Positions 1-64,000 of a DNA stretch of 64,000 bases are shown piece after piece. The notes beneath the pieces are model-generated. The model made no database searches. It saw nothing but the letters and a program-made list of their open reading frames with translations, and was not told where the DNA came from. This DNA is from Gemmobacter caeruleus (GTDB lineage: Bacteria > Pseudomonadota > Alphaproteobacteria > Rhodobacterales > Rhodobacteraceae): the NCBI RefSeq assembly GCF_008271655.1, contig NZ_VKKX01000053.1, positions 1 through 64,000 of the forward strand, given 5' to 3'. Positions within the stretch are counted from its first letter, which is position 1, and each line of letters begins with the position of its first letter. The position numbers and the translations under genes are program-made.

Positions 1-74
1 CCTTCGTTGTCGAAGACCAGCCGCACCGCCCGCTCGCGCACTTCAGGGGAAAACTTGTTCGTCGTCTTGCTCAT
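1..74 (-). CDS. IS3-family transposase OrfA, N-terminal 24 residues (partial)
   Basis: Read leftwards from ATG at 74-72 the frame encodes MSKTTNKFSPEVRERAVRLV followed by FDNEG and then runs out of the window. This is the characteristic N-terminus of the IS3-family (IS3/IS911-type) OrfA, the helix-turn-helix DNA-binding half of the transposase, in which OrfB would supply the DDE integrase domain by frameshifting. Only the first helices are visible here. A rightward open frame across the same bases is antisense and not a gene. Confidence 0.85.
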   Translation of the reverse strand, partial: MSKTTNKFSPEVRERAVRLVFDNE

Positions 75-127
75 GATGCTCCATCCTACTCAGGAGTTGG
101 AGCCTCCGGCAAACCCGGCGCGGTTCA
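1..127 (-). mobile_element. End of an IS3-family (IS407-group-like) insertion sequence
   Basis: The first 127 bases read, on the minus strand, as the left end of an IS3-family element: a terminus beginning TGAACCGCGCCGGG, a short leader containing GGAGGCTCCAACTCC, and then the start of a transposase OrfA at position 74. The rest of the element lies left of the window. The boundary at 127/128 is inferred from the TGAAC terminus typical of this group; the other end and any target duplication cannot be seen. The element abuts, and appears to interrupt, the rightward gene at 128-972. Confidence 0.8.
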
Positions 128-972
128 CCGCGCCGTTGCAGGTGGTCGAGATTGACGGTGTCTTGCGGCCTTTCGACCCCGGCGACGGGCTGGACGATCC
201 CGGCCGGGCACTTGCGCGGGAGGGCTGGCAGACGCTGCGCGACTATCTGGCTGATCTCGCTCCGATCCTGCCCCGCGTGGACAATCATGTGCCCAATCTC
301 GGCCGCGCCCTGACGCGCCTCTCCGCCGCCTTGGGCGAGGCTTTTGACAGCGGATCGCCCATTGCTATCGGCACCCATGGCCAAAGGGTGATCCGGCTGG
401 CCCGCGCCACCGGCGACAGCGCCCTGCCCGAAGACGATGTTGCGGAATTGCAGGAATTCGCCGTCGCACTTTCGCTTTATCTGGAACGATTCCCCGAATG
501 GCGCGCCTATCGCGACCTGGCAGCCGAAACCCCGGCAAACCCCGAGACGCTGCGCAAGACCCTGCCCCGGATCGCCGAAATCGAAGCGGCACTGGCGGAA
601 CGGGTCGGCGTCGATCCGACCATTCCCGCCCGGCTGCGCGACCTGCGCAATCTGGCACAGGAAGATCCGCAAGACCCCATTGCTGCGGCAGGGTTGCTGG
701 ATTCGTTCGGCAATATCATGGCCGCGCTGGCCCATGGTCTTTGGCGCGGGATCAAGGCAACCGGCAAGGGTCTGGGTTGGAGCGTGAAGACCTTTGCCGC
801 GAAAGCGCTGGAAACGGCGGCGGAGAAAATTGCAGGCGCACCGTTCAACCCTGCCGTCCTCACTGCCGCCGATATCCTGCTAAACAAGGCTGCGGTCCTG
901 AAGTCCATCGCGGCAGCCTATCCCCAAAAGTTCGTCTGGCTGCTGCACTTGCTTGCGACGCTCGGCCTCTAG
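128..972 (+). pseudogene. Hypothetical protein, 5' end lost to an insertion sequence
   Basis: An open frame of about 280 codons continues rightwards from the IS boundary and ends with TAG at 970-972. Its first residues after the junction are APLQVVEIDGVLRPF. The frame stays open into the IS, where an ATG at 73 could provide an artificial start, so a chimeric product is possible. No convincing domain is recognised; the C-terminal 100 residues are alanine-rich and amphipathic or weakly hydrophobic (GIKATGKGLGWSVKTFAAKA and WLLHLLATLGL at the end). I cannot assign a function. The absence of its own start and ribosome site next to the IS end is the reason to call it disrupted; an alternative is that a short intact version starts at an internal GTG near 140. 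Confidence 0.6.
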
Positions 973-985
973 CAGCCGGAAACCA

Positions 986-1013
986 AAAAGCCGCCCCGAG
1001 GGGCGGCTTTTGC
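986..1013 (-). terminator. Rho-independent terminator of the tRNA-Asp pair (bidirectional)
   Basis: A stem AAAAGCCGCCCC / GGGGCGGCTTTT with a three-base loop lies just downstream of the leftward tRNA-Asp genes and, on the other strand, just after the stop of the rightward gene ending at 972. Both sides end in T-rich runs, so it can serve both convergent units. Confidence 0.8.
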
Positions 1014-1018
1014 AGAAG

Positions 1019-1095
1019 TGGCGCGGTGGACGGGGCTCGAACCCGCGACCCCCGGCGTGACAGGCCGGTACTCTAACCGACTGAGCTACCACCGC
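1019..1095 (-). tRNA. tRNA-Asp (anticodon GTC), copy 1
   Basis: A 77-base cloverleaf: acceptor GCGGTGG pairs with CCACCGC, discriminator G, encoded CCA at 1019-1021. The anticodon loop CTGTCAC carries GTC, and the T-arm contains GGTTCGAGCCC. It lies 31 bases downstream of an identical copy and is followed by a strong terminator. Confidence 0.95.
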
Positions 1096-1126
1096 GCGAT
1101 CACACATCCGGGGCGCTGGCGGGCGG

Positions 1127-1203
1127 TGGCGCGGTGGACGGGGCTCGAACCCGCGACCCCCGGCGTGACAGGCCGGTACTCTAACCGACTGAGCTACCAC
1201 CGC
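1127..1203 (-). tRNA. tRNA-Asp (anticodon GTC), copy 2
   Basis: Identical in sequence to the gene at 1019-1095, with the same acceptor stem, GTC anticodon and encoded CCA. It is the promoter-proximal member of the tandem pair; the 31-base spacer shows no terminator, so the two are probably co-transcribed and processed. Confidence 0.95.
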
Positions 1204-1315
1204 ATGCCGCCCGGGCCAGCGCCCGGATGTGGGGCGGTTATTACGGGGCGGCGCGGGCGGCGTCAAGCGGCCTTGCGCGGATTTTTTACGATTCGCGCAA
1301 ATTACTGGAAAGGCA

Positions 1316-2254
1316 TCACTTTTCCGGGGCCGGGATGAACTCGGCATCATCGCCGGGCGGCAGGGAAAACCGCCCATGCGCCCAGTCTCCGGCGCGCCAG
1401 GCCTCTTTCGCGGCCTCGATCCGCTCCTTGCTGGAGGCCACGAAATTCCACCAGATATGGCGCGGGCCATCCATCGTCGCCCCGCCCAGCACGATGAGCC
1501 GCGCCCCCTGCGGCCCGGCGGTGACGCTGATCGCATCGCCGGGGCGGAAGATCAGCATCTGCCCCGCGCCATAGGCGGTGCCGGCCTGGCTGACCTCGCC
1601 CTCGACGACATAGACGCCGCGATCCTCGTGATCGTCGGGCAATGGCAGCCGCGCGCCCGGCGCCAGCTCGGCATCGGCATAAAGCGTCTCGCTGGCCAGC
1701 GGCACCGGCGCGCGCTCGCCCCAGCCATGGCCCAGGATCAGGCGCAGGCGCTTGCCCTCGCCCTCCAGCTCCGGCAGGGCGGCACGGGCGGTATGGTGAA
1801 AGGCGGCCGGGTCATCCTCACGGTCCTTCGGCAGCGCCATCCAGCTTTGCAGCCCGAACAGCCCGTGGGGCCGCAGGCGCAACTCGCCATCGGTGCGTTC
1901 CGAATGGGTGATACCGATCCCCGCCGTCATCAGGTTGACCGCGCCCGGTTCGATCCAGGCATCGGTGCCCAGACTGTCGCGGTGATGCATCCGCCCGCGC
2001 AAGAGATAGGTCACCGTCGACAGACCGATATGCGGATGCGGGCGCACGTCGATCCCCTGCCCGGTCAGAAACTCGGCCGGGCCCATCTGGTCGAAAAAGA
2101 TGAAGGGGCCGACCATCTGCCGCGCGACCGAGGGCAGCGCCCGGCGCACCTCGAACCCGCCCAGATCGCGGGCGCGGGCGACGATCACGGTTTCGATTGC
2201 ATCGACGGCATCGCCGATGGGGATCTGCGGGTCGAGAATGGGGTTCCAGCTCAT
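1316..2254 (-). CDS. Pirin family protein
   Basis: A 312-residue bicupin of the pirin family. These are iron-binding, often with quercetinase activity or a role as redox-sensitive transcription cofactors; which applies here is not shown. The metal-site residues are all present: HPH at 73-75, followed by ITHSE with His117 and Glu119. Further typical blocks are GLSTVTYLLRG at 77-87 and the C-terminal GPRHIWWNFVASS. Start chosen at 2254 because AGGAGG sits 6-8 bases upstream; a longer frame to 2278 lacks such a site. The gene stands alone, diverging from the small gene at 2386. Confidence 0.9.
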   Translation of the reverse strand: MSWNPILDPQIPIGDAVDAIETVIVARARDLGGFEVRRALPSVARQMVGPFIFFDQMGPAEFLTGQGIDVRPHPHIGLSTVTYLLRGRMHHRDSLGTDAWIEPGAVNLMTAGIGITHSERTDGELRLRPHGLFGLQSWMALPKDREDDPAAFHHTARAALPELEGEGKRLRLILGHGWGERAPVPLASETLYADAELAPGARLPLPDDHEDRGVYVVEGEVSQAGTAYGAGQMLIFRPGDAISVTAGPQGARLIVLGGATMDGPRHIWWNFVASSKERIEAAKEAWRAGDWAHGRFSLPPGDDAEFIPAPEK

Positions 2255-2385
2255 CCGTTCCTCCTGTCTGTGTGGCAAAGATAGGCGGCAAGGGCCGCGC
2301 GGTCACCCGCCTTGCGCGCGCGGGTATTGTGCATCTGCGCAGGCTGGGCTTGACCCTGCCCCGCCGCTTGCGCGAAAACGCCCGG

Positions 2386-2589
2386 ATGAAGGCGATATTG
2401 TCAGATGATCGGACCAGCTTCACCCTCAGCCGGGGGGCGTGGTCCAACAGCTATCCCGTGGACGAGGCGGCGCATTGGCTGGCCTTCTATCGAAAGCAGC
2501 CGGTGGATTTTCCCAAGGCGGGCCGCGCCTATGCCGGGTCCATTGCCGCGCTGGAGGGGCTGTGCCGCGATCTGGGCCTGCCGGTCTGA
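2386..2589 (+). CDS. Small conserved-looking hypothetical protein, 67 residues
   Basis: Starts MKAILSDDRTSFTLSRGAWS and ends CRDLGLPV. It is not related in sequence to the neighbouring pirin or TetR genes and I do not recognise the family. The composition (balanced charges, aromatic WLAFYRKQP in the middle) and frame-specific GC at third positions look like a real protein rather than noise. The ribosome site is weak. The frame is open further upstream into the pirin promoter, but no better start is visible there. Confidence 0.5.
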   Translation: MKAILSDDRTSFTLSRGAWSNSYPVDEAAHWLAFYRKQPVDFPKAGRAYAGSIAALEGLCRDLGLPV

Positions 2590-2712
2590 TCCCGACTGCA
2601 ACCAAAGCGCAACGCCCCCACCCCCGGATCGCGCCGCAGGGTTGCACGCCGGGCGACCATCCCCAGATCCGGCTGACCGCCCCCGTGAATTGACCCGTAA
2701 CCGAGGTGCCCC

Positions 2713-3324
2713 ATGTCCGCTGACCGAATCGACGCCCTGCGCAGCCGCCTGATCGACGCCGCCGAGGCCGAACTGGCCGAACACGGGCCAGAGGGGCTGA
2801 AGGCCCGCGCCATCACCCGCCGCGCGGGCTGCGCGCTTGGCGCGCTATACAAGGGGTTTGACGATCTGGGCGCGCTGGCGCTGGCGGTGAATGCCCGCAC
2901 CCTGACCCGGCTGGGTGATGCCCTGACCGCCGATCTGCCCCGCGCCCCCACGCCCGAGGCGCTGACCCAGGCGCTGGCCGGGGCCTATCTGGATTTCGCG
3001 CTGGCCAATCGCAACCTGTGGCTGGCGCTGTTCGACCTGCCCGGCCATGGTCCGGCGCTGCCCGACTGGTATCGCCAGCACCATCAGCTGCTGCTGGCCC
3101 GCATCATCGCCCCGCTGGGCAAGCTGCGCCCCGACCTGCCGCCCGAGCGCATGCTCCTGCGTATCCGCACGCTGTTTGGCGCGGTGCATGGCGTGGTGCA
3201 TCTGTCACTGCGCGACACGCTGATCGGCGTGCCGCAAGAGGCGCTGCGCGACGAGATCGCGGCGCTTGTCACCGCGATGACGCTGGGCGCGCGACAGGTG
3301 GCCGAAGGGGATGGTGGGCGGTGA
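2713..3324 (+). CDS. TetR/AcrR family transcriptional regulator
   Basis: A 203-residue regulator with an N-terminal TetR helix-turn-helix at about residues 9-55 (RSRLIDAAEAELAEHG, then ITRRAGCALGALYKGFDD, the recognition region) and an all-helical ligand/dimerisation domain carrying an LWLALFDLPG segment typical of TetR proteins with a WHG-type C-terminal domain. The target is unknown; the small gene just upstream (2386-2589) is the nearest candidate. GAGG precedes the ATG. The last 13 bases, including the TGA stop, overlap the 3' end of the convergent tRNA-Val gene. Confidence 0.85.
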   Translation: MSADRIDALRSRLIDAAEAELAEHGPEGLKARAITRRAGCALGALYKGFDDLGALALAVNARTLTRLGDALTADLPRAPTPEALTQALAGAYLDFALANRNLWLALFDLPGHGPALPDWYRQHHQLLLARIIAPLGKLRPDLPPERMLLRIRTLFGAVHGVVHLSLRDTLIGVPQEALRDEIAALVTAMTLGARQVAEGDGGR

Positions 3325-3387
3325 GGGACTCGAACCCCCGACATTCTCGGTGTAAACGAGACGCTCTACCAACTGAGCTAACCGCCC
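3312..3387 (-). tRNA. tRNA-Val (anticodon TAC)
   Basis: A 76-base cloverleaf with acceptor GGGCGGT/ACCGCCC, discriminator A and an encoded CCA at 3312-3314. The anticodon stem TCTCG/CGAGA encloses TTTACAC, giving anticodon TAC. The 3' 13 bases overlap the stop of the convergent TetR gene. Confidence 0.95.
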
Positions 3388-3600
3388 CCGCGCCGCAGTA
3401 ACGGATCGCGCGGCGACCGGCAAGCCTCTCTCGTGGCAACGAGAGGCGAAACGATGATGCGTGGTCGCAGGCCCATGGCGCAGATACCCGCGCCCGCGAA
3501 CATCTCGAATCGACGATCGGCACGGCATTTCGGGCAAAAAGACGCGGGATCGGCCTGCCGCAGCCGAAAGGAGCGAAATGTGACGCAAGGGCCCGAAATG

Positions 3601-3630
3601 CGAAAGGCCCCGGAAATCCGGGGCCTTTCG
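3601..3630 (-). terminator. Terminator downstream of tRNA-Val(CAC)
   Basis: Stem GAAAGGCCCCGGA / TCCGGGGCCTTTC with a short loop, immediately 3' of the leftward tRNA at 3640-3714. The T-run is short, so this may act partly as a processing hairpin. The rest of 3388-3600 holds nothing I can support. Confidence 0.65.
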
Positions 3631-3639
3631 GCGGAATGA

Positions 3640-3714
3640 TGGTGGGCGATAACGGATTTGAACCGCTGACATCTTCGATGTGAACGAAGCGCTCTACCGC
3701 TGAGCTAATCGCCC
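3640..3714 (-). tRNA. tRNA-Val (anticodon CAC)
   Basis: A 75-base cloverleaf with acceptor GGGCGAT/ATCGCCC, discriminator A and encoded CCA at 3640-3642. The anticodon stem CTTCG/CGAAG holds TTCACAT, giving anticodon CAC. Together with the TAC gene 250 bases away it covers two valine codon sets. Confidence 0.95.
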
Positions 3715-3732
3715 GATGCGGGGGTAATACCC

Positions 3733-4179
3733 TCAGTCTTCGGTGGCCGCAACCCCCTCGACCGCATCTTTTTTCGCCGTTTTCTCGCCCCCGCCGCGTT
3801 TGAGCTTGATGACCAGCATCTCGCCGGTTCCGGCCTCTTTCTGACGGCCCACCCGAGCCTTGCCCAAGGGTGGCAGGTTCAGTTCCTGCCCCTCGGACAG
3901 CGCCTTGCCGATGATGGCCAGCGTCGCCTCGATCGTTTCCTTGAGGCCGTTCTTCCGCGCGCCGGTGGCAGCGGCGACCTGTTCCACCAGGGCCTTGAGC
4001 TTCAGCGTCGGGACCGCGGGTTTCACCACCAGTTCGGGCATGGCGACGGGCGCAGGCGCGGCCGCCACCGGCGCGGCCTTGGGCACAGACCGCGCGGGGG
4101 CCTTTTTCTTCGTCACGCCGGTCGTGGTCTTGCGGGTTTTCGGTGCCGCCGGTTTCGCATCCGAGAGTTTCGTGGCCAT
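3733..4179 (-). CDS. HU-like nucleoid protein with a long basic N-terminal tail
   Basis: 148 residues. The first 57 or so form a Lys/Ala/Pro tail (TRKTTTGVTKKKAPARSVPK), like histone H1 tails. From about residue 58 an HU-type domain follows: helical LKLKALVEQVAAATGARKNG, then LKETIEATLAIIGKALSEGQ, then the short LNLPPLGKARV beta segment. The DNA-intercalating beta-arm of standard HU (the NPQTG...IP region) seems to be missing or very short, and an acidic end follows. It presumably binds DNA through the tail. Start at 4179 (MATKLSD) is preferred because GAGGGG precedes it; an in-frame ATG at 4191 would add four residues. It stands alone between tRNA-Val and lon. Confidence 0.8.
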   Translation of the reverse strand: MATKLSDAKPAAPKTRKTTTGVTKKKAPARSVPKAAPVAAAPAPVAMPELVVKPAVPTLKLKALVEQVAAATGARKNGLKETIEATLAIIGKALSEGQELNLPPLGKARVGRQKEAGTGEMLVIKLKRGGGEKTAKKDAVEGVAATED

Positions 4180-4251
4180 GCCGCCCCTCATTGTTTCGTG
4201 ATTGGGAACAACAATAGGCCGGATTTGCCGCAGCGCAATCACCGGACCCGA

Positions 4252-4293
4252 AAAAAGCGAAACGGGCGCGGGGTTTGCGCCCGCGCCCGTCTG
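4252..4293 (-). terminator. Terminator of lon
   Basis: On the minus strand a stem ACGGGCGCGGG / CCCCGCGCCCGT is followed by TTTCGCTTTTTT, 20 bases after the lon stop codon. Confidence 0.8.
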
Positions 4294-4312
4294 CATGGCC
4301 CCAAGGGGGCGA

Positions 4313-6718
<2,406 letters not shown>

Positions 6719-6793
6719 TCGCGTTTCCTTCATGGCGGGAGGGTCGTGGCCCCGACCATCGGCAGCCCGGCCTCCCCCTTCTTCGGCTTTCAT

Positions 6794-6821
6794 ATCTGGG
6801 GGGCTGTTACCGGAGTGTCAA
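6794..6821 (-). promoter_or_regulatory. Candidate lon promoter, sigma-70/sigma-32-like
   Basis: On the minus strand a perfect TTGACA (6821-6816) is followed after 14 bases by CCCCAGAT (6801-6794). This resembles both a sigma-70 -35 with an AGATAT -10 at 18 bases and a heat-shock (RpoH) promoter whose -10 starts CCCCAT. The leader to the lon start would be about 70 bases. Heat-shock control of lon is established in other bacteria; the match here is by eye. Confidence 0.5.
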
Positions 6822-6963
6822 CCTTGGCCTCGTTCACATTCGACGGGATCGGGGGCATCGCGTCGCAGCGGCATTCGGGGCCGGGCTGGCCATGCCGGCG
6901 CCCTATTGGTGCCACAGTCGAATTGCAGCGTTGCCGGGTGCAAGACAATAAGGGGTGAAGGTG

Positions 6964-7521
6964 ATGTTTTCACAGCGCATTCAGCGGCGGATGGCCGGCG
7001 CGCAGGCCGCGGGCGCCGTGGTTGCGGGGGTCGCCTCGCGCATGGCCGAAGGTGCAGGCGCATCGCTGGCCGCCCTGCACCGCAGCCGCGCCGCCCGCCG
7101 GGCCCTGCCGGGCCTCTTGGCCGCCCGGCTGATCGACCAACTGCTGACCGAAGGCAGCTTTCAGGGCGCATTGGACGGAATCGCGGGTTTCGCCCCGCGG
7201 GGGGGCCCCGAGGGCCAGACCTGGCTGCGCCATCCCGGCCATCTGGCCGGAGCGCAACTGACCCCGCAACGCGCGGCGCTGATCCTGGCCCTGCCCGATC
7301 ACGCCGCCTTCGCGCACGAGACGCTTTCCACCTTGCTGGCCGCACGGCTGGGTCACGCGCCGGTCTGGCAAGTCCTGCCCGAAGGCGTGCTGGAGACCCG
7401 GCTGCCGCTGGGCGCGGGCCTCGCGCTCGGGTTGGCGGTGGTGCCGGGGCCGGTCGATCCGTTGTTCATCAACAGCGCCCTGCCGGGGCTGACCCTGCAC
7501 CTGCGCGTCATCGCCTGCTAG
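6964..7521 (+). CDS. Hypothetical protein, 185 residues
   Basis: Starts MFSQRIQRRMAGAQAAGAVV and ends with the hydrophobic run LFINSALPGLTLHLRVIAC. A small-residue-rich N-terminus (GAVVAGVASRMAEGAGASLA) could pack as a helix but is not a convincing signal peptide. No family is recognised. ATG at 6964 has AAGG six bases upstream; a GTG at 6955 is an alternative start. It converges on tgt with one base between the two stops, and no terminator separates them. Confidence 0.55.
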   Translation: MFSQRIQRRMAGAQAAGAVVAGVASRMAEGAGASLAALHRSRAARRALPGLLAARLIDQLLTEGSFQGALDGIAGFAPRGGPEGQTWLRHPGHLAGAQLTPQRAALILALPDHAAFAHETLSTLLAARLGHAPVWQVLPEGVLETRLPLGAGLALGLAVVPGPVDPLFINSALPGLTLHLRVIAC

Positions 7522-7522
7522 A

Positions 7523-8653
7523 TCAGAGCGGCTCGATATCTCCCGCCGCGCGGGTCGCGTGAAACTCGGCCACAAAGGCCGCCAGCCGCCCGCCGGCAAT
7601 CGCCTCGCGCAAGCCCTGCATCAGGTCCTGATAATAATGCAGGTTGTGCCAGGTCAGCAGCATGGAGGCGATGATCTCCTGGCTGCGGAAGACATGGTGC
7701 AGATAGGCCCGGCTGTAATTGTGGCAGGCCGGGCAGGTGCAGGCCTCGTCCAGCGGGCGCGGATCGTCCTGATGGCGGGCGTTCTTGATGTTCACCTGCC
7801 CCCGTCGCGTCCAGGCCTGGCCGGTGCGCCCCGACCGCGAGGGCAGCACGCAATCCATCATGTCAATGCCACGCTCCACCGCGCCGACGATATCGTCTGG
7901 CTTGCCTACGCCCATCAGGTAACGCGGCTTGTCCTCGGGCAGATAGCCCGGCGCATAGTCCAGCACGCCGAACATGGCCTCCTGCCCCTCGCCCACGGCC
8001 AGACCGCCGACGGCATAGCCGTCAAAGCCGATCTCGCGCAGCGCCGCGGCACTTTCGGCGCGCAACTCGGGCGTGACACCGCCCTGCATGATGCCGAACA
8101 GCGCATGGCCCGGACGGTCGCCAAAGGCATCGCGCGACCGCCTCGCCCAACGCATCGACAGACGCATGGATTTCGCCACCGCCTCCTCGGTCGCGGGCAG
8201 GGCCGGACATTCGTCGAAACACATCACGATGTCAGAGCCCAGAAGCCGCTGGATCTCCATGCTGCGCTCGGGCGTCAGAACGTGCTTTGAGCCATCCACA
8301 TGGCTGCGGAAGGTCACGCCCTCTTCGGTCAGCTTGCGCAGATCCGACAGGCTCATGACCTGGAACCCGCCGGAATCGGTCAGGATCGGCCGATCCCAGT
8401 TCATGAAACGATGCAAGCCGCCCAGCCGGTCGATCCGCTCGGCCCCCGGGCGCAGCATCAGGTGATAGGTATTGCCCAGCAGGATATCGGCCCCGGTCGC
8501 GCGCACGCTTTCGGGCAACATCGCCTTGACCGTGGCGGCGGTGCCGACGGGCATGAAGGCCGGGGTGCGGATCTCGCCGCGCGGGGTGGAGATGACGCCG
8601 GTGCGGGCGCGCCCGTCGGTGGCGTTCAGCGTGAACGAAAACTTCTGAACCAT
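7523..8653 (-). CDS. tgt: tRNA-guanine(34) transglycosylase (queuine tRNA-ribosyltransferase)
   Basis: A 376-residue TIM-barrel enzyme that swaps guanine 34 of tRNAs with GUN anticodons (Asp, Asn, His, Tyr) for the queuosine precursor preQ1. Visible are [13 protein letters not shown] with a catalytic Asp near residue 92, [22 protein letters not shown] carrying the nucleophile Asp, and the C-terminal zinc site [17 protein letters not shown] with three Cys and a His. Full length. The tRNA-Asp pair at 1-1.2 kb would be among its substrates. Downstream lies eno on the same strand across a palindrome-rich gap. Confidence 0.97.
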
Positions 8654-8698
8654 GTCCCGGCCCCTTCATGCGAACGGGCGCCCGTCACAGGCGCCCGC

Positions 8699-8745
8699 AA
8701 ATTTTCGGTGAAAATTTGCCTTGTCGGATTTTCGACGAAAATCCG
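8699..8745. repeat. Two palindromes of ATTTTC-N3-GAAAAT type between eno and tgt
   Basis: Two near-identical inverted repeats sit side by side: AAATTTTC-GGT-GAAAATTT at 8699-8717 and GGATTTTC-GAC-GAAAATCC at 8726-8744. Next to them at 8673-8697 is a GC-rich inverted repeat (GGGCGCC...GGCGCCC). Without clean T-tails they look less like classic terminators than like paired RNA hairpins or protein sites, though termination of eno is a natural role. Confidence 0.6.
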
Positions 8746-8754
8746 GTCGCGGCC

Positions 8755-10074
<1,320 letters not shown>

Positions 10075-10196
10075 TTACTCAAGGTCGCGGCACAAGGAAA
10101 GCGCGAAGGGCCGCGCGGGCGGCGGAAATCGGCAGGAAACCCCGACGGAAGCCGGCCCGCCGGGCGTAGCATTGCGACCCGAGACAGGAGCATGCG

Positions 10197-11051
10197 ATGC
10201 AGGATGACAGACCTTCGCAAGGCAGCGACCCCGCGCCCGATCATGACGGTGACGGCGATTTTCGCAGCGATCTGCGGCGCGGCTTCGGCCGGCGCGGGGT
10301 GTTGGCGGCGCTGGCCGCCGGGGGGGCGCTGTCGCTCTGGGGGCTGAGCCGGGCACGGGCGCTGGCCGAGGTCACCGCGACCGGCGCCGACGGCCGCCTC
10401 TGCCGCCTCTTGCCCGAGGAAACCGCCGGCCCCTTCCCCGCCGATGGCAGCAACCGCCAGAATGGCGAAGTGGTGAATGTGCTGCGGCAAGAGGGTGTGT
10501 TGCGCCAAGATCTGCGCACGGGTTTCGCCGGGCTGGAGGGCCGCGCCGAGGGCGTGCCGCTGGTTCTGACGATCCGGCTGGTGAATGTGGACGCCGCCTG
10601 CGCGCCGCTGGCGGGGCGGGCGCTCTATCTCTGGCATTGCGATGCCGAGGGGCGCTATTCCATCTACAACCTGCCCGACACCAATTATCTGCGCGGGCTT
10701 CAGATCAGCGATTCGGCGGGGGCGATGACCTTTCGCACGATCCTGCCGGGCTGTTACCAGGGCCGCTGGCCGCATCTGCATTTCGAAGTCTTCACCTCGC
10801 CCGCGGCGGCAGTGGCGGGGCGCGACGCGCAGTTGACCGCGCAATTCGCCCTGCCCCGCGCCGCCTGCGCGGCCAGCTATGCCGACCCGCGCTATGGCGA
10901 CAGCCAGGCCCGGCTGGCAGGCCAGACATTCGAACGAGACGGCATCTTTGGCGACAACACGCCCGCGCAACAGGCGGCGCAGACGCTGGTGATGACCGGC
11001 GATCCGGTCTCAGGCTATCGGGCTGACATTACCGTCGCCTTGCGGGGCTGA
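10197..11051 (+). CDS. Tat-exported intradiol ring-cleavage dioxygenase-like protein
   Basis: 284 residues. An N-terminal hydrophilic stretch is followed by a twin-arginine signal, GRRGVLAALAAGGALSLWGL at residues 31-50, predicting export of the folded protein to the periplasm. The mature part has an intradiol dioxygenase core: the EETAGPFPAD entry, ALYLWHCDAEGRYSIYN, and TILPGCYQGRWPHLHFEV with Tyr and a HxH pair expected to bind non-haem Fe(III). Exported members of this family have no well-established substrate; aromatic diols are the family theme. AGGAG precedes the ATG. The 3' end overlaps the convergent transporter gene by 42 bases. Confidence 0.8.
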   Translation: MQDDRPSQGSDPAPDHDGDGDFRSDLRRGFGRRGVLAALAAGGALSLWGLSRARALAEVTATGADGRLCRLLPEETAGPFPADGSNRQNGEVVNVLRQEGVLRQDLRTGFAGLEGRAEGVPLVLTIRLVNVDAACAPLAGRALYLWHCDAEGRYSIYNLPDTNYLRGLQISDSAGAMTFRTILPGCYQGRWPHLHFEVFTSPAAAVAGRDAQLTAQFALPRAACAASYADPRYGDSQARLAGQTFERDGIFGDNTPAQQAAQTLVMTGDPVSGYRADITVALRG

Positions 11052-11942
11052 GCCTTCGGTCAGCCGGGCACGGCGCGCGCGCAGCCTTTCGCGGGCAAAG
11101 CTGTAAAGACCCGATCCGATGATCAGCGCCGATCCGGCCAGCGTCCAGAGATCGGGTCTTTCGCCAAAGACGACCATGCCGATGACCATCGCATAGACCA
11201 GCCGGGAATAGCGGAAGGGCGTGACCACCGATACCTCGCCGCGCCGCATGGCCTGGGTGATCGCCCAATAGGCGGCGATGCCAAAGACCAGCGCGCCGCC
11301 GATATGGCCGGCCTGCGCCCCGCTGGGCCAGCGCGCCCCGCCCGTCACCGCCAGCATCATCGCCCCCAGCACGGCCACCGCGACAAAACCCCAGGCCGAG
11401 ACCTGCGCCGTGGTGATGCGTTCGGGGATGCGCCGCGTCGCCACATCGCGGATCGACAGCCCCGCCACCGCCAGCACCGACCAGAGCGAGGCCAGCTGGA
11501 ACCCCTCCAGCCCCGGCCGGATGATGATCATCACCCCGGCAAAGCCCACAAGGATCGCCGTCCAGCGCCGCCAGCCCACCTTTTCGCCCAGAAACAGCGC
11601 CGCCCCCAGCGTTACCGCCAGCGGCCCGGCCTGAAAGATCGCCGTCGCGGTGGTCAGCGGCGTCAGCGCCAGCGCGGTGATGAAGCCGAAAGTGCCGGCC
11701 ATTTCACCGAAATTGCGCCACAAAAGCGCGGGATGCAGGAAATCGCGGCTGAAAAAGCGCCCGCCCTCGGCCCGGGCCATGGCGGCAAAGACCGGGGTGC
11801 CGAATGCGCCCAGCATCAGCAGGATCTGCCCGGTGGGCAGACCGGCCGCCGCCCATTTGATGAACATGTCCTCGATGGCGAAGCCGCCCATAGCGGCCAC
11901 CATCAGCACGATGCCGCGCAGATTGTCCTTGCTGTCGCCCAT
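11010..11942 (-). CDS. DMT-superfamily (EamA) transporter
   Basis: 310 residues with about ten hydrophobic segments in two repeats of five, each an EamA domain: GIVLMVAAMGGFAIEDMFIK opens the first and VFGIAAYWAITQAMRRGEVS falls in the second, with the conserved ...PFRYSRLVYAMVIGMVVFGE region. Predicted inner-membrane exporter of small metabolites; substrate unknown. Start at 11942 (MGDSKDN) has AAGGGG nine bases upstream; a longer frame upstream has no ribosome site. Its 3' end overlaps the dioxygenase gene. Confidence 0.85.
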   Translation of the reverse strand: MGDSKDNLRGIVLMVAAMGGFAIEDMFIKWAAAGLPTGQILLMLGAFGTPVFAAMARAEGGRFFSRDFLHPALLWRNFGEMAGTFGFITALALTPLTTATAIFQAGPLAVTLGAALFLGEKVGWRRWTAILVGFAGVMIIIRPGLEGFQLASLWSVLAVAGLSIRDVATRRIPERITTAQVSAWGFVAVAVLGAMMLAVTGGARWPSGAQAGHIGGALVFGIAAYWAITQAMRRGEVSVVTPFRYSRLVYAMVIGMVVFGERPDLWTLAGSALIIGSGLYSFARERLRARRARLTEGSAPQGDGNVSPIA

Positions 11943-12022
11943 GGCGCCGCCCCTTCCCGTTCCGCAGGGCCGAGGCTTAGGCCAAAGCGGCGGCGGGGTC
12001 CATGCCCGCCGCCGCATCGGGC

Positions 12023-12928
12023 TCAGCCGTAGATCTGCGGCGCGCCGGCCTGATCGTGGATCGCGTTCACCTCTTGCGGCCCCAGACCCAGCCCCTGCGC
12101 CAGCCGGTGCAGGTATTCGGCCTCGGCCCGGTTGTCGAGGTTGATGGCCGAAAGCGAGATCGCATAGACCTGCGCCTCCATCCCCTCGGGCACCTGCCGG
12201 ATCAGCGCGTCCAGATCGACCGGCGCCGACAATTCGGCATTGACGAAGGCCACCTCCTGTTCGCTGGCATCGTCGAGCGCCGACATGAGCTTGCGCTTTT
12301 CCTCGGCATCCAGCTGGCCATCGGCCTTCACCGCCTGGATCATCGCCCGCAGCATCAGCGCCGCCGCCAGTTCCTGATCGCGGCTGGGGGCGCTGGCCGT
12401 GGCCTGACCCGAGAGCACCTGGTCAAGCAAGCCGCCAAGACCGCCCGCGCCGGACCCCGACGCGCCCGCCCCGCCCAGCATGCCGCCCAGAAGCCCGCTC
12501 AGACCGCCCGCGCCCAGCAGATCCTCCAGCCCGCCCGCCGGTGCGGTGCTGCGCCGGGTGCTGCTGCTGCGGGTCGTGCTGGTCTGACCGCCGCCGGTCA
12601 ACCCCTCCAGCAGGCTGCCCAGACCGCCCGCCGCCGCGCCACCGCCCAGCATGCCGCCCAGCAACCCGCCCAGATCGCCCAGCCCGCCGCCTTCCTGCGG
12701 CAGGGTCTGGCGGGTCGTGCTGCGGCTGCGCTGCGTGCCACCCAGTTCCCCCACCAGATCGTCAAAGGCACTGCCGCCCGCCGGCTGGGCGCTTTGCGTC
12801 GTGCGGCGTGTCGCGGCCGTCTTTGTCGTGCCGCCGCTGCCCGGCAAGCCATTCTTGGCAATATGGCTTACGCCCTTTGCCACCGCGACGCCGATCGCCA
12901 CCTTTGCCAGCGTTTTCACCAAGGACAT
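12023..12928 (-). CDS. DUF533 (YebE-like) protein with a glycine-rich linker
   Basis: 301 residues. An N-terminal hydrophobic helix, LAKVAIGVAVAKGVSHIAK, could be a membrane anchor or peripheral helix. Residues about 50-190 are a low-complexity Gly/Ala/Leu linker with repeated LGGLLGGMLGG-type units. The C-terminal third is the DUF533/TerB-like helical domain (AAALMLRAMIQAVKADGQLD, then EEKRKLMSALDD). Function of the family is not established. GGAAAGGG lies upstream of the ATG at 12928. The gene points away from nrdJ, with the long intergenic region between. Confidence 0.8.
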   Translation of the reverse strand: MSLVKTLAKVAIGVAVAKGVSHIAKNGLPGSGGTTKTAATRRTTQSAQPAGGSAFDDLVGELGGTQRSRSTTRQTLPQEGGGLGDLGGLLGGMLGGGAAAGGLGSLLEGLTGGGQTSTTRSSSTRRSTAPAGGLEDLLGAGGLSGLLGGMLGGAGASGSGAGGLGGLLDQVLSGQATASAPSRDQELAAALMLRAMIQAVKADGQLDAEEKRKLMSALDDASEQEVAFVNAELSAPVDLDALIRQVPEGMEAQVYAISLSAINLDNRAEAEYLHRLAQGLGLGPQEVNAIHDQAGAPQIYG

Positions 12929-13159
12929 CTCGCACCCTTTCCGTTTCGGCCATTGCGGCCCGCGCCGACCGCGCGCCGCGGCCCGGTTCCAGCCTGCCTC
13001 AGAGCCGGCGCATTCCCCAGAGGGAAATGCGCGGCAGTTTCCCCCCTCGGCGGAAGGCAGCCCATGGCGTCGGAGGTGGCCGAGAATCACCCGCGCGCCC
13101 CGAAGCCGCTAGGGCGATGCCGGCGGCGCCCGTCGATGCAAAATTTCGTCCGGCGTGGA

Positions 13160-13361
13160 ATATCCACAACATATGGTAGCAGCCGGGCGCGATCCGGGCT
13201 TATCCACCGCCATCGCGCGCAGCGCGGCGTTGCCGGCAAACCTGCCAAATGACAGGGATTTGCGCCACCCACCCGGAACGACGCACCGCTTGTCCCCGCA
13301 ACAATCCACAGGGGGCGGCACGCGCCCTGAATCAATCCTTAACGCCATGGGTTGTGGGTAA
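13160..13361. promoter_or_regulatory. Cluster of DnaA-box-like nonamers upstream of nrdJ
   Basis: Near matches to TTATCCACA: ATATCCACA at 13160-13168 (one mismatch), TTATCCACC at 13200-13208 (one mismatch), CAATCCACA at 13302-13310 (two mismatches) and, reverse strand, TTACCCACA at 13361-13353 (one mismatch). None is perfect. DnaA control of ribonucleotide reductase genes is established for E. coli nrdAB; here it is inference. Confidence 0.4.
13164..13179. promoter_or_regulatory. NrdR-box-like site, distal
   Basis: CCACAACATATGGTAG shares the core CCAC-A-CATATGGT with the proximal site at 13456-13471 and fits the general NrdR pattern C-W-A-N-A-T-A-T-N-N-G. It partly overlaps a DnaA-box-like nonamer. 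Confidence 0.4.
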
Positions 13362-13434
13362 ACCTGTCGTCAACACATAATGAGGGCCGGTGAGGCAAAT
13401 TTTCCCATTGCCCGAACTCGCAATTTGCGACAGG

Positions 13435-13471
13435 TTGACCTCGCAGCGGCGTGATCCACTACATATGGTGG
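13435..13471 (+). promoter_or_regulatory. Candidate nrdJ promoter overlapped by an NrdR-box-like site
   Basis: TTGACC at 13435-13440 could be a -35, with TACATA at 13460-13465 as a widely spaced (19-base) -10. The imperfect palindrome CCACTACATATGGTGG (13456-13471) covers the -10. NrdR is the ATP/dATP-sensing repressor of ribonucleotide reductase genes and its boxes typically overlap promoters; here only one box is adjacent, whereas NrdR usually binds a closely spaced pair. Confidence 0.5.
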
Positions 13472-13645
13472 CAACGCAGGCGGCAGACCCCAGGTTTCAA
13501 GGCGCCCGCGTGCTTGATGCGGCGCAATCCGTGCGGACCACCGCGCGGAGGCAGTGTCTGCATGCCCGCGCCATCCCGCGGCACGAGAAGGCAAAGGGGG
13601 CAAAGTCCCTCGCAACCGGGACAGGGAAAAGGGACCAAGGGGCAG

Positions 13646-16600
13646 ATGAAGATCGAGCGCAAGTTCACGACCGAAACCACCGGCGCCTATGGCGCGATGG
13701 CCTTCGCCACCACCACCTCGGAAATCCGCAATCCCGATGGCAAGGTGGTGTTCCGCAACGAGGCGGTCGAGATCCCCGAAGGCTGGAGCCAGGTCGCCTC
13801 GGACGTGCTGGCGCAGAAATATTTCCGCAAGGCCGGCGTGCCGGCGGTGCTGAAGCGCGTCAAGGAAAAGGGCGTGCCCGAATTCCTGTGGCGGTCGGTC
13901 CCCGATGACGAGGCGCTGGCGAAACTGCCCGAGGACGCCCGTTTCGGCGGCGAGACCTCGGCCAAGCAGGTCTTTGACCGTCTGGCCGGCGCCTGGGCCT
14001 ATTGGGGCTGGAAGGGCGGCTATTTCACCTCCGAATCCGACGCCCGCGCCTATTACGACGAAATGCGCTTCATGCTGGCCCGCCAGATGGCCGCGCCGAA
14101 TTCGCCCCAATGGTTCAACACCGGCCTGCACTGGGCCTATGGCATCGACGGCCCCGGCCAAGGCCATTTCTATGTCGATTACAAGACCGGCAAGCTGACC
14201 CGTTCCGACAGCGCCTATGAACATCCGCAACCCCATGCCTGCTTCATCCAGTCGGTCAGCGACGATCTGGTGAACGAAGGCGGGATCATGGATCTCTGGG
14301 TCCGCGAGGCGCGGCTGTTCAAATACGGCTCGGGCACCGGGACCAACTTTTCCAGCCTGCGCGGCGAGGGCGAAAAACTCTCGGGCGGCGGCAAGTCGTC
14401 GGGCCTGATGGGCTTTCTCAAGATCGGGGACCGCGCGGCGGGCGCCATCAAGTCGGGCGGCACCACGCGCCGCGCGGCCAAGATGGTGATCTGCGACATG
14501 GATCACCCCGATATCGAACAGTTCATCAACTGGAAGGTCATCGAGGAGCAAAAGGTCGCGAGCCTCGTGGCCGGCTCCAAGATGCACGAACAGCACCTGA
14601 ACGCGATCTTTGCCGCGATCCGGGGCTGGGATGGCAGCGTCGCCGATGCCTGCGACGCGACGAAGAACGATGCGCTGAAAACCGCGATCCGCGCCGCGAA
14701 AAAGGCGATGATCCCGGAAACCTATATCAACCGCGTGCTGCAATATGCGCGGCAGGGTTTCGACAGCATCGAATTCCCGACCTATGACACCGATTGGGAC
14801 AGCGAGGCCTATATCTCGGTCTCGGGCCAGAACTCCAACAACTCGGTCCGTGTCACCGACGCCTTCCTGCGGGCGGTGAAGGAGGATGCCGACTGGGCGC
14901 TGATCCGCCGCACCGATGGCAAGACCGCCAAGACCGTCAAGGCGCGCGAGCTGTGGGATCAGGTCGGCCATGCCGCCTGGGCCTGTGCCGATCCGGGCAT
15001 CCAGTTCCATGACACGGTGAACGCCTGGCATACCTGCCCCGAAGACGGGCCGATCCGCGGGTCGAACCCCTGTTCGGAATACATGTTCCTCGATGATACG
15101 GCCTGCAACCTGGCCTCGATGAACCTGCTGACCTTCTACCGCGACGGCCAGTTCGACGCGCAGGCCTATATCCACGCGACCCGGCTCTGGACCGTGACGC
15201 TGGAAATCAGCGTGATGATGGCGCAATTCCCGTCGAAGGAAATCGCGCAGCTTTCCTATGATTTCCGCACTCTGGGCCTGGGTTACGCCAATATCGGCGG
15301 CCTGCTGATGAATATGGGTCTGGGTTACGACTCGGCCGAGGGCCGCGCGCTTTGCGGGGCGCTGACCGCGCTGATGACCGGCGTGACCTATGCGACCAGC
15401 GCCGAAATGGCGGCAGAGCTGGGGCCCTTCGCGGGCTATGCCCGCAATGCCCAGCACATGCTGCGCGTCATTCGCAACCACCGCCGCGCCGCTTGGGGCC
15501 ATGACGCGGGCTATGAGGCGCTGAACGTGGCGCCGGTCGCCCTCGATGCCGCGAATTGCCCGGATATCGACCTGGTGCGGCTGGCGAAATCGGCCTGGGA
15601 CGAGGCGCTGGCGCTTGGCGAAAAGCATGGCTACCGCAACGCCCAGACCACCGTCATCGCCCCCACCGGCACCATCGGTCTGGTGATGGATTGCGACACG
15701 ACCGGGATCGAGCCGGATTTCGCGCTGGTGAAATTCAAGAAACTGGCCGGCGGCGGCTATTTCAAGATCATCAACCAGTCGGTGCCCGGCGCCCTTGAAA
15801 CGCTGGGCTATTCCTCGGGTCAGGTGGCCGAGATCGTGGCCTATGCCGTGGGCCATGGCAGCCTGGGTAATTGCCCCGGCATCAACCACACCGCGCTGAT
15901 CGGCCATGGCTTCGGCCCGCGCGAGATCGAAAAGATCGAAAGCGCCCTGCCCTCGGCCTTTGACATCCGCTTTGTCTTCAACCAGTGGACGCTGGGCGAG
16001 GAATTCTGCAAGGGCACGCTGGGCATTCCGGCCGATAAACTGGCCGACCCGAGCTTTGACCTGCTGCGCCATCTGGGCTTCAGCAAGGCGCAGATCGACG
16101 CCGCCAACGACCACGTTTGCGGCACGATGACCCTGGAAGGCGCGCCCTTCCTGAAGGCCGATCATCTGTCGGTCTTCGATTGCGCCAATCCCTGCGGCAA
16201 GAAGGGCAAGCGCTTCCTGTCCGTCGAAAGCCACATCACCATGATGGCGGCGGCGCAAAGCTTCATCTCGGGCGCGATTTCCAAGACGATCAACATGCCC
16301 AACTCGGCCTCGATCGAGGAAACGCTGGCGGCGTATGAGTTGTCGCATTCGCTGGGCATCAAGGCCAATGCGCTTTATCGTGACGGCTCGAAACTGTCGC
16401 AGCCGCTGGCCGCGGCCCTGGTCGAGGATGACGAGGAGGCCGAGGAAATCCTCGCCACCGGCACGCCGCAGGAAAAGGCGGTGACGCTGGCCGAAAAGAT
16501 CATCGAAAAGGTGATCGTGAAGGAAATCGTCCGTAGCCACCGCGAAAAGCTGCCGGAACGCCGCAAGGGCTATACCCAGAAGGCGGTCGTGGGTGGGCAC

Positions 16601-17344
16601 AAGGTCTATCTGCGCACCGGCGAATATGGCGACGGCAGCCTGGGCGAGATCTTCATCGACATGCACAAGGAAGGCGCGGGCTTCCGGGCGATGATGAACA
16701 ACTTTGCCATCGCCGTGTCGGTGGGCCTGCAATATGGCGTGCCGCTGGAGGAATTCGTGGACGCCTTCACCTTCACCAAGTTCGAACCGGCGGGCATGGT
16801 GCAGGGCAATGACTCGATCAAGAACGCAACCTCGATCCTCGACTATGTGTTCCGCGAACTGGCGGTCAGCTATCTGGACCGCACCGATCTGGCCCATGTC
16901 GCCCCCAAGGGCGCCAGCTTTGACGAGCTGGGCGGCGGCGTGGCCGAGGGCAAGCGCGAAAGCAATCTGGAGCCGGTAAGCGAAACCGCCGCCTCCAAAT
17001 CGCTGGAGGTGCTGCGCCAGATCTCCTCCACCGGCTATCTGCGCAAGCGACTGCCGAAGGATCTGGTGGTGCTGCAAGGCGGCATGGGCGCGACCGCCCT
17101 GTCGGGCGAACCTTCGGCCCTGTCGATGCTGCTGCCCGAAACCGGCCTTGCCACCGGCACCGGCCCCGTTCTGGGCGGCGCCACCGCCCTGGCCACCGGC
17201 ACCGTCAGCATGGACGCCCGCACCAAGGCCAAGATGCAGGGCTACGAGGGCGAGGCCTGCGGCGAATGCGGCAACTACACGCTGGTCCGCAACGGCACCT
17301 GCATGAAGTGCAACACCTGCGGCGGCACCAGCGGCTGTAGCTGA
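13646..17344 (+). CDS. nrdJ: Adenosylcobalamin-dependent (class II) ribonucleoside-diphosphate reductase
   Basis: 1232 residues; makes deoxynucleotides using a B12-generated thiyl radical, so it works with or without oxygen. Visible: [15 protein letters not shown], the substrate-site region [50 protein letters not shown] (with the NPC...E active-site Cys and Glu), [20 protein letters not shown], and a C-terminal CGECG / CMKCNTCGG zinc-ribbon-like tail that carries the redox Cys. Start at 13646 (MKIERKF) follows AAGGGG; longer frames upstream have no ribosome site. No other ribonucleotide reductase gene occurs in this window. Confidence 0.97.
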
Positions 17345-17371
17345 GGAACCACGAGAGACTGGCGAGTCTCG

Positions 17372-17400
17372 GCCCGTCCCGCAAGGGGCGGGCTTTTTTC
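17372..17400 (+). terminator. nrdJ terminator
   Basis: Stem GCCCGTCCC / GGGGCGGGC around GCAA, followed by TTTTTT. A second small hairpin, GAGACT-GGC-GAGTCTC, precedes it at 17354-17370. Confidence 0.9.
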
Positions 17401-17550
17401 GTGTGTGGGGTTATCGACCGCGCCATACAGATTTCCTCCACAGGACTCTGCCCCCGCCTGTGGACAACCGCGCGGACTCCGGCCCCCGAATCCCCTTAGC
17501 CTTCGGGGGTGATTTCGGCGGGTTGTCCTGCCTTTTCAGGGGGATCGGGC

Positions 17551-17802
17551 ATGCAGCTCATCATCGGGGACCGGCGGGTGGAACCCGGCAGCATCACCCG
17601 CATCGCCGGCGGGGTCGAGGCCGTGCTGAAGGGCGAGGCGCTGTTGCGCCTGCTGGACGCGGCCTTTCACGGCATGGGCACGATCGAAGTGCTGGGCGGC
17701 GATCTGGACCGCCGCCCGATGGATGTGACCTCGATCCGCATGAAGGGCGCGGAGACCTGCGTGACCCTGATCGCCGCCGGCCCCGCGCCCCGGCTGGTCT
17801 AG
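17551..17802 (+). CDS. Small hypothetical protein, 83 residues
   Basis: Starts MQLIIGDRRVEPGSITRIAG and ends GPAPRLV. The pattern of short alternating hydrophobic residues suggests a small beta-rich protein; no family recognised. An AGGGGG lies 8-13 bases upstream of the ATG. The stop overlaps the stop of the convergent multicopper oxidase by four bases (CTAG). A 206-base gap to nrdJ contains the terminator and a TTGTCCACA nonamer (reverse strand, 17459-17467). Confidence 0.6.
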   Translation: MQLIIGDRRVEPGSITRIAGGVEAVLKGEALLRLLDAAFHGMGTIEVLGGDLDRRPMDVTSIRMKGAETCVTLIAAGPAPRLV

Positions 17803-19274
17803 GCCGAGACCGCCAGTTCGGTCATCATCCCGGTCGCCAGATGGCCCATATGGTGACAATGCAGCATCCAGGGCGCCACCTCGCCCGCGTCAAAGGCCAC
17901 GGTCACGCTGCCCATCACCGGCACCAGCACCGTATCGCGCAGGGCGCCGGCGATGCGCTGGCCATTGACCTCGACCACCTGGAATACATGGCCATGCAGG
18001 TGCATCGGATGCGCCATCATCGACATGTTGTGGAAGGTCAGCTCCATCCGCGCGCCGGATTTCACCTGCACCGGCAGGCGGTTGTCCCAGCTGCGGCCGT
18101 CCAGCGTCCAGAGATAGGGCTGCATCCCGCCGCCCAGCATCATCATGTGGCGCTGATCGACCGGGCGGTCGGCCAGCGGCGTGACAGCGCGCAGCCCCAG
18201 TTCCAGATCAAGCCCCGAGGCCACGGGCGGATGCGCCGTCTCTGACAGGTCGGCCAGACGCGGCACCTCGGCGCCCGGCGGGGCCAGCACGATGCCGGTG
18301 CGCTGTCGCCCGCCCTCGCGCAGCGCCAGCACCGGCAGGGCAGCAGCGTCGGGCAGGTCGATCTCCAGATCCAGCCGCTGCGCCTGCGCCAGCGGAAAGC
18401 GCGTGCCGGTGACAGGCACGACCGGATCGCCATCCACCGCGACCAGCCGCGCCGGCACCGCGCCGGTGTCGATCCAGAAGGCGGTCATCGCCGCCGCGTT
18501 CACCACGCGCAGACGCACCCGCCCGCCCTTTTCCACCGCCACCACATCGGGATCGGCCAGCGTGCGGTCATTGGCGAGATAGGCATCCCATTCGAAATCA
18601 TTGAGATCCATGGCCATGCCGCCCATGCCGCCTTCGGCCATGCCCGCCATCATCTGCGACATGTCATGCCCCGCCATGCCGCCCATCGGCGCTCCGCCGT
18701 TCATGGCCCCGTGATTCATCGCGCCATGATCCATCGCCATGCCCTGCGCCACCTCGGCCAGCACCTCGGCCGGGCTGCGGAAGGCGAAATCGTGCAGGAA
18801 CATCACCACCTCCTGCCGGTCGGCCTGCACCTCCTCGGGGCGGCGCACGATCAGCGGCGCGGCCAGAAGGCCGATCTCCTGATCGGGGATATGGCTGTGC
18901 ATCCAGAAGGTGCCGGGGCGCGGCGCGTAATCATAGGCGCGCGATTCGCCCGGGCTCAGCATGGCATTGGTATTGGGCACGCCATCCTGCGCATTGGGCG
19001 GGATCTGGCCATGCCAATGCACGATCGCGGCTTCGGCCAGATCATTGGTCAGATCGACTCGAAAACGCTGCCCGGGGTCAAGCGTCAGGCCAAGCCCCCC
19101 TTGCGCATTCATCAGCCCCATGACGGTGGCGGCGCGGCCCTGCACCTCGATCACGCGGGTCGTGGCGCTCAGGGTCAGGGCATTGCCCGCGGCGCGTGCC
19201 CGGGCGGGGATCAGACAGGCCGCCGACATGGCGGCGGTGGCAGCCAGAAAGCTGCGACGGGAAAGTTGGGTCAT
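17799..19274 (-). CDS. Exported multicopper oxidase (CopA/CueO-type), Met-rich
   Basis: 491 residues. A Tat signal SRRSFLAATAAMSAACLIPA precedes three cupredoxin domains. Copper sites are complete: HWHGQ and HSHIPDQEIG for the trinuclear cluster, HPMHLHGHVFQV, and HCHHMGHLATGM with the type 1 Cys. A Met/His-rich insert (DHGAMNHGAMNGGAPMGGMA) near residues 185-215 resembles the Cu(I)-binding segments of CueO and CopA. Likely role: periplasmic oxidation of Cu(I) for copper tolerance. Start at 19274 follows AGGAG; it lies 52 bases after the small exported gene at 19327-19644, probably one operon. Confidence 0.92.
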   Translation of the reverse strand: MTQLSRRSFLAATAAMSAACLIPARARAAGNALTLSATTRVIEVQGRAATVMGLMNAQGGLGLTLDPGQRFRVDLTNDLAEAAIVHWHGQIPPNAQDGVPNTNAMLSPGESRAYDYAPRPGTFWMHSHIPDQEIGLLAAPLIVRRPEEVQADRQEVVMFLHDFAFRSPAEVLAEVAQGMAMDHGAMNHGAMNGGAPMGGMAGHDMSQMMAGMAEGGMGGMAMDLNDFEWDAYLANDRTLADPDVVAVEKGGRVRLRVVNAAAMTAFWIDTGAVPARLVAVDGDPVVPVTGTRFPLAQAQRLDLEIDLPDAAALPVLALREGGRQRTGIVLAPPGAEVPRLADLSETAHPPVASGLDLELGLRAVTPLADRPVDQRHMMMLGGGMQPYLWTLDGRSWDNRLPVQVKSGARMELTFHNMSMMAHPMHLHGHVFQVVEVNGQRIAGALRDTVLVPVMGSVTVAFDAGEVAPWMLHCHHMGHLATGMMTELAVSA

Positions 19275-19326
19275 CTGCGACTCCTGCAAAATGGGTTTCA
19301 GGCCGCGGCTGCGGCGGGGAACCAGA

Positions 19327-19644
19327 TCACAGGCGGGGCGGCGGGCCTTCGGGCGGCGGTGCCTGGCCGCGCGGCAGGGGCATCGGGGCCAGCGCGATCA
19401 CGCGCCGCAGCGCAGCCCCCGGCACCGCCGGCGCGACGGCGGCGGGCGGCACCGACAGGCCGAGGCAATGCTGGCGGCAGCTCTCGTCCTTCCCCGCGAT
19501 CGGCGCGGCATGCGCCGGCCCATGATGGGCGGCATGGGCCCCTGTCGCCTCCATCACCTGCGCATGGCTGGCCATCGGCGCAACCAGCCCGAAGGCCAGC
19601 GCCAGAACCAGGGCCAGATGCAATAGGGCGGCGGTCCATCTCAT
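19327..19644 (-). CDS. Small exported His/Cys-containing protein upstream of the multicopper oxidase
   Basis: 105 residues with a signal peptide LLHLALVLALAFGLVAPMAS ending near an ASHAQ cleavage site. The mature part has clustered His (AHAAHHGPAHAA), a CRQHC motif and a Pro-rich tail, plausible metal ligands. It resembles small periplasmic proteins found beside copper oxidases (DUF2946-like), but I cannot assign a family firmly. Its position and shared direction suggest a copper-handling role in one operon with the oxidase. Confidence 0.7.
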   Translation of the reverse strand: MRWTAALLHLALVLALAFGLVAPMASHAQVMEATGAHAAHHGPAHAAPIAGKDESCRQHCLGLSVPPAAVAPAVPGAALRRVIALAPMPLPRGQAPPPEGPPPRL

Positions 19645-19719
19645 GCCGCCACTCTAGGCAGGGGGGCCGCTTTTGTCAGGTGACATTTGCTTGACAGGAT
19701 GCCGCGCCGCAGCGCGCCG

Positions 19720-20421
19720 CTAAAGCCGCGTATGCACCCGATGCCCGGGGGCAAAGACCAGCCGCACCGAGGTCAGGCTGCGCCCGGCCTGAAAGGTGCT
19801 GCGCTCGGTCACGAACAGCGCCTCGCCCGGCGCGCAGCGCAGGGCGCGCGCCTCCCCTTCGCTGGCGGCATGGGCCGAAAAGGTCAGGTCGCCCCCCTCG
19901 AACGGCACATTCAGCACCAGCCATTCATTCGGGCTGATCGTCGTGAAATCGGCCTGCGCGGCGGCGGGAATCGCATCGGTCGCGATCCAGCGATCCTCAA
20001 GCGCATGGGGTTGGCCATCGGCGGTGTGCAATCCGGTCAGATGCAGGAGCGGCCGGTCCGGCGCGCTGCCCATCCGGGCGCAAATGCCGGGGGGCGGCAG
20101 TTCGGCGGCTCGGCTGAGCAGGGTAAAGCCATAGGCCTGCCCGCGCCGCTCGATCTCCACCCGCAGGACCGGGATCTCCAGCGTGGCGCGGCGCACGGGG
20201 TGCAGCGCGACACGGGTGCCGGCGCGGCGGCGGCGTTCGATCATGCCGCTATCGGCCACCTCGCGCAGCGCCCGGTTCACCGTGGTGCGGGCGCAGCCGA
20301 ATTCGGTCGCCAGATCGGCCTCATGCGGGATCAGCTGCCCCGGCCGCCATTCGCGGGCGCGGATGCGGCGCAACACCTCGTCACGGATGGATTGCCAGGA
20401 AATCGCGCTGCTTTCCGTCAT
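19720..20421 (-). CDS. hutC: Histidine utilisation repressor HutC (GntR/UTRA family)
   Basis: 233 residues. N-terminal GntR winged helix: IRDEVLRRIRAREWRPGQLI, then HEADLATEFGCARTTVNRAL with the recognition helix. The C-terminal UTRA domain binds the inducer (urocanate in known HutC): RRGQAYGFTLLSRA and ALEDRWIATDAIP are typical. ATG at 20421 overlaps the hutF stop as ATGA, so the two are translationally coupled and HutC controls its own operon. The likely operator is at 21795-21810. Confidence 0.93.
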   Translation of the reverse strand: MTESSAISWQSIRDEVLRRIRAREWRPGQLIPHEADLATEFGCARTTVNRALREVADSGMIERRRRAGTRVALHPVRRATLEIPVLRVEIERRGQAYGFTLLSRAAELPPPGICARMGSAPDRPLLHLTGLHTADGQPHALEDRWIATDAIPAAAQADFTTISPNEWLVLNVPFEGGDLTFSAHAASEGEARALRCAPGEALFVTERSTFQAGRSLTSVRLVFAPGHRVHTRL

Positions 20422-21776
20422 GCCGTCTCCTTCAGCCGGGCCATGGCGGCGCGGTAGCGGGCGGCGATGGCGTCGCGGGCGATGTGACGGCCCTGCCGCA
20501 CCACATGCCGCCCCGCCGCGAAGACATCGCTGACCATCCGGTCGTCGCCCGCGAAAATCCAAGTGTCCAGCGCCATATCGCCCGCCTTGTCGCACAGGTC
20601 AATCTGGCCCATGTCCAGCGCCAGCAGATCGGCCCACAGCCCCGGCGCGATGGCGCCGCAATCGCGCCCCGCCGCCTGGGCGCCGCCCGTGCAGGCCGCC
20701 TCGAACAGCCGCCGCCCGGTGGACTGGCTTTCTGTCGCCAGCGCCGCGCGGGAATGGTCGCGTAGCCGCTGCGAATAATCGAGACTGCGCAGCTCCTCGG
20801 CTAGGGCGATGCGGATATTGCTGTCCGACCCGATGGCGATGCGCCCGCCCGCGCCGAACCAGCGCAGCCCGTCAAAGATGCCGTCGCCCAGGCTCGCCTC
20901 GGTGATCGGACACAGCCCGGCAATGGCGCCCGACCGCGCCAGACCTTCGGTTTCGCGGGGCGTCATCTGCGTGCAATGGATGAAACAGCAATCCGCCCCG
21001 GGCTGCATGTTGTCCAGCACCCAATCGACCGGGCGGGCGCCAAGCGCGGCCTCCACCTCTGACACCTCGGCCAGTTGTTCTGCCAGATGCATGTGAAAGG
21101 GCGCCCCGCCCGCCAGCGCGCGCAGCGCGGGCAGGTCTTCGGGCGCAACCGCGCGCAGCGAATGCGGCGCCACGCCCAGACGGGCATCGGCCAGACCCGC
21201 AAGCGCGCGCCCTGCCCCGGCATGCAGCCGCGCGAAACGGTCGGGATTGTTGCCAAAGCGGATCTGCCCCGGCCCCAGCCCGCGTCGGTCCAGCCCGCCG
21301 AACTGATACTGCACCGGCAGTAGGGTCAGCCCGATCCCGGTTTCGGCCGCCGCCGCCGCGATGCGGGCGCTGGTCTCGGCCAGATCGGCATAGGGCACGC
21401 CACCGGGCGCGTGGTGCAGATAGTGGAATTCCACGTTGCAGGCATAGCCCGCCTCCAGCATTTCCATCTGCACGAAGGCGGCGATGGCCTCGATCTGGTC
21501 GGGGTCGAGCCGGTCGAGAAAGCGGAACATCAACTGCCGCCAGGTCCAGAAACTGTCGGTCGGATTGGGGCCGCGGCTTTCGGTCATGCCGGCCATGGCG
21601 CGCTGAAAGGCGTGGCTATGGGCATTGGCGGGCGCGGGCAGCACAAGGCCCAGCCGCATCCCTTCGGGCGCCGCATCGGGCGTGACGCGCGCAATCCGCC
21701 CCTCCACGATGTCGATCCGCACCCCCTGCGCCCAGCCCGAGGGCAGCAGCGCCGTTTCGGCCCAAAGACTGATCAT
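20418..21776 (-). CDS. hutF: Formimidoylglutamate deiminase HutF
   Basis: 452 residues, amidohydrolase superfamily. It converts N-formimino-L-glutamate to N-formyl-L-glutamate and ammonia, in the variant hut pathway that avoids direct formamide release. Metal motif [13 protein letters not shown] (HxH) near residue 53, plus HMHLAEQ and a C-terminal [10 protein letters not shown] Asp. An AGGAG lies about ten bases before the ATG. First gene of the leftward hut unit, followed by hutC. Confidence 0.93.
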
Positions 21777-21783
21777 TTGCCGG

Positions 21784-21834
21784 TTGACTCCTATTTATGT
21801 ATGCACATAATAGCCAAAACAAGCAATCAATCAA
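21784..21834. promoter_or_regulatory. Divergent hut promoters overlapping one HutC-type operator
   Basis: Rightward (hutI): TTGACT at 21784-21789, 16 bases, CATAAT at 21806-21811. Leftward (hutF): TTGATT (21834-21829), 16 bases, TATTAT (21812-21807). Both -10 elements use the same ATAATA. The palindrome TTATGT-ATGC-ACATAA (21795-21810) lies on both -10 elements and is the natural HutC site: binding there would shut both operons together. Confidence 0.75.
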
Positions 21835-21842
21835 GGGCCGAC

Positions 21843-23027
21843 ATGCTGCTGATCCATGGCACATTGGCGACACAGACCGATCTGGGGCTGATCCGCGACG
21901 GTGCGGTGGCGCTGCGCGCGGGGCGCATCCTCTGGGCCGGGGCGATGGCCGACCTGCCCGACGCCTTGGCGCAGGATGATGTGACCGATCTGCAAGGCCG
22001 CCTCGTCACCCCGGCGCTGATCGACTGCCACACCCATCTGGTGCATGGCGGCAACCGGGCGCGCGAATTCGAGATGCGGCTGAGCGGCGCCAGCTATGAA
22101 GACATCGCCCGCGCCGGCGGCGGCATCGTCTCCACCGTGACCGCGACCCGCGCGGCGTCAGAGGACGACCTGCTGGCGCAGGCCCTGCCCCGGCTGGATG
22201 CGCTGATCGCCGAAGGGATCGCCACGCTGGAGATCAAGTCGGGCTACGGGCTGGATATCGAGACCGAGCTGCGCATGTTGCGCGTGGCGCGGCGGCTGGC
22301 GCAGATGCGGCCCGTGCGCATCCGCACCACCTTTCTGGGCGCCCATGCGGTGCCGGCGGAATACCGGGGCCGCGCCGATGCCTATCTGGAGACGGTCTGC
22401 CTGCCCGCCCTGCGCGCCGCCCATGCCGAGGGGCTGGTCGATGCGGTGGATGGCTTCTGCGAGGGGATCGCCTTTTCCCCCGACCAGATCGCCCGCGTCT
22501 TTGCCGAGGCGCGCGCCCTGCATCTGCCGGTAAAGCTGCATGCCGAACAATTGTCGCATCTGGGCGGCACGCGGCTTGCCGCCGATCATGGCGCGCTGTC
22601 GGCCGATCATGTCGAATACGCGACCGAGACCGATGCGCAGGCCATGGCCCGGGCCGGCACGGTCGCGGTGTTGCTGCCCGGCGCCTTCTACGCGCTGCGC
22701 GAGACCCAGGCGCCCCCCGTCGCTGCCTTCCGCGCCCATGGTGTGCCGATGGCGGTGGCGACCGATCTGAACCCCGGCACCTCGCCGATGAATTCGCTGC
22801 TGCTGGCCATGAACATGGCCTGCACCCTGTTCCGCCTGACCCCGGACGAGGCGCTCAGCGGCGTGACGCTGCACGCCGCCCGCGCCCTGGGCCTTGACGA
22901 TTGCGGCGCCATCGCCCCCGGCCTGCGCGCCGATCTGGCGATCTGGAACGCCGATCACCCGGCCGAACTTTCCTATCGCTTCGGCTTCAACCCGCTTCAC
23001 CGCCGCATCTTCGGACAAGACGCATGA
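21843..23027 (+). CDS. hutI: Imidazolonepropionase
   Basis: 394 residues. Amidohydrolase that opens 4-imidazolone-5-propionate to N-formiminoglutamate, the third step of histidine catabolism. Zinc-site motif [18 protein letters not shown] near residue 61 and the AHAVP, HAEQLSH and [10 protein letters not shown] motifs are present. ATG at 21843 follows AAGGG. Its stop overlaps the hutH start by ATGA. Confidence 0.95.
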
Positions 23028-24556
23028 CCCTGACGCTGACCCCTGGCGCAACGCCGCTTTCGCTTCTGGAAACCCTGTGGCGCGACGCGGTGCCGCTGCG
23101 GCTCGACCCGGCCGCCCGGCCCGGGGTCGAGGCCGCCGCCGCCCTGGTCGCCCGCGCCGCCAATGGCGATCACGCGATCTATGGCGTGAATACGGGCTTT
23201 GGCAAACTGGCCTCGGTGCGCATTCCGGCGGGCGATACGGCGACGCTGCAACGGAACCTGATCCTGTCGCATTGCTGCGGCGTGGGCGAGCCGCTGGACG
23301 CCCCGACCACCCGGCTGATGATGGCGCTGAAGCTCTTGTCGCTGGGCCGCGGCGCCAGCGGCACCGCCTGGGCGACCGTGCAACTGATCGAAGACATGCT
23401 GAACCGCGGCGTGGTGCCGGAAATTCCGGTGCAGGGCTCGGTCGGGGCCTCGGGTGATCTGGCGCCGCTGGCGCATATGGCCGCGGTGATGATCGGCGCG
23501 GGCTTTGCCTATTGGCAGGGCAAGCGGCTGCCCGGGGCCGAGGCGCTGGCCCAAGCCGGGCTTGCCCCCGTGGTGCTGGGCCCGAAAGAGGGGCTGGCCC
23601 TGATCAACGGCACGCAGTTTTCCACCGCCTGCGCATTGGCGGGCCTGTGGGGCGCCTGGGGCAATCTTGGCGCCGCCATCGTGACCGGCGCGCTTTCGAC
23701 CGATGCCATCATGGGATCGACCGCGCCGCTTAATCCGATGATCCACCAACTGCGCGGCCATCCGGGCCAGATCGCCTTTGCCACGGCGCAAAGCGCGCTG
23801 CTGGCCGGATCCGCGATCCGCGAAAGCCACCGCGAGGGCGATACCCGCGTGCAGGATCCCTATTGCATCCGCTGTCAGCCGCAGGTCATGGGCGCCGCGA
23901 TGGATTTGCTGCGCGCCGCGGGCGCCACGCTGGAGACCGAGGCGAATGCCGTGACCGACAACCCGCTGGTGCTGGTCGAAAGCGGCGAGATCGTCTCGGG
24001 CGGCAATTTCCACGCCGAATATGTGGCCTTTGCCGCCGATCAGATCGCGCTGGCGGTGTCTGAAATCGGCGCCATCGCGCAGCGGCGCATCGCGCTGATG
24101 GTGGACCCGACGCTGAGCCACGATCTGCCGCCCTTCCTGACGCCGGCGCCGGGCCTCAATTCCGGGCTGATGATCGCCGAGGTCACCACCGCCGCCCTGA
24201 TGAGCGAGAACAAGCATCTCGCGACGCCCTGTTCCACCGACAGCACGCCGACCTCTGCCAATCAGGAAGATCACGTCAGCATGGCCGCCCATGCGGCGCG
24301 CCGGCTTGTGCGGATGAACGCCAATCTGGGCGTCATTCTGGGGGTGGAGGCGCTGTCGGCCGCGCAGGGCATCGACTGCCGCGCGCCGCTGAAGACCAGC
24401 CCCGCCTTGCAGGCGGTGATGGCGGCGATCCGCGCCGAAATCGCGCCGCTGGGCGAAGACCGCTACATGGCGCCCGATCTGGCCGCCGCGACGCGGCTGG
24501 TCTCCGAAGGCACGCTGGCCCGCGCCGTGGCGCCGCATCTGCCGGTGCTGGCATGA
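23024..24556 (+). CDS. hutH: Histidine ammonia-lyase
   Basis: 510 residues. Converts histidine to urocanate and ammonia. The MIO prosthetic-group tripeptide Ala-Ser-Gly is in [16 protein letters not shown] near residue 145; [10 protein letters not shown] and [18 protein letters not shown] are also typical. Overlaps hutI and the following CoA transferase by four bases on each side, so the three are tightly coupled. Confidence 0.97.
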
Positions 24557-25692
24557 CGCCGCTTGCCGGTCTGCGCGTGCTGGATCTGACCCGGGTGCTG
24601 GCGGGGCCGTTCTGCACCGCGCTCCTGGCCGATCTGGGCGCCGAAGTCATCAAGCTGGAGCCGCCTTCGGGCGACGATTACCGCCATATCGGCCCCTTCC
24701 TGCACGGCGAAAGCGCACTGTTCACGCTGGTCAATCGCGGCAAGCAGTCGATCGTGCTGGATCTGAAAGCGCCGCAGGATCAGGCGCTTGCCCGTGACAT
24801 TGCCCTGCAATGCGATGTGGTGGTGGAGAACTTCCGCCCCGGTGTCGCGGCCCGTCTGGGTCTGGGGGCCGAGACGTTGCGCGCGGCAAAGCCGGGGCTG
24901 ATCTATGCCTCCATCTCGGGCTTTGGCCAATCCGGCCCGGCGGCGCATCTGCCGGCCTATGATCTGGTGGCGCAGGCCATGTCCGGCCTGATGGCCGCGA
25001 CCGGCGACGAAGGCGGCGCGGCCCTGAAGGTGGGCGAAAGCTATGGCGACCTGATGGCCGGGCTTTACGCAAGCTGGGCCATTCTGGCCGCACTTCACCA
25101 GCGCGACCGCAACGGCGAAGGTGCCACCATCGACGTGGCCATGTTCGACGCGCTGTTCTCGCTCTTGCCGACCAGCCACGCCTTGCAATTCTACGCCGGC
25201 CGCGCGCCGGAACGGACGGGCAACCGCCATCCGCTCTCCACCCCGTTTGGCTGTTTCGCCTGCGCCGACGGTCAGGCAGTGATCGCCGTGCTGGGCGATG
25301 GCCAGTGGCAGCGGCTTTGCGCGCTGATTGGCGCCACGCCCGCGCCGCATCTGGCAACGGATGAGGCCCGCACCGCGCATGAGCCCGAGGTTCGCGCGAT
25401 GATCGAGGCCTGGACCGGCCCGCGCCCGACCGCCGAGGTGGTGGCCGCCCTCGCCGCCGCCGGCATCCCCACGGCCGAGGTGCAGACCCTGGCGCAGGCG
25501 GCGGACAGCCCCCATGCGCAGGCGCGCGGGCTGGTGTCCGACCTGCCGCATCCGGTGCTGGGCCATGCCAAGACCATCGGCCAACCCGTTCGTTTCAATA
25601 GTGAAAAGCCGATTGCTGCCAGTTCGGCCCCGCAGCTTGGCGCTGATCGCGCCGCGATCCTGACCCGACTGGGACTTGCCGACCATGACTGA
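24553..25692 (+). CDS. CaiB/BaiF (class III) CoA transferase embedded in the hut operon
   Basis: 379 residues. N-terminal [20 protein letters not shown] and [20 protein letters not shown] are classic for the family; the catalytic Asp is expected at Asp166 in [11 protein letters not shown]. Such enzymes move CoA between carboxylic acids. ATGA overlap with hutH and an eight-base overlap with the following acyl-CoA dehydrogenase show it belongs to the operon. It is not a known step of histidine breakdown. By analogy with CaiB, it could move CoA between urocanoyl-CoA and imidazolepropionate; that is inference. Confidence 0.93.
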
Positions 25693-26824
25693 CCTTTTCC
25701 ATATGCTCAGCGATGAGGAACGCGCCTTCCTCGACATGCTCGCCCGCTTTTGCGCGCAGGAACTGGCGCCGAAAGCCGCCGCCACCGATGAAAGCGGCGC
25801 CTTCGTCCATGACCAGCTTGCCGCCCTTGCCGCGACCGGCATGATGGGCGCCAACCTGCCCGAACCCTGGGGGCCGGGCATCAGCGCGCAGGCGCTGCTC
25901 CGGGCCGTTGAACTGGTGGCGGGCGGCTGCGGGTCCACCGTCTCGGCGCTGACCGCGCATTACCTCGCGACCGATTCCATCCTGATCGGCGGCACCCCGG
26001 CGCAGCGCGACCACTGGCTGCCCATGGCGGCCGAGGGCACCGCGCTTGGCGCCTTTGCCCTGACCGAACGCAATGCCGGGTCCGACCCCGCCGATATGCG
26101 CACCCGCGCCACTCGCACGACGGAGGGCTGGCACCTCAAGGGCGCCAAATGCTTCATCTCCAACGGCGGTGTCGCGGATTTCCTGATCGCCTACGCCGTC
26201 ACCGACCCCTCGAAAGCCCATAAGGGCATCAGCGCCTTCCTCGTGCCCAAGGGCACGCCCGGCCTGACACCCGGCCGCGCCGAGCGCACCATGGGCCTGC
26301 GCGGCGGCCATGTGTGGGAACTGGATCTGGATTGCCACCTGCCGCCCGACGCCTTGCTGGGCGACGAGGGCACCGGCTTTCGCACTGCGATGAAGGTCTT
26401 GGACAATGGCCGGGTCGAGGTCGCCGCCATGTGCATCGGCATCGCGCAAGCCGCCCTTGATGCCGCCGTCGCCTGGACCAAGACCCGCATCATCGGCGGC
26501 GAGGCGCTGGCCAACCGCCAGGGCATCCGCTGGCAACTGGCGGACATGGCGCTCGACCTGCGCGCGGCCCGTCTGCTCGCGCTGGAGGCCGCGCGGCAAC
26601 GCGCCCTCGGCCAGCGCTTCAGCGAGGCCGCCAGCATGGCCAAGCTCGCCGCCTCCGAAATGGCCGGGCGCGTCACCGATGGCGCGCTGCAACTGCATGG
26701 CGGCTATGGCTACACCGCCGACTTCCCGCTTGAACGCCACGCCCGCGATGTCCGCATCATGCGGATTTACGAGGGATCGTCCGAAATCCAGCGCGGCATC
26801 ATCGCCGCCCATCTGCTTGCCTGA
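25685..26824 (+). CDS. Acyl-CoA dehydrogenase embedded in the hut operon
   Basis: 379 residues, FAD-dependent. Visible are [20 protein letters not shown], the FAD/substrate core [15 protein letters not shown], the [16 protein letters not shown] motif and the catalytic Glu in [13 protein letters not shown], so it should be a true alpha,beta-dehydrogenase. The ATG at 25685 lies inside the end of the CoA transferase gene and hutU follows after 11 bases. In this position it may oxidise imidazolepropionyl-CoA to urocanoyl-CoA; a generic side-chain role is the alternative. Confidence 0.93.
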
Positions 26825-26835
26825 GGATCGCCGCC

Positions 26836-28518
26836 ATGAACAGCCGTCACAACACCCGCGACATCTTTCCACCCACCGGCCCCACGCTGAACGCAAAGAA
26901 CTGGCAGGCCGAGGCCGCGCTGCGCATGCTGATGAACAACCTCCACCCCGATGTGGCGGAAAACCCGCATGAGCTGGTGGTCTATGGCGGCATCGGCCGC
27001 GCCGCCCGCACGTGGGAGGATTTCGACCGCATCTGCGCCGCGCTGAAGGATCTGGAGGCGGACGAGACCCTGCTCGTGCAATCCGGCAAACCCGTCGCCA
27101 TCGTGCGCACCCATGCCGACGCCCCGCGCGTGCTGATCGCCAATTCGAACCTCGTGCCGCATTGGGCCACCTGGGAACATTTCAATGAATTGGATCGCAA
27201 GGGCCTGATGATGTATGGCCAGATGACCGCCGGGTCATGGATCTATATCGGCACCCAAGGCATCGTGCAGGGCACCTATGAGACCTTCGCCGAGGCCGGG
27301 CGCCAGCATTATGCGGGCGATTTGACCGGCAAATGGGTGCTGACCGGCGGCCTTGGCGGCATGGGCGGCGCGCAGCCGCTGGCCGCGGTGATGGCCGGGG
27401 CCTGCTGCCTCGCGGTCGAGGTGGACGAGACCCGCATCGACTTCCGCCTGCGCACCCGCTACGTCGATGCCAAGGCGAAAACACTGGACGAGGCGCTGGC
27501 GCTGATCGACGACTGGACCGCGAAGGGCGAGGCGAAATCGGTGGGCCTTCTGGGCAACGCGGCCGAGGTCTTTCCCGAACTGCTGCGCCGCATGCAATCG
27601 GGCGGCCCCCGCCCGGATATCGTGACCGACCAGACCTCCGCCCATGATCCGCTGCACGGCTATTGCCCGGCAGGCTGGAGCGTCGGCGACTGGCGCGCCA
27701 GGCAGGAAACCGCGCCCGCCGAGGTCGAACGCGCCGCCCGCGCCTCGATGAAACAGCATGTCGCGGCCATGGTCGGCTTCCATGAGGCCGGCGTGCCCAC
27801 CCTCGATTATGGCAACAACATCCGTCAGGTGGCCAAGGACGAGGGGCTGGACAACGCCTTCGCCTTCCCCGGCTTCGTGCCGGCCTATATCCGCCCGCTG
27901 TTCTGCAAGGGCATCGGCCCCTTCCGCTGGGCCGCGCTGTCGGGCGACCCCGAGGACATCGCGAAAACCGATGCCGCGATGAAGAAACTCTTCCCGGAAA
28001 ACAAGCACCTGCACCGCTGGCTGGACATGGCCGCCGAACGCATCGCCTTTCAGGGCCTGCCCGCGCGCATCTGCTGGATCGGCCTTGGCGACCGCCACCG
28101 CGCCGGGTTGATGTTCAACGAGATGGTTGCCAGCGGCGAACTCAAGGCGCCCGTGGTCATCGGCCGCGACCACCTCGATTCAGGCTCCGTCGCCTCGCCC
28201 AACCGCGAGACCGAGGCGATGCGCGACGGCTCGGATGCCGTGTCGGACTGGCCGCTTCTGAACGCGCTGACCAATACCGCCTCGGGCGCGACCTGGGTCA
28301 GCCTGCATCACGGCGGCGGCGTCGGCATGGGCTTTTCGCAGCATTCGGGCGTGGTGATCGTGGCCGACGGCACGCCCGAGGCCGCGAAACGCCTCGAACG
28401 CGTGCTGTGGAACGATCCGGCCTCCGGCGTCATGCGCCATGCCGATGCGGGCTATGACATCGCGCTGGATTGCGCCCGCGACCACGGCCTGCGCCTGCCC
28501 GGCATCCTCGGCAACTGA
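26836..28518 (+). CDS. hutU: Urocanate hydratase
   Basis: 560 residues. NAD-dependent hydration of urocanate to imidazolonepropionate. Conserved [36 protein letters not shown] for NAD binding, and the C-terminal [22 protein letters not shown] lies before the ATG. Last hut gene of the rightward unit; it completes histidine to formiminoglutamate together with hutH and hutI. Confidence 0.97.
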
Positions 28519-28520
28519 GG

Positions 28521-28577
28521 CTCTTGCTTCTTGCCTAAATACTCCACAGGGGTCCGGGGGTGTGACCCCCCCGGTTC
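28521..28577. repeat. Rhodobacterales-type intergenic repeat, copy A
   Basis: TTGCCTAAATACTCC, then a GGGGTCC block and a hairpin CCGGGGG-TGTGA-CCCCCCCGG at 28554-28574. It matches copies B (33409-33470) and C (60611-60647) in layout: a TTTG/TTGnnnAAATAnnnCC head and a GC-rich CCGG tail. It may also end the hut transcript, though it has no T-run. Confidence 0.6.
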
Positions 28578-28601
28578 CACAGCAAACGGAAGGAACAGCA
28601 T

Positions 28602-29255
28602 ATGCATTACGCGCCGGGGTCCGAACCCTGCCCTCTGCCCTATTCGCCCTTCAAGGCCTGCACCGTGCCGCGCCCGATCGGCTGGCTGTCCACCATCTCG
28701 AAAGCCGGGATCCCCAATCTCGCGCCCTACAGCCAGTGGCAGAACCTGACCTTCGATCCGCCGATGGTGATGTTCGCGGCCAATCAATATGCCGACGGTC
28801 GCCGCAAACATACCGTCATCAACGCCGAGGAAACCGGCTGGTTCGTTTGGAACATGTGCACCTATGACCTGCGCGAGGCGATGAACCAGAGCGCGGTGGA
28901 ATGGCCCGAGGGCGATGACGAATTCCTGCGCGCGGGCGTCACCGCCGCCCCCTGCATCGACGCGCCGGGGCCGCGCGTGGCCGAAAGCCCGGCGCATTTC
29001 GAATGCCGTTACCTCTCCACCCACCGGCTGCGCGGCAATTCGGGGCACGGCTGGGTCGATGTGGTATTTGGCGAGGTCATGCGCATCCATGTTGCCGATC
29101 ATGTGCTGACCGCCGATGGCAAGCTCGATTACGCGAGGATCCGCCCGCTGGCCCGTGTGGGCTATCACGATTACACCAGCTTTTCCGAGACCTTCACCAT
29201 GCCCATTCCCGGCGCCACCGGCGCGGCGGCGGCGGGGTTGGAGGGCAAGGCTTGA
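28602..29255 (+). CDS. Flavin reductase-like (FMN-binding split barrel) protein
   Basis: 217 residues. PFKACTVPRPIGWLSTISKA, then NLAPYSQWQNLTFDPPMVMF is the characteristic FMN-binding start of the DIM6/NTAB flavin-reductase-like family, which reduce FMN or serve as oxidoreductases of unknown substrate. Good ribosome site GGAAGGA. It follows hutU after a repeat of about 60 bases, so its membership in the hut operon is possible but not shown. Confidence 0.85.
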   Translation: MHYAPGSEPCPLPYSPFKACTVPRPIGWLSTISKAGIPNLAPYSQWQNLTFDPPMVMFAANQYADGRRKHTVINAEETGWFVWNMCTYDLREAMNQSAVEWPEGDDEFLRAGVTAAPCIDAPGPRVAESPAHFECRYLSTHRLRGNSGHGWVDVVFGEVMRIHVADHVLTADGKLDYARIRPLARVGYHDYTSFSETFTMPIPGATGAAAAGLEGKA

Positions 29256-29275
29256 TCCTGGCCCGCGCGCCCCGG

Positions 29276-29455
29276 CTATTTCCCCTTGCCGATCTGATAG
29301 AGCGACCCGAGAAAGGCGATCACCGACAGCAGCAGGAACCCCCATTGCAACAGGTTCAGCGTCGGGCTGGGCGGCTCGGTCGCGCCAAAGATGCTATAGG
29401 CGAAATAGAGCATCGCCAGACCGCTGAGTGCGGCGGAAACCCTTGGGTTGTTCAT
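29276..29455 (-). CDS. Small two-segment membrane protein
   Basis: 59 residues: MNNPRVSAAL, a first hydrophobic segment around LAMLYFAYSIFG, and a second LLQWGFLLLSVIAFLGSLY followed by QIGKGK. Predicted to be an integral inner-membrane microprotein; no known family. The ATG has GGGAGG upstream, which supports it being expressed. Confidence 0.65.
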   Translation of the reverse strand: MNNPRVSAALSGLAMLYFAYSIFGATEPPSPTLNLLQWGFLLLSVIAFLGSLYQIGKGK

Positions 29456-29560
29456 CAAATCCTCCCTGTTCAATATCGGTCTTCTATGATGACAGGCTAA
29501 CACGCTGCCCGCGCCGCACCAAACGGCGTTTCGGCCGCGCCCTTGCAGCAGGAACAACCG

Positions 29561-29989
29561 ATGACCGACCCCGACCAGCTGATCGCCGCGCTTGACCTCG
29601 CGCCCCATCCCGAAGGCGGCTGGTATCGCCAGACCTGGGTCGATGACACCGCCCCCGGCCGCCCGCATGGCACCGCGATCCTGTTCCTGCTCCGCGCGGG
29701 CGAGCGCAGCCATTGGCACCGGGTGGACGCGACCGAGATCTGGCTCTGGCACGGTGGCGCGCCGCTGATCCTTTCCACCGCCGCGACCGAGGTCGGCCCG
29801 GCGCGGGATGCCGTGCTGGGCCCCGACGTGCTGGCCGGCGAGATGCCGCAACGCATCGTGCCGGCGCAGCACTGGCAGGCCGCGCGTTAGACCGGCGCCT
29901 ATACGCTGGTTTCCTGCACCGTCTCGCCCGGTTTCCGTTTTGAAGGCTTCACTCTGGCGCCCCCCGGTTTTGACATTCCGCGCGGCTAA
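29561..29989 (+). pseudogene. DUF985-type cupin interrupted by an in-frame TAG stop
   Basis: ATG at 29561 follows CAGGAAC and begins a cupin_5/DUF985-like protein: HPEGGWYRQTWVDD, LRAGERSHWHRVDATEIW and HWQAAR. At 29888-29890 the frame meets TAG. The same frame then continues as TGAYTLVSCTVSPGFRFEGF and TLAPPGFDIPRG to TAA at 29987-29989, which is the normal C-terminal block of this family. So the reading frame was one gene of about 142 residues, cut at residue 110 by one nonsense codon (for example TCG to TAG). A sequencing error is the alternative; amber readthrough is unlikely. Confidence 0.85.
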
Positions 29990-30048
29990 ATTGTGCCGGG
30001 AACAAGATCGCCATTCCCGCCGGGCCGAACCGCATTTAGGCAGGGCGG

Positions 30049-30942
30049 ATGACTGACAGCACCCTTTCCCGCCCCGATACCGACTCTTCCCGCGGCCTTG
30101 GCTTTGCGCTGGCGGCCTATGTGATGTGGGGCTTCCTGCCGCTCTACATGAAGGCGCTGGCCCATGTGCCCACGCTTGAGGTGCTGTCGCACCGGGTGCT
30201 GTGGTCGATCCCGGTCGCCGGGCTGATCCTGGTCTGGCTGGGCCGCACCGGCGATCTGAAGGCGGCGCTGCGCAACCCGCGCATGCTGGCCATGGCCATG
30301 CTGACCGCCACGCTGATTGCCTGCAACTGGGGCATCTATGTCTGGGCGGTGCAGCACGGGCATACGCTGGATGCGGCGCTCGGCTATTACATCAACCCGC
30401 TCTTCTCGATTCTGGTCGGCGCCGTGGTCCTGCGCGAGACGCTGAACCGCCCGCAGCTTGTGGCGGTCGCCCTGGCCGCCATCGCGGTCGCGATCCTGAC
30501 ATGGGAGGCCGGGCGCCTGCCGGTGCTGGCGCTTGGCATGACGCTGACCTGGGCCGCCTATGCCTTTGCGAAAAAGCAGCTGCCGATCGGCCCCAATCAG
30601 GGCTTCATGCTCGAGGTGCTGATCCTGTCGCCGCTGGCGCTTGGCTATGTGATCTGGGCCGGATTCACGGGACAGGCGCGCTTTCTCGGGCCGGTGCCGG
30701 CGGATACCGCGCTGCTGGCGGTCGCCGGGGTGGTCACGGCCATTCCACTGATCCTCTATGCCAACGGGGCCAAGCTGCTGCGGCTTTCGACCATCGCGAT
30801 CCTGCAATATGTCTCGCCGACGCTGATCTTCCTGATCGCGGTCTTTGCCTTTCACGAACCTTTCAGCCAGGCCAAGATGCTGGCCTTCCCGCTGATCTGG
30901 GCCGCGCTGATCGTCTATACGCTGGGCATGCGGCGGAAATGA
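30049..30942 (+). CDS. rarD: RarD-type EamA transporter
   Basis: 297 residues with about ten transmembrane segments. ALAAYVMWGFLPLYMKALAH, the SHRVLWSIP motif and GYYINPLFSILVGAVVLRE are characteristic of RarD, named for chloramphenicol sensitivity; the natural substrate is unknown. A GGGCGG lies upstream of the ATG. Convergent on tyrS. Confidence 0.9.
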   Translation: MTDSTLSRPDTDSSRGLGFALAAYVMWGFLPLYMKALAHVPTLEVLSHRVLWSIPVAGLILVWLGRTGDLKAALRNPRMLAMAMLTATLIACNWGIYVWAVQHGHTLDAALGYYINPLFSILVGAVVLRETLNRPQLVAVALAAIAVAILTWEAGRLPVLALGMTLTWAAYAFAKKQLPIGPNQGFMLEVLILSPLALGYVIWAGFTGQARFLGPVPADTALLAVAGVVTAIPLILYANGAKLLRLSTIAILQYVSPTLIFLIAVFAFHEPFSQAKMLAFPLIWAALIVYTLGMRRK

Positions 30943-30968
30943 CAAAGGGGGCCGCGCGGCCCGCTTTG
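30942..30968. terminator. Bidirectional terminator between rarD and tyrS
   Basis: ACAAAGGGGGCCGC / GCGGCCCGCTTTGT folds into a long stem with a bulge, immediately after the rarD stop and 20 bases from the tyrS stop. T-runs are weak (TTTGT), so strength is uncertain. Confidence 0.6.
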
Positions 30969-30989
30969 TAGCGTTTTCCGACCCTCCGG

Positions 30990-32240
30990 TCAGTCCAGCG
31001 TGACCAGCGCGTGCCGCTTCTTGCCGGCGGTCAGCTTCATCGGCGCTTCGAAATCGGCGGCATGGAACTTGTGCCCTGCATCCAGCACCGGATCGTCATT
31101 CACCCGCGCGCCGCCCTCGGCGATCAGCCGCTTGGCCTCCTTGCCCGAAGGCGAGAGGCCCGCCCGCACGAACAACTGCGCCGCGGTAATGCCCTCGGCC
31201 ACATCCGCCACGCCCAGAACGACGGTCGGCAGATCGGCACCGATGCCGCCCTTTTCGAACACCTCGCGCGCGGTGGCCTCGGCGGCCTGCGCGGCCTCGG
31301 CCCCGTGCAACAGCGTCGTCACCTCATTGGCGAGGATGATCTTCGCGGCATTGATCTCCGACCCCGACAGCGCGCCCAGTCGTTCGCATTCCTCCAGCGG
31401 CAGATCGGTATAAAGCTTGAGGAAGCGGCCCACATCGGCATCGGTGGTGTTGCGCCAGAACTGCCAGAATTCGTAAGGCGACAGCATGTCGCCGCGCAGC
31501 CAGACCGCGCCCGAGGCCGACTTGCCCATCTTCTTGCCGTCCGAGGTGGTCAGCAAGGGCGAGGTCAGGCCATAGATCTCGCGATCCAGCACGCGGCGGG
31601 TCAGGTCGATCCCGTTGACGATATTGCCCCACTGATCCGACCCGCCCATCTGCAACAGGCAGCCATGCCGGCGGTAGATTTCAAGGAAATCATAGGCTTG
31701 CAGGATCATGTAGTTGAATTCAAGGAAAGACAGGCTCTGTTCACGATCCAGCCTCGATTTCACCGATTCAAAGGACAGCATCCGGTTCACGCTGAAATGC
31801 CGCCCGATATCGCGCAGGAACTCAAGGTAGTTCAGCCCGTCCAGCCATTCGGCATTGTTGAGCATGATCGCATCGCCCGCCCCGTCGCCATAGCTCAGGT
31901 AACGGCCAAAGACCTGCTTCATGCCGGCGATGTTCTCGTCGATCTTCTCGGGCGTGAGCAAGGGGCGCTCATCGGCGCGGAAGGACGGATCGCCCACCTT
32001 GGTCGTGCCGCCGCCCATCAGGGTGATCGGCTTGTGCCCGGTCTTTTGCAGCCAGCGCAGCATCATGATGTTGAGCAGATGGCCCACATGCAGCGACGCC
32101 GCCGTGGCGTCATAGCCGATATAGGCGGGCACCACCCCTTTGACCAAGGCTTCGTCCAGCCCCTGATAATCGGTGCAATCGGCCAGAAAGCCGCGCTCGA
32201 TCATCACGCGCATGAAGTCGGATTTCGGGTGGTAGGTCAT
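30990..32240 (-). CDS. tyrS: Tyrosyl-tRNA synthetase
   Basis: 416 residues. Class I synthetase with the HIGH-type signature [12 protein letters not shown] near residue 50, [11 protein letters not shown], the KMSKS-type KKMGKS, and a C-terminal S4 RNA-binding domain. Start at 32240 (MTYHPKS) follows GAGAGAG; ATG at 32255 lacks a ribosome site. It is divergent from anmK, whose start is 63 bases away. Confidence 0.96.
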
Positions 32241-32303
32241 CTCTCTCTCGTGCATTTATGGCGCAAGATGCCGTATAACGGTGCGAGGGCATGAGGGGAA
32301 GCC

Positions 32304-33404
32304 ATGTTGAAACCGGGGCCGGTCTGGGCATTGGGCGCGATGTCGGGCACCTCGCTGGACGGGGTGGATGCGGCGCTGGTGCTGACCGACGGGCAGCGCA
32401 TCCTCGATTTCGGCGAAACCGGCTATCGCCCCTATGATGCCGAGGAACGCGCGATCCTGCGCGCGGGTCTTGGCCATTGGCCCGGCGACCCCGAGGTGGA
32501 ACCCGCGGCCGAGGTGGTGGAAACCGCCCATGCCGAATTGCTCAGCCAGTTCGGGGCGGCGGCGCTGGTGGGCTTTCACGGCCAGACCCTTGCCCATGAT
32601 CCCCGCGGGCGCGGCACCCATCAGGCCGGCGACGGCACCGTGCTGGCCGAGGTGCTGGGCCTGCCGGTGGTCTGGGATTTCCGCTCGTCCGATGTGGCGC
32701 TTGGTGGCCAGGGCGCGCCGCTCGCACCCTATTTCCATCACGCGCTGGCCCGCCATATCGGCGCGACCGAACCGCTGGCCTTTCTCAATCTCGGCGGCGT
32801 CGGCAATGTGACCTGGGTCGATCCCGCAAAGCCCGCGCCCGAAGATGCGGGCGCGGTGCTGGCCTTCGATACCGGCCCCGCCAATGCGCCGATCAACGAT
32901 CTGATGCAGGCCCGGCGCGGGCAGGATTGCGATGCGGGCGGCGCGCTGGCCGCCACGGGCCGGGCGCAGGGCCAGTTGATCGCGGGCTTCCTCGCCAGCG
33001 CCTATTTCCACCGCATCCCGCCCAAATCGCTGGACCGCAACGATTTTCACGATCTGCTGGCTGCCGTGGCCGATCTCGACGATGCCGATGCCGCCGCCAC
33101 CCTGACCCGCGCCGCGGCCGAGGCCGTGGCCCGCGGCGCCGAACATTTCCCCGCGCCGATCTCGCGCCTGCTGGTCACCGGCGGCGGGCGGCTCAATGCC
33201 ACGCTGATGGCGCATCTGGCGGAACTCGTTCCCTGCCCCGTCGCCCCGGTCGAGGCGGTCGGCCTGAACGGCGACATGCTGGAGGCGCAGGCCTTCGCCT
33301 ATCTCGCGGTGCGGGTTGCGCGTGGCCTGCCCACCTCCGGCCCCTCGACCACCGGCGTCATGGCGCAAGTCGGCGGCGGGCGCATCGCGCAACCCGGCCT
33401 CTGA
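32304..33404 (+). CDS. anmK: Anhydro-N-acetylmuramic acid kinase
   Basis: 366 residues. Phosphorylates 1,6-anhydro-MurNAc during peptidoglycan recycling. [14 protein letters not shown] at the N-terminus, [32 protein letters not shown] and [12 protein letters not shown] are signature blocks. A GGGGAAGCC precedes the ATG. The mltG lytic transglycosylase at the right end of the window belongs to the same wider cell-wall turnover, though at a distance. Confidence 0.95.
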
Positions 33405-33408
33405 CCGC

Positions 33409-33470
33409 TTCATCTGTTCAAAAATATCCTGCGGGGAGGTCCGGAGGGGTGCAAAACCCCTCCGGCGGCG
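33409..33470. repeat. Rhodobacterales-type intergenic repeat, copy B
   Basis: TGTTCAAAAATATCC, then GCGGGGAGGT, then a perfect 10-base stem CCGGAGGGGT / ACCCCTCCGG (33441-33450 and 33456-33465) around GCAAA. The stem is between the convergent anmK and panB-like genes. Same layout as copies A and C. Confidence 0.65.
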
Positions 33471-33494
33471 GCCAGACAGGCCAAGGCAGGGCCC

Positions 33495-34286
33495 TTAGGT
33501 CAGCGCCGCCAACAGGCGTTCATATTCCTCATCCGCCATCGCCACGACATGCTGCGGCGCGGGGTAGGCGCCGACCTGCACCTCGTCACGAAAGGCGGCA
33601 AAGGCCGCGACGCGCATCTGCTGCAAGCGGGCGTATTCGCTGGCAAAATCGGCATAGCCGCGGGCATGGCGCGGCTTGTGGCCACGGGTGCAGCCCAGCA
33701 CATCCTCGGCGAACAGATATTGCGCATCGGCATGCGGCCCCGCCCCCATGCCCAGCAGGATCAGCGGCGAACGGCGCGCGATCTCTGACGCCACGCGGTC
33801 GGGCACCACCTCCAGCTCCACCCCGATGGCGCCCGCCTCCTCGAACCGGCGGATATCGTCAAACAGCGCCAGCGCGGTTTCGGCAGTCTTGCCCACGGCC
33901 TTGAACCCGCCGGTCCAGGTCGCGCGCGACGGCACCAGCCCGGCATGGCCGATCACCGGGATCCCCTCATCGGTCAGCCGGGCGATGGTGTCGAACGACC
34001 CCGCGCAATAAAAGCTGTCGCCCCCCGTGCGCAGATGCCGATGTGCGGCGCGGAGGTAATCCTCGGCGGTGACGTGATGGCCATAAAGCAATCCCACCTG
34101 CACGAAGCAATCGCCCGCCGCCGCCCGCATCGCCGGCGTCCAGAAGGTTTCCACGATGGAGAGCATGTCGATGCCGGCCTCGGCGGCGGCGCGGGCCTCG
34201 TCCTCGGTCTCGACATAGAGCATGGAGAATTTGCGCCGCCCCTTGAGGGCGCGCAGATCGGCGACGGTCAGTCTGGCATGGCGCAT
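33495..34286 (-). CDS. PanB (ketopantoate hydroxymethyltransferase) homologue lacking the metal ligands
   Basis: 263 residues. The barrel is clearly PanB-like: VIGHAGLVPSRATWTGGFKA, the ALALFDDIRRFEEAGAIGVE helix, ELEVVPDRV with the catalytic-type Glu159, and ILLGMGAGPHADAQ. But the three metal-site positions differ: VGDS is IVET (Glu46), LADLPF is VGLLYG (Gly65) and KIEGG is YCAGS (Ala95). That argues against the usual Mg-dependent reaction on ketoisovalerate. It is probably a paralogue with a different substrate or role. The neighbours give no pantothenate context (no panC). Confidence 0.8.
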   Translation of the reverse strand: MRHARLTVADLRALKGRRKFSMLYVETEDEARAAAEAGIDMLSIVETFWTPAMRAAAGDCFVQVGLLYGHHVTAEDYLRAAHRHLRTGGDSFYCAGSFDTIARLTDEGIPVIGHAGLVPSRATWTGGFKAVGKTAETALALFDDIRRFEEAGAIGVELEVVPDRVASEIARRSPLILLGMGAGPHADAQYLFAEDVLGCTRGHKPRHARGYADFASEYARLQQMRVAAFAAFRDEVQVGAYPAPQHVVAMADEEYERLLAALT

Positions 34287-34399
34287 GACGGGTCTTCCTT
34301 TGCGGTCATTGCCGCGCAGGATGGCGCAAGCGCCCCTGCCGGGGCAGAGGGACCGGCGCAGAAACCGTCAATTCTCGTCACCCGCCCGGGCAGGCCATG

Positions 34400-34426
34400 C
34401 AAAAAGGGGCCTTGCGGCCCCTTTTC
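34400..34426 (-). terminator. Terminator of the cyclophilin operon
   Basis: On the minus strand AAAAGGGGCC-GCAA-GGCCCCTTTTT with a clean T-run, 30 bases downstream of the last cyclophilin stop. Confidence 0.85.
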
Positions 34427-34455
34427 AAGCGATATGAACGATCGTTTGCAAACGA

Positions 34456-35019
34456 TCATTCCTGAACGGTCACCTTGACCATGCGGTCGGGGCTTTCCAC
34501 CTCGCCATTGCGGCCGGTGCCCTTCTTGATGGCATCGACCACCTCCATGCCCGAAATGACCCGGCCCACGACGGTATATTGCCCGTCCAGATGCGACGCC
34601 GGGGCGAACATGATGAAGAACTGGCTGTTGGCCGAATTGGGATCGGCCGACCGCGCCATGCCCACGACACCGCGGTCGAAGGTCAGGTTGGAAAACTCGG
34701 CCGGCAGGTCGGGCAGATGCGATCCGCCCATCCCGGCCTGCGCGCTGCCGCCGCCCTTGCCATATTGCACATCGCCGGTCTGCGCCATGAAACCGTCGAT
34801 GACGCGGTGGAACACCACATCGTCATAGGCGCCTTCCTTGGCCAGCGCGACGATCTGCGCCACATGTTTGGGGGCGACGTGATCGGCCAGGTCGATCACA
34901 ATCTCGCCCTTGGCCTCCCCCCCGACCTCAATCATCAGATTGGGGCCGGGGCCGTCGGTTTCGGCAAAGGCGGGGGCGGCGATCAGCAAGAGCGCCGCGA
35001 GGCTGAGCTTATTGAACAT
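34456..35019 (-). CDS. Exported cyclophilin-type peptidyl-prolyl isomerase
   Basis: 187 residues. Signal peptide LSLAALLLIAAPAFAETDG, then the cyclophilin fold: VVFHRVIDGFMAQTGDVQYG, MARSADPNSANSQFFIMF and GQYTVVGRVISGMEVVD. Active-site Arg in FHRV and the QFF motif are present. Predicted periplasmic foldase. It starts inside the end of the cytoplasmic paralogue (11-base overlap), so the two are coupled. Confidence 0.93.
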   Translation of the reverse strand: MFNKLSLAALLLIAAPAFAETDGPGPNLMIEVGGEAKGEIVIDLADHVAPKHVAQIVALAKEGAYDDVVFHRVIDGFMAQTGDVQYGKGGGSAQAGMGGSHLPDLPAEFSNLTFDRGVVGMARSADPNSANSQFFIMFAPASHLDGQYTVVGRVISGMEVVDAIKKGTGRNGEVESPDRMVKVTVQE

Positions 35020-35521
35020 CGGCGGCCACCTGCACCTTGATCATGCGGTCGGGGCTGGCCGGCGGCTCGCCCCGCATGATCTTGTCCACATGTTCCATCC
35101 CCGAGATGACGCGGCCATAGACGGTATACTGGCCGTTCAGGAAATGGTTGTCCTTGAAGTTGATGAAGAACTGGCTGTTGGCGCTGTTGGGGTTCATCGA
35201 CCGCGCAGCGCCCAGCGTGCCGCGATCATGCGGCAGCTTGGAAAACTCGGCCGGCAGATCCGGCAGATCCGACCCGCCGGTGCCCGAACGACGGGCGTTA
35301 TAGGCGGGGCTTTCCATATTGCCATGTTCCACATCGCCGGTCTGCGCCATGAAGCCGTCGATCACGCGGTGGAAGGCCACGTTGTCATATTTGCCGGCGC
35401 GGGCCAGTTCCTTCATCCGCTCGGCATGTTTCGGCGCCACTTCGGGCAGCAGGGCGATGACGACATCGCCGTCTTTCAGCGTGATGATGACGGTATTTTC
35501 GGGGTCTTTGATCTCGGCCAT
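35009..35521 (-). CDS. Cytoplasmic cyclophilin-type peptidyl-prolyl isomerase
   Basis: 170 residues, no signal peptide. NVAFHRVIDGFMAQTGDVEH, ARSMNPNSANSQFFINFKDN and GQYTVYGRVISGMEHVDKIM show the complete active site. Closely related to the exported protein encoded immediately downstream; the pair gives the same activity in cytoplasm and periplasm. Confidence 0.93.
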   Translation of the reverse strand: MAEIKDPENTVIITLKDGDVVIALLPEVAPKHAERMKELARAGKYDNVAFHRVIDGFMAQTGDVEHGNMESPAYNARRSGTGGSDLPDLPAEFSKLPHDRGTLGAARSMNPNSANSQFFINFKDNHFLNGQYTVYGRVISGMEHVDKIMRGEPPASPDRMIKVQVAADVQ

Positions 35522-35656
35522 GTCGGTCGGTCTCCTCTTTCGCTGGGCGCACCGTAAAGGCGCGGGCGTTCAAGGGAAAGGGCAAACCCGCGTGAGCGGT
35601 TGACGCGGGGGCCGGTTCGGCGGAAAGAGGGGCGACAGCTTTTCGCGGAGGCTCCG

Positions 35657-36844
35657 ATGGCTTGGAAGACGCTCGACGATATCGACCTGAACGGCAAGAC
35701 GGTGCTGGTGCGCGTCGATATCAATGTGCCGATGGAAAATGGCGTGGTGACCGATGCCACCCGGATCGAAAAGATCGTGCCCACGGTCAAGGATATCCAG
35801 GGCAAGGGCGGCAAGGTGGTGCTGCTGGCGCATTTCGACCGGCCCAAGGGCAAGGTCGTGCCGGAGATGAGCCTTGGCCATGTGAAGACCGCGCTGGAAG
35901 CGGCCCTGGGCCGCAAGGTCGTGTTCGGGTCTGACTGCATCGGCGCCCCGGCGCAGGCGGCGATCGACGCGGCGACGGGCAGCGATGTGGTGCTGCTGGA
36001 AAACACCCGTTTTCATGCCGGCGAGGAAAAGAATGATCCGGCACTGGCGCAGGGCATGGCGGCGCTTGGCGATGTCTATGTGAACGACGCCTTTTCGGCC
36101 GCGCATCGGGCGCATGCCTCGACCGCCGGTCTGGCCCATCTGCTGCCCGCCGCCGCGGGCCGGCTGATGGAGGCGGAGCTGCGCGCGCTGGAGGCCGCCC
36201 TTGGCGCGCCGCAGCGTCCGGTGGTGGCCGTGGTGGGCGGCGCCAAGGTTTCGACCAAGCTCGACCTGCTGGGCAATCTGGTGTCGAAGGTCGATCATCT
36301 GGTGATCGGCGGCGGCATGGCCAATACCTTCCTCGTGGCGCAGGGCGTGGAGGTCGGCAAATCGCTGGCCGAACGCGACATGGCCGAGACCGCGCGCGAG
36401 ATCCTCGGCAAGGCGCAGGCGGCGGGCTGCACCATCCATCTGCCGGTGGATGTGGTCGTGGCGCGCGAATTCAAGGCGGGGGCCGCGAATGAAACCGTGG
36501 CGACCGGCGCCTGCCCGGCGGATGCGATGATCCTCGATGCCGGGCCGCAGACGGTGGCCGCGATCCGCGCGGTGTTTGCCGGGGCGAAGACGCTGATCTG
36601 GAACGGCCCGCTGGGCGCCTTCGAGATCGAGCCCTTCGACGCCGCCACCAATGCCGCCGCGCGCGCCGCGGCCGAACTGACCCGCGCGGGCCAGCTGATT
36701 TCGGTCGCCGGCGGCGGCGATACCGTGGCCGCACTGAACAAGGCCGGCGCTGCGGGCGATTTCAGCTTCATCTCCACCGCCGGGGGCGCCTTCCTCGAAT
36801 GGATGGAGGGCAAGGATCTGCCCGGGGTCACCGCCCTGGGCTGA
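35657..36844 (+). CDS. pgk: Phosphoglycerate kinase
   Basis: 395 residues. Makes ATP from 1,3-bisphosphoglycerate in glycolysis. [16 protein letters not shown] at the N-terminus, [34 protein letters not shown] and the ATP-site [17 protein letters not shown] are complete. Start at 35657 with GGAGG upstream. With eno and the class I aldolase it is one of three glycolytic genes spread through the window. Confidence 0.97.
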
Positions 36845-36893
36845 GCGTTTCGGCCACAGTGCCGCCATTTGCGCGGCGTGGCGAAAGCCACAA

Positions 36894-36958
36894 TTGACGC
36901 GATTCAGGACGGTTGCTAGCGTCCGCTGGCCTGCCTTTGGGCAGGCCAAATCATTTTT
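36894..36958 (+). promoter_or_regulatory. Promoter and leader hairpin of the RTX gene
   Basis: TTGACG (36894-36899), 17 bases, TAGCGT (36917-36922). Downstream a stem GGCCTGCC-TTTG-GGCAGGCC (36928-36947) is followed by AAATCATTTTT. The hairpin and T-run may be the terminator of pgk instead, or an attenuator for the RTX gene. Confidence 0.5.
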
Positions 36959-36977
36959 CAGCACCCCAGGGCAAACC

Positions 36978-38072
36978 ATGACGATTGACCATTACACCCT
37001 CCCCGACATTCCCGGACTTCCCACTGTCGGCAATATCTGGACCGGCACCAACCGCAGCGAACGCAAGGTCGGCACCTCCAAGGGCGACACCTTTTTCGGC
37101 ATGGGCGGCAATGACACGCTCATCGGCTATGGCGGCAATGACATTCTCGACGGCAATATGGGCCGCGATGTGATCAAGGGCGGCCTGGGCAATGATGCGA
37201 TCACGCTTCTGGGCGCCGATACGGTGACGGGCGGCGGCGGCCTGGATTTCTTCATGATGGTCGGGGTCAATCTGGGCCTGGGCCTGGGCACCGCGAACCG
37301 GTCGATCATCACCGACTTCAAGGATGCGGGCTATCTGCATGACGTGATCCAGCTTGCCGGCTATTTCAGGTTCGAATGGAAGGATCGCGATGGTGATATC
37401 GGCGACGGCTTTTCCATCGTGCGCAAAGGCGCGGATACGCTGATCACCACCCGCGATGTGGGCGGCAATATCCAGAAAATCCTGGTCAAGAACACCCTGC
37501 CCCGCGAACTCACCCAGGAAAACCTGATGATCGTCCCGCTGCCGGGGCTGAGCGCGCCGGCCGCCCCCGCCGCGCCGATCGAGGGCGGCGATGGCGCGGA
37601 TTCGCTGCCGGGCGGCAAGGGCGACGATTTCATCATCGGCGGCGCGGGCAATGACACGCTGCGCGGCTTTGCCGGCGATGACGAGCTGAACGGCATGGCC
37701 GGGGCCGACCGCATGTTCGGCGGGCGCGGCGCGGACCGTATCTATGTCTCGGGCGGCGACAAGGCCTTTGGCGGCTATGGCGCCGATACTTTCGTACTGC
37801 TTTCGCCGGCCGATTTCGCCGATATCGCCGATGACGGGCGCGCGGTGGTGCATGATTTCCACGCACGCGGCACCCATCACGACGTGGTGGAACTGTCGCT
37901 GTTCGACGTGACCTGGGCGGATCGCGATCTGGGTCTGGAAGACGGGTTCGAACTGCGCAAGGTGCAGGGCGGCGTGAAGGTCAGCCTGATGGACAGCGAC
38001 GGCGACGTGGTGGAGTTGCTGCTCAAGGGCACGGCGCTCAAATTCCTGACCGAAGACAATTTCATCTTCTGA
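36978..38072 (+). CDS. RTX-type calcium-binding repeat protein
   Basis: 364 residues with two blocks of glycine/aspartate nonapeptide repeats: GMGGNDTLIGYGGNDILDGN near residues 40-60 and GGAGNDTLRGFAGDDELNGM near 230-250. Such repeats form Ca2+-bound beta-rolls and occur in type I-secreted proteins, whose signal is C-terminal; the end here is FLTEDNFIF. No enzyme domain and no secretion gene is seen in the window. The start MTIDHYTL at 36978 has AGGG upstream; upstream frame is noncoding leader. Convergent with a second RTX gene. Confidence 0.8.
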   Translation: MTIDHYTLPDIPGLPTVGNIWTGTNRSERKVGTSKGDTFFGMGGNDTLIGYGGNDILDGNMGRDVIKGGLGNDAITLLGADTVTGGGGLDFFMMVGVNLGLGLGTANRSIITDFKDAGYLHDVIQLAGYFRFEWKDRDGDIGDGFSIVRKGADTLITTRDVGGNIQKILVKNTLPRELTQENLMIVPLPGLSAPAAPAAPIEGGDGADSLPGGKGDDFIIGGAGNDTLRGFAGDDELNGMAGADRMFGGRGADRIYVSGGDKAFGGYGADTFVLLSPADFADIADDGRAVVHDFHARGTHHDVVELSLFDVTWADRDLGLEDGFELRKVQGGVKVSLMDSDGDVVELLLKGTALKFLTEDNFIF

Positions 38073-38110
38073 TCGGAGCCCGGTCTTCTGATCGGACCCG
38101 GTCGAAATGA

Positions 38111-38138
38111 CAAAGGCCCGCCATCCGGCGGGCCTTTT
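38111..38138. terminator. Bidirectional terminator between the convergent RTX genes
   Basis: AAAGGCCCGCC-ATCC-GGCGGGCCTTTT. T-run on the plus strand and A-run (T on minus) on the other allow both directions. Just before it is an imperfect tandem repeat of TCTTCTGATCGGA-CCCGGTC (about 38065-38103). Confidence 0.85.
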
Positions 38139-38155
38139 CGCATCGTGATGCGGGA

Positions 38156-39037
38156 TCAGCCGAAGACCTGATCCTCGGTCCGCAGCCGGTCGGCGAAATC
38201 GCCCAGATCGGTGACGCCATGCACGAAGATCGCATTGCCGCCGCGTTCGATCACGATGCCGCCCTCCAGCACGCGGGCATAGGTCTCCAGCAGCGCGGCC
38301 GCGTTTTCCATCCCCTGCCAATAGGCGTCGCCCAGCACGATCGTATCGTCGAGGGTGAAATCGCCCGCCACATCCGCGCCATGGCGACCGCGGAAGACAA
38401 ACACGTCATTGCCCGCGCCGCCGCGCAGCCGGTCATGGCCGCCGCCGCCCTCCAGCAGGTCGCGGCCACCGCCACCCAGCAGGTAATCGTCGCCCGCGCC
38501 ACCGCGCAGCGTGTCATCGGCATAACCGCCCTCCAGCCGGTCGGCGCCATTGCCGCCGATCAGCAGATCGGTCCCGCCCATGCCGCGCAGCCAGTCGGCG
38601 CCATTGCCCCCCAGCAGCGTGTCATTGCCGCCCGCCCCGTTGAGCGTGTCATTGCCAGCCTGCCCTTCCAGCCGGTCGCGCCATTCGGACCCGATCACCC
38701 GATCATTGCCGGCAAACAGCGCGGAAAAGAACGCATCGCCATCGCGGCTGTCGGCAATCAGGTCAAGCAGATCGCTTCCCGTCACCGCCAGATTGGAAAA
38801 CTGCGCCACCGTCACCCGGCCTTCGGGGCTGAGCGTGCGCAGCGAAATGCCGGTGATGTCACCGGTCAGCGCCCCGCCTTCATAGCTGTAATCGCCGCTC
38901 AGTTGCAGCCGCTTGCCACCCAGCGTGACGAACAGCGCTTCGGGGTCGCGGGCATTGAGCGGGCCAAAGACCGCATCGTCGAATTGCGACAGGTCCAGGC
39001 CGCGCTTGATATTGTCGGTGGTGGTCAGGCGGGTCAT
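38156..39037 (-). CDS. RTX-type calcium-binding repeat protein, second copy type
   Basis: 293 residues. Residues about 1-110 form a non-repetitive domain ([20 protein letters not shown]). Residues about 125-215 are tandem nonapeptides, for example [20 protein letters not shown] and [20 protein letters not shown]. It ends RTEDQVFG, similar to the FLTEDNFIF end of the convergent neighbour, perhaps part of a shared secretion signal. ATG at 39037 has AGGAG eight bases upstream; a GTG at 39043 is less likely. Confidence 0.8.
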
Positions 39038-39348
39038 GGTCACTACTCCTCATCCGGACAAGGGTCCGGCCACTGGTTCCATCTTGAAACGAATTTGCGA
39101 AAGCTTCGATGCAAGTCAAGCGACGGCTGCGGCGGCGCCGGAACTGCATGCCCGCGCAGGATCAATCCCGCCCCGGCCCGCCTGCCACGCCGGGAAACCG
39201 AAACAATCCACAGGCCGATTCGCGCCGGGTCCGCAGCTCGGCCCTGCGTGCTAGCGCAAACAGAATTGCGCGATGCCCTACAGCCGAATAGGCAGGGAAA
39301 CATGGCCTGTCGCCCCGTCCGGCGCAGGATGAGAGAGGAGCTTTTTTC
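39038..39348. other. 311-base divergent intergenic region (RTX gene / aldolase)
   Basis: No gene supported. It should carry the promoters of both flanking genes. A weak LacI-type half-palindrome TGCTAGCG-CAAACA lies at 39249-39262 and a possible aldolase promoter TTGCGC-17-TAGGCA at 39266-39294; both are by eye only. Confidence 0.35.
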
Positions 39349-40278
39349 ATGCGTGCGACCCGGCAAGTCCAGAAGATCCTGAGCCAGTATGAAGGCGAGA
39401 ATGCAGGGGTGAAGGGCAATCTCTGCCGCATCCTGATGGAGGGCAAGCTGGGCGGCACCGGCAAGATGATCATCCTGCCGGTCGATCAGGGGTTTGAACA
39501 CGGGCCTGCCCGCAGCTTTGCCCCCAACCCGGCGGGCTATGATCCGCATTACCATTACCAGCTGGCCATCGACGCGGGGCTGAGCGCCTATGCCGCGCCG
39601 CTGGGGCCGCTGGAGGCCGGGGCCGATACCTTTGCCGGGCAGATCCCCACCATCCTCAAGGTCAACAGCGCCAACAGCCTGATGTCGGACAGCGCGGGCA
39701 AGAACCAGGCGGTGACGGGTTCGGTCGATGATGCGCTGCGGCTGGGCTGCGCCGCCATCGGCTTTACCATCTATCCCGGCTCGGACATGGCGCTCGACAT
39801 GTTCGAGGAGATCGTGGAGATGCGCCGCGAGGCCGCGTCGAAGGGCATCGCCACCGTGATCTGGTCCTATCCGCGCGGCGAGGCGGTGACCAAGGATGGC
39901 GAGACGGCGGTGGATGTGGCGGCCTATGCCGCGCATATCGCGGCCCTGCTGGGCGCGCATATCATCAAGATCAAGCTGTCCACCGACCATCTGATGCAGC
40001 CCGAGGCGAAGAAGGTCTATGACAAGGAAAAGATCGACATTTCCGACCTGACCGCCCGCGTGCGCCATTGCGTGCAGGCCAGCTTCAACGGCCGGCGCCT
40101 GATCGTATTCTCGGGCGGGGCGGCCAAGGGGGCGGATGCGGTGTTCGGCGATGCCCGCGCCATCCGCGACGGCGGCGGCAACGGGTCGATCATCGGCCGC
40201 AACAGCTTTCAACGCTCGCGCGAGGATGCGCTGGCCATGCTGGGCAAGCTGGTGGACATCTACAAGGGCAAGGCCTGA
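39349..40278 (+). CDS. fbaB: Class I fructose-bisphosphate aldolase (FbaB/DhnA type)
   Basis: 309 residues. Schiff-base aldolase that cleaves fructose 1,6-bisphosphate. MIILPVDQGFEHGPARSFAP near residue 40, the KIKLSTDHLMQPEAKKVYDK region with the expected Lys, and IVFSGGAAKGADAVFGDARA are typical of the DhnA group. AGAGGAG precedes the ATG. No class II aldolase is seen in the window. Confidence 0.9.
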   Translation: MRATRQVQKILSQYEGENAGVKGNLCRILMEGKLGGTGKMIILPVDQGFEHGPARSFAPNPAGYDPHYHYQLAIDAGLSAYAAPLGPLEAGADTFAGQIPTILKVNSANSLMSDSAGKNQAVTGSVDDALRLGCAAIGFTIYPGSDMALDMFEEIVEMRREAASKGIATVIWSYPRGEAVTKDGETAVDVAAYAAHIAALLGAHIIKIKLSTDHLMQPEAKKVYDKEKIDISDLTARVRHCVQASFNGRRLIVFSGGAAKGADAVFGDARAIRDGGGNGSIIGRNSFQRSREDALAMLGKLVDIYKGKA

Positions 40279-40345
40279 ACGGCCCGCGCGGGCGGCGCCA
40301 CATCGCCGCCCCGCAAATCTCTGACTCTGGCGCAATTTCCTGATT

Positions 40346-40365
40346 CACAAGGCGATTCGCCTGTG
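40346..40365. promoter_or_regulatory. Inverted repeat in the FtsB-like gene promoter region
   Basis: CACAAGGCGA directly followed by TTCGCCTGTG (one-base offset in the right arm), just upstream of a CATAAA -10-like element at 40367. Possible operator; no regulator assigned. Confidence 0.35.
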
Positions 40366-40416
40366 GCATAAAAGGGTATCGCCCCCAGCGAACGAGGGGC
40401 GCATCCAGAGACGAGC

Positions 40417-40713
40417 ATGACCCCTCATCGCCTTTCGATCGGCAGCCTGATGATCTTCGCCCTGGCCTTTGGCCTTGGCGCATATTTCACCTTTGCGGCC
40501 GTGCAGGGTGATTTCGGGCTGTTCCGCCGCGCCCAGATCCGCGCCGAGGCCGAGGCACTGAGCGCCGAGCGTGATCGCCTGCGCCGCGAGCTGGCGGAAT
40601 TGCAGAACCGCACGCATCGCCTGTCGGATGCCTATCTGGATCTCGATCTGCTGGATGAACAGGTGCGCGACGTGCTGGGCTATATTCGCGCCGACGAGGT
40701 GGTGATCCGCTAG
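40417..40713 (+). CDS. FtsB/DivIC-like septum formation initiator
   Basis: 98 residues. One N-terminal transmembrane helix LMIFALAFGLGAYFTFAAVQ and then a coiled coil AEAEALSAERDRLRRELAEL. This is the layout of FtsB, a bitopic division protein that works with FtsL and FtsQ. The position just before the pyruvate dehydrogenase operon and after glycolytic genes is conserved in many alphaproteobacteria. Its stop overlaps the convergent SRPBCC gene by four bases. Confidence 0.85.
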   Translation: MTPHRLSIGSLMIFALAFGLGAYFTFAAVQGDFGLFRRAQIRAEAEALSAERDRLRRELAELQNRTHRLSDAYLDLDLLDEQVRDVLGYIRADEVVIR

Positions 40714-41117
40714 GCCCGCGCCTCGGCATGGGCCTTGAAACGGTCGAGAATCGCCTGCCAGCCACTGCGCTGCATCTCGACCGGATGCGTATCTTCGGCA
40801 TCGAAGGTTTCGCGCACCGTCACGCCCTGCGGCCCTTCGGCAAATTCCACAAGCAGGCGGCGACCGCCGAACTCAGCCTCCAGCAGCGCCATGGGGATGA
40901 CGGCGGTATAGACCCCCTCGAAATCGAAAGCCATGCTGCCATCGCGGGCCTCCATCCGCGACCGGAACCGCCCGCCCTCGCGCAGATCGACCTCGGCTTC
41001 GGTGGTGTGCCAATCCTCCGACGCCGCGTTCCAGGCCAAGATGTCTTCCGGCGTTGTCCAGCAGCGCCAGACCGTTGCCAGCGGCGCATGGATCAGGGTC
41101 TGGACGGTGATCTGCAT
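40710..41117 (-). CDS. SRPBCC / AHSA1-type protein
   Basis: 135 residues. VQTLIHAPLATVWRCWTTPE, WNAASEDWHTTEAEVDLREG and the C-terminal GWQAILDRFKAHAEAR are typical of the AHSA1-like START-type lipid/ligand-binding barrel. Function of such small stand-alone members is mostly unknown. It lies between the FtsB-like gene and pdhA, antisense to both neighbours. Confidence 0.85.
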   Translation of the reverse strand: MQITVQTLIHAPLATVWRCWTTPEDILAWNAASEDWHTTEAEVDLREGGRFRSRMEARDGSMAFDFEGVYTAVIPMALLEAEFGGRRLLVEFAEGPQGVTVRETFDAEDTHPVEMQRSGWQAILDRFKAHAEARA

Positions 41118-41260
41118 CTCGGGCCTCCCTCACCCGGTGAGTGAGCCAGCCCACGCCCGGCGATGCAAGCGGAAAAATCGCTGCGCGGCGGCGCGCACCC
41201 GCCGCATCGCGGCGAGAGTTTTGCTTGGCGCGGCCAATTTTTTCCGATATGAGCAAGATA

Positions 41261-41274
41261 GTTCAACACTGAAC
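41261..41274. promoter_or_regulatory. Inverted repeat in the pdhA leader
   Basis: GTTCA-ACAC-TGAAC, about 23 bases before the pdhA start and just after a possible GATAT -10. It may be an operator; it does not resemble the enterobacterial PdhR box. Confidence 0.35.
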
Positions 41275-41296
41275 CATTTTCATGGGAGGAAGCCGC

Positions 41297-42286
41297 ATGG
41301 CCGCCAGGAAGGCACCGGAGAGACCGAATGTCTCGAAAGAGGAACTTCTGAAATATTACCGCGAAATGCTGCTGATCCGCCGGTTCGAGGAAAAGGCCGG
41401 GCAGCTTTACGGGATGGGGCTGATCGGCGGCTTCTGCCACCTTTATATCGGGCAAGAGGCCGTGGTCGTCGGGCTGGAAGCGGCCACCAAAGAGGGCGAC
41501 AAGCGCCTGACCTCCTACCGCGATCACGGGCATATGCTGGCCTGCGGCATGGACCCCAAGGGCGTGATGGCCGAACTGACCGGGCGCGAGGGCGGCTATT
41601 CCAAGGGCAAGGGCGGCTCCATGCACATGTTCAGCCGCGAAAAGCATTTCTACGGCGGCCATGGCATCGTGGGCGCGCAGGTGCCGCTGGGCGCGGGGCT
41701 TGCCTTCTCGGACTGGTACAAGGGCAATGACAACGTCACCTTCACCTATTTCGGCGACGGTGCGGCCAACCAGGGCCAGGTCTACGAGACCTACAACATG
41801 GCGGAACTGTGGAACCTGCCGGTGATCTTTGTCATCGAGAACAACCAATATGCCATGGGCACCAGCATGAAGCGCGCGACCAAATCGGTCACGCTTTATG
41901 GCCGGGGCGAGGCTTACGGCATTCCGGGTGAGCAGGTGGATGGCATGGACGTGCTGGCCGTGAAGGCCGCCGCCGAAAAGGCCGTGGCGCATTGCCGCGC
42001 GGGCAAGGGCCCGTATATCCTGGAAATGATGACCTATCGCTATCGCGGCCATTCCATGTCGGACCCGGCGAAATATCGCACCCGCGAGGAGGTCGAGAAG
42101 ATCAAGACCGAGAAGGACTGCATCGAGCATGTCCGCGACCTGCTGACGCAAGGCGGTCTGGCCTCGGACGAGGATCTGAAGGCCATCGACAAGGAGATCA
42201 AGGCCATCGTGAACGAGGCGGCCGAATTCTCCAAGGAAAGCCCGGAACCGGCGCTGTCCGAGCTTTATACCGATATCTACGCCTGA
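41297..42286 (+). CDS. pdhA: Pyruvate dehydrogenase E1 component, alpha subunit
   Basis: 329 residues. With PdhB it forms the thiamine-dependent decarboxylase of the pyruvate dehydrogenase complex. [20 protein letters not shown], the TPP motif [15 protein letters not shown] ending NNQYAMGT, and [19 protein letters not shown] with the phosphorylation-loop-like serines are present. The ATG at 41297 follows GGGAGGAAG; a closer upstream ATG at 41282 belongs to the leader. First gene of pdhA-pdhB-pdhC. Confidence 0.97.
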
Positions 42287-42299
42287 GGGGGGGAAAGAC

Positions 42300-43670
42300 A
42301 TGGCAATTCAAGTTCTTATGCCCGCGCTTTCTCCGACCATGGAGGAAGGCACGCTGGCCAAATGGCTGGTGAAAGAGGGCGATGTGGTCAAATCCGGCCA
42401 GATCATCGCCGAGATCGAGACCGACAAGGCCACGATGGAATTCGAGGCGGTCGATGAGGGGATCATCGGCAAGATCCTGGTGGCCGAAGGCAGCGCCGGC
42501 GTGAAGGTGAATACCCCGATCGCCGTGCTGGTCGAGGAAGGCGAAAGCGCCGATGCCGCCGTCGCGGCCCCTGCCCCGGCGGCGGCCGCCGCGGCACCCG
42601 CCGCCGCAGCAGCAGCGGCCCCGGCGGAACCCAAGGCGCCGGTCGCGGTCGTCTCCAAGGCCTCGCCCGACTGGGCCGAAGGCACGCCGATGAAGACCAT
42701 GACCGTGCGCGAGGCACTGCGCGAAGCCATGGCCGAGGAAATGCGCGGCAATGGCAACGTGTTCCTGATGGGCGAGGAAGTGGGCGAATATCAGGGCGCC
42801 TACAAGATCAGCCAGGGCCTGCTGGATGAATTCGGACCGAAGCGCGTGATCGACACGCCGATCACCGAACACGGCTTTGCCGGCATCGCCGTCGGCGCGG
42901 CCTGGGGCGGTCTGAACCCGATTGTCGAGTTCATGACCTTCAACTTCGCCATGCAGGCGATCGACCACCTGATCAACTCGGCCGCCAAGACCAACTACAT
43001 GTCCGGCGGTCAGCTCGGTTGCCCCATTGTCTTCCGTGGCCCGAATGGCGCTGCGGCCCGGGTGGGCGCACAGCACAGCCAGGATTACGCGGCCTGGTAT
43101 GCCGCCATCCCCGGCATGCGGGTGGTGATGCCCTATTCGGCGGCCGATGCGAAGGGCCTGCTGAAACAGGCGATCCGCGATCCGAACCCGGTGGTGTTCC
43201 TGGAGAATGAAATCCTCTACGGCAAATCCTTCGAGGTGCCGGACCTGCCCGATTTCACCATCCCCTTCGGCAAGGCCCGCATCTGGCGCGAGGGCAGCGA
43301 TGTCACCATCGTCAGCTTCGGCATCGGCATGACCTATGCGCTGGAGGCCGCCGACAAGCTGGCCGCCGAGGGCATCAGCGCCGAGGTGATCGACCTGCGC
43401 ACCCTGCGCCCCATCGACTATGACACGGTGCTGGCTTCGGTCATGAAGACCAACCGCTGCGTCACGGTCGAGGAAGGCTTCCCCGTGGGCTCCATCGGCA
43501 ACCACATCTCCTCGGTGATCATGCAGCGCGCCTTCGATTATCTCGACGCGCCGGTGATCAACCTCTGTGGCAAGGATGTGCCGATGCCCTATGCGGCCAA
43601 CCTTGAGAAACTTGCGCTGGTGACGACCGCCGAAGTGGTCGAAGCCGTGAAATCCGTCTGCTATCGCTGA
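42300..43670 (+). CDS. pdhB: Pyruvate dehydrogenase E1 component, beta subunit, with N-terminal lipoyl domain
   Basis: 456 residues. Residues 1-80 are a lipoyl domain with the lipoylated Lys in [12 protein letters not shown]; an Ala/Pro linker follows at about 85-125; the E1-beta body then runs from [18 protein letters not shown] to [18 protein letters not shown]. The extra lipoyl domain on E1-beta is known in alphaproteobacteria such as Sinorhizobium and is not an artefact. Its lipoyl domain is nearly identical in DNA to that of pdhC. Confidence 0.97.
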
Positions 43671-43678
43671 GGTGTGAC

Positions 43679-44956
43679 ATGGCAATCCAGGTTCTGATGC
43701 CCGCGCTTTCGCCCACGATGGAAGAAGGCACGCTGGCCAAATGGCTGGTGAAGGAAGGCGACGAGGTGAAATCCGGTCAGGTTCTGGCCGAGATCGAGAC
43801 TGACAAGGCCACGATGGAATTCGAGGCCGTGGATGAAGGCGTGATCGGCAAGATCCTGATCGCCGAAGGCAGCGCGGGGGTGAAGGTGAATACCCCGATC
43901 GCCGTGCTGCTGGAGGAGGGCGAGGATGCCTCGGCCGCTGCTGCGGCGCCCGCGCCCAAGGCCGAAGCTGCGGCCCCTGCCGCGCCGACTGCCCCCGCTG
44001 CCGCTGCTGCGGCGGCGCCTGCCCCGGCAGCGCCCGTTGCATCGGGGGGCGCGCGGGTCTTTGCCTCGCCGCTGGCCCGTCGCATCGCGGCGGAAAAGGG
44101 GCTGGATCTGACCTCGGTCAAGGGTTCGGGTCCGCATGGCCGCATCGTCAAGGCCGATGTCGAGGGCGCCACGGCGGCCCCGAAAGCCGCGGCACCCGCC
44201 CCGGCGGCGGCACCCGCCCCGGCGGCACCTTCGGCCGATGCGATCAAGAAGATCTATGCCGACCGCGCCTATGAGGAAATGCCGCTGGACGGGATGCGCC
44301 GCACCATCGCCGCGCGCCTGACCGAGGCCAAGCAGACCATCCCGCATTTCTACCTGCGCCGCGAGGTGCAACTCGATACGCTGATGGCCTTCCGCGAACA
44401 GATCAACAAGTCGCTGGAAGGGCGCGGGGTCAAGCTCAGCGTCAACGACTTCATCATCAAGGCCTGCGCGCTGGCCTTGCAGCAGGTGCCCGATTGCAAC
44501 GCCGTCTGGGCGGGCGACCGGGTGCTGAAGATGAAACCGTCGGATGTGGCGGTGGCCGTGGCCATCGAGGGCGGGCTGTTCACGCCAGTCCTGAAGGACG
44601 CCGACAAGAAATCGCTTTCGGCCCTGTCGGCCGAAATGAAGGATCTGGCGGCGCGTGCCAAATCCAAGAAGCTGGCCCCGCATGAATATCAGGGCGGCAG
44701 CTTTGCGATTTCCAACCTCGGCATGATGGGGGTCGAGAATTTCGACGCCGTCATCAACCCGCCGCAGGCCTCCATCCTGGCCGTGGGCGCCGGGGTGAAG
44801 AAGCCCGTGGTGAACAAGGCGGGCGAGGTCGTGGTGGCGACGATGATGTCGATGACGCTGTCGGTGGATCACCGGGTGATCGACGGCGCGCTTGGCGCGG
44901 CCTTCCTCAAGGCGATCATCGAGAACCTGGAAAACCCGATGACCATGCTGGCCTGA
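43679..44956 (+). CDS. pdhC: Dihydrolipoamide acetyltransferase (E2) of pyruvate dehydrogenase
   Basis: 425 residues. Lipoyl domain at the N-terminus, Ala/Pro linker, peripheral-subunit-binding domain [20 protein letters not shown] near residue 125, second linker, then the catalytic acetyltransferase ending [15 protein letters not shown] with the active-site His. Eight bases separate it from pdhB. No dihydrolipoamide dehydrogenase gene follows; a terminator does. Confidence 0.97.
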
Positions 44957-44978
44957 TCCGGCCTTGTGCGACAGAAAA

Positions 44979-45010
44979 AGACCCCCGGCGGCGACGCCGG
45001 GGGTTTTGTT
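44979..45010 (+). terminator. Terminator of the pdh operon
   Basis: ACCCCCGGCG-GCGA-CGCCGGGGGT followed by TTTGTTTT. Confidence 0.9.
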
Positions 45011-45015
45011 TTGGT

Positions 45016-45780
45016 TCAGCGCGCCCGGCTTTCCAGGGCGGCCAGCAGGCGCCAGCTGCGCCGGCCAAGCGTCACCAGCAACCCGACCAGAATGATCCAA
45101 AGCGTCAACTGCATCACCGTGGCCGCCGTCACCGTCAGCGGCAGAAAGGCCGCGACCAGTGCGCCCACTGTCAGCGCGGCCATCCGGTGCGGCTTGGCCA
45201 TCGGCCCCGAGAAATCGGGGGTGAACCCCTCGGCCCGGCCCAGTTCGCGCAGATAGGCGGTGCCCACGGCCAGCGCCGCAACCGCCAGCCCAAGCGCCGC
45301 ACTTCCCGCGACCAGCCCCGCCCCCCAGAGAAACAGCAGGTCCGCCACCCGATCGGGCGCCTCGTTCCAGAACGGCCCCGAGGGCGCGCCCTGCCCGCCC
45401 TCCACCGCGACCATCCCGTCAAGCAGGTTACACAAGAGCCGCGCCTGCATCGTGACGGCGGCCAGCGTCAGCGCCATCGCCTGCAACGGTCCCAGCGTGG
45501 CCGAAGCCCCCCAAAGACACAGGAACCCCAGCAGCCCGAAAACCATCGAGGCCTGCGAGATCTGGTCGGGGGTAAAATCATGTTCCGCCAGCCAGAGCGC
45601 GGCTTTCTGCGCCCAGCGGCTGTTGCGGCTGGCGATCGGGCGGCGGTTCCCCTCGGCCGGATCGCCCCGCGCCGGATCGGGTGCCGGAGCCTCGGCCGTG
45701 GCGGGATCATCGGGGTAGCGGGCCTTCGCCTCGGCCTCAGCCGCCTCAAGCGTCGTGAAGATGTCGCGCAAATCGCTCAT
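45016..45780 (-). CDS. CDP-alcohol phosphatidyltransferase-like membrane protein, divergent active site
   Basis: 254 residues. A long charged N-terminus is followed by about six membrane helices. The CDP-alcohol motif D-x2-D-G-x2-A-R-x8-G-x3-D-x3-D appears as NLLDGMVAVEGGQGAPSGPF then WNEAPD. Two of the four metal-binding Asp are Asn and the AR pair is AV. Lipid headgroup transfer from CDP-diacylglycerol is the family role. The start overlaps the cdsA stop as ATGA, so the enzyme probably uses CdsA product. Whether it is active is uncertain. Confidence 0.75.
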   Translation of the reverse strand: MSDLRDIFTTLEAAEAEAKARYPDDPATAEAPAPDPARGDPAEGNRRPIASRNSRWAQKAALWLAEHDFTPDQISQASMVFGLLGFLCLWGASATLGPLQAMALTLAAVTMQARLLCNLLDGMVAVEGGQGAPSGPFWNEAPDRVADLLFLWGAGLVAGSAALGLAVAALAVGTAYLRELGRAEGFTPDFSGPMAKPHRMAALTVGALVAAFLPLTVTAATVMQLTLWIILVGLLVTLGRRSWRLLAALESRAR

Positions 45781-46721
45781 GTCAGGGACCAGCCGTAGCG
45801 AACCAGATGAAAGAAGATCGGGGCGGCAAAGACCACGCTGTCCAGCCGGTCGAGAAAGCCGCCATGACCGGCGATCAGATGGCCCCAATCCTTGATGCCC
45901 TTGTCGCGCTTGATGGCCGACATGACCAGCCCGCCGAAACTGCCCATCAGCGTCACGACCAGCGCCAGCGCGGCGGCCTGTGGCAGGGAGAAAGGCGTCA
46001 TCCACCAGAGCGAGGCCCCCGCCGCCGAGGCGGTCAGCACGCCGCCCACCAGCCCCTCCCAGGTCTTCGAGGGCGACAGGCTGGGCGCCAGCGGCCGACG
46101 GCCCACCAGCTTGCCCCAGACATATTGCATGACATCCGACAGTTGCACGGTGAAGATCAGCCAGGCGATCAGGATGACATTGCGCCCTTCATAGCCCGGA
46201 ATATGCAGCGACAGCAGCGCCGGCACATGGCTTACGCAATAGATGCAGATCATCAGCGCCCACTGGCTTTCGGCCACGCGCGCCAGAAACCCCGCCGGGC
46301 TGCCCCGGAGCGCCGACACCACCGGCATCAGCAGAAAGGCATAGACCGGGATCAGCACGGAATAGAGCCCGTACCATTCGATCGCGACCAGCCAGTATTG
46401 CAGCGGCAGCACGATGAAAAAGGCACCCAGCAAGGCCCAGTGATCGGCGCGCGCCTTGCTCGTCAGGGTCAGGAATTCCCGCAGCGCGGCAAAGGACAGC
46501 ACGGCAAACAGCACCACGACCCCCGCGCGCCCGGCCAGAAAGGCCAGTGCCAGCAGCACGACCATTCCCCACCAGGCGGCGATGCGGGCGTTCAGATTCT
46601 CGATCACCGGGTTTGATCCGTCGGGGGCGATACGGGCGCGCAGCACCTCGCCGATGATCGTCGCGACGATCAGGATCCCGGCCACCCCCGCCAGCAGATA
46701 GATCAGATGCGGCGAGGTCAT
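45777..46721 (-). CDS. cdsA: Phosphatidate cytidylyltransferase
   Basis: 314 residues. Multi-pass inner-membrane enzyme making CDP-diacylglycerol from phosphatidate. The full signature SAIKRDKGIKDWGHLIAGHG then GFLDRLD is at the C-terminal end. Overlaps plsC upstream and the CDP-alcohol transferase downstream by four bases each; all three steps build phospholipids in order. A second cdsA (next to uppS/dxr) would be expected elsewhere, but it cannot be seen here. Confidence 0.93.
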   Translation of the reverse strand: MTSPHLIYLLAGVAGILIVATIIGEVLRARIAPDGSNPVIENLNARIAAWWGMVVLLALAFLAGRAGVVVLFAVLSFAALREFLTLTSKARADHWALLGAFFIVLPLQYWLVAIEWYGLYSVLIPVYAFLLMPVVSALRGSPAGFLARVAESQWALMICIYCVSHVPALLSLHIPGYEGRNVILIAWLIFTVQLSDVMQYVWGKLVGRRPLAPSLSPSKTWEGLVGGVLTASAAGASLWWMTPFSLPQAAALALVVTLMGSFGGLVMSAIKRDKGIKDWGHLIAGHGGFLDRLDSVVFAAPIFFHLVRYGWSLT

Positions 46722-47404
46722 GGCGTCCCTCCGGTCTGGCGCAACGCCAGAAGCGCCGCCTCGGCCCGCGCAAGAAAGGTCTCTTTCGGCTCATCCGGCT
46801 CCAGATGCAGCGGGGCGCCGAAATTCAGCGTGCAGATCAGCGGCAGGGGAATGACCTCACCCTTGGGCATGATCCGGTTGAGGTTGGAAATCCAGACCGG
46901 CACCAGATCGACGCCAGGCCGCTGCCGCGCCAGATGATAGAGCCCCGACTTGAACGGCAAGAGCGGCGCCTCGCCCATGTTGCGCAGCCCTTCGGGAAAG
47001 AGAATGAGTGAATCGCCCTGATCCAGGGCCGCCACCATCAGCGTCACCGGATCCTCCACCCGCTGCTCGGGGCGGCGGTCGATCAGCACGGCGCGAAACA
47101 CATCGCGCCCGATAAAGGCCCGCAGCGGCCGCGCCAGCCAGTAATCCAGCGCTGCAACCGGCCGCGTGCGCCGCCGCAACATCGCGGGCAACACCGTCCA
47201 GATCAGCACGAAATCACCGTTGGAGGTGTGGTTCGCGTAATAGATCCGCTGCGCTGGCACCGGCTCGATCCCGGTCCAGAGCGCGCGGGGCGCGGTGACA
47301 ATGCGGGCAAAAAGCGTGATGGCCTTGCCCGCAATCACCGCCGCAAAAGCCCGGAGCCGCCCCGGCGGGGGCGGATCCTGCGGCGCGATCCCGGGCTGGT
47401 CCAT
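46718..47404 (-). CDS. 1-acyl-sn-glycerol-3-phosphate acyltransferase-like protein
   Basis: 228 residues of the PlsC family: the acyl-transfer motif YYANHTSNGDFVLI (HxxxxD), LIDRRPEQ, FPEGLRNMGEAPLLPFKSGL and VPVWISNLNR. Membrane-associated step that makes phosphatidate, the substrate of the neighbouring CdsA. ATG at 47404 has GAGG upstream; a GTG at 47416 overlaps the cysE end. Exact acyl acceptor is not shown. Confidence 0.88.
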   Translation of the reverse strand: MDQPGIAPQDPPPPGRLRAFAAVIAGKAITLFARIVTAPRALWTGIEPVPAQRIYYANHTSNGDFVLIWTVLPAMLRRRTRPVAALDYWLARPLRAFIGRDVFRAVLIDRRPEQRVEDPVTLMVAALDQGDSLILFPEGLRNMGEAPLLPFKSGLYHLARQRPGVDLVPVWISNLNRIMPKGEVIPLPLICTLNFGAPLHLEPDEPKETFLARAEAALLALRQTGGTP

Positions 47405-47412
47405 TCCGGGCC

Positions 47413-48219
47413 TCACTCAGGCTGCACGACCTGGTTCATGGTCAGTGCCGGCTGGTCGCAGCCGGCTTCACCCACCACGCGCGCCGGTACGCCCGCCACC
47501 GTCTTGCAGGGCGGCACGTCCTGCAACACCACCGACCCGGCAGCGATCCGGGTGCAATGGCCGATATGGATATTGCCCAGCACCTTGGCCCCGGCCCCGA
47601 TCAGCACGCCATTGCCGATCTTGGGATGGCGGTCGCCGTCTTCCTTGCCGGTGCCGCCCAGCGTGACCGAATGCAGCATGGAAACATTGTCCCCCACCAC
47701 CGCCGTTTCGCCGATCACGATGGAATGGGCATGGTCGATCATGATGCCCCGCCCGATCTGCGCCGCCGGGTGGATATCCACGCCGAACACCTCGGACACC
47801 CGCATCTGCACGAAATAGGCCATGTCATGCCGCCCCTGCGACCACAGCCAATGCCCGACGCGATAGGCCTGCACCGCCTGATAGCCCTTGAAGAACAGAA
47901 GCGGCTGCAAATAGCGGTGGCAGGCCGGATCGCGGTCATAGACCGCCACCAGATCGGCGCGGGCCGCCTGCCCCAATTGCGCATCGGCGCCATAGGCCTC
48001 GTCCGCCAGTTCGCGCAGCAACTGCTCGCTCATCTCGCCCGAGGCGAGCTTGAGCGAAAAGCGGTAGGCCAGCGCGCGTTCCATCGTCGGATGGTGCAGC
48101 AGGCTGGAATGCACCAGCCCGCCCAGCAGCGGCTCGATTGCCAATGCGGCGCGCGCCTCGTCACAGACGCGCGACCAGACCGGGTCAAGCGTCTGCAATT
48201 TCTGGATCGTCTCGGCCAT
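47413..48219 (-). CDS. cysE: Serine O-acetyltransferase
   Basis: 268 residues. First step of cysteine synthesis. Helical N-terminal half, then a left-handed beta-helix with hexapeptide repeats; the active-site region is DIHPAAQIGRGIMIDHAHSI, VIGETAVVGDNVSMLHSVTL and GGTGKEDGDRHPKIG. The C-terminal tail needed for cysteine synthase binding lacks the classic terminal Ile and ends QVVQPE. GGAGG before the ATG. It sits directly downstream of the gene transfer agent, as in other Rhodobacterales. Confidence 0.95.
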   Translation of the reverse strand: MAETIQKLQTLDPVWSRVCDEARAALAIEPLLGGLVHSSLLHHPTMERALAYRFSLKLASGEMSEQLLRELADEAYGADAQLGQAARADLVAVYDRDPACHRYLQPLLFFKGYQAVQAYRVGHWLWSQGRHDMAYFVQMRVSEVFGVDIHPAAQIGRGIMIDHAHSIVIGETAVVGDNVSMLHSVTLGGTGKEDGDRHPKIGNGVLIGAGAKVLGNIHIGHCTRIAAGSVVLQDVPPCKTVAGVPARVVGEAGCDQPALTMNQVVQPE

Positions 48220-48298
48220 GATGCGCCTCCGTCTGGTTCTCCTGCATAATATACAACCAAATCCGGAAACGACCAGCCTGCGACCGCGATCCGCCGCG

Positions 48299-51200
48299 TC
48301 ACAACGTCAGGCTGATCTCACGCGCCGGCCCCGGGCCAAAACGGGCCGAGATCTGCGCCACGCGGAACTGAACCGTGCCGCTGGCACCATCGGCGGCCTG
48401 TTGCGCCGCTGTCCAGGTCCAGGCGGGACTGGTGGTTTCATGGTCGCGCAACAGCGTGCCCTGATGCCAGACGGTGATGCGATAACGCTCGCTCTCCTCG
48501 CCCAAAGGCACTTCCTGCGATTGCCAGCTGTCGCCGTCGATGCGCGTCCGGCGAATCCAGCGCAGCGCCACATCGCCCGACGCCCCGCGTTCGGCCAGCA
48601 GATGCACCGGGGCATAGGGCCGCAGCCCGACCCCGTCAAAGCTGCGCTCCACATGCACGACCGAGCTGCCCTCATAGCCCTTGCTGGCCACGCCAACCCG
48701 GTAATGCCGCGGCAAGCCCCGCGCCGAGGTCGCCAGATCGAGCTGCACCGGCGTCCGGTCCAGCAGCACGACCTGTGACCCGATAGGCCAGGACTGCGGC
48801 GCGATCGCATCGGTGCCAAGCTGACCACGCAGCCGGGTCGAAAGCTCCCATGTGCGGGGGGCGACAAGCTCGGCCTTGCAGAACTGAAAAACCTCCCAGT
48901 CGCCGGTCGCCGGATCGCCGATGGCCATCGCATTGGCCCCGTTCAGCACGGCCCGCGCCGAGGCGGAGGAAAGGCTCCCCGAACTCAGCCGCACCCGCAG
49001 CGGCGCGCCGCGATCCCACAGGCCGGCCGCCGCGGTCTTCAGCGCCGTTTCCGTGCGCCCCACCGTCGCCCCCGCCGCGATGGTGCGATTGAGCGTATAG
49101 CCCTCATCTTCATCCGAGGACCAGACCGCCACCGGCCCCCGCCAGGGACGGGCGGAAATCGCGACATGTGGCGCATGCGGCACCTCGTCGCCGGTCAACA
49201 GCGGCAGATCGAGGAAGACCGGATAGACCGGCAGATCGGGCACGAAACTGCGCGAGGGCCCTTGCTCTGCCGCGACATCGGCGGGGCGGTAAAGCCCCGG
49301 CTCGGTGCGCACCGCCTCGATCGTCTGCACCTCGGTCTGCTCGACCCGGTCGATCCGATAGCGCTCGCCCCCCATTTGCACCACATCGCCCGCGCCCAGC
49401 TCCAGCTGGCTGCGCGGCAGCGAAAAGCGGGCAGTGTCGCGCGCCACCTGCGCCTCCGACAGCCAGCGTTCCGCGATGCCGATCCCCTCGGCCGAGGTCA
49501 GCAGCATCGGCAGATCGGTCTGCGATACCGCGGGCGAGGTTTCGTCGGGCAGCCGGGTTTCCGAAACCCGCATCTCGAAATCCGCCTCCGCGCGGTAATG
49601 CCCGATCAGCACCCGCCCCGCCACCTCGACCCCGGGGCTGCGCTGCACCTCCAGGGGCGCCGCGGCATCGCCGCCCAGCACCAGCGCCGCCGGATCAAGG
49701 TCGCGCGTCACCCGACCATCGCGCATGCGGAACCGCAAAACGCCCTCGCGCTCCACCGCATCGAAACCATGCGCCAGCATCAGCGCCTGCAAGGCCGCAC
49801 GGGCCGAGCCGACCTGTTCCTGCGCATAGCCCCGCACCACGCCGCGCAGATCGCTGACATCAATCCGCGTCATGCCCGCGCGTTCGCAGATCTCGGCGAC
49901 CACGGCGGCAAGCGACTGGTTGCTGGCCCGTCCCGTGAGCCAATGGCCGCGCTGATAATTGTCGCCATCCGACCAGACATCCATCTGGTTGGGAAAGGCC
50001 GGAAAGGGCCGCGCATCCCAGGCCCAGGCATGGGCACGGCTCCAGTCGATCATCCGCCCTTCATAGATCGGCGAAACCGGGTTGTTCTCAGGCATGCGCC
50101 AGTGGTCGCGCATTGCGACAAGATACTGGAACTGCATCAGGTCATCGCGCCGACCGCTGGAAAATTTCGGCAGCATCGATTCCGACGATTTCGGATCGAG
50201 GAACTTGTTGGGCTGATTGGCCCCCTTGTCGATCGCCGCGCAACCATATTCCGTGAACCAGATCGGCTTGGATTGCGGCACCCAATCGGTCGGCGCCGCC
50301 GCGCGTTCACCGTTCAGCCGGTTGAAGTGCAGCTCCGACCACCAGGACCGGATATCCTTGTAGCGAAACACCCAAGGCTCGTCATAGGCGCCATCGGTGA
50401 TCGGCTTGCGACGCTGCGACAGCTCGCCCTCGAGGCTGTCATAATACCAGTCAAAGCCCTCGCCTCCCTCGACATTGGCCATGAGATAATCGCGCGCATG
50501 CACCGAACCCCAGGCCGCATCCGCGTGATCCTCGCCATCCCGCCAATCCGACAGCGGCATGTAGTTGTCGATCCCGACAAAGTCGATATTCGGGTCGGCC
50601 CAAAGCGGGTCGAGGTGGAAATACACATTCCGCCCCGTATGATAGCCGAAATATTCGCTCCAGTCCGCCGCGTAGGAGATCTTGGTCTGCGGCCCCAGAA
50701 TGGCGCGCACCTCGGCGGCCAGCACCCGCAGCGCCGCCACAGCGGGAAAGCTGTCGCCCGCGCCGCGGATCTGGGTCAGCGCCACCATCTCCGACCCGAT
50801 GCAGAACGCATCCACCCCGCCCGCCGCCGCGCAAAGATGGGCATAATGCAGCACGAAGCGGCGAAAGCGCCACTCATCCGGGCCTGCATAGGCGACAGTT
50901 TCGCCATTGGTGCTGAAATCCGACGGGGCAGCGCTTCCGAAAAACGCGCTGACCTCGGTCGCCGCCGCCGCCGAACGGTCGGTGCTGCCGGGCTGGCCGG
51001 GGGCCTTGTCCAGCGTGATCCGGCCGCGCCAGGGCAGCGGCGGCTGGCCCGGCTCGCCGGTCCAGGGGTTCGGCAGGCTGTTCTGCGCCATCTGGTCCAT
51101 CAGGATGAAGGGGTAGAACATGACCTGCTTGCCACGCGCCCGCAGCGCGCGGATCGCCTCCACCACCGACGCGTCCGAGGGCGTGCCGCCATAGATCGAC

Positions 51201-52195
51201 GCCCCGTCGATGCGCGGCACCTCCTGCGCCGCGGCGCGGCCAATGCCGCCCGCGCTCCAGGTCTGGCCCTTGCCCTCCAGATCAAGCTGCTCGACCTTGG
51301 GGCGGATCTCGCAGGCGCCGCAACGCAGATCGCCCCCGAACCACGACACGACCAGCGAGACCGAGCCGCATTCCGGCAACTCCATCTCCAGCTGGTCCAG
51401 CGACACGGCAAGATCGGTCTTGTCCTGCGGCGTATGCACATTGGCCGAGCGCAAGACCTCGTCCCCCTGGGCATAATGCACCTTGGTCGTGGACAGCGAG
51501 AACTCCCCCGTGCCCGGGATCAACGCCACCCCGCGCACCGCGCGGCGCATATCGGTCATCGCATCGGCCAGCGCGCCCTGCGCCGGGCGCACCACCTCGA
51601 ACGAGAATTGCGGCACCCGGTTGCCAAAGCGGCCCAGTTCAAGATCCTCGATCACGACATAGGCAATGCCGCGATAGGCCGGCGCCTTATCCGCCCCTTC
51701 CACCGCCTCGATCTTGGGGTCGGGCAGCTGCGCCTCATCACCACGATAGACCCGCAGGTTCAGCGATCCCGGCGCGATCTCGACCCCATCGGCCCAGATG
51801 CGCCCGATGCCGCCGATTACCCCCTCGCACAGCGCGACCGCCAGCGAAATCGAATAGCTGTAGCTGGTGGTCTTGGGCTGCGGGGTGCCCTTGCCGCCGC
51901 CCGAGCTATTGACGCTTTCCTGAAACCGCGTCGCCCAGATGACCTGGCCCGCGACGCGCATACGCCCCCAGACCTGCGCGACCGCCGCCCCCTCCGAGGC
52001 GCCCATCAGGCGGAACCGCTCCACCCGGCCCACCTCCACCGCCTCGGCGCCGCCGCCCAGGATGCGCTGGTCGATGGCGCGACCGACCGTCGCCCCGATG
52101 GCCCGACCGATCACCGCGCCGGACAGACCCAGAACCGTGCCGCCAAAGCCCGCACCAAATGCAGCCCCTGCGGCGGAAAGCAGTATCGTCGCCAT
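48299..52195 (-). CDS. Gene transfer agent host-recognition/tail fibre-hub protein (RcGTA g15-like)
   Basis: 1298 residues, the largest gene here. The N-terminus is an AGAAFGAGFGGTVLGLSGAV glycine-rich segment. The middle contains a glycoside-hydrolase-like TIM-barrel domain (KISYAADWSEYFGYHTGRNV then IDFVGIDNYMPLSDW) and a phage tail hub-like region (IRSWWSELHFNRLNGE). The C-terminal third is the rcc01698-like beta-rich part. In RcGTA this protein is the megatron in the baseplate that reaches the cell. It is the last gene of the cluster, starting right after the g14 stop. Confidence 0.95.
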   Translation of the reverse strand: MATILLSAAGAAFGAGFGGTVLGLSGAVIGRAIGATVGRAIDQRILGGGAEAVEVGRVERFRLMGASEGAAVAQVWGRMRVAGQVIWATRFQESVNSSGGGKGTPQPKTTSYSYSISLAVALCEGVIGGIGRIWADGVEIAPGSLNLRVYRGDEAQLPDPKIEAVEGADKAPAYRGIAYVVIEDLELGRFGNRVPQFSFEVVRPAQGALADAMTDMRRAVRGVALIPGTGEFSLSTTKVHYAQGDEVLRSANVHTPQDKTDLAVSLDQLEMELPECGSVSLVVSWFGGDLRCGACEIRPKVEQLDLEGKGQTWSAGGIGRAAAQEVPRIDGASIYGGTPSDASVVEAIRALRARGKQVMFYPFILMDQMAQNSLPNPWTGEPGQPPLPWRGRITLDKAPGQPGSTDRSAAAATEVSAFFGSAAPSDFSTNGETVAYAGPDEWRFRRFVLHYAHLCAAAGGVDAFCIGSEMVALTQIRGAGDSFPAVAALRVLAAEVRAILGPQTKISYAADWSEYFGYHTGRNVYFHLDPLWADPNIDFVGIDNYMPLSDWRDGEDHADAAWGSVHARDYLMANVEGGEGFDWYYDSLEGELSQRRKPITDGAYDEPWVFRYKDIRSWWSELHFNRLNGERAAAPTDWVPQSKPIWFTEYGCAAIDKGANQPNKFLDPKSSESMLPKFSSGRRDDLMQFQYLVAMRDHWRMPENNPVSPIYEGRMIDWSRAHAWAWDARPFPAFPNQMDVWSDGDNYQRGHWLTGRASNQSLAAVVAEICERAGMTRIDVSDLRGVVRGYAQEQVGSARAALQALMLAHGFDAVEREGVLRFRMRDGRVTRDLDPAALVLGGDAAAPLEVQRSPGVEVAGRVLIGHYRAEADFEMRVSETRLPDETSPAVSQTDLPMLLTSAEGIGIAERWLSEAQVARDTARFSLPRSQLELGAGDVVQMGGERYRIDRVEQTEVQTIEAVRTEPGLYRPADVAAEQGPSRSFVPDLPVYPVFLDLPLLTGDEVPHAPHVAISARPWRGPVAVWSSDEDEGYTLNRTIAAGATVGRTETALKTAAAGLWDRGAPLRVRLSSGSLSSASARAVLNGANAMAIGDPATGDWEVFQFCKAELVAPRTWELSTRLRGQLGTDAIAPQSWPIGSQVVLLDRTPVQLDLATSARGLPRHYRVGVASKGYEGSSVVHVERSFDGVGLRPYAPVHLLAERGASGDVALRWIRRTRIDGDSWQSQEVPLGEESERYRITVWHQGTLLRDHETTSPAWTWTAAQQAADGASGTVQFRVAQISARFGPGPAREISLTL

Positions 52196-52636
52196 TCATT
52201 CGGCTCCTTCAGGAAAAGCAAATCGCGCCACGATGCGGCGCTGCCAGGGGGCGGAAAGCGGGCTTTCGACCACACCATGCCCCGTATAGGCGTGAATGAA
52301 GCTGGGCTGCGCCCCGACCCGGGCCTGAATACCCAGATGCTTGGCCACCGCCCCCTCGCGCATGCGAAACAGGATCACGTCGCCGACCGACGGCGATGCC
52401 AGCGGCCTTGCGATCAGGTGCCGAACCGCAGCCGCATGAAGCCGTTCGATTCCAGAGGCTTCTGACCAATCCTTCGTGTAATCTGGCACGTCTTCCGGCT
52501 CTGCGCCGTACAGCGCGCGCCAGATCCCGCGCAGCAGGCCAAGGCAATCGGTGCCAGCACCCCGCGTCGCGCATTGATGCAGATAGGGCGTGCCCAGCCA
52601 AAGCCGCGCCTCTGCGACCACCGCCGCGCCCGTCAT
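52196..52636 (-). CDS. Gene transfer agent NlpC/P60-type peptidase (g14-like)
   Basis: 146 residues. Catalytic Cys in GTDCLGLLRGIWRALYG and His in KHLGIQA, the NlpC/P60 arrangement. In RcGTA it sits in the tail tip and locally cuts peptidoglycan for DNA entry. Overlaps g13 by four bases. Confidence 0.92.
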   Translation of the reverse strand: MTGAAVVAEARLWLGTPYLHQCATRGAGTDCLGLLRGIWRALYGAEPEDVPDYTKDWSEASGIERLHAAAVRHLIARPLASPSVGDVILFRMREGAVAKHLGIQARVGAQPSFIHAYTGHGVVESPLSAPWQRRIVARFAFPEGAE

Positions 52637-53520
52637 CGCTGCAAGCTCCCCCCGTCATTGACCGAAGCCGAAGACGGGTAAGACGACAGCCAATCCTCAC
52701 CTGGAATATGAGGAAAGCCGCGAAAGTTCATGAAATTGTTGAACTTTGCCAAACACGTTTCTGCCCTGCGGTCGCAGCCGGCCTCCAGCCGGACCTGATC
52801 TCCGGGGACAAGCGCCGCCCCGGGGGCCTGCCACAGCTCCACGCTGCGACGCCCCTGCGCTTCGGCGCGGTCGGCCTTGATCATCACAGTCAGGCCCGCT
52901 GCGGCGCCGGTCAGCACCGTCAGCCGCCCGCGCTCGAACCAGCGATCCTCAAAGGCTGCCATACCCGACAGGGTCAGCAACGCCCCCTCCGACACCGCCT
53001 TGACGCTGCGTTCCGCTGCATAGCCCGGCAGGGTCAGGTCAAACCCGCAAGCCGCATCGCCAAGGGCCGCACCGCAAAGCCGGTGATATATCCGCCCCTG
53101 CGGCACGTTCAGCCGCTCGGCCAGGCCGCGCAATTCGGCATTGAAGGCACCGCCCGCGCGGGTGATTTCGCCCAGCGAGCCGCGGAACAACATCTGCCGG
53201 TCGGCCACATCCTTCCAGTTGACCAGCCAGACCCGGATCTCGGCGCCGTCATAGCGGCCCGCCAGGATATCGGCCTCGGAAATCGCACCATCACTCAGCG
53301 CGCCCATGGCCTCGGTATTGTCCACCGCCAGCCCCGTGCCCTGCTGAAGCGCGCGGGCGGTCAGCCCGGTATTGGCACGAAAGACGATTTCGCCAAAGCT
53401 CAGGTCGCGGTCATGATCGGTAAAGCCCATCACCACCCCGTCTCGCCGTGTGAGCGCCCAAGCCTGGCAGACATTGGTCGTGCCGGTCGCCAGATGCGCG
53501 TGAAGATCCGCCTTGCTCAT
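52633..53520 (-). CDS. Gene transfer agent hub protein (g13-like, DUF2163)
   Basis: 295 residues. TNVCQAWALTRRDGVVMGFT at the start and GIPGEDW-like end (FPHIPGEDWL). Four well-spaced cysteines (CGAALGDAACGFDL and CDRRAETCLAKFNN) match the iron-sulfur ligands reported for the RcGTA hub. It shares its start base with the last base of g12. Confidence 0.93.
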   Translation of the reverse strand: MSKADLHAHLATGTTNVCQAWALTRRDGVVMGFTDHDRDLSFGEIVFRANTGLTARALQQGTGLAVDNTEAMGALSDGAISEADILAGRYDGAEIRVWLVNWKDVADRQMLFRGSLGEITRAGGAFNAELRGLAERLNVPQGRIYHRLCGAALGDAACGFDLTLPGYAAERSVKAVSEGALLTLSGMAAFEDRWFERGRLTVLTGAAAGLTVMIKADRAEAQGRRSVELWQAPGAALVPGDQVRLEAGCDRRAETCLAKFNNFMNFRGFPHIPGEDWLSSYPSSASVNDGGSLQR

Positions 53521-54152
53521 CAGACCCGCACCTCCACCACCGGCACATTCGGCACATCGCCCGCCTGGAACGACGCGACCGAGGTCTGGATCCGGTCGGT
53601 GTCAAAGCGCACCGGCACGTCGAACTCGAAGCCGGCATGGATCACCGCGCCCCGCGGCGGCGCGGTCTCAAAGGTCACAAGCCCCATGCGCGTATCCAGA
53701 TCATATTCCAGCCCCGCGACCTTTTCGTCGCGATCGACCGCGATCTTCACGCTTCCCTTCACCGGCTTGGCGATCGGGCGCACATAGCTCTGCGCGCCCG
53801 AACGATAGGTCTTGATCAGCTCGAACACCGTCTGGCTGCCATCGCCGGTCGCCAGCACCTGATCAAAAGCCGTCACCGCGCGCGAGGACGGGCCGGATTT
53901 GTAATCCGACCAGTCCTTCCAGCGAAACCCGTAAAGCTGCCCGCGCCGTGCCTCGAAAAAGGCAATCAGCTCCGCCACATCGTCCAGCGACCGCAGGCCC
54001 AGCCCCGCATCATAGCGGCGGCGCGAATGGGCCCAGGGCGTGTTGCGCTCCTCGAACCCGTTGGCCAGCGTCACGATCTCGGTCCGCCGCTCCGGCCCAC
54101 CGACCGAGCCGAAGCTCAGATTGGCGGGAAAGCGCACTTCGTGAAACCCCAT
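53520..54152 (-). CDS. Gene transfer agent distal tail protein (g12-like, DUF2460)
   Basis: 210 residues. GFHEVRFPANLSFGSVGGPE, the FFEARRGQLYGFRWKDWSDY block and ending PNVPVVEVRV are characteristic of TIGR02217/DUF2460 distal tail proteins. ATG chosen at 54152 because GGGATC lies before it. Confidence 0.93.
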   Translation of the reverse strand: MGFHEVRFPANLSFGSVGGPERRTEIVTLANGFEERNTPWAHSRRRYDAGLGLRSLDDVAELIAFFEARRGQLYGFRWKDWSDYKSGPSSRAVTAFDQVLATGDGSQTVFELIKTYRSGAQSYVRPIAKPVKGSVKIAVDRDEKVAGLEYDLDTRMGLVTFETAPPRGAVIHAGFEFDVPVRFDTDRIQTSVASFQAGDVPNVPVVEVRV

Positions 54153-54162
54153 GATCCCCTCC

Positions 54163-54816
54163 TCAGCGGTTGCGCTGCCCACGGGCCAGCGCGCGGCTGG
54201 CCTGGGCCGCGATCTGGCTCTGGCTGCGTTGGAAGCCCTGCACGTCGGGCGTGGTGATGTTCATGACCACGGTCACCGGCCGTCCGCCGCCCGCGCTCTG
54301 CACGCCCAGCCGGCCATCGGCACCCCGCGTTAGCGGCATGATCGCCTCGGGACCGGCCTCGCCCATCAGCCCGGTCGCACCCCGCATGGGAAAACTGACC
54401 GGCGATGCGACGACGCCCCCCTTGGCAAAGGGCATCACGCGGCCCTGGCTGAAGGCGCCGCCCCTGGCAAAGGGCATGAAACTGCTCATCAGCCCGTTCA
54501 GCCCCTCGGCGACAAAGCCGCCGACAGCCGCCTGAACCGGCTTCATCGCCACGTTATAGACGGTGTCCACCATCGTCTGCGCCACCGATTTCAGCGCGTC
54601 CGACAGCTTCATCCCGTCAAAGACCAGCCCGTCAAAGGCACCGCGCAGCCCGCGGCCAATACCGGTCGCCAGGTTGTCCACCTCGCGCCCGGTAAAGACG
54701 AGACTGTCGCGCAGCCGCGACAGCTCGCCGTCAAAGGCGGTCACCACCCCGCCCGTGCCCGTCAGCGTCGCCTCCAGCGCCGCGATCTGGTCTTCCAGCG
54801 TTTCGGTCTGCGCCAT
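54163..54816 (-). CDS. Gene transfer agent tape measure protein (g11-like)
   Basis: 217 residues, short for a tape measure, as expected for the short RcGTA tail. Helical start LEDQIAALEATLTGTGGVVT, hydrophobic GLNGLMSSFMPFARGGAF and end QSQIAAQASRALARGQRNR. It starts inside the end of the g10.1-like frame (86-base overlap). Confidence 0.88.
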   Translation of the reverse strand: MAQTETLEDQIAALEATLTGTGGVVTAFDGELSRLRDSLVFTGREVDNLATGIGRGLRGAFDGLVFDGMKLSDALKSVAQTMVDTVYNVAMKPVQAAVGGFVAEGLNGLMSSFMPFARGGAFSQGRVMPFAKGGVVASPVSFPMRGATGLMGEAGPEAIMPLTRGADGRLGVQSAGGGRPVTVVMNITTPDVQGFQRSQSQIAAQASRALARGQRNR

Positions 54817-55018
54817 GCGCCGGGCCCTCCTGCTTCACATCGGGAAAGGCGCGCGCCAGTTCGTCCAGCCGCGCCCGTGTCAGCGCCGGGGCCAGCGTTT
54901 CCGCCCCCAGCATGATCCGCAATTCCAGCGGGCTGAGCCGCCAGAAATCGGCGGGCAACAGGCCAAGCCCCTTCAGCCCCGCCTGCATGAGCCCCGGCCA
55001 GTCGAGGCACCGGCTCAT
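54731..55018 (-). CDS. Gene transfer agent tail assembly protein (g10.1-like)
   Basis: 95 residues. The first 60 (MSRCLDWPGLMQAGLKGLGL, then RLSPLELRIMLGAE) are the rcc01693/DUF2376-type core. The last 35 residues (GADRNAGRPDRGAGGDADGH) are low-complexity and lie in the overlap with g11, probably a run-on caused by a missing stop. ATGA overlap with g10. Confidence 0.8.
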   Translation of the reverse strand: MSRCLDWPGLMQAGLKGLGLLPADFWRLSPLELRIMLGAETLAPALTRARLDELARAFPDVKQEGPAHGADRNAGRPDRGAGGDADGHGRGGDRL

Positions 55019-55344
55019 GCGCCGCCGCCCGCATCGGGCCGACCAAAGGCGCGCGCCAGCAGCTCGGTCGCGATGCGCGCGGCGCCGTAAAGTCCGCCCG
55101 CGATCTCGGCCTGGCGCAGGTCGGCGGCGCCGCCCTGCCAGCCGCCGCCCCGCAGCCCCGCCACGATCAGCGCCAGCACGTCGCGCGTGGTAAAGCGCCC
55201 CGCCTCGAACCGCTCCACCAGGTCGATCAACCCACCGCCCTCCAGCGTCGGCTCCAGTTCGGCCAGCGCGCCCAGCGTCAGCTTCGCCAAATGGCGCTGG
55301 CCGTCGATCACCAGCGCCACCTCGCCTGCCCATGGGTTCGCCAT
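55015..55344 (-). CDS. Gene transfer agent tail assembly chaperone-like protein (g10-like)
   Basis: 109 residues. Starts MANPWAGEVALVIDGQRHLA, then KLTLGALAELEPTLEGGGLI, the GTA-gp10 family. In tailed phages this position holds tail assembly chaperones. It overlaps the g9 stop by one base. Confidence 0.88.
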   Translation of the reverse strand: MANPWAGEVALVIDGQRHLAKLTLGALAELEPTLEGGGLIDLVERFEAGRFTTRDVLALIVAGLRGGGWQGGAADLRQAEIAGGLYGAARIATELLARAFGRPDAGGGA

Positions 55345-55757
55345 CAGAGCGCCGTGAACACCAGAGCGCCCGCCGAGGCCAGCGTCAGCTCATAGGTCGC
55401 CTCGCCGTTATGGCTGCCCGCATATTCGATGGCGGTGATCTGGAACGGCCCCTCGACCACGCCGAAATCGGGGATGATGACCTGGAAATTCGGCACCTCG
55501 CCGTCGAAAAAGATCTGGCGGGCGCGTTCGTCGGTATTGGCGTCGCGGAACACCCCCGACCCCGAGATCGAGGCCGACCGCACCCCCGCCCCCGCCAGCA
55601 ATTCACGCCAGCCGCCCGTGCTTTCCAGGCTGGTCACATCCACCGTTTCGGCGTTGAAACTGATGCGCGAGGCGCGCAGCCCCGCAATGGTCTCGAATTG
55701 CTGGCTGCCGTTGATGTCGATCTTGATCAGCAGATCCTTGCCGCTTTGCACTGCCAT
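55344..55757 (-). CDS. Gene transfer agent major tail (tube) protein (g9-like)
   Basis: 137 residues. AVQSGKDLLIKIDINGSQQF, SFNAETVDVTSLESTGGWRE and YELTLASAGALVFTAL are typical of phage major tail tube proteins. It is separated from g8 by 73 bases with no strong feature. Confidence 0.93.
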   Translation of the reverse strand: MAVQSGKDLLIKIDINGSQQFETIAGLRASRISFNAETVDVTSLESTGGWRELLAGAGVRSASISGSGVFRDANTDERARQIFFDGEVPNFQVIIPDFGVVEGPFQITAIEYAGSHNGEATYELTLASAGALVFTAL

Positions 55758-55830
55758 GACAGTCTCCGATATTGCGATGATCGTCTAGCAAGCCCCGGCG
55801 GGGCCTGCCTGATTTCGGGTGATGCGCCGC

Positions 55831-56223
55831 TCAGTCCTCGACCCGGGCGCTGAAGCGCAGGTCGATGCGCCGCGCCGCGCCCGCATCCAGCCGGCGCGCA
55901 TTGGCCTTGACGAAACGCAGCCAGACCAGGCGACCGCGGCTCAGCACCAGATCGGCCCCCACCAGTGCGTCCGAGATGCCGACCGCGATTTCCTTCGCCT
56001 GAAGAAACCCCGTCGCGTCCGAGATCACGCTGACCACCAGCCGGTGATCGGTGCCCGCGCCGCTCTGGTCGCCGGCATCCAGCGCCTCTTCGGGGCCCAG
56101 CACGACAAAGGTGCCGCTGCCCCCGCCCGGCGGCAGCGCGTCATGCACCGCCACGCCCGGCAATTCCGCCACCAGCCGCTGATAGATCGCCGCCTGCAAG
56201 GCGGCCGCGCTGCCATAGCTCAT
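55831..56223 (-). CDS. Gene transfer agent tail terminator (g8-like)
   Basis: 130 residues. SYGSAAALQAAIYQRLVAEL, VSVISDATGFLQAKEIAVG and FSARVED at the end match the DUF3168/tail completion family. ATG at 56223 overlaps the g7 stop by ATGA; longer upstream frames have no ribosome site. Confidence 0.88.
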   Translation of the reverse strand: MSYGSAAALQAAIYQRLVAELPGVAVHDALPPGGGSGTFVVLGPEEALDAGDQSGAGTDHRLVVSVISDATGFLQAKEIAVGISDALVGADLVLSRGRLVWLRFVKANARRLDAGAARRIDLRFSARVED

Positions 56224-56558
56224 GCCGGGATCTCCTCGCGTGCGAAACAGGTCAGGAACTGGCCCGCGGCATCGGCTTCGGTCACGGCGACGATGGAAAA
56301 GACCCGCGCGCCATCCCGAAACCGCTGCCCCGGGCGCGGCCGCGACGGCGCCCCCTGCGCCGCCCCCCGCACCGTGATGCGATAGCCGACCGAGGCCAAA
56401 GTGACCTCTTCGCCCGCCACATCGCGGCCGGTGCCGGGGCGCAGCTCGGCCCAGATCTGGCCCAGCCCCGTCCACACCGTGTCAAAACCCCCAGCGCCAT
56501 CGGCGATCTGGGTCTTTTCCTCCAGCAGCAGCTGCCGGGTCAGATGCGGCGCGCTCAT
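56220..56558 (-). CDS. Gene transfer agent head-tail closure protein (g7-like)
   Basis: 112 residues. LLLEEKTQIADGAGGFDTVW and WAELRPGTGRDVAGEEV are typical of SPP1 gp16-like stoppers (phage head closure). Overlaps g6 and g8 by four bases each. Confidence 0.88.
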   Translation of the reverse strand: MSAPHLTRQLLLEEKTQIADGAGGFDTVWTGLGQIWAELRPGTGRDVAGEEVTLASVGYRITVRGAAQGAPSRPRPGQRFRDGARVFSIVAVTEADAAGQFLTCFAREEIPA

Positions 56559-57151
56559 GCCTCACCCCCGCCCAGCACGCGCACATTGCGCCATTTGCCG
56601 ATCAGCGCCTGCACCATCGGCGGCACCCCGGCCACCGCCCCGGACGCATGGCGGTTTTCATAGAATTGCGCCGCCAGCAGCAACACCGCCTGTGCCAGAT
56701 CGGCCGGGATATCCGCCCAGTCCGGGCCAAACCCGGCGGTGAACACGATCTCCACCCGGCCGTCAGTCGGCACCGTGGGCAGCATCATGCCAACGCCGAC
56801 CAGCCGCGGGCGATGCCGGTCCAGCCGCAGCCGATAGCGTGCCGTCGCCACGACCTGCATAGCCCCCCCGGCCTCGACCAGCGTCACGCTGTCAATGGCC
56901 GAAACCGGCGCCAGCGGCAGCGCCTGCGCCGCCGGGTCGCGCCAATCCTCCAGCACCAGCTTGAACTGCCGGCTCAGCAGCGCCTTGCCGATCCGCGCCT
57001 CGATCGCCGCCAGTGCCGCCCGCAGATGGCTTTCCACCAGCCCGTCCTGCACCCCGTCATCGGCAAAGCCGGTGCCAAGGCGCAGATGGTCCCTGAATTT
57101 CTGGACCGGCAGCGCCGCCTGCGGCACCGTGGTCTGCTCGATCAACATCAT
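56555..57151 (-). CDS. Gene transfer agent head-tail connector (g6-like)
   Basis: 198 residues. FRDHLRLGTGFADDGVQDGL, the SHLRAALAAIEARIGKALLS helices and DWADIPADLAQAVLLLAAQF are of the phiE125 gp8 / connector type. Located between major capsid and closure protein as in RcGTA. Confidence 0.88.
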   Translation of the reverse strand: MMLIEQTTVPQAALPVQKFRDHLRLGTGFADDGVQDGLVESHLRAALAAIEARIGKALLSRQFKLVLEDWRDPAAQALPLAPVSAIDSVTLVEAGGAMQVVATARYRLRLDRHRPRLVGVGMMLPTVPTDGRVEIVFTAGFGPDWADIPADLAQAVLLLAAQFYENRHASGAVAGVPPMVQALIGKWRNVRVLGGGEA

Positions 57152-57303
57152 GGTCCTGCTCCGATGATCCTGTGGCCCCTCTGCCCGGGGTCGGACGCGC
57201 GCCCCGGTGCCACTCGGACAGAGGGGGGGAAGCAGCTAGAAGGCGCCGGTCCGGCACGCGTCCTGAGATCCGGGCCTGCCGGCCCGGACCATCCGTCACC
57301 CGA

Positions 57304-58512
57304 TCAGGCGGTGGCGATCTTCAGCAGCTTGATCGCCGCAAAGTCGGTGATGTCGCCGCCCACCCGCTTGGAGGCGTAGAACAGCACATGCGGCTTGGCC
57401 GAGAACGGGTCACGCAGCACGCGCAGGTCGGGGCGTTCGGCGATGGTATAGCCGGCCGCGAAATCGCCAAAGGCGATCGGATAGGCATTGGCGCCCACAT
57501 CCGGCATGTCCTCGCAGATCAGCACCGGATAGCCCATCAGGCGCGGCGGCTCGCCCGCTTGCAGGCTGTCGCCCCACATGAAGCGGCCATCGGCATCCTT
57601 CATCTTGCGCACCGCGCCGGCGGTCTTGGAATTCATGATGAAGGCCGCATTGGCGCGGTAATCGGCGCCCAGGGCATAGACCAGGTTCACGATGCAGTCG
57701 CTGGCATTGGTGGTGGCGAAATCCGCCGCCGCACCCGTCGGCACATAGCCAAGGCTGCCCCAGGCCCAGGAGGCATTCGCCACCTTGGTCGGCAGCAGGA
57801 TGCCCTTGGGCTTGTCCACGCCATCGCCATTGATGAAGGCCGCCGATTCCGCGCGAATGAACCGCGTGGCGATCTTGCCGGCCAGCCAGCCCTCCACGTC
57901 AAAGGCACTGTCATCCAGCAGACGCTGGCTCGCTTTCGGCATGGCCGACAGCTCGTGCAGCTTGATCGAGATGCGCTCGATCGCCGGCGACGAGGTTTCG
58001 GCCTGCGCGCCCGCCTCGGTAGCCCAGCCCGAGCCGACCTCGCTGCGGTCGATCAGAACGTCGAACGAAGGCCCGTCCACCTGCACCACATTGGCAATCG
58101 CCCGCAGGCTGGCGGTCGAAACCAGCATCGAGCGGATGCTGTCCGAGGTGCGCGGATCGACGAGATAGCCCCCATCGGCCGCCACGGCGGTGGACATGGC
58201 CTTGCCCTCCAGCACCAGGCCACGCAGCGCGTCGTCATCGCCGGTGCGCACATAGGCGTCAAAGGCCTTCACATGGGGCACCTCGATCTCCGCCTGGGTC
58301 GAAAGCACCGGGCGGCCATAGGTCGCGGATTTGGCGTTCAGCATGGTCAGTCGCTCTTCCTGTTGTTGCAACGCAGATTTCATTTCGCCCTGAAAGGTCT
58401 TGAACTCATTCAGGAAACCGGCCATCGCGGATTTCACCTCCGCTTCCGGTTCCAGGGCCGTATTCGGGGCCATGGGCATGCCGCCCCCGGCCCGAGCCTT
58501 CGTCTCGGTCAT
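57304..58512 (-). CDS. Gene transfer agent major capsid protein (HK97 fold, g5-like)
   Basis: 402 residues. The N-terminal 60-110 residues, including a coiled coil around FQGEMKSALQQQEERLTMLN, form the cleaved scaffold. AADGGYLVDPRTSDSIRSML begins the mature HK97 core, which continues to ASKRVGGDITDFAAIKLLKI. Follows the prohead protease. The gap to g6 (57152-57303) has no gene. Confidence 0.96.
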   Translation of the reverse strand: MTETKARAGGGMPMAPNTALEPEAEVKSAMAGFLNEFKTFQGEMKSALQQQEERLTMLNAKSATYGRPVLSTQAEIEVPHVKAFDAYVRTGDDDALRGLVLEGKAMSTAVAADGGYLVDPRTSDSIRSMLVSTASLRAIANVVQVDGPSFDVLIDRSEVGSGWATEAGAQAETSSPAIERISIKLHELSAMPKASQRLLDDSAFDVEGWLAGKIATRFIRAESAAFINGDGVDKPKGILLPTKVANASWAWGSLGYVPTGAAADFATTNASDCIVNLVYALGADYRANAAFIMNSKTAGAVRKMKDADGRFMWGDSLQAGEPPRLMGYPVLICEDMPDVGANAYPIAFGDFAAGYTIAERPDLRVLRDPFSAKPHVLFYASKRVGGDITDFAAIKLLKIATA

Positions 58513-58548
58513 CGTCTTTTCCCCAAAAGGTTTCCGTGAAAGGCCGCC

Positions 58549-59121
58549 TCAGCGTTCGGCCAGGCTGCGCCGCGCATCGTCAAAGATCTGCGCCAGCGAT
58601 CGCCAGGTCTCGGCCAGGCTGTCGCCCTTGGCCGCGACCCGCGCTTCGGGAAGCATGGGAAAGGTCACCAGCGACACCTCCCACAGCTCCAGCTCGGTCA
58701 GCAGGCGCTGCCCCTTCCCGTCGCGTTCCGATTTCACCGTGCGATAGCCGATCGACAGCCCGTCGATCGCCCCCGCCGCCAGAAGGGCCGCCGCCTCGCG
58801 CCCCTTCTCCACATCCGCGAGGATCCGCCCCTTGACCCAGAGGCCCCGGTCATCCTCGCGCACCTCGTCCCAGACGCCGATGGGCTGGGTCGGGTCGTGC
58901 TGCCACAACATCTTGACCCGCCGCCCCGCCGCACCCAGCCGCGCCAGCGACCCGGCATAGGCGCCGGCCTGCACCACATCGCCGCCCTGATCGCGCTTGC
59001 CGAACAGGCTCGCATAGCCCTCGATCAGCTGCCCCTCGGTGACGGTCAGCCCGCCGCCCGCCTCCGGGCCCAGCGCCACGAACTTCTGCTCGGGTGCGCC
59101 AAATCCGCCATTATATCCCAT
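58549..59121 (-). CDS. Gene transfer agent prohead protease (HK97 type, g4-like)
   Basis: 190 residues. IEGYASLFGKRDQGGDVVQA, KMLWQHDPTQPIGVW with the catalytic His and AIDGLSIGYRTVKSERDGKG with the catalytic Ser. ATG at 59121 has GAGG upstream; a GTG at 59127 overlaps the g3.5 stop and is possible. Confidence 0.92.
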   Translation of the reverse strand: MGYNGGFGAPEQKFVALGPEAGGGLTVTEGQLIEGYASLFGKRDQGGDVVQAGAYAGSLARLGAAGRRVKMLWQHDPTQPIGVWDEVREDDRGLWVKGRILADVEKGREAAALLAAGAIDGLSIGYRTVKSERDGKGQRLLTELELWEVSLVTFPMLPEARVAAKGDSLAETWRSLAQIFDDARRSLAER

Positions 59122-59123
59122 GT

Positions 59124-59366
59124 TCACCTCATCGCCGCTTTCAGAACCGCCTCCGCCCCCTGCGCCAGCAGAAAGGCCGCGACACCGTAAACCCCCAGCC
59201 AGATCCGCTTCTCCAGCCGCTCCAGCGTGCCCTCGATCTGGCCCAGCCGGTATTCCAGCGCGTTCCAGCGTTCCTCGGCGACCCGCTCATTGGCCTCGAT
59301 CCGGGCATGGGCCGCGTCGAAACTGTCGTAAAGGAACCGCGATCCGCTGCCGCCGGGCTTGGTCAT
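59124..59366 (-). CDS. Small gene transfer agent membrane-type protein (g3.5-like)
   Basis: 80 residues. Helical/coiled start FDAAHARIEANERVAEERWN then a C-terminal membrane-like segment WLGVYGVAAFLLAQGAEAVL. The position between portal and protease fits RcGTA g3.5, whose role is unclear. ATGA overlap with the portal stop. Confidence 0.85.
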   Translation of the reverse strand: MTKPGGSGSRFLYDSFDAAHARIEANERVAEERWNALEYRLGQIEGTLERLEKRIWLGVYGVAAFLLAQGAEAVLKAAMR

Positions 59367-60538
59367 TCGCCCTCCGCCAGCCGGGGCAGGCCCAGCAGCG
59401 CCCGCTTTTCGGCCTGGGTCAGGAACTCCGCCGCGCCGACCCGCGCCCATTGCTGATCCCGCTCCACCGCCAGCGCCGGCACCTGATCCAGGTCGGGCTT
59501 CAGCTCCACCGCCTCGCCGCTGAACCCTTCCAGCCAATGCGACACCGCCGCCGTCACCCGCGCCACCAGCGGCAGCACCGTCAGGCGATAGAAGGCACGA
59601 TTGGCCTCCTGGTAATTGGCATAGGTCGCATCACCCGGAATGCCGATCAGCATCGGCGGCACGCCAAAGGCGATGGCAATCTCCCGCGCTGCCGACAGCT
59701 TGGTCTCATGGAACTCCATATCCGAGGGCGAAAAGCCCATCGGCTTCCAGTCCAGCCCGCCTTCCAGCAGCATCGGCCGCCCGGCATTGCGCGCGCCCTG
59801 ATGGTTGGCCTCCAGCTCGCCCACCAGCCGGTCATACTGATCGCCCGACAGCGTGCCCGCCCCGTCCGGCCCCTTGTAGACTATCGCCCCCGAGGGCCGC
59901 GCCGCATTGTCCAGCAGCGCCTTCGACCAGGCGCTCGCGCTGGAATGCACATCCACCGCCACCGCCGCCGCCTGCATGGGCGACAAGCCGTAATGGTCAT
60001 CCTGCGGGTGGTAGAACCGGACATGACAGACCGGCGCCACCGGCCCGGTCATGTCAAAGCGATGCTTGCGCCCGCCCACGGCATAGTCATAGGCCACCGG
60101 CCAGCCATCGGCGCCGGGCACCAGGCTCATCCGGTCGCTGCGCAACACATGCAGCTCGCCCGGGATCTGCCCGGCCCCCGGCACCGCCTCCAGATAGCCG
60201 TTCCCGCTCAGCAAAAGCTGGGTGTAAAGCGCCTCGAACAGATCGGCCCGCCCCTGTGCCGGATTGGGCCGCCGCACCAGATCCAGCACCGGATGCTGAT
60301 CATACCGCCGCTCCGCATCCTGAAGCACCAGCGGCAGCGCCGCCGCCGCCTCGGCAATCAGCTTCACCACCCGAAACCCGATGGGATTGCCCTGAAAACC
60401 GTTCTTCATCAGGCTGATCCCGTCACGCGGGCTCCAGACCACGCGCCCCGAATTACCAAAGGCCACGACGCGCCCCGTGGCCGAGGCCTTCTGTTCCGGC
60501 ACCGCCTTGTCCGCGCGCCGCAGGAAATCGAACACCAT
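59363..60538 (-). CDS. Gene transfer agent portal protein (g3-like)
   Basis: 391 residues. SLMKNGFQGNPIGFRVVKLI, LLSGNGYLEAVPG, FYHPQDDHYGLSPMQAAAVA and IAIAFGVPPMLIGIPGDATY are HK97-type portal signatures. An AAGGAG lies before the ATG. Separated from the terminase by a 135-base gap that holds repeat copy C. Confidence 0.95.
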   Translation of the reverse strand: MVFDFLRRADKAVPEQKASATGRVVAFGNSGRVVWSPRDGISLMKNGFQGNPIGFRVVKLIAEAAAALPLVLQDAERRYDQHPVLDLVRRPNPAQGRADLFEALYTQLLLSGNGYLEAVPGAGQIPGELHVLRSDRMSLVPGADGWPVAYDYAVGGRKHRFDMTGPVAPVCHVRFYHPQDDHYGLSPMQAAAVAVDVHSSASAWSKALLDNAARPSGAIVYKGPDGAGTLSGDQYDRLVGELEANHQGARNAGRPMLLEGGLDWKPMGFSPSDMEFHETKLSAAREIAIAFGVPPMLIGIPGDATYANYQEANRAFYRLTVLPLVARVTAAVSHWLEGFSGEAVELKPDLDQVPALAVERDQQWARVGAAEFLTQAEKRALLGLPRLAEGE

Positions 60539-60610
60539 CCCGTTCTCCTTGCTTCCGGGCCAGCGCCCGCCGTTCCGCGCCCCGGCGCGGTTCCGCCCGC
60601 GCTGCCGCGG

Positions 60611-60647
60611 GCCTTTGCTCTTTGTCGAAATACTGCCGCCGGAGGCG
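60611..60647. repeat. Rhodobacterales-type intergenic repeat, copy C (inside the gene transfer agent)
   Basis: TTTGTCGAAATACTGCC then GCCGGAGGCG. Same head and GC-rich tail as copies A and B but without a perfect hairpin. It lies in the only sizeable spacer between g2 and g3, a region where most genes otherwise overlap. Confidence 0.5.
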
Positions 60648-60673
60648 TCTGCCCCCGCCAGCAGCGCAGGCTG

Positions 60674-62104
60674 TCAGAGCAGCCGCACCTGCGGCCGCAA
60701 CTGCGCCTGCGCCGGCTCAATCATCAGCGCGGTCAGCGCCCAGACCAGGGCATCCACCCGGTCGGGCGATCCCTTGCCCTCATAACCGCGCGCGGTCATG
60801 CGGCACATCTGGTCCTCCAGCCGCGCCAGATGACGCAGATGGCTGACCCGGCCTTGCTCATACAGCGCGGCCACCGGCTCGGCCCGGGCGGTCTTGCCCT
60901 TGCTCGCCCGCACCGCCTTGTAGCTCACCAGCGGATCGACCTGCCGGATCACCGCCTGCACCAGATCGCCGCCCTGGTTGACCTCCGCCACCAGCCGGTC
61001 GGCGCCGTGACGCTGCATCGCCGCCACCGCCGCCCGCGCCCAGCCATCAGGCGAGGCGCCCTGCACGCTGGCATCCTCCAGCACATAGGCGCGCCAGTCC
61101 TGCACCGGCCCTTCGGTCACGGCGCCCACGACCACGATCCCGCATTCATCCGATCCGCCATGGCCCGTCACCGGCGGATCGACCGCCACCACCACGCGGC
61201 TCATCTCGGGCAGACGCTCCACCCGGCCCCGCTCGATCATCGCACTGGTCCAGAGCGCGCCTTCCGCATCTTCCAGCAACGCGCCCTCCAGTTCCTGCAA
61301 GCCCAGCCGCGTGCCGCCATAGCGCGCCTTCACCTCCTCCAGGAACGAGGCCGCCAGATGCGCCCGGTTCGCGTCGGTCGGCGCATGCGTCACCACGCTG
61401 GACGGGTTGTTCAGAATGGCCTTCAGCACCGCCACATTGCGCGGCGTCGTCGTCACCACCTGCTGCGGGTTGCTGCCCAGACGCAGCGCGAATTGCAGCT
61501 GATCCCAGGTTTCCTCGGCCTTCTTCCACTTGGCCAGCTCATCGACCCAGGCCGCGTCGAATTGCGGGCCACGCAGGCTCTCCGGCTCATGCGCCGAATA
61601 CACCTGCGCCACCGCGCCATTCGGCCAGACCAGCCTCCGCCGCCCCGCCTCCCAGGTCGGGCGCCGATCCGGTGGCGAACAGGCGAGGATCCCGCTGTCG
61701 CCGAACACCATGACCTCACGCACCTGATCGACCGTCTCGCCCACCAACGCCACCCGTGCCGCCCGGCCGGGGTCAGAGGGGCGCGCGCCTTCCACCATGG
61801 ATCGCACCCATTCCGCCCCGGCCCGCGTCTTGCCGGCACCGCGCCCGCCCATGATGACCCAGGTCTTCCAGGCCCCTTCGGGCGGCAACTGATGCGGCAG
61901 CGCCCAGAACTCGAACATCCAGGGCAGCGCCAGCAGCGCCGCGTCGCTCAAGCCCCCCAGAAATTCATCCACCTGCTCCGGCGTCACGGAGGCGAGCCAG
62001 GCGGCGCCCGATCTCAGACCGGGCTGCGGCGAAATCCAGTTCTCCGGCGCCTCCGGCGACCCCGGCCACCTGTTTGCGGAGTTTGTCAACACGCGTCCTT
62101 TCAT
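60674..62104 (-). CDS. Gene transfer agent terminase, large subunit (g2-like)
   Basis: Up to 476 residues. ATPase Walker A WVIMGGRGAGKTRAGAEWV, acidic pair in FDAAWVDELAKWKKA, and a nuclease domain beginning VVVAVDPPVTGHGGSDECGI. It packages host DNA into the particle. The start is uncertain: ATG at 62104 would overlap g1 by 140 bases; an AAAGGA before TTG 62089/GTG 62092 and a GTG at 61987 (VTPEQVDEF) are alternatives. Confidence 0.93.
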   Translation of the reverse strand: MKGRVLTNSANRWPGSPEAPENWISPQPGLRSGAAWLASVTPEQVDEFLGGLSDAALLALPWMFEFWALPHQLPPEGAWKTWVIMGGRGAGKTRAGAEWVRSMVEGARPSDPGRAARVALVGETVDQVREVMVFGDSGILACSPPDRRPTWEAGRRRLVWPNGAVAQVYSAHEPESLRGPQFDAAWVDELAKWKKAEETWDQLQFALRLGSNPQQVVTTTPRNVAVLKAILNNPSSVVTHAPTDANRAHLAASFLEEVKARYGGTRLGLQELEGALLEDAEGALWTSAMIERGRVERLPEMSRVVVAVDPPVTGHGGSDECGIVVVGAVTEGPVQDWRAYVLEDASVQGASPDGWARAAVAAMQRHGADRLVAEVNQGGDLVQAVIRQVDPLVSYKAVRASKGKTARAEPVAALYEQGRVSHLRHLARLEDQMCRMTARGYEGKGSPDRVDALVWALTALMIEPAQAQLRPQVRLL

Positions 62105-62294
62105 CCATCACCATCTGGAAGGCGGCGCGCAGATCCTTGACCGCCTGCATGGCGGTCTTGACCTCGCCCAGCTCGCCCTGCCGCAGCCGTTCCGTCGCTG
62201 CGGTCAGTTCAAGCGCCACCTCCCGGTAGAGTTCTTCCGTCGCCCGAAGCAATGCCTCGGGCGCCCGATCCCCTTCGGAGAATTCCATTCCCAT
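61965..62294 (-). CDS. Gene transfer agent small terminase-like protein (g1-like)
   Basis: 109 residues, very helical: EALLRATEELYREVALELTA, RLRQGELGEVKTAMQAVKDL and DKLRKQVAGVAGGAG. RcGTA g1 is the small terminase subunit. ATG at 62294 (AGG upstream) or 62288 could be used. It is the first gene of the cluster, with the promoter/leader at 62342-62428. Confidence 0.88.
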   Translation of the reverse strand: MGMEFSEGDRAPEALLRATEELYREVALELTAATERLRQGELGEVKTAMQAVKDLRAAFQMVMDERTRVDKLRKQVAGVAGGAGELDFAAARSEIGRRLARLRDAGAGG

Positions 62295-62341
62295 CCTGCT
62301 GCCGCCCGCCTCTCATGCCTCTGCACGAGTGAAATGGAAAA

Positions 62342-62428
62342 GCGAGCGCCCGGGTGCCCCCCGATCCGTCGCTCGCCCATTTCTTCTAGCATGCGCCAAG
62401 TCTTACACCAGGCCGCACGCAAAGTCAA
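62342..62428 (-). promoter_or_regulatory. Candidate gene transfer agent promoter and leader hairpin
   Basis: On the minus strand TTGACT (62428-62423), 17 bases, TAAGAC (62405-62400), preceded by an AT-rich stretch. About 25 bases into the leader is an inverted repeat GCGAGCG...CGCTCGC (62342-62376) followed by TTTTC, like an attenuator. In RcGTA the cluster is driven from upstream of g1 under GafA; whether these elements do that is inference. Confidence 0.45.
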
Positions 62429-62493
62429 ATAGTTTTGTATTTTCAATATCTTAACGGACAGTTCGCAACTGTGCGCCCGCGCGCAACACCGCC

Positions 62494-63018
62494 TCAGTCG
62501 CGCAGGCGGTGCCACAGGGCCACCCCTTCCGCCACCCGTGCCGCGATGGTTTCGGCGTCAGGTTGCGCCATGGCCCCTGTCGCCCGGCGGATCTGCCAGT
62601 CTCCGATGACCAGCCGCAGCAACAGTTCAGCCTGATCGCCCAGCAGCGCCTCCAGCCGGGGCAGCACCGTCTCGCGTCCTGACTTGGCCAGCGCTTCGCC
62701 CAGCGCTCCGCTGGCATCCGCGGCGGCGGCCCGGTTCAGCGCCACCGCCCGCGGGCCGGTCAGCATGGTCAGCAGCGCAATCAGCACCTGGTCCAGCGGC
62801 CCTTCCAGCCCACGCGCCACCTCGGCGGCGTTGCGCGCGACCAGCGCGCCGAACAGCCCCACCTTGTCGCCATACCAGCGATAGAGCGTCTCGTTCGAGG
62901 CCCGCGCCGCCTTGGCGACCGCCAGCATCGACGTCGCCTCAAAGCCCCGCTCGGTCAGCAGGGCAAAGGCCGCCTCCTCGATCGCCGACTGGCGCGACGC
63001 TTTTGCCGCATCATCCAT
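62494..63018 (-). CDS. TetR family regulator beside a DUF1772 membrane protein
   Basis: 174 residues. N-terminal helix-turn-helix: AIEEAAFALLTERGFEATSM then VAKAARASNETLYRWYGDKV. Helical effector domain. GGAGG precedes the ATG at 63018. Divergent from the gene at 63091 with a palindromic site between them at 63044, the usual layout of a self-regulating TetR and its target. Confidence 0.88.
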   Translation of the reverse strand: MDDAAKASRQSAIEEAAFALLTERGFEATSMLAVAKAARASNETLYRWYGDKVGLFGALVARNAAEVARGLEGPLDQVLIALLTMLTGPRAVALNRAAAADASGALGEALAKSGRETVLPRLEALLGDQAELLLRLVIGDWQIRRATGAMAQPDAETIAARVAEGVALWHRLRD

Positions 63019-63032
63019 TGCGCACCTCCGGC

Positions 63033-63061
63033 TTGACCGTAACGCCGTATACGGCAATATC
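63033..63061. promoter_or_regulatory. TetR-type operator between the divergent pair
   Basis: Perfect 12-base palindrome GCCGTATACGGC at 63044-63055, lying between TTGACC (63033-63038) and a CAATAT/AATATC -10-like element of the rightward gene. Confidence 0.6.
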
Positions 63062-63090
63062 AAGACGTACACACTGTTACGGATACAGCC

Positions 63091-63567
63091 ATGACCAAAA
63101 CCGTCGGCCTGCTGGCACTGATCCTCTCCGCGCTGATCTTCGGGTTCTTTTATGCCTGGGTCTGTTCGACCATGTGGGGCCTCGACCGGCTTGACCCCGC
63201 CACGGCCATCGCCGCGATGAATGCGATGAACGGGTCGGTGCGCAATGGCGTCTTTGCCCCGGCCTTTTTCGGCACCGCCCCGGCGCTTCTGGTCGCCGCG
63301 ATCGTGGCATGGCAAAACCGCCCCGCGGCCCTGTTCTTCGGCCTCGCGGCCGTCACCTATGCCCTGCTGGGCGTCGGCATCACCGCCAGCGTCAACGCGC
63401 CGATGAATGCCGAACTCGCCCGCACCGCGATCCCCGATGACCCCGCCCAGGCCCAACAGATCTGGACCGCCTATTCAAGCCGCTGGCAGACATGGAACCA
63501 GATCCGGGCGCTCGGCTCCGGCCTGGCCTTCATCCTCGCGGCACTCGGCTTTGCCCGGCTGAAATGA
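63091..63567 (+). CDS. DUF1772-type four-helix membrane protein
   Basis: 158 residues with four membrane segments: LLALILSALIFGFFYAWVCS, FFGTAPALLVAAIVAW, ALFFGLAAVTYALLGVGITA and the C-terminal LGSGLAFILAALGF; VNAPMNAELA lies between the third and fourth. This resembles DUF1772/anthrone-oxygenase-like proteins of unknown bacterial role. Probably regulated by the divergent TetR. Confidence 0.82.
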   Translation: MTKTVGLLALILSALIFGFFYAWVCSTMWGLDRLDPATAIAAMNAMNGSVRNGVFAPAFFGTAPALLVAAIVAWQNRPAALFFGLAAVTYALLGVGITASVNAPMNAELARTAIPDDPAQAQQIWTAYSSRWQTWNQIRALGSGLAFILAALGFARLK

Positions 63568-63595
63568 AAAAGGGGGGCAACGCCCCCCTTTTCTT
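63568..63595. terminator. Bidirectional terminator between DUF1772 gene and mltG
   Basis: AAAAGGGGGGC-AAC-GCCCCCCTTTT, with a T-run on each side. Confidence 0.9.
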
Positions 63596-63602
63596 TCCCG
63601 GA

Positions 63603-64000
63603 TCACGGGTTCTGCTGACCCTGCTCCTGCTCTTGCAGCATCTGCGCCTCGATCTCGCGCCATTTGGCGACATTGGCGTTATGCTCCTCCAGCGTGGTGG
63701 CAAAGGCATGGCCCCCCGTGCCATCGGCCACAAAGAACAGGTAATCGCTTTGTGCCGGGTTCATCGCGGCGGCAATACTGTCGCGCCCCGGATTGGCGAT
63801 CGGCGTCGGCGGCAGCCCCTGGATCACATAGGTATTGTAGGGCGTGGCCTTGCGCAGCTCGCTCTGCCGCAGGCCGCGCCCCAGCACGCCCTCACCCTTG
63901 GTGATGCCATAGATCACCGCCGGGTCGGTCTGAAGCCGCATCCCCTGCCGCAGCCGGTTGACAAAGACGCTGGCGACCAGCGGCCGTTCATCCGCCACCC
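63603..64000 (-). CDS. mltG: Endolytic murein transglycosylase MltG (C-terminal part, runs off the window)
   Basis: The last ~131 residues: RPLVASVFVNRLRQGMRLQT then DPAVIYGITKGEG, and PYNTYVIQGLPPTPIANPGR with FFVADGTGGHAFATTLEEHN, the signature C-terminal blocks of MltG (YceG). It cleaves glycan strands at the membrane to end peptidoglycan synthesis. The catalytic Glu and the N-terminal anchor lie beyond 64000. The tail EQEQGQQNP is polar. Confidence 0.93.
   Translation of the reverse strand, partial: VADERPLVASVFVNRLRQGMRLQTDPAVIYGITKGEGVLGRGLRQSELRKATPYNTYVIQGLPPTPIANPGRDSIAAAMNPAQSDYLFFVADGTGGHAFATTLEEHNANVAKWREIEAQMLQEQEQGQQNP

Follow-up and report, generated by a model that had tools for sequence, protein, structure and literature searches.

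Carnitine metabolism relies on a family III CoA-transferase, CaiB, and an acyl-CoA dehydrogenase (ACAD), CaiA, which act on an alpha,beta bond while CoA is recycled between product and substrate. In caffeate respiration of Acetobacterium woodii, the CoA-transferase CarA and its ACAD-type partner CarC sustain a loop in which CoA is exchanged between an arylpropionate and the corresponding arylacrylate, and this system is reductive and works with a bifurcating ETF. FldA is a family III CoA-transferase that acts on arylacrylate and aryl-lactate in the reductive, anaerobic fermentation of aromatic amino acids, during which an ACAD yields the arylpropionate. Imidazolepropionate (ImP) is a diabetes-linked microbial by-product of histidine, and urocanate reductase (UrdA) is a flavoprotein that acts reductively on free acids. 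A review describes UrdA as interconverting urocanate and ImP, states that ImP impairs insulin signalling and treats ImP as a non-metabolizable product (PMC11872695).

In a window of 64,000 nucleotides from Gemmobacter caeruleus (the whole stretch of DNA analysed), a CoA-transferase gene and an ACAD gene lie inside a histidine utilization (hut) cluster. The pair probably forms an oxidative, self-renewing CoA loop feeding ImP into the hut pathway. The same pairing of enzymes and the same CoA recycling characterize CaiB/CaiA, from which our pair differs by its substrate class, its position in hut clusters and its probably oxidative direction. CarA/CarC also combine a CoA loop with an ACAD-type partner, but the ring here would be imidazole, and an ETF:quinone oxidoreductase (ETF:QO) neighbour in Providencia suggests oxidation. 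The FldA system runs in the opposite direction, and no dehydratase is found among the genes identified in the window. UrdA interconverts the two acids proposed for our pair, which by contrast would depend on CoA and probably be oxidative.

Gene order in the hut cluster

The window carries hutC, hutF, hutI, hutH and hutU, all scoring above the curated cut-offs of their families. The reverse strand encodes HutC, the GntR-type histidine utilization repressor (19720–20421, start codon picked by eye; TIGR02018, 260.1 bits against a cut-off of 220), and HutF, formimidoylglutamate deiminase (20418–21776; TIGR02022, 519.3 against 413.05). On the forward strand, hutI, encoding imidazolonepropionase (21843–23027; TIGR01224, 459 against 298.15), is followed by hutH, encoding the histidine ammonia-lyase that converts histidine to urocanate (23024–24556; TIGR01225, 655.6 against 539.15), the CoA-transferase gene (24553–25692, 379 aa), the ACAD gene (25685–26824, 379 aa with the ATG at 25685 as start codon) and hutU, encoding urocanate hydratase (26836–28518; TIGR01228, 939.4 against 375), which would consume the proposed product. 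Read directly from the DNA, the CoA-transferase ATG at 24553 overlaps the end of hutH at 24556 by four bases (ATGA), the ACAD ATG at 25685 overlaps the end of the CoA-transferase gene at 25692 by eight bases, and 11 bases separate the ACAD end at 26824 from the hutU ATG at 26836. The earlier note had described the four genes as coupled through these two overlaps and this gap, and its coordinates are exact. Directly 3' of hutU lies a gene for a flavin-reductase-domain protein (28602–29255, forward strand; PF01613, 58.2 bits); such a gene also stands 3' of hutU in two other loci (L026 and L027), with neighbours 82–83% identical.

No hutG, the N-formylglutamate deformylase gene for the HutF branch, was found in the window cluster, and the best match of a profile search across the whole genome reached 103.1 bits against a cut-off of 278.75; a divergent paralogue could act as a stand-in. 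ETF:QO is encoded in the same genome, outside the window. Neither a first CoA donor nor an ImP transporter was identified for the window, which we count against the CoA loop, and for the TRAP binding protein encoded 3' of hutU in a Roseovarius locus (L073) the same genome contains no close relative (33% at most).

Family assignment of the two enzymes

The CoA-transferase, a proposed imidazolepropionate:urocanoyl-CoA CoA-transferase, matches the family III (CaiB/BaiF) profile CoA_transf_3 over its full length (PF02515, 422.6 bits; residues 4–365, profile positions 1–365 of 366). Asp166, at what we take to be the position of the catalytic Asp of family III, is kept in all 62 rows of its clade and in 42 of 42 outside rows of the alignment, and aligns with an aspartate in 10uh, 4hl6, 4ed9, 9br7 and 9br6. 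Its structure model is mediocre (mean pLDDT 78.3), and the Foldseek search matched 9zav, 9br6, 4ed9, 4hl6 and 9fn0. Succinyl-CoA:glutarate (SUGCT, 9br6), mesaconate and benzylsuccinate (BbsEF, 9fn0) CoA-transferases are among the closest solved folds or best-scoring curated models, the benzylsuccinate enzyme differing in having two subunits. Because curated cut-offs are missed by a wide margin, carnitine-, glutarate- and mesaconate-type assignments were dropped: the CoA-transferase scores 125 bits against 413 for CaiB (L-carnitine CoA-transferase, NF002914), 288.7 against 750 for glutarate CoA-transferase (NF052585) and 304.1 against 700 for mesaconate CoA-transferase (NF041294), and the ACAD 144.5 against 540 for CaiA (crotonobetainyl-CoA dehydrogenase, NF002885).

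The ACAD, a proposed imidazolepropionyl-CoA dehydrogenase, has N-terminal, middle and C-terminal domains above cut-off (PF02771, PF02770 and PF00441), and its model adopts the short-chain ACAD fold (TM 0.95 to 5ol2 and 2vig); models and fold searches of both proteins confirmed their families and nothing beyond. Single-gene ACADs form one clade of 47 in the tree (support 100/100). The catalytic Glu that had earlier been noted as retained is Glu363 when numbering starts at the ATG at 25685, and its alignment column is Glu in 46 of the 47 clade rows, the remaining one (L030) being cut by the contig end. Comparison of hut-linked with outside rows gave the clade-conserved positions Ala23, Ser229, Trp287 and Gln344 for the CoA-transferase (without L128, L105 and L125), and for the ACAD a set including Asn57, Thr96, Asp97, Pro135, Thr234 and Arg306 (against nine outgroup rows, six of them long-branch paralogues from the window's own genome, and with the ACAD of L128 omitted); in neither enzyme did this comparison give an interpretable substrate-specific residue for an imidazole-binding site, a result that we also weigh against the CoA loop.

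The top curated score of the ACAD is to acryloyl-CoA reductase (348.5 bits), yet it falls below the cut-off of 640, and the enzyme also matches caffeyl-CoA reductase CarC (6fah, E 3.9e-61). Both relatives are reductive, which favours a pair that works in reverse, turning urocanate into ImP as an electron sink and serving as a CoA-dependent counterpart of UrdA. We consider this direction very unlikely, as reduction would waste the substrate of the hut pathway within the same operon, ETF:QO is found in the Providencia gene row described below and in the window's genome, and a unit of hutU, CoA-transferase and ACAD genes occurs with a permease where hutH was not detected nearby.

Recurrence and linkage to hut genes

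Related pairs lie in or beside hut clusters of Rhodobacterales, Acetobacter, Comamonadaceae, Pseudomonas, Providencia, Brevibacterium and, distantly, Virgibacillus. The earlier note had named confinement to a single strain as fatal to its reading; the pair instead recurs across many genera and three phyla. The gene order that the note had proposed to look for elsewhere, with or without hutG, also recurs, with hutG between hutH and the CoA-transferase gene in Pseudodonghicola, Roseovarius, Paracoccus and Thioclava. In the family sample, the CoA-transferase was detected at E<=1e-100 in 20 of 394 genomes. By our own reading of the gene neighbourhoods, 14 of them have hutH or hutU no more than about 10 kb away from it, although in G031, which is among the 14, no ACAD gene is adjacent.

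The linkage of the CoA-transferase and ACAD pair to hut and thiourocanate genes is specific. A hutH, hutU or thiourocanate gene lies within 10 kb of 29/50 homologues with an adjacent ACAD and of 5/55 without one (Fisher p=7e-8), and by identity the same linkage is found for 32/63 homologues at >=45% against 2/42 below 45%. These 105 rows come from loci L026–L045, L058–L065 and L070–L149, after removal of L070 and L072, which repeat the records of L027 and L030, and of L030 itself, whose contig is short; the window is not counted among them, the near-identical loci L039–L041 inflate the counts, and L087, with only hutF and hutI nearby, was not counted as linked yet is labelled hut in the CoA-transferase tree. 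In that tree, 36 of the 37 rows labelled hut or thio, among them the window, fall into a clade of 62 (SH-aLRT 100), and the one outside it is Virgibacillus (L128). HutU is present in 9/9 CoA-transferase-positive genomes of the phylum sample and in 145/389 others (p=1.7e-4), the samples for CoA-transferase and for HutU, 398 genomes each, being taken as one draw.

The 21 of 50 tabulated pairs that have no hutH, hutU or thiourocanate gene within 10 kb count against the CoA loop, as does Gemmobacter fulvus (G361), of the window's own genus, in which some 30 kb separate the pair from the hut cluster; among the 21, L093 has a short hutU fragment beside the pair at the contig edge. These unlinked pairs, together with the size and promiscuity of both families, are what one would expect of a passenger pair that has other acyl-CoAs as substrates and shares a transcript with hut by mere coincidence. 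Such a coincidence is highly improbable, however, given that linkage is found in differing gene orders in three phyla and is much more frequent than among more distant homologues, and that genomes with an unlinked or thio-linked pair have a HutU-family match above cut-off in 22 of 23 cases, against 154/398 in the phylum sample. A further point against the loop is a sister branch (L044, L087 and L094) in which the CoA-transferase lacks a neighbouring ACAD and is accompanied by a zinc-type dehydrogenase; the CoA-transferase clade may therefore carry out more than one reaction.

Adjacency to hutU ties the pair physically to the urocanate consumer. Providencia heimbachae (L095) carries a free-standing unit of hutU, CoA-transferase, ACAD, permease, etfB, etfA and ETF:QO genes, with no hutH detected within 21 kb. 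With hutU and ETF:QO in the unit and hutH not detected nearby, HutU is therefore the likely consumer and quinone the likely electron acceptor. ETF genes also follow the pair in L082 and L093. In Acetobacter okinawensis (L101), genes for a HutH-like protein, this CoA-transferase and a 3-hydroxyacyl-CoA dehydrogenase stand in a row, a grouping that would suit side-chain beta-oxidation, with the CoA ester leading to imidazole acetate or imidazole carboxylate instead of returning to free urocanate. We find little likelihood of this in the window, where no hydratase, 3-hydroxyacyl-CoA dehydrogenase or thiolase is among the genes identified at 19.7–29.9 kb; moreover, the recurrent partner is HutU, which acts on free urocanate.

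In three further loci (L045, L085 and L090), a CoA-transferase of the window's clade and an ACAD of another, two-subunit type accompany a thiourocanate hydratase (976.7, 1019.2 and 969.2 bits against a cut-off of 930). The shared chemistry is therefore likely to be propionate-to-acrylate oxidation on an imidazole ring, and because of the same tie, glutaryl-CoA or N-formylglutamate chemistry was set aside as the main reading. On plasmids L160 and L163, the pair is joined by genes for a HisC-like aminotransferase, a GlcD-like flavoenzyme (FAD oxidase) and Rieske oxygenases. The plasmid and thio associations suggest, from gene content, that substituted histidine derivatives may be handled in some hosts. 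They also lend weight to a variant in which the chemistry is the same and the main substrate is an N-methylated or otherwise substituted ImP, with an extra step before or after HutU. This variant is unlikely for the window, whose HutU is an ordinary one, scoring below cut-off on both thiourocanate hydratase models (676 and 671 bits against 880 and 930), and no demethylase or desulfurase is among the genes identified at 19.7–29.9 kb.

A proposed CoA loop for imidazolepropionate

The reading of the earlier note, that the pair converts ImP to urocanate, is supported as the best hypothesis by its recurrence, the Providencia unit, the thiourocanate parallel and the co-occurrence with HutU. In the proposed loop, the CoA-transferase would use its aspartate to move CoA from urocanoyl-CoA to ImP, releasing urocanate and forming ImP-CoA. 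The ACAD would then oxidise ImP-CoA to urocanoyl-CoA, with Glu363 as the base and FAD as the cofactor, and the electrons would pass to ETF, then to ETF:QO and on to quinone. Urocanoyl-CoA would serve again as the CoA donor in the following round, so that neither ATP nor a thioesterase would be required after the first CoA ester, which could come, for instance, from succinyl-CoA. The urocanate released would continue through the established pathway of HutU, HutI and HutF.

Bacteria growing on ImP were reportedly described in the mid-20th century. In the open-access literature, with subscription papers mostly outside this coverage, we found no gene set for ImP catabolism and no mention of urocanoyl-CoA, imidazolepropionyl-CoA or thiourocanoyl-CoA. 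If the proposed loop is correct, its genes would, to judge from the open-access literature, be the first set described for the catabolism of this diabetes-linked metabolite, and would provide a genetic marker for ImP-consuming bacteria and an enzyme to measure or remove ImP. The loop would also account for an insertion that recurs in hut operons and has so far had no explanation, and it would bring imidazole acids within the CoA-loop principle. For the bacterium, the pair would be a food route, returning ImP to a normal intermediate of the histidine pathway. More broadly, we lean towards a widespread, sometimes plasmid-borne CoA-recycling pathway by which environmental and host-associated bacteria would oxidise ImP and, through a sister module, the ergothioneine-derived thio-analogue to (thio)urocanate, as one branch of a larger set of salvage routes for histidine waste in its N-methyl, lactate, propionate and thio forms.

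Gene order in the hut operon and its recurrence

Between 19720 and 28518 the window carries a HutF-type hut cluster without hutG, whose hut proteins pass their curated cut-offs. Four plus-strand genes follow one another: hutH (ending at 24556), a gene for a full-length family III CoA-transferase (24553–25692), an acyl-CoA dehydrogenase (ACAD) gene in which all three ACAD domains are found (25685–26824), and hutU (26836–28518), with hutH and hutU both over their curated cut-offs. hutI lies 5′ of hutH with a 4-base overlap; hutF and hutC are transcribed divergently from this row. The earlier note had described the four genes as one coupled unit, and the DNA bears this out exactly: hutH and the CoA-transferase gene overlap by 4 bases, the CoA-transferase and ACAD genes by 8, and 11 bases separate the ACAD gene from hutU. 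Alignments show both catalytic residues to be present: Asp166 in the CoA-transferase and, in the ACAD, Glu363, the glutamate that the same note had called intact. GC content is 0.68–0.70 across the region of the pair versus 0.63–0.70 over the window, and base composition does not single the region out as foreign. No hutG over cut-off was found in the genome of the window, which holds sub-threshold hutG-like matches only (e.g. G000:C54:78977-79684). A flavin-reductase-domain protein encoded 3′ of hutU (28602–29255) is 82–83% conserved at the same place in two other loci (L026 and L027), and a class II (B12-dependent) ribonucleotide reductase (13451–17341) is an ordinary neighbor.

In a sample of the window's own family, 20 of 394 genomes carry the CoA-transferase (E≤1e-100), so that the insertion is not confined to a single strain. 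For the 20 occurrences outside the window, we retrieved 4.4 to 20 kb of surrounding sequence and located hut genes in it with tblastn. In 14 of the 20 genomes, hutH or hutU turned up no further than about 10 kb from the CoA-transferase gene; one of the 14 (G031) has no adjoining ACAD. A search for the hutH-CoA transferase-ACAD-hutU order, proposed with and without hutG, found both versions. The exact order is shared by the window with L026, L028 and L033, and L030 follows it as far as the contig end; in relatives with hutG in the operon, this gene sits between hutH and the CoA-transferase gene, the order being otherwise the same (L029, L031, L032, Pseudodonghicola L071, Roseovarius L073, Paracoccus L074, Paracoccus alcaliphilus L159 and Thioclava L162). 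On the Thioclava nitratireducens plasmid, hutU 3′ of the pair (L162:9358-11039) matches as two overlapping pieces, is missing from the record's gene table and may be interrupted. The CoA-transferase gene is sparse yet scattered: including the window's genome both times, it was found in 6 of 385 genomes sampled from the class and in 9 of 398 from the phylum. In Virgibacillus chiguensis (Bacillota), CoA transferase-ACAD-hutU is followed by hutI and hutH; with identities as low as 39% and 42%, this appears to be an independent or very ancient case.

Linkage to hut genes and phylogeny

A contig scan with an alignment of 17 CoA-transferases, from which the 80 top-ranking loci having named records were kept, contributed to a linkage count over 105 distinct loci, linkage meaning hutH, hutU or thiourocanate (ergothioneine-type) catabolism genes within 10 kb. 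Homologs with an adjacent ACAD were linked in 29 of 50 cases versus 5 of 55 without one (p=7e-8), and those of at least 45% identity in 32 of 63 versus 2 of 42 below, near-copies such as L039–L041 being included. This linkage is not chance. A phylogeny of 109 CoA-transferases placed 36 of 37 hut- or thiourocanate-labeled rows inside one clade of 62 (SH-aLRT 100), the sole exception being Virgibacillus L128. The ACAD tree (63 rows) contains one clade of 47 (support 100/100) whose sub-branches, namely Rhodobacterales, Burkholderiales, Pseudomonas/Providencia and Brevibacterium, broadly match the CoA-transferase tree; the position of Acetobacter lovaniensis L097 differs between the two. L089 and L096 each have a member of this ACAD clade that does not adjoin the CoA-transferase gene but lies at a distance of 4 to 7 kb.

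Pairs away from hut genes still reside in hut-carrying genomes. Among 23 genomes in which the pair either has no linked gene within 10 kb or belongs to a thiourocanate cluster, 22 have a HutU match over cut-off; in the 23rd, Pseudomonas lundensis, hutU appears only as fragments at contig ends. Of the two HutU-family matches in the Afipia genome, the larger (672 bits) corresponds to that genome's thiourocanate hydratase and the smaller (437 bits over 253 positions) seems to be a piece of HutU. For comparison with these 22 of 23 genomes, HutU occurs in 154 of 398 genomes of the phylum sample; within this sample it is found in 9 of 9 CoA-transferase-positive genomes versus 145 of 389 others (p=1.7e-4).

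Direction of the reaction and proposed mechanism

Partner genes bear on the direction of catalysis. Providencia heimbachae L095 carries on one strand hutU, the CoA transferase, the ACAD, an NCS1-type permease, ETF beta, ETF alpha and ETF:quinone oxidoreductase, and no other hut genes were detected within 21 kb. L065 has a GntR/UTRA regulator, hutU, the pair and an NCS1-type permease. Such a permease lies 3′ of the pair in L065, L082, L093, L095, L100, L109 and L115, and ETF genes in L082, L093 (where the row stops at the contig end) and L095. An oxidative pair yielding urocanate would explain why it comes with a dedicated urocanate hydratase, a permease and a path for electrons to quinone. The L065 genome, which groups with Pseudomonas, encodes two urocanate hydratases (L065:10634-12289 and G825:C1:5431839-5433470), one in a free-standing row. 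A divergent LysR-type regulator adjoins the CoA-transferase gene in 25 of 105 loci, and TRAP transporters lie beside the pair in L039–L041 and 3′ of hutU in L037 and L073.

In the proposed loop, the CoA-transferase would swap CoA between urocanoyl-CoA and imidazolepropionate, and the ACAD would remake urocanoyl-CoA for the next round, a priming CoA ester being the only extra need. Neither a CoA ligase nor a thioesterase was found among the genes identified around the pair. The ACAD structure model is of good quality (mean pLDDT 91.6) and of short-chain type by fold search, and the sequence relatives of the ACAD include caffeyl-CoA reductase, which would be a functional mirror image of the proposed role. 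CoA loops with an ACAD are already known in carnitine and caffeate metabolism.

The same CoA-transferase clade occurs in thiourocanate/hydantoin clusters of G114 (L045:1030-12632), Stappia indica (L085:1637-13225) and Afipia (L090:1025-13435), with hydantoin-5-propionate amidohydrolase, N-carbamyl-glutamate hydrolase, thiohydantoin desulfurase and thiourocanate hydratase (976.7, 1019.2 and 969.2 bits, respectively, versus a cut-off of 930); the other cluster genes were scored with curated models for L045 and with tblastn for L085 and L090. The ACAD of these clusters is of another type, encoded by two genes, and in its first subunit the aligned Glu is replaced by Gly (6 of 6 rows). The CoA-transferase clade thus stayed tied to (thio)urocanate hydratases while its dehydrogenase partner changed. 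The simplest common chemistry would be oxidation of an imidazolyl-propionate to an imidazolyl-acrylate, and these clusters are a candidate route for 2-thio-imidazolepropionate. TRAP transporter genes also lie within the L045 and L085 clusters. Three further CoA-transferases of this branch (L042, L043 and L091) have no thiourocanate genes nearby; the L091 genome has a second HutU-family match with a thiourocanate-type score (690 bits).

Clade variants, novelty and plasmid clusters

A sister branch (L044:8261-13072, L094:8141-15770 and L087:8937-11119) has a zinc-type (quinone-oxidoreductase-like) dehydrogenase gene in place of the adjacent ACAD, with an IclR regulator and hutU in L044 and L094. 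In Acetobacter okinawensis (L101:8397-12112), a HutH-like lyase, the clade's CoA-transferase and a 3-hydroxyacyl-CoA dehydrogenase stand in a row, which suggests side-chain beta-oxidation of an arylacrylate.

Imidazolepropionate has been called a non-metabolizable product of urocanate reductase (PMC11872695), and gut bacteria form it reductively, the accessible portion of that report making no mention of its oxidation (PMC13320830). Searches of an open-access library yielded no paper on urocanoyl-CoA, imidazolepropionyl-CoA or imidazolepropionate degradation. Relative to what could be found, the novelty lies in the proposed substrate class, the hut context and the oxidative running of the CoA loop.

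The CoA-transferase is present in 14 of 72,556 plasmid records (E≤1e-100). On plasmid p2 of Gemmobacter fulvus (G361; L160:1461-11344), a member of the window's genus, the pair lies about 30 kb from that genome's hut cluster and is preceded by a VanA-like Rieske oxygenase and a ferredoxin reductase, a HisC-type aminotransferase (283.4 bits versus a cut-off of 276.55) and a GlcD-like FAD-dependent flavoenzyme (242.6 bits, under its cut-off). A Mesorhizobium plasmid (L163:2683-15125) has these six gene types (Rieske oxygenase, ferredoxin reductase, HisC-like aminotransferase, GlcD-like FAD oxidase and the two of the pair) in a changed order, joined by a repressor annotated as hutC and by an ABC transporter for amino acids. 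Both clusters are possibly a salvage set for methylhistidine and imidazolelactate, and we infer that the plasmid set would return imidazole lactate, together with N-methylated and propionate derivatives, to histidine or urocanate.
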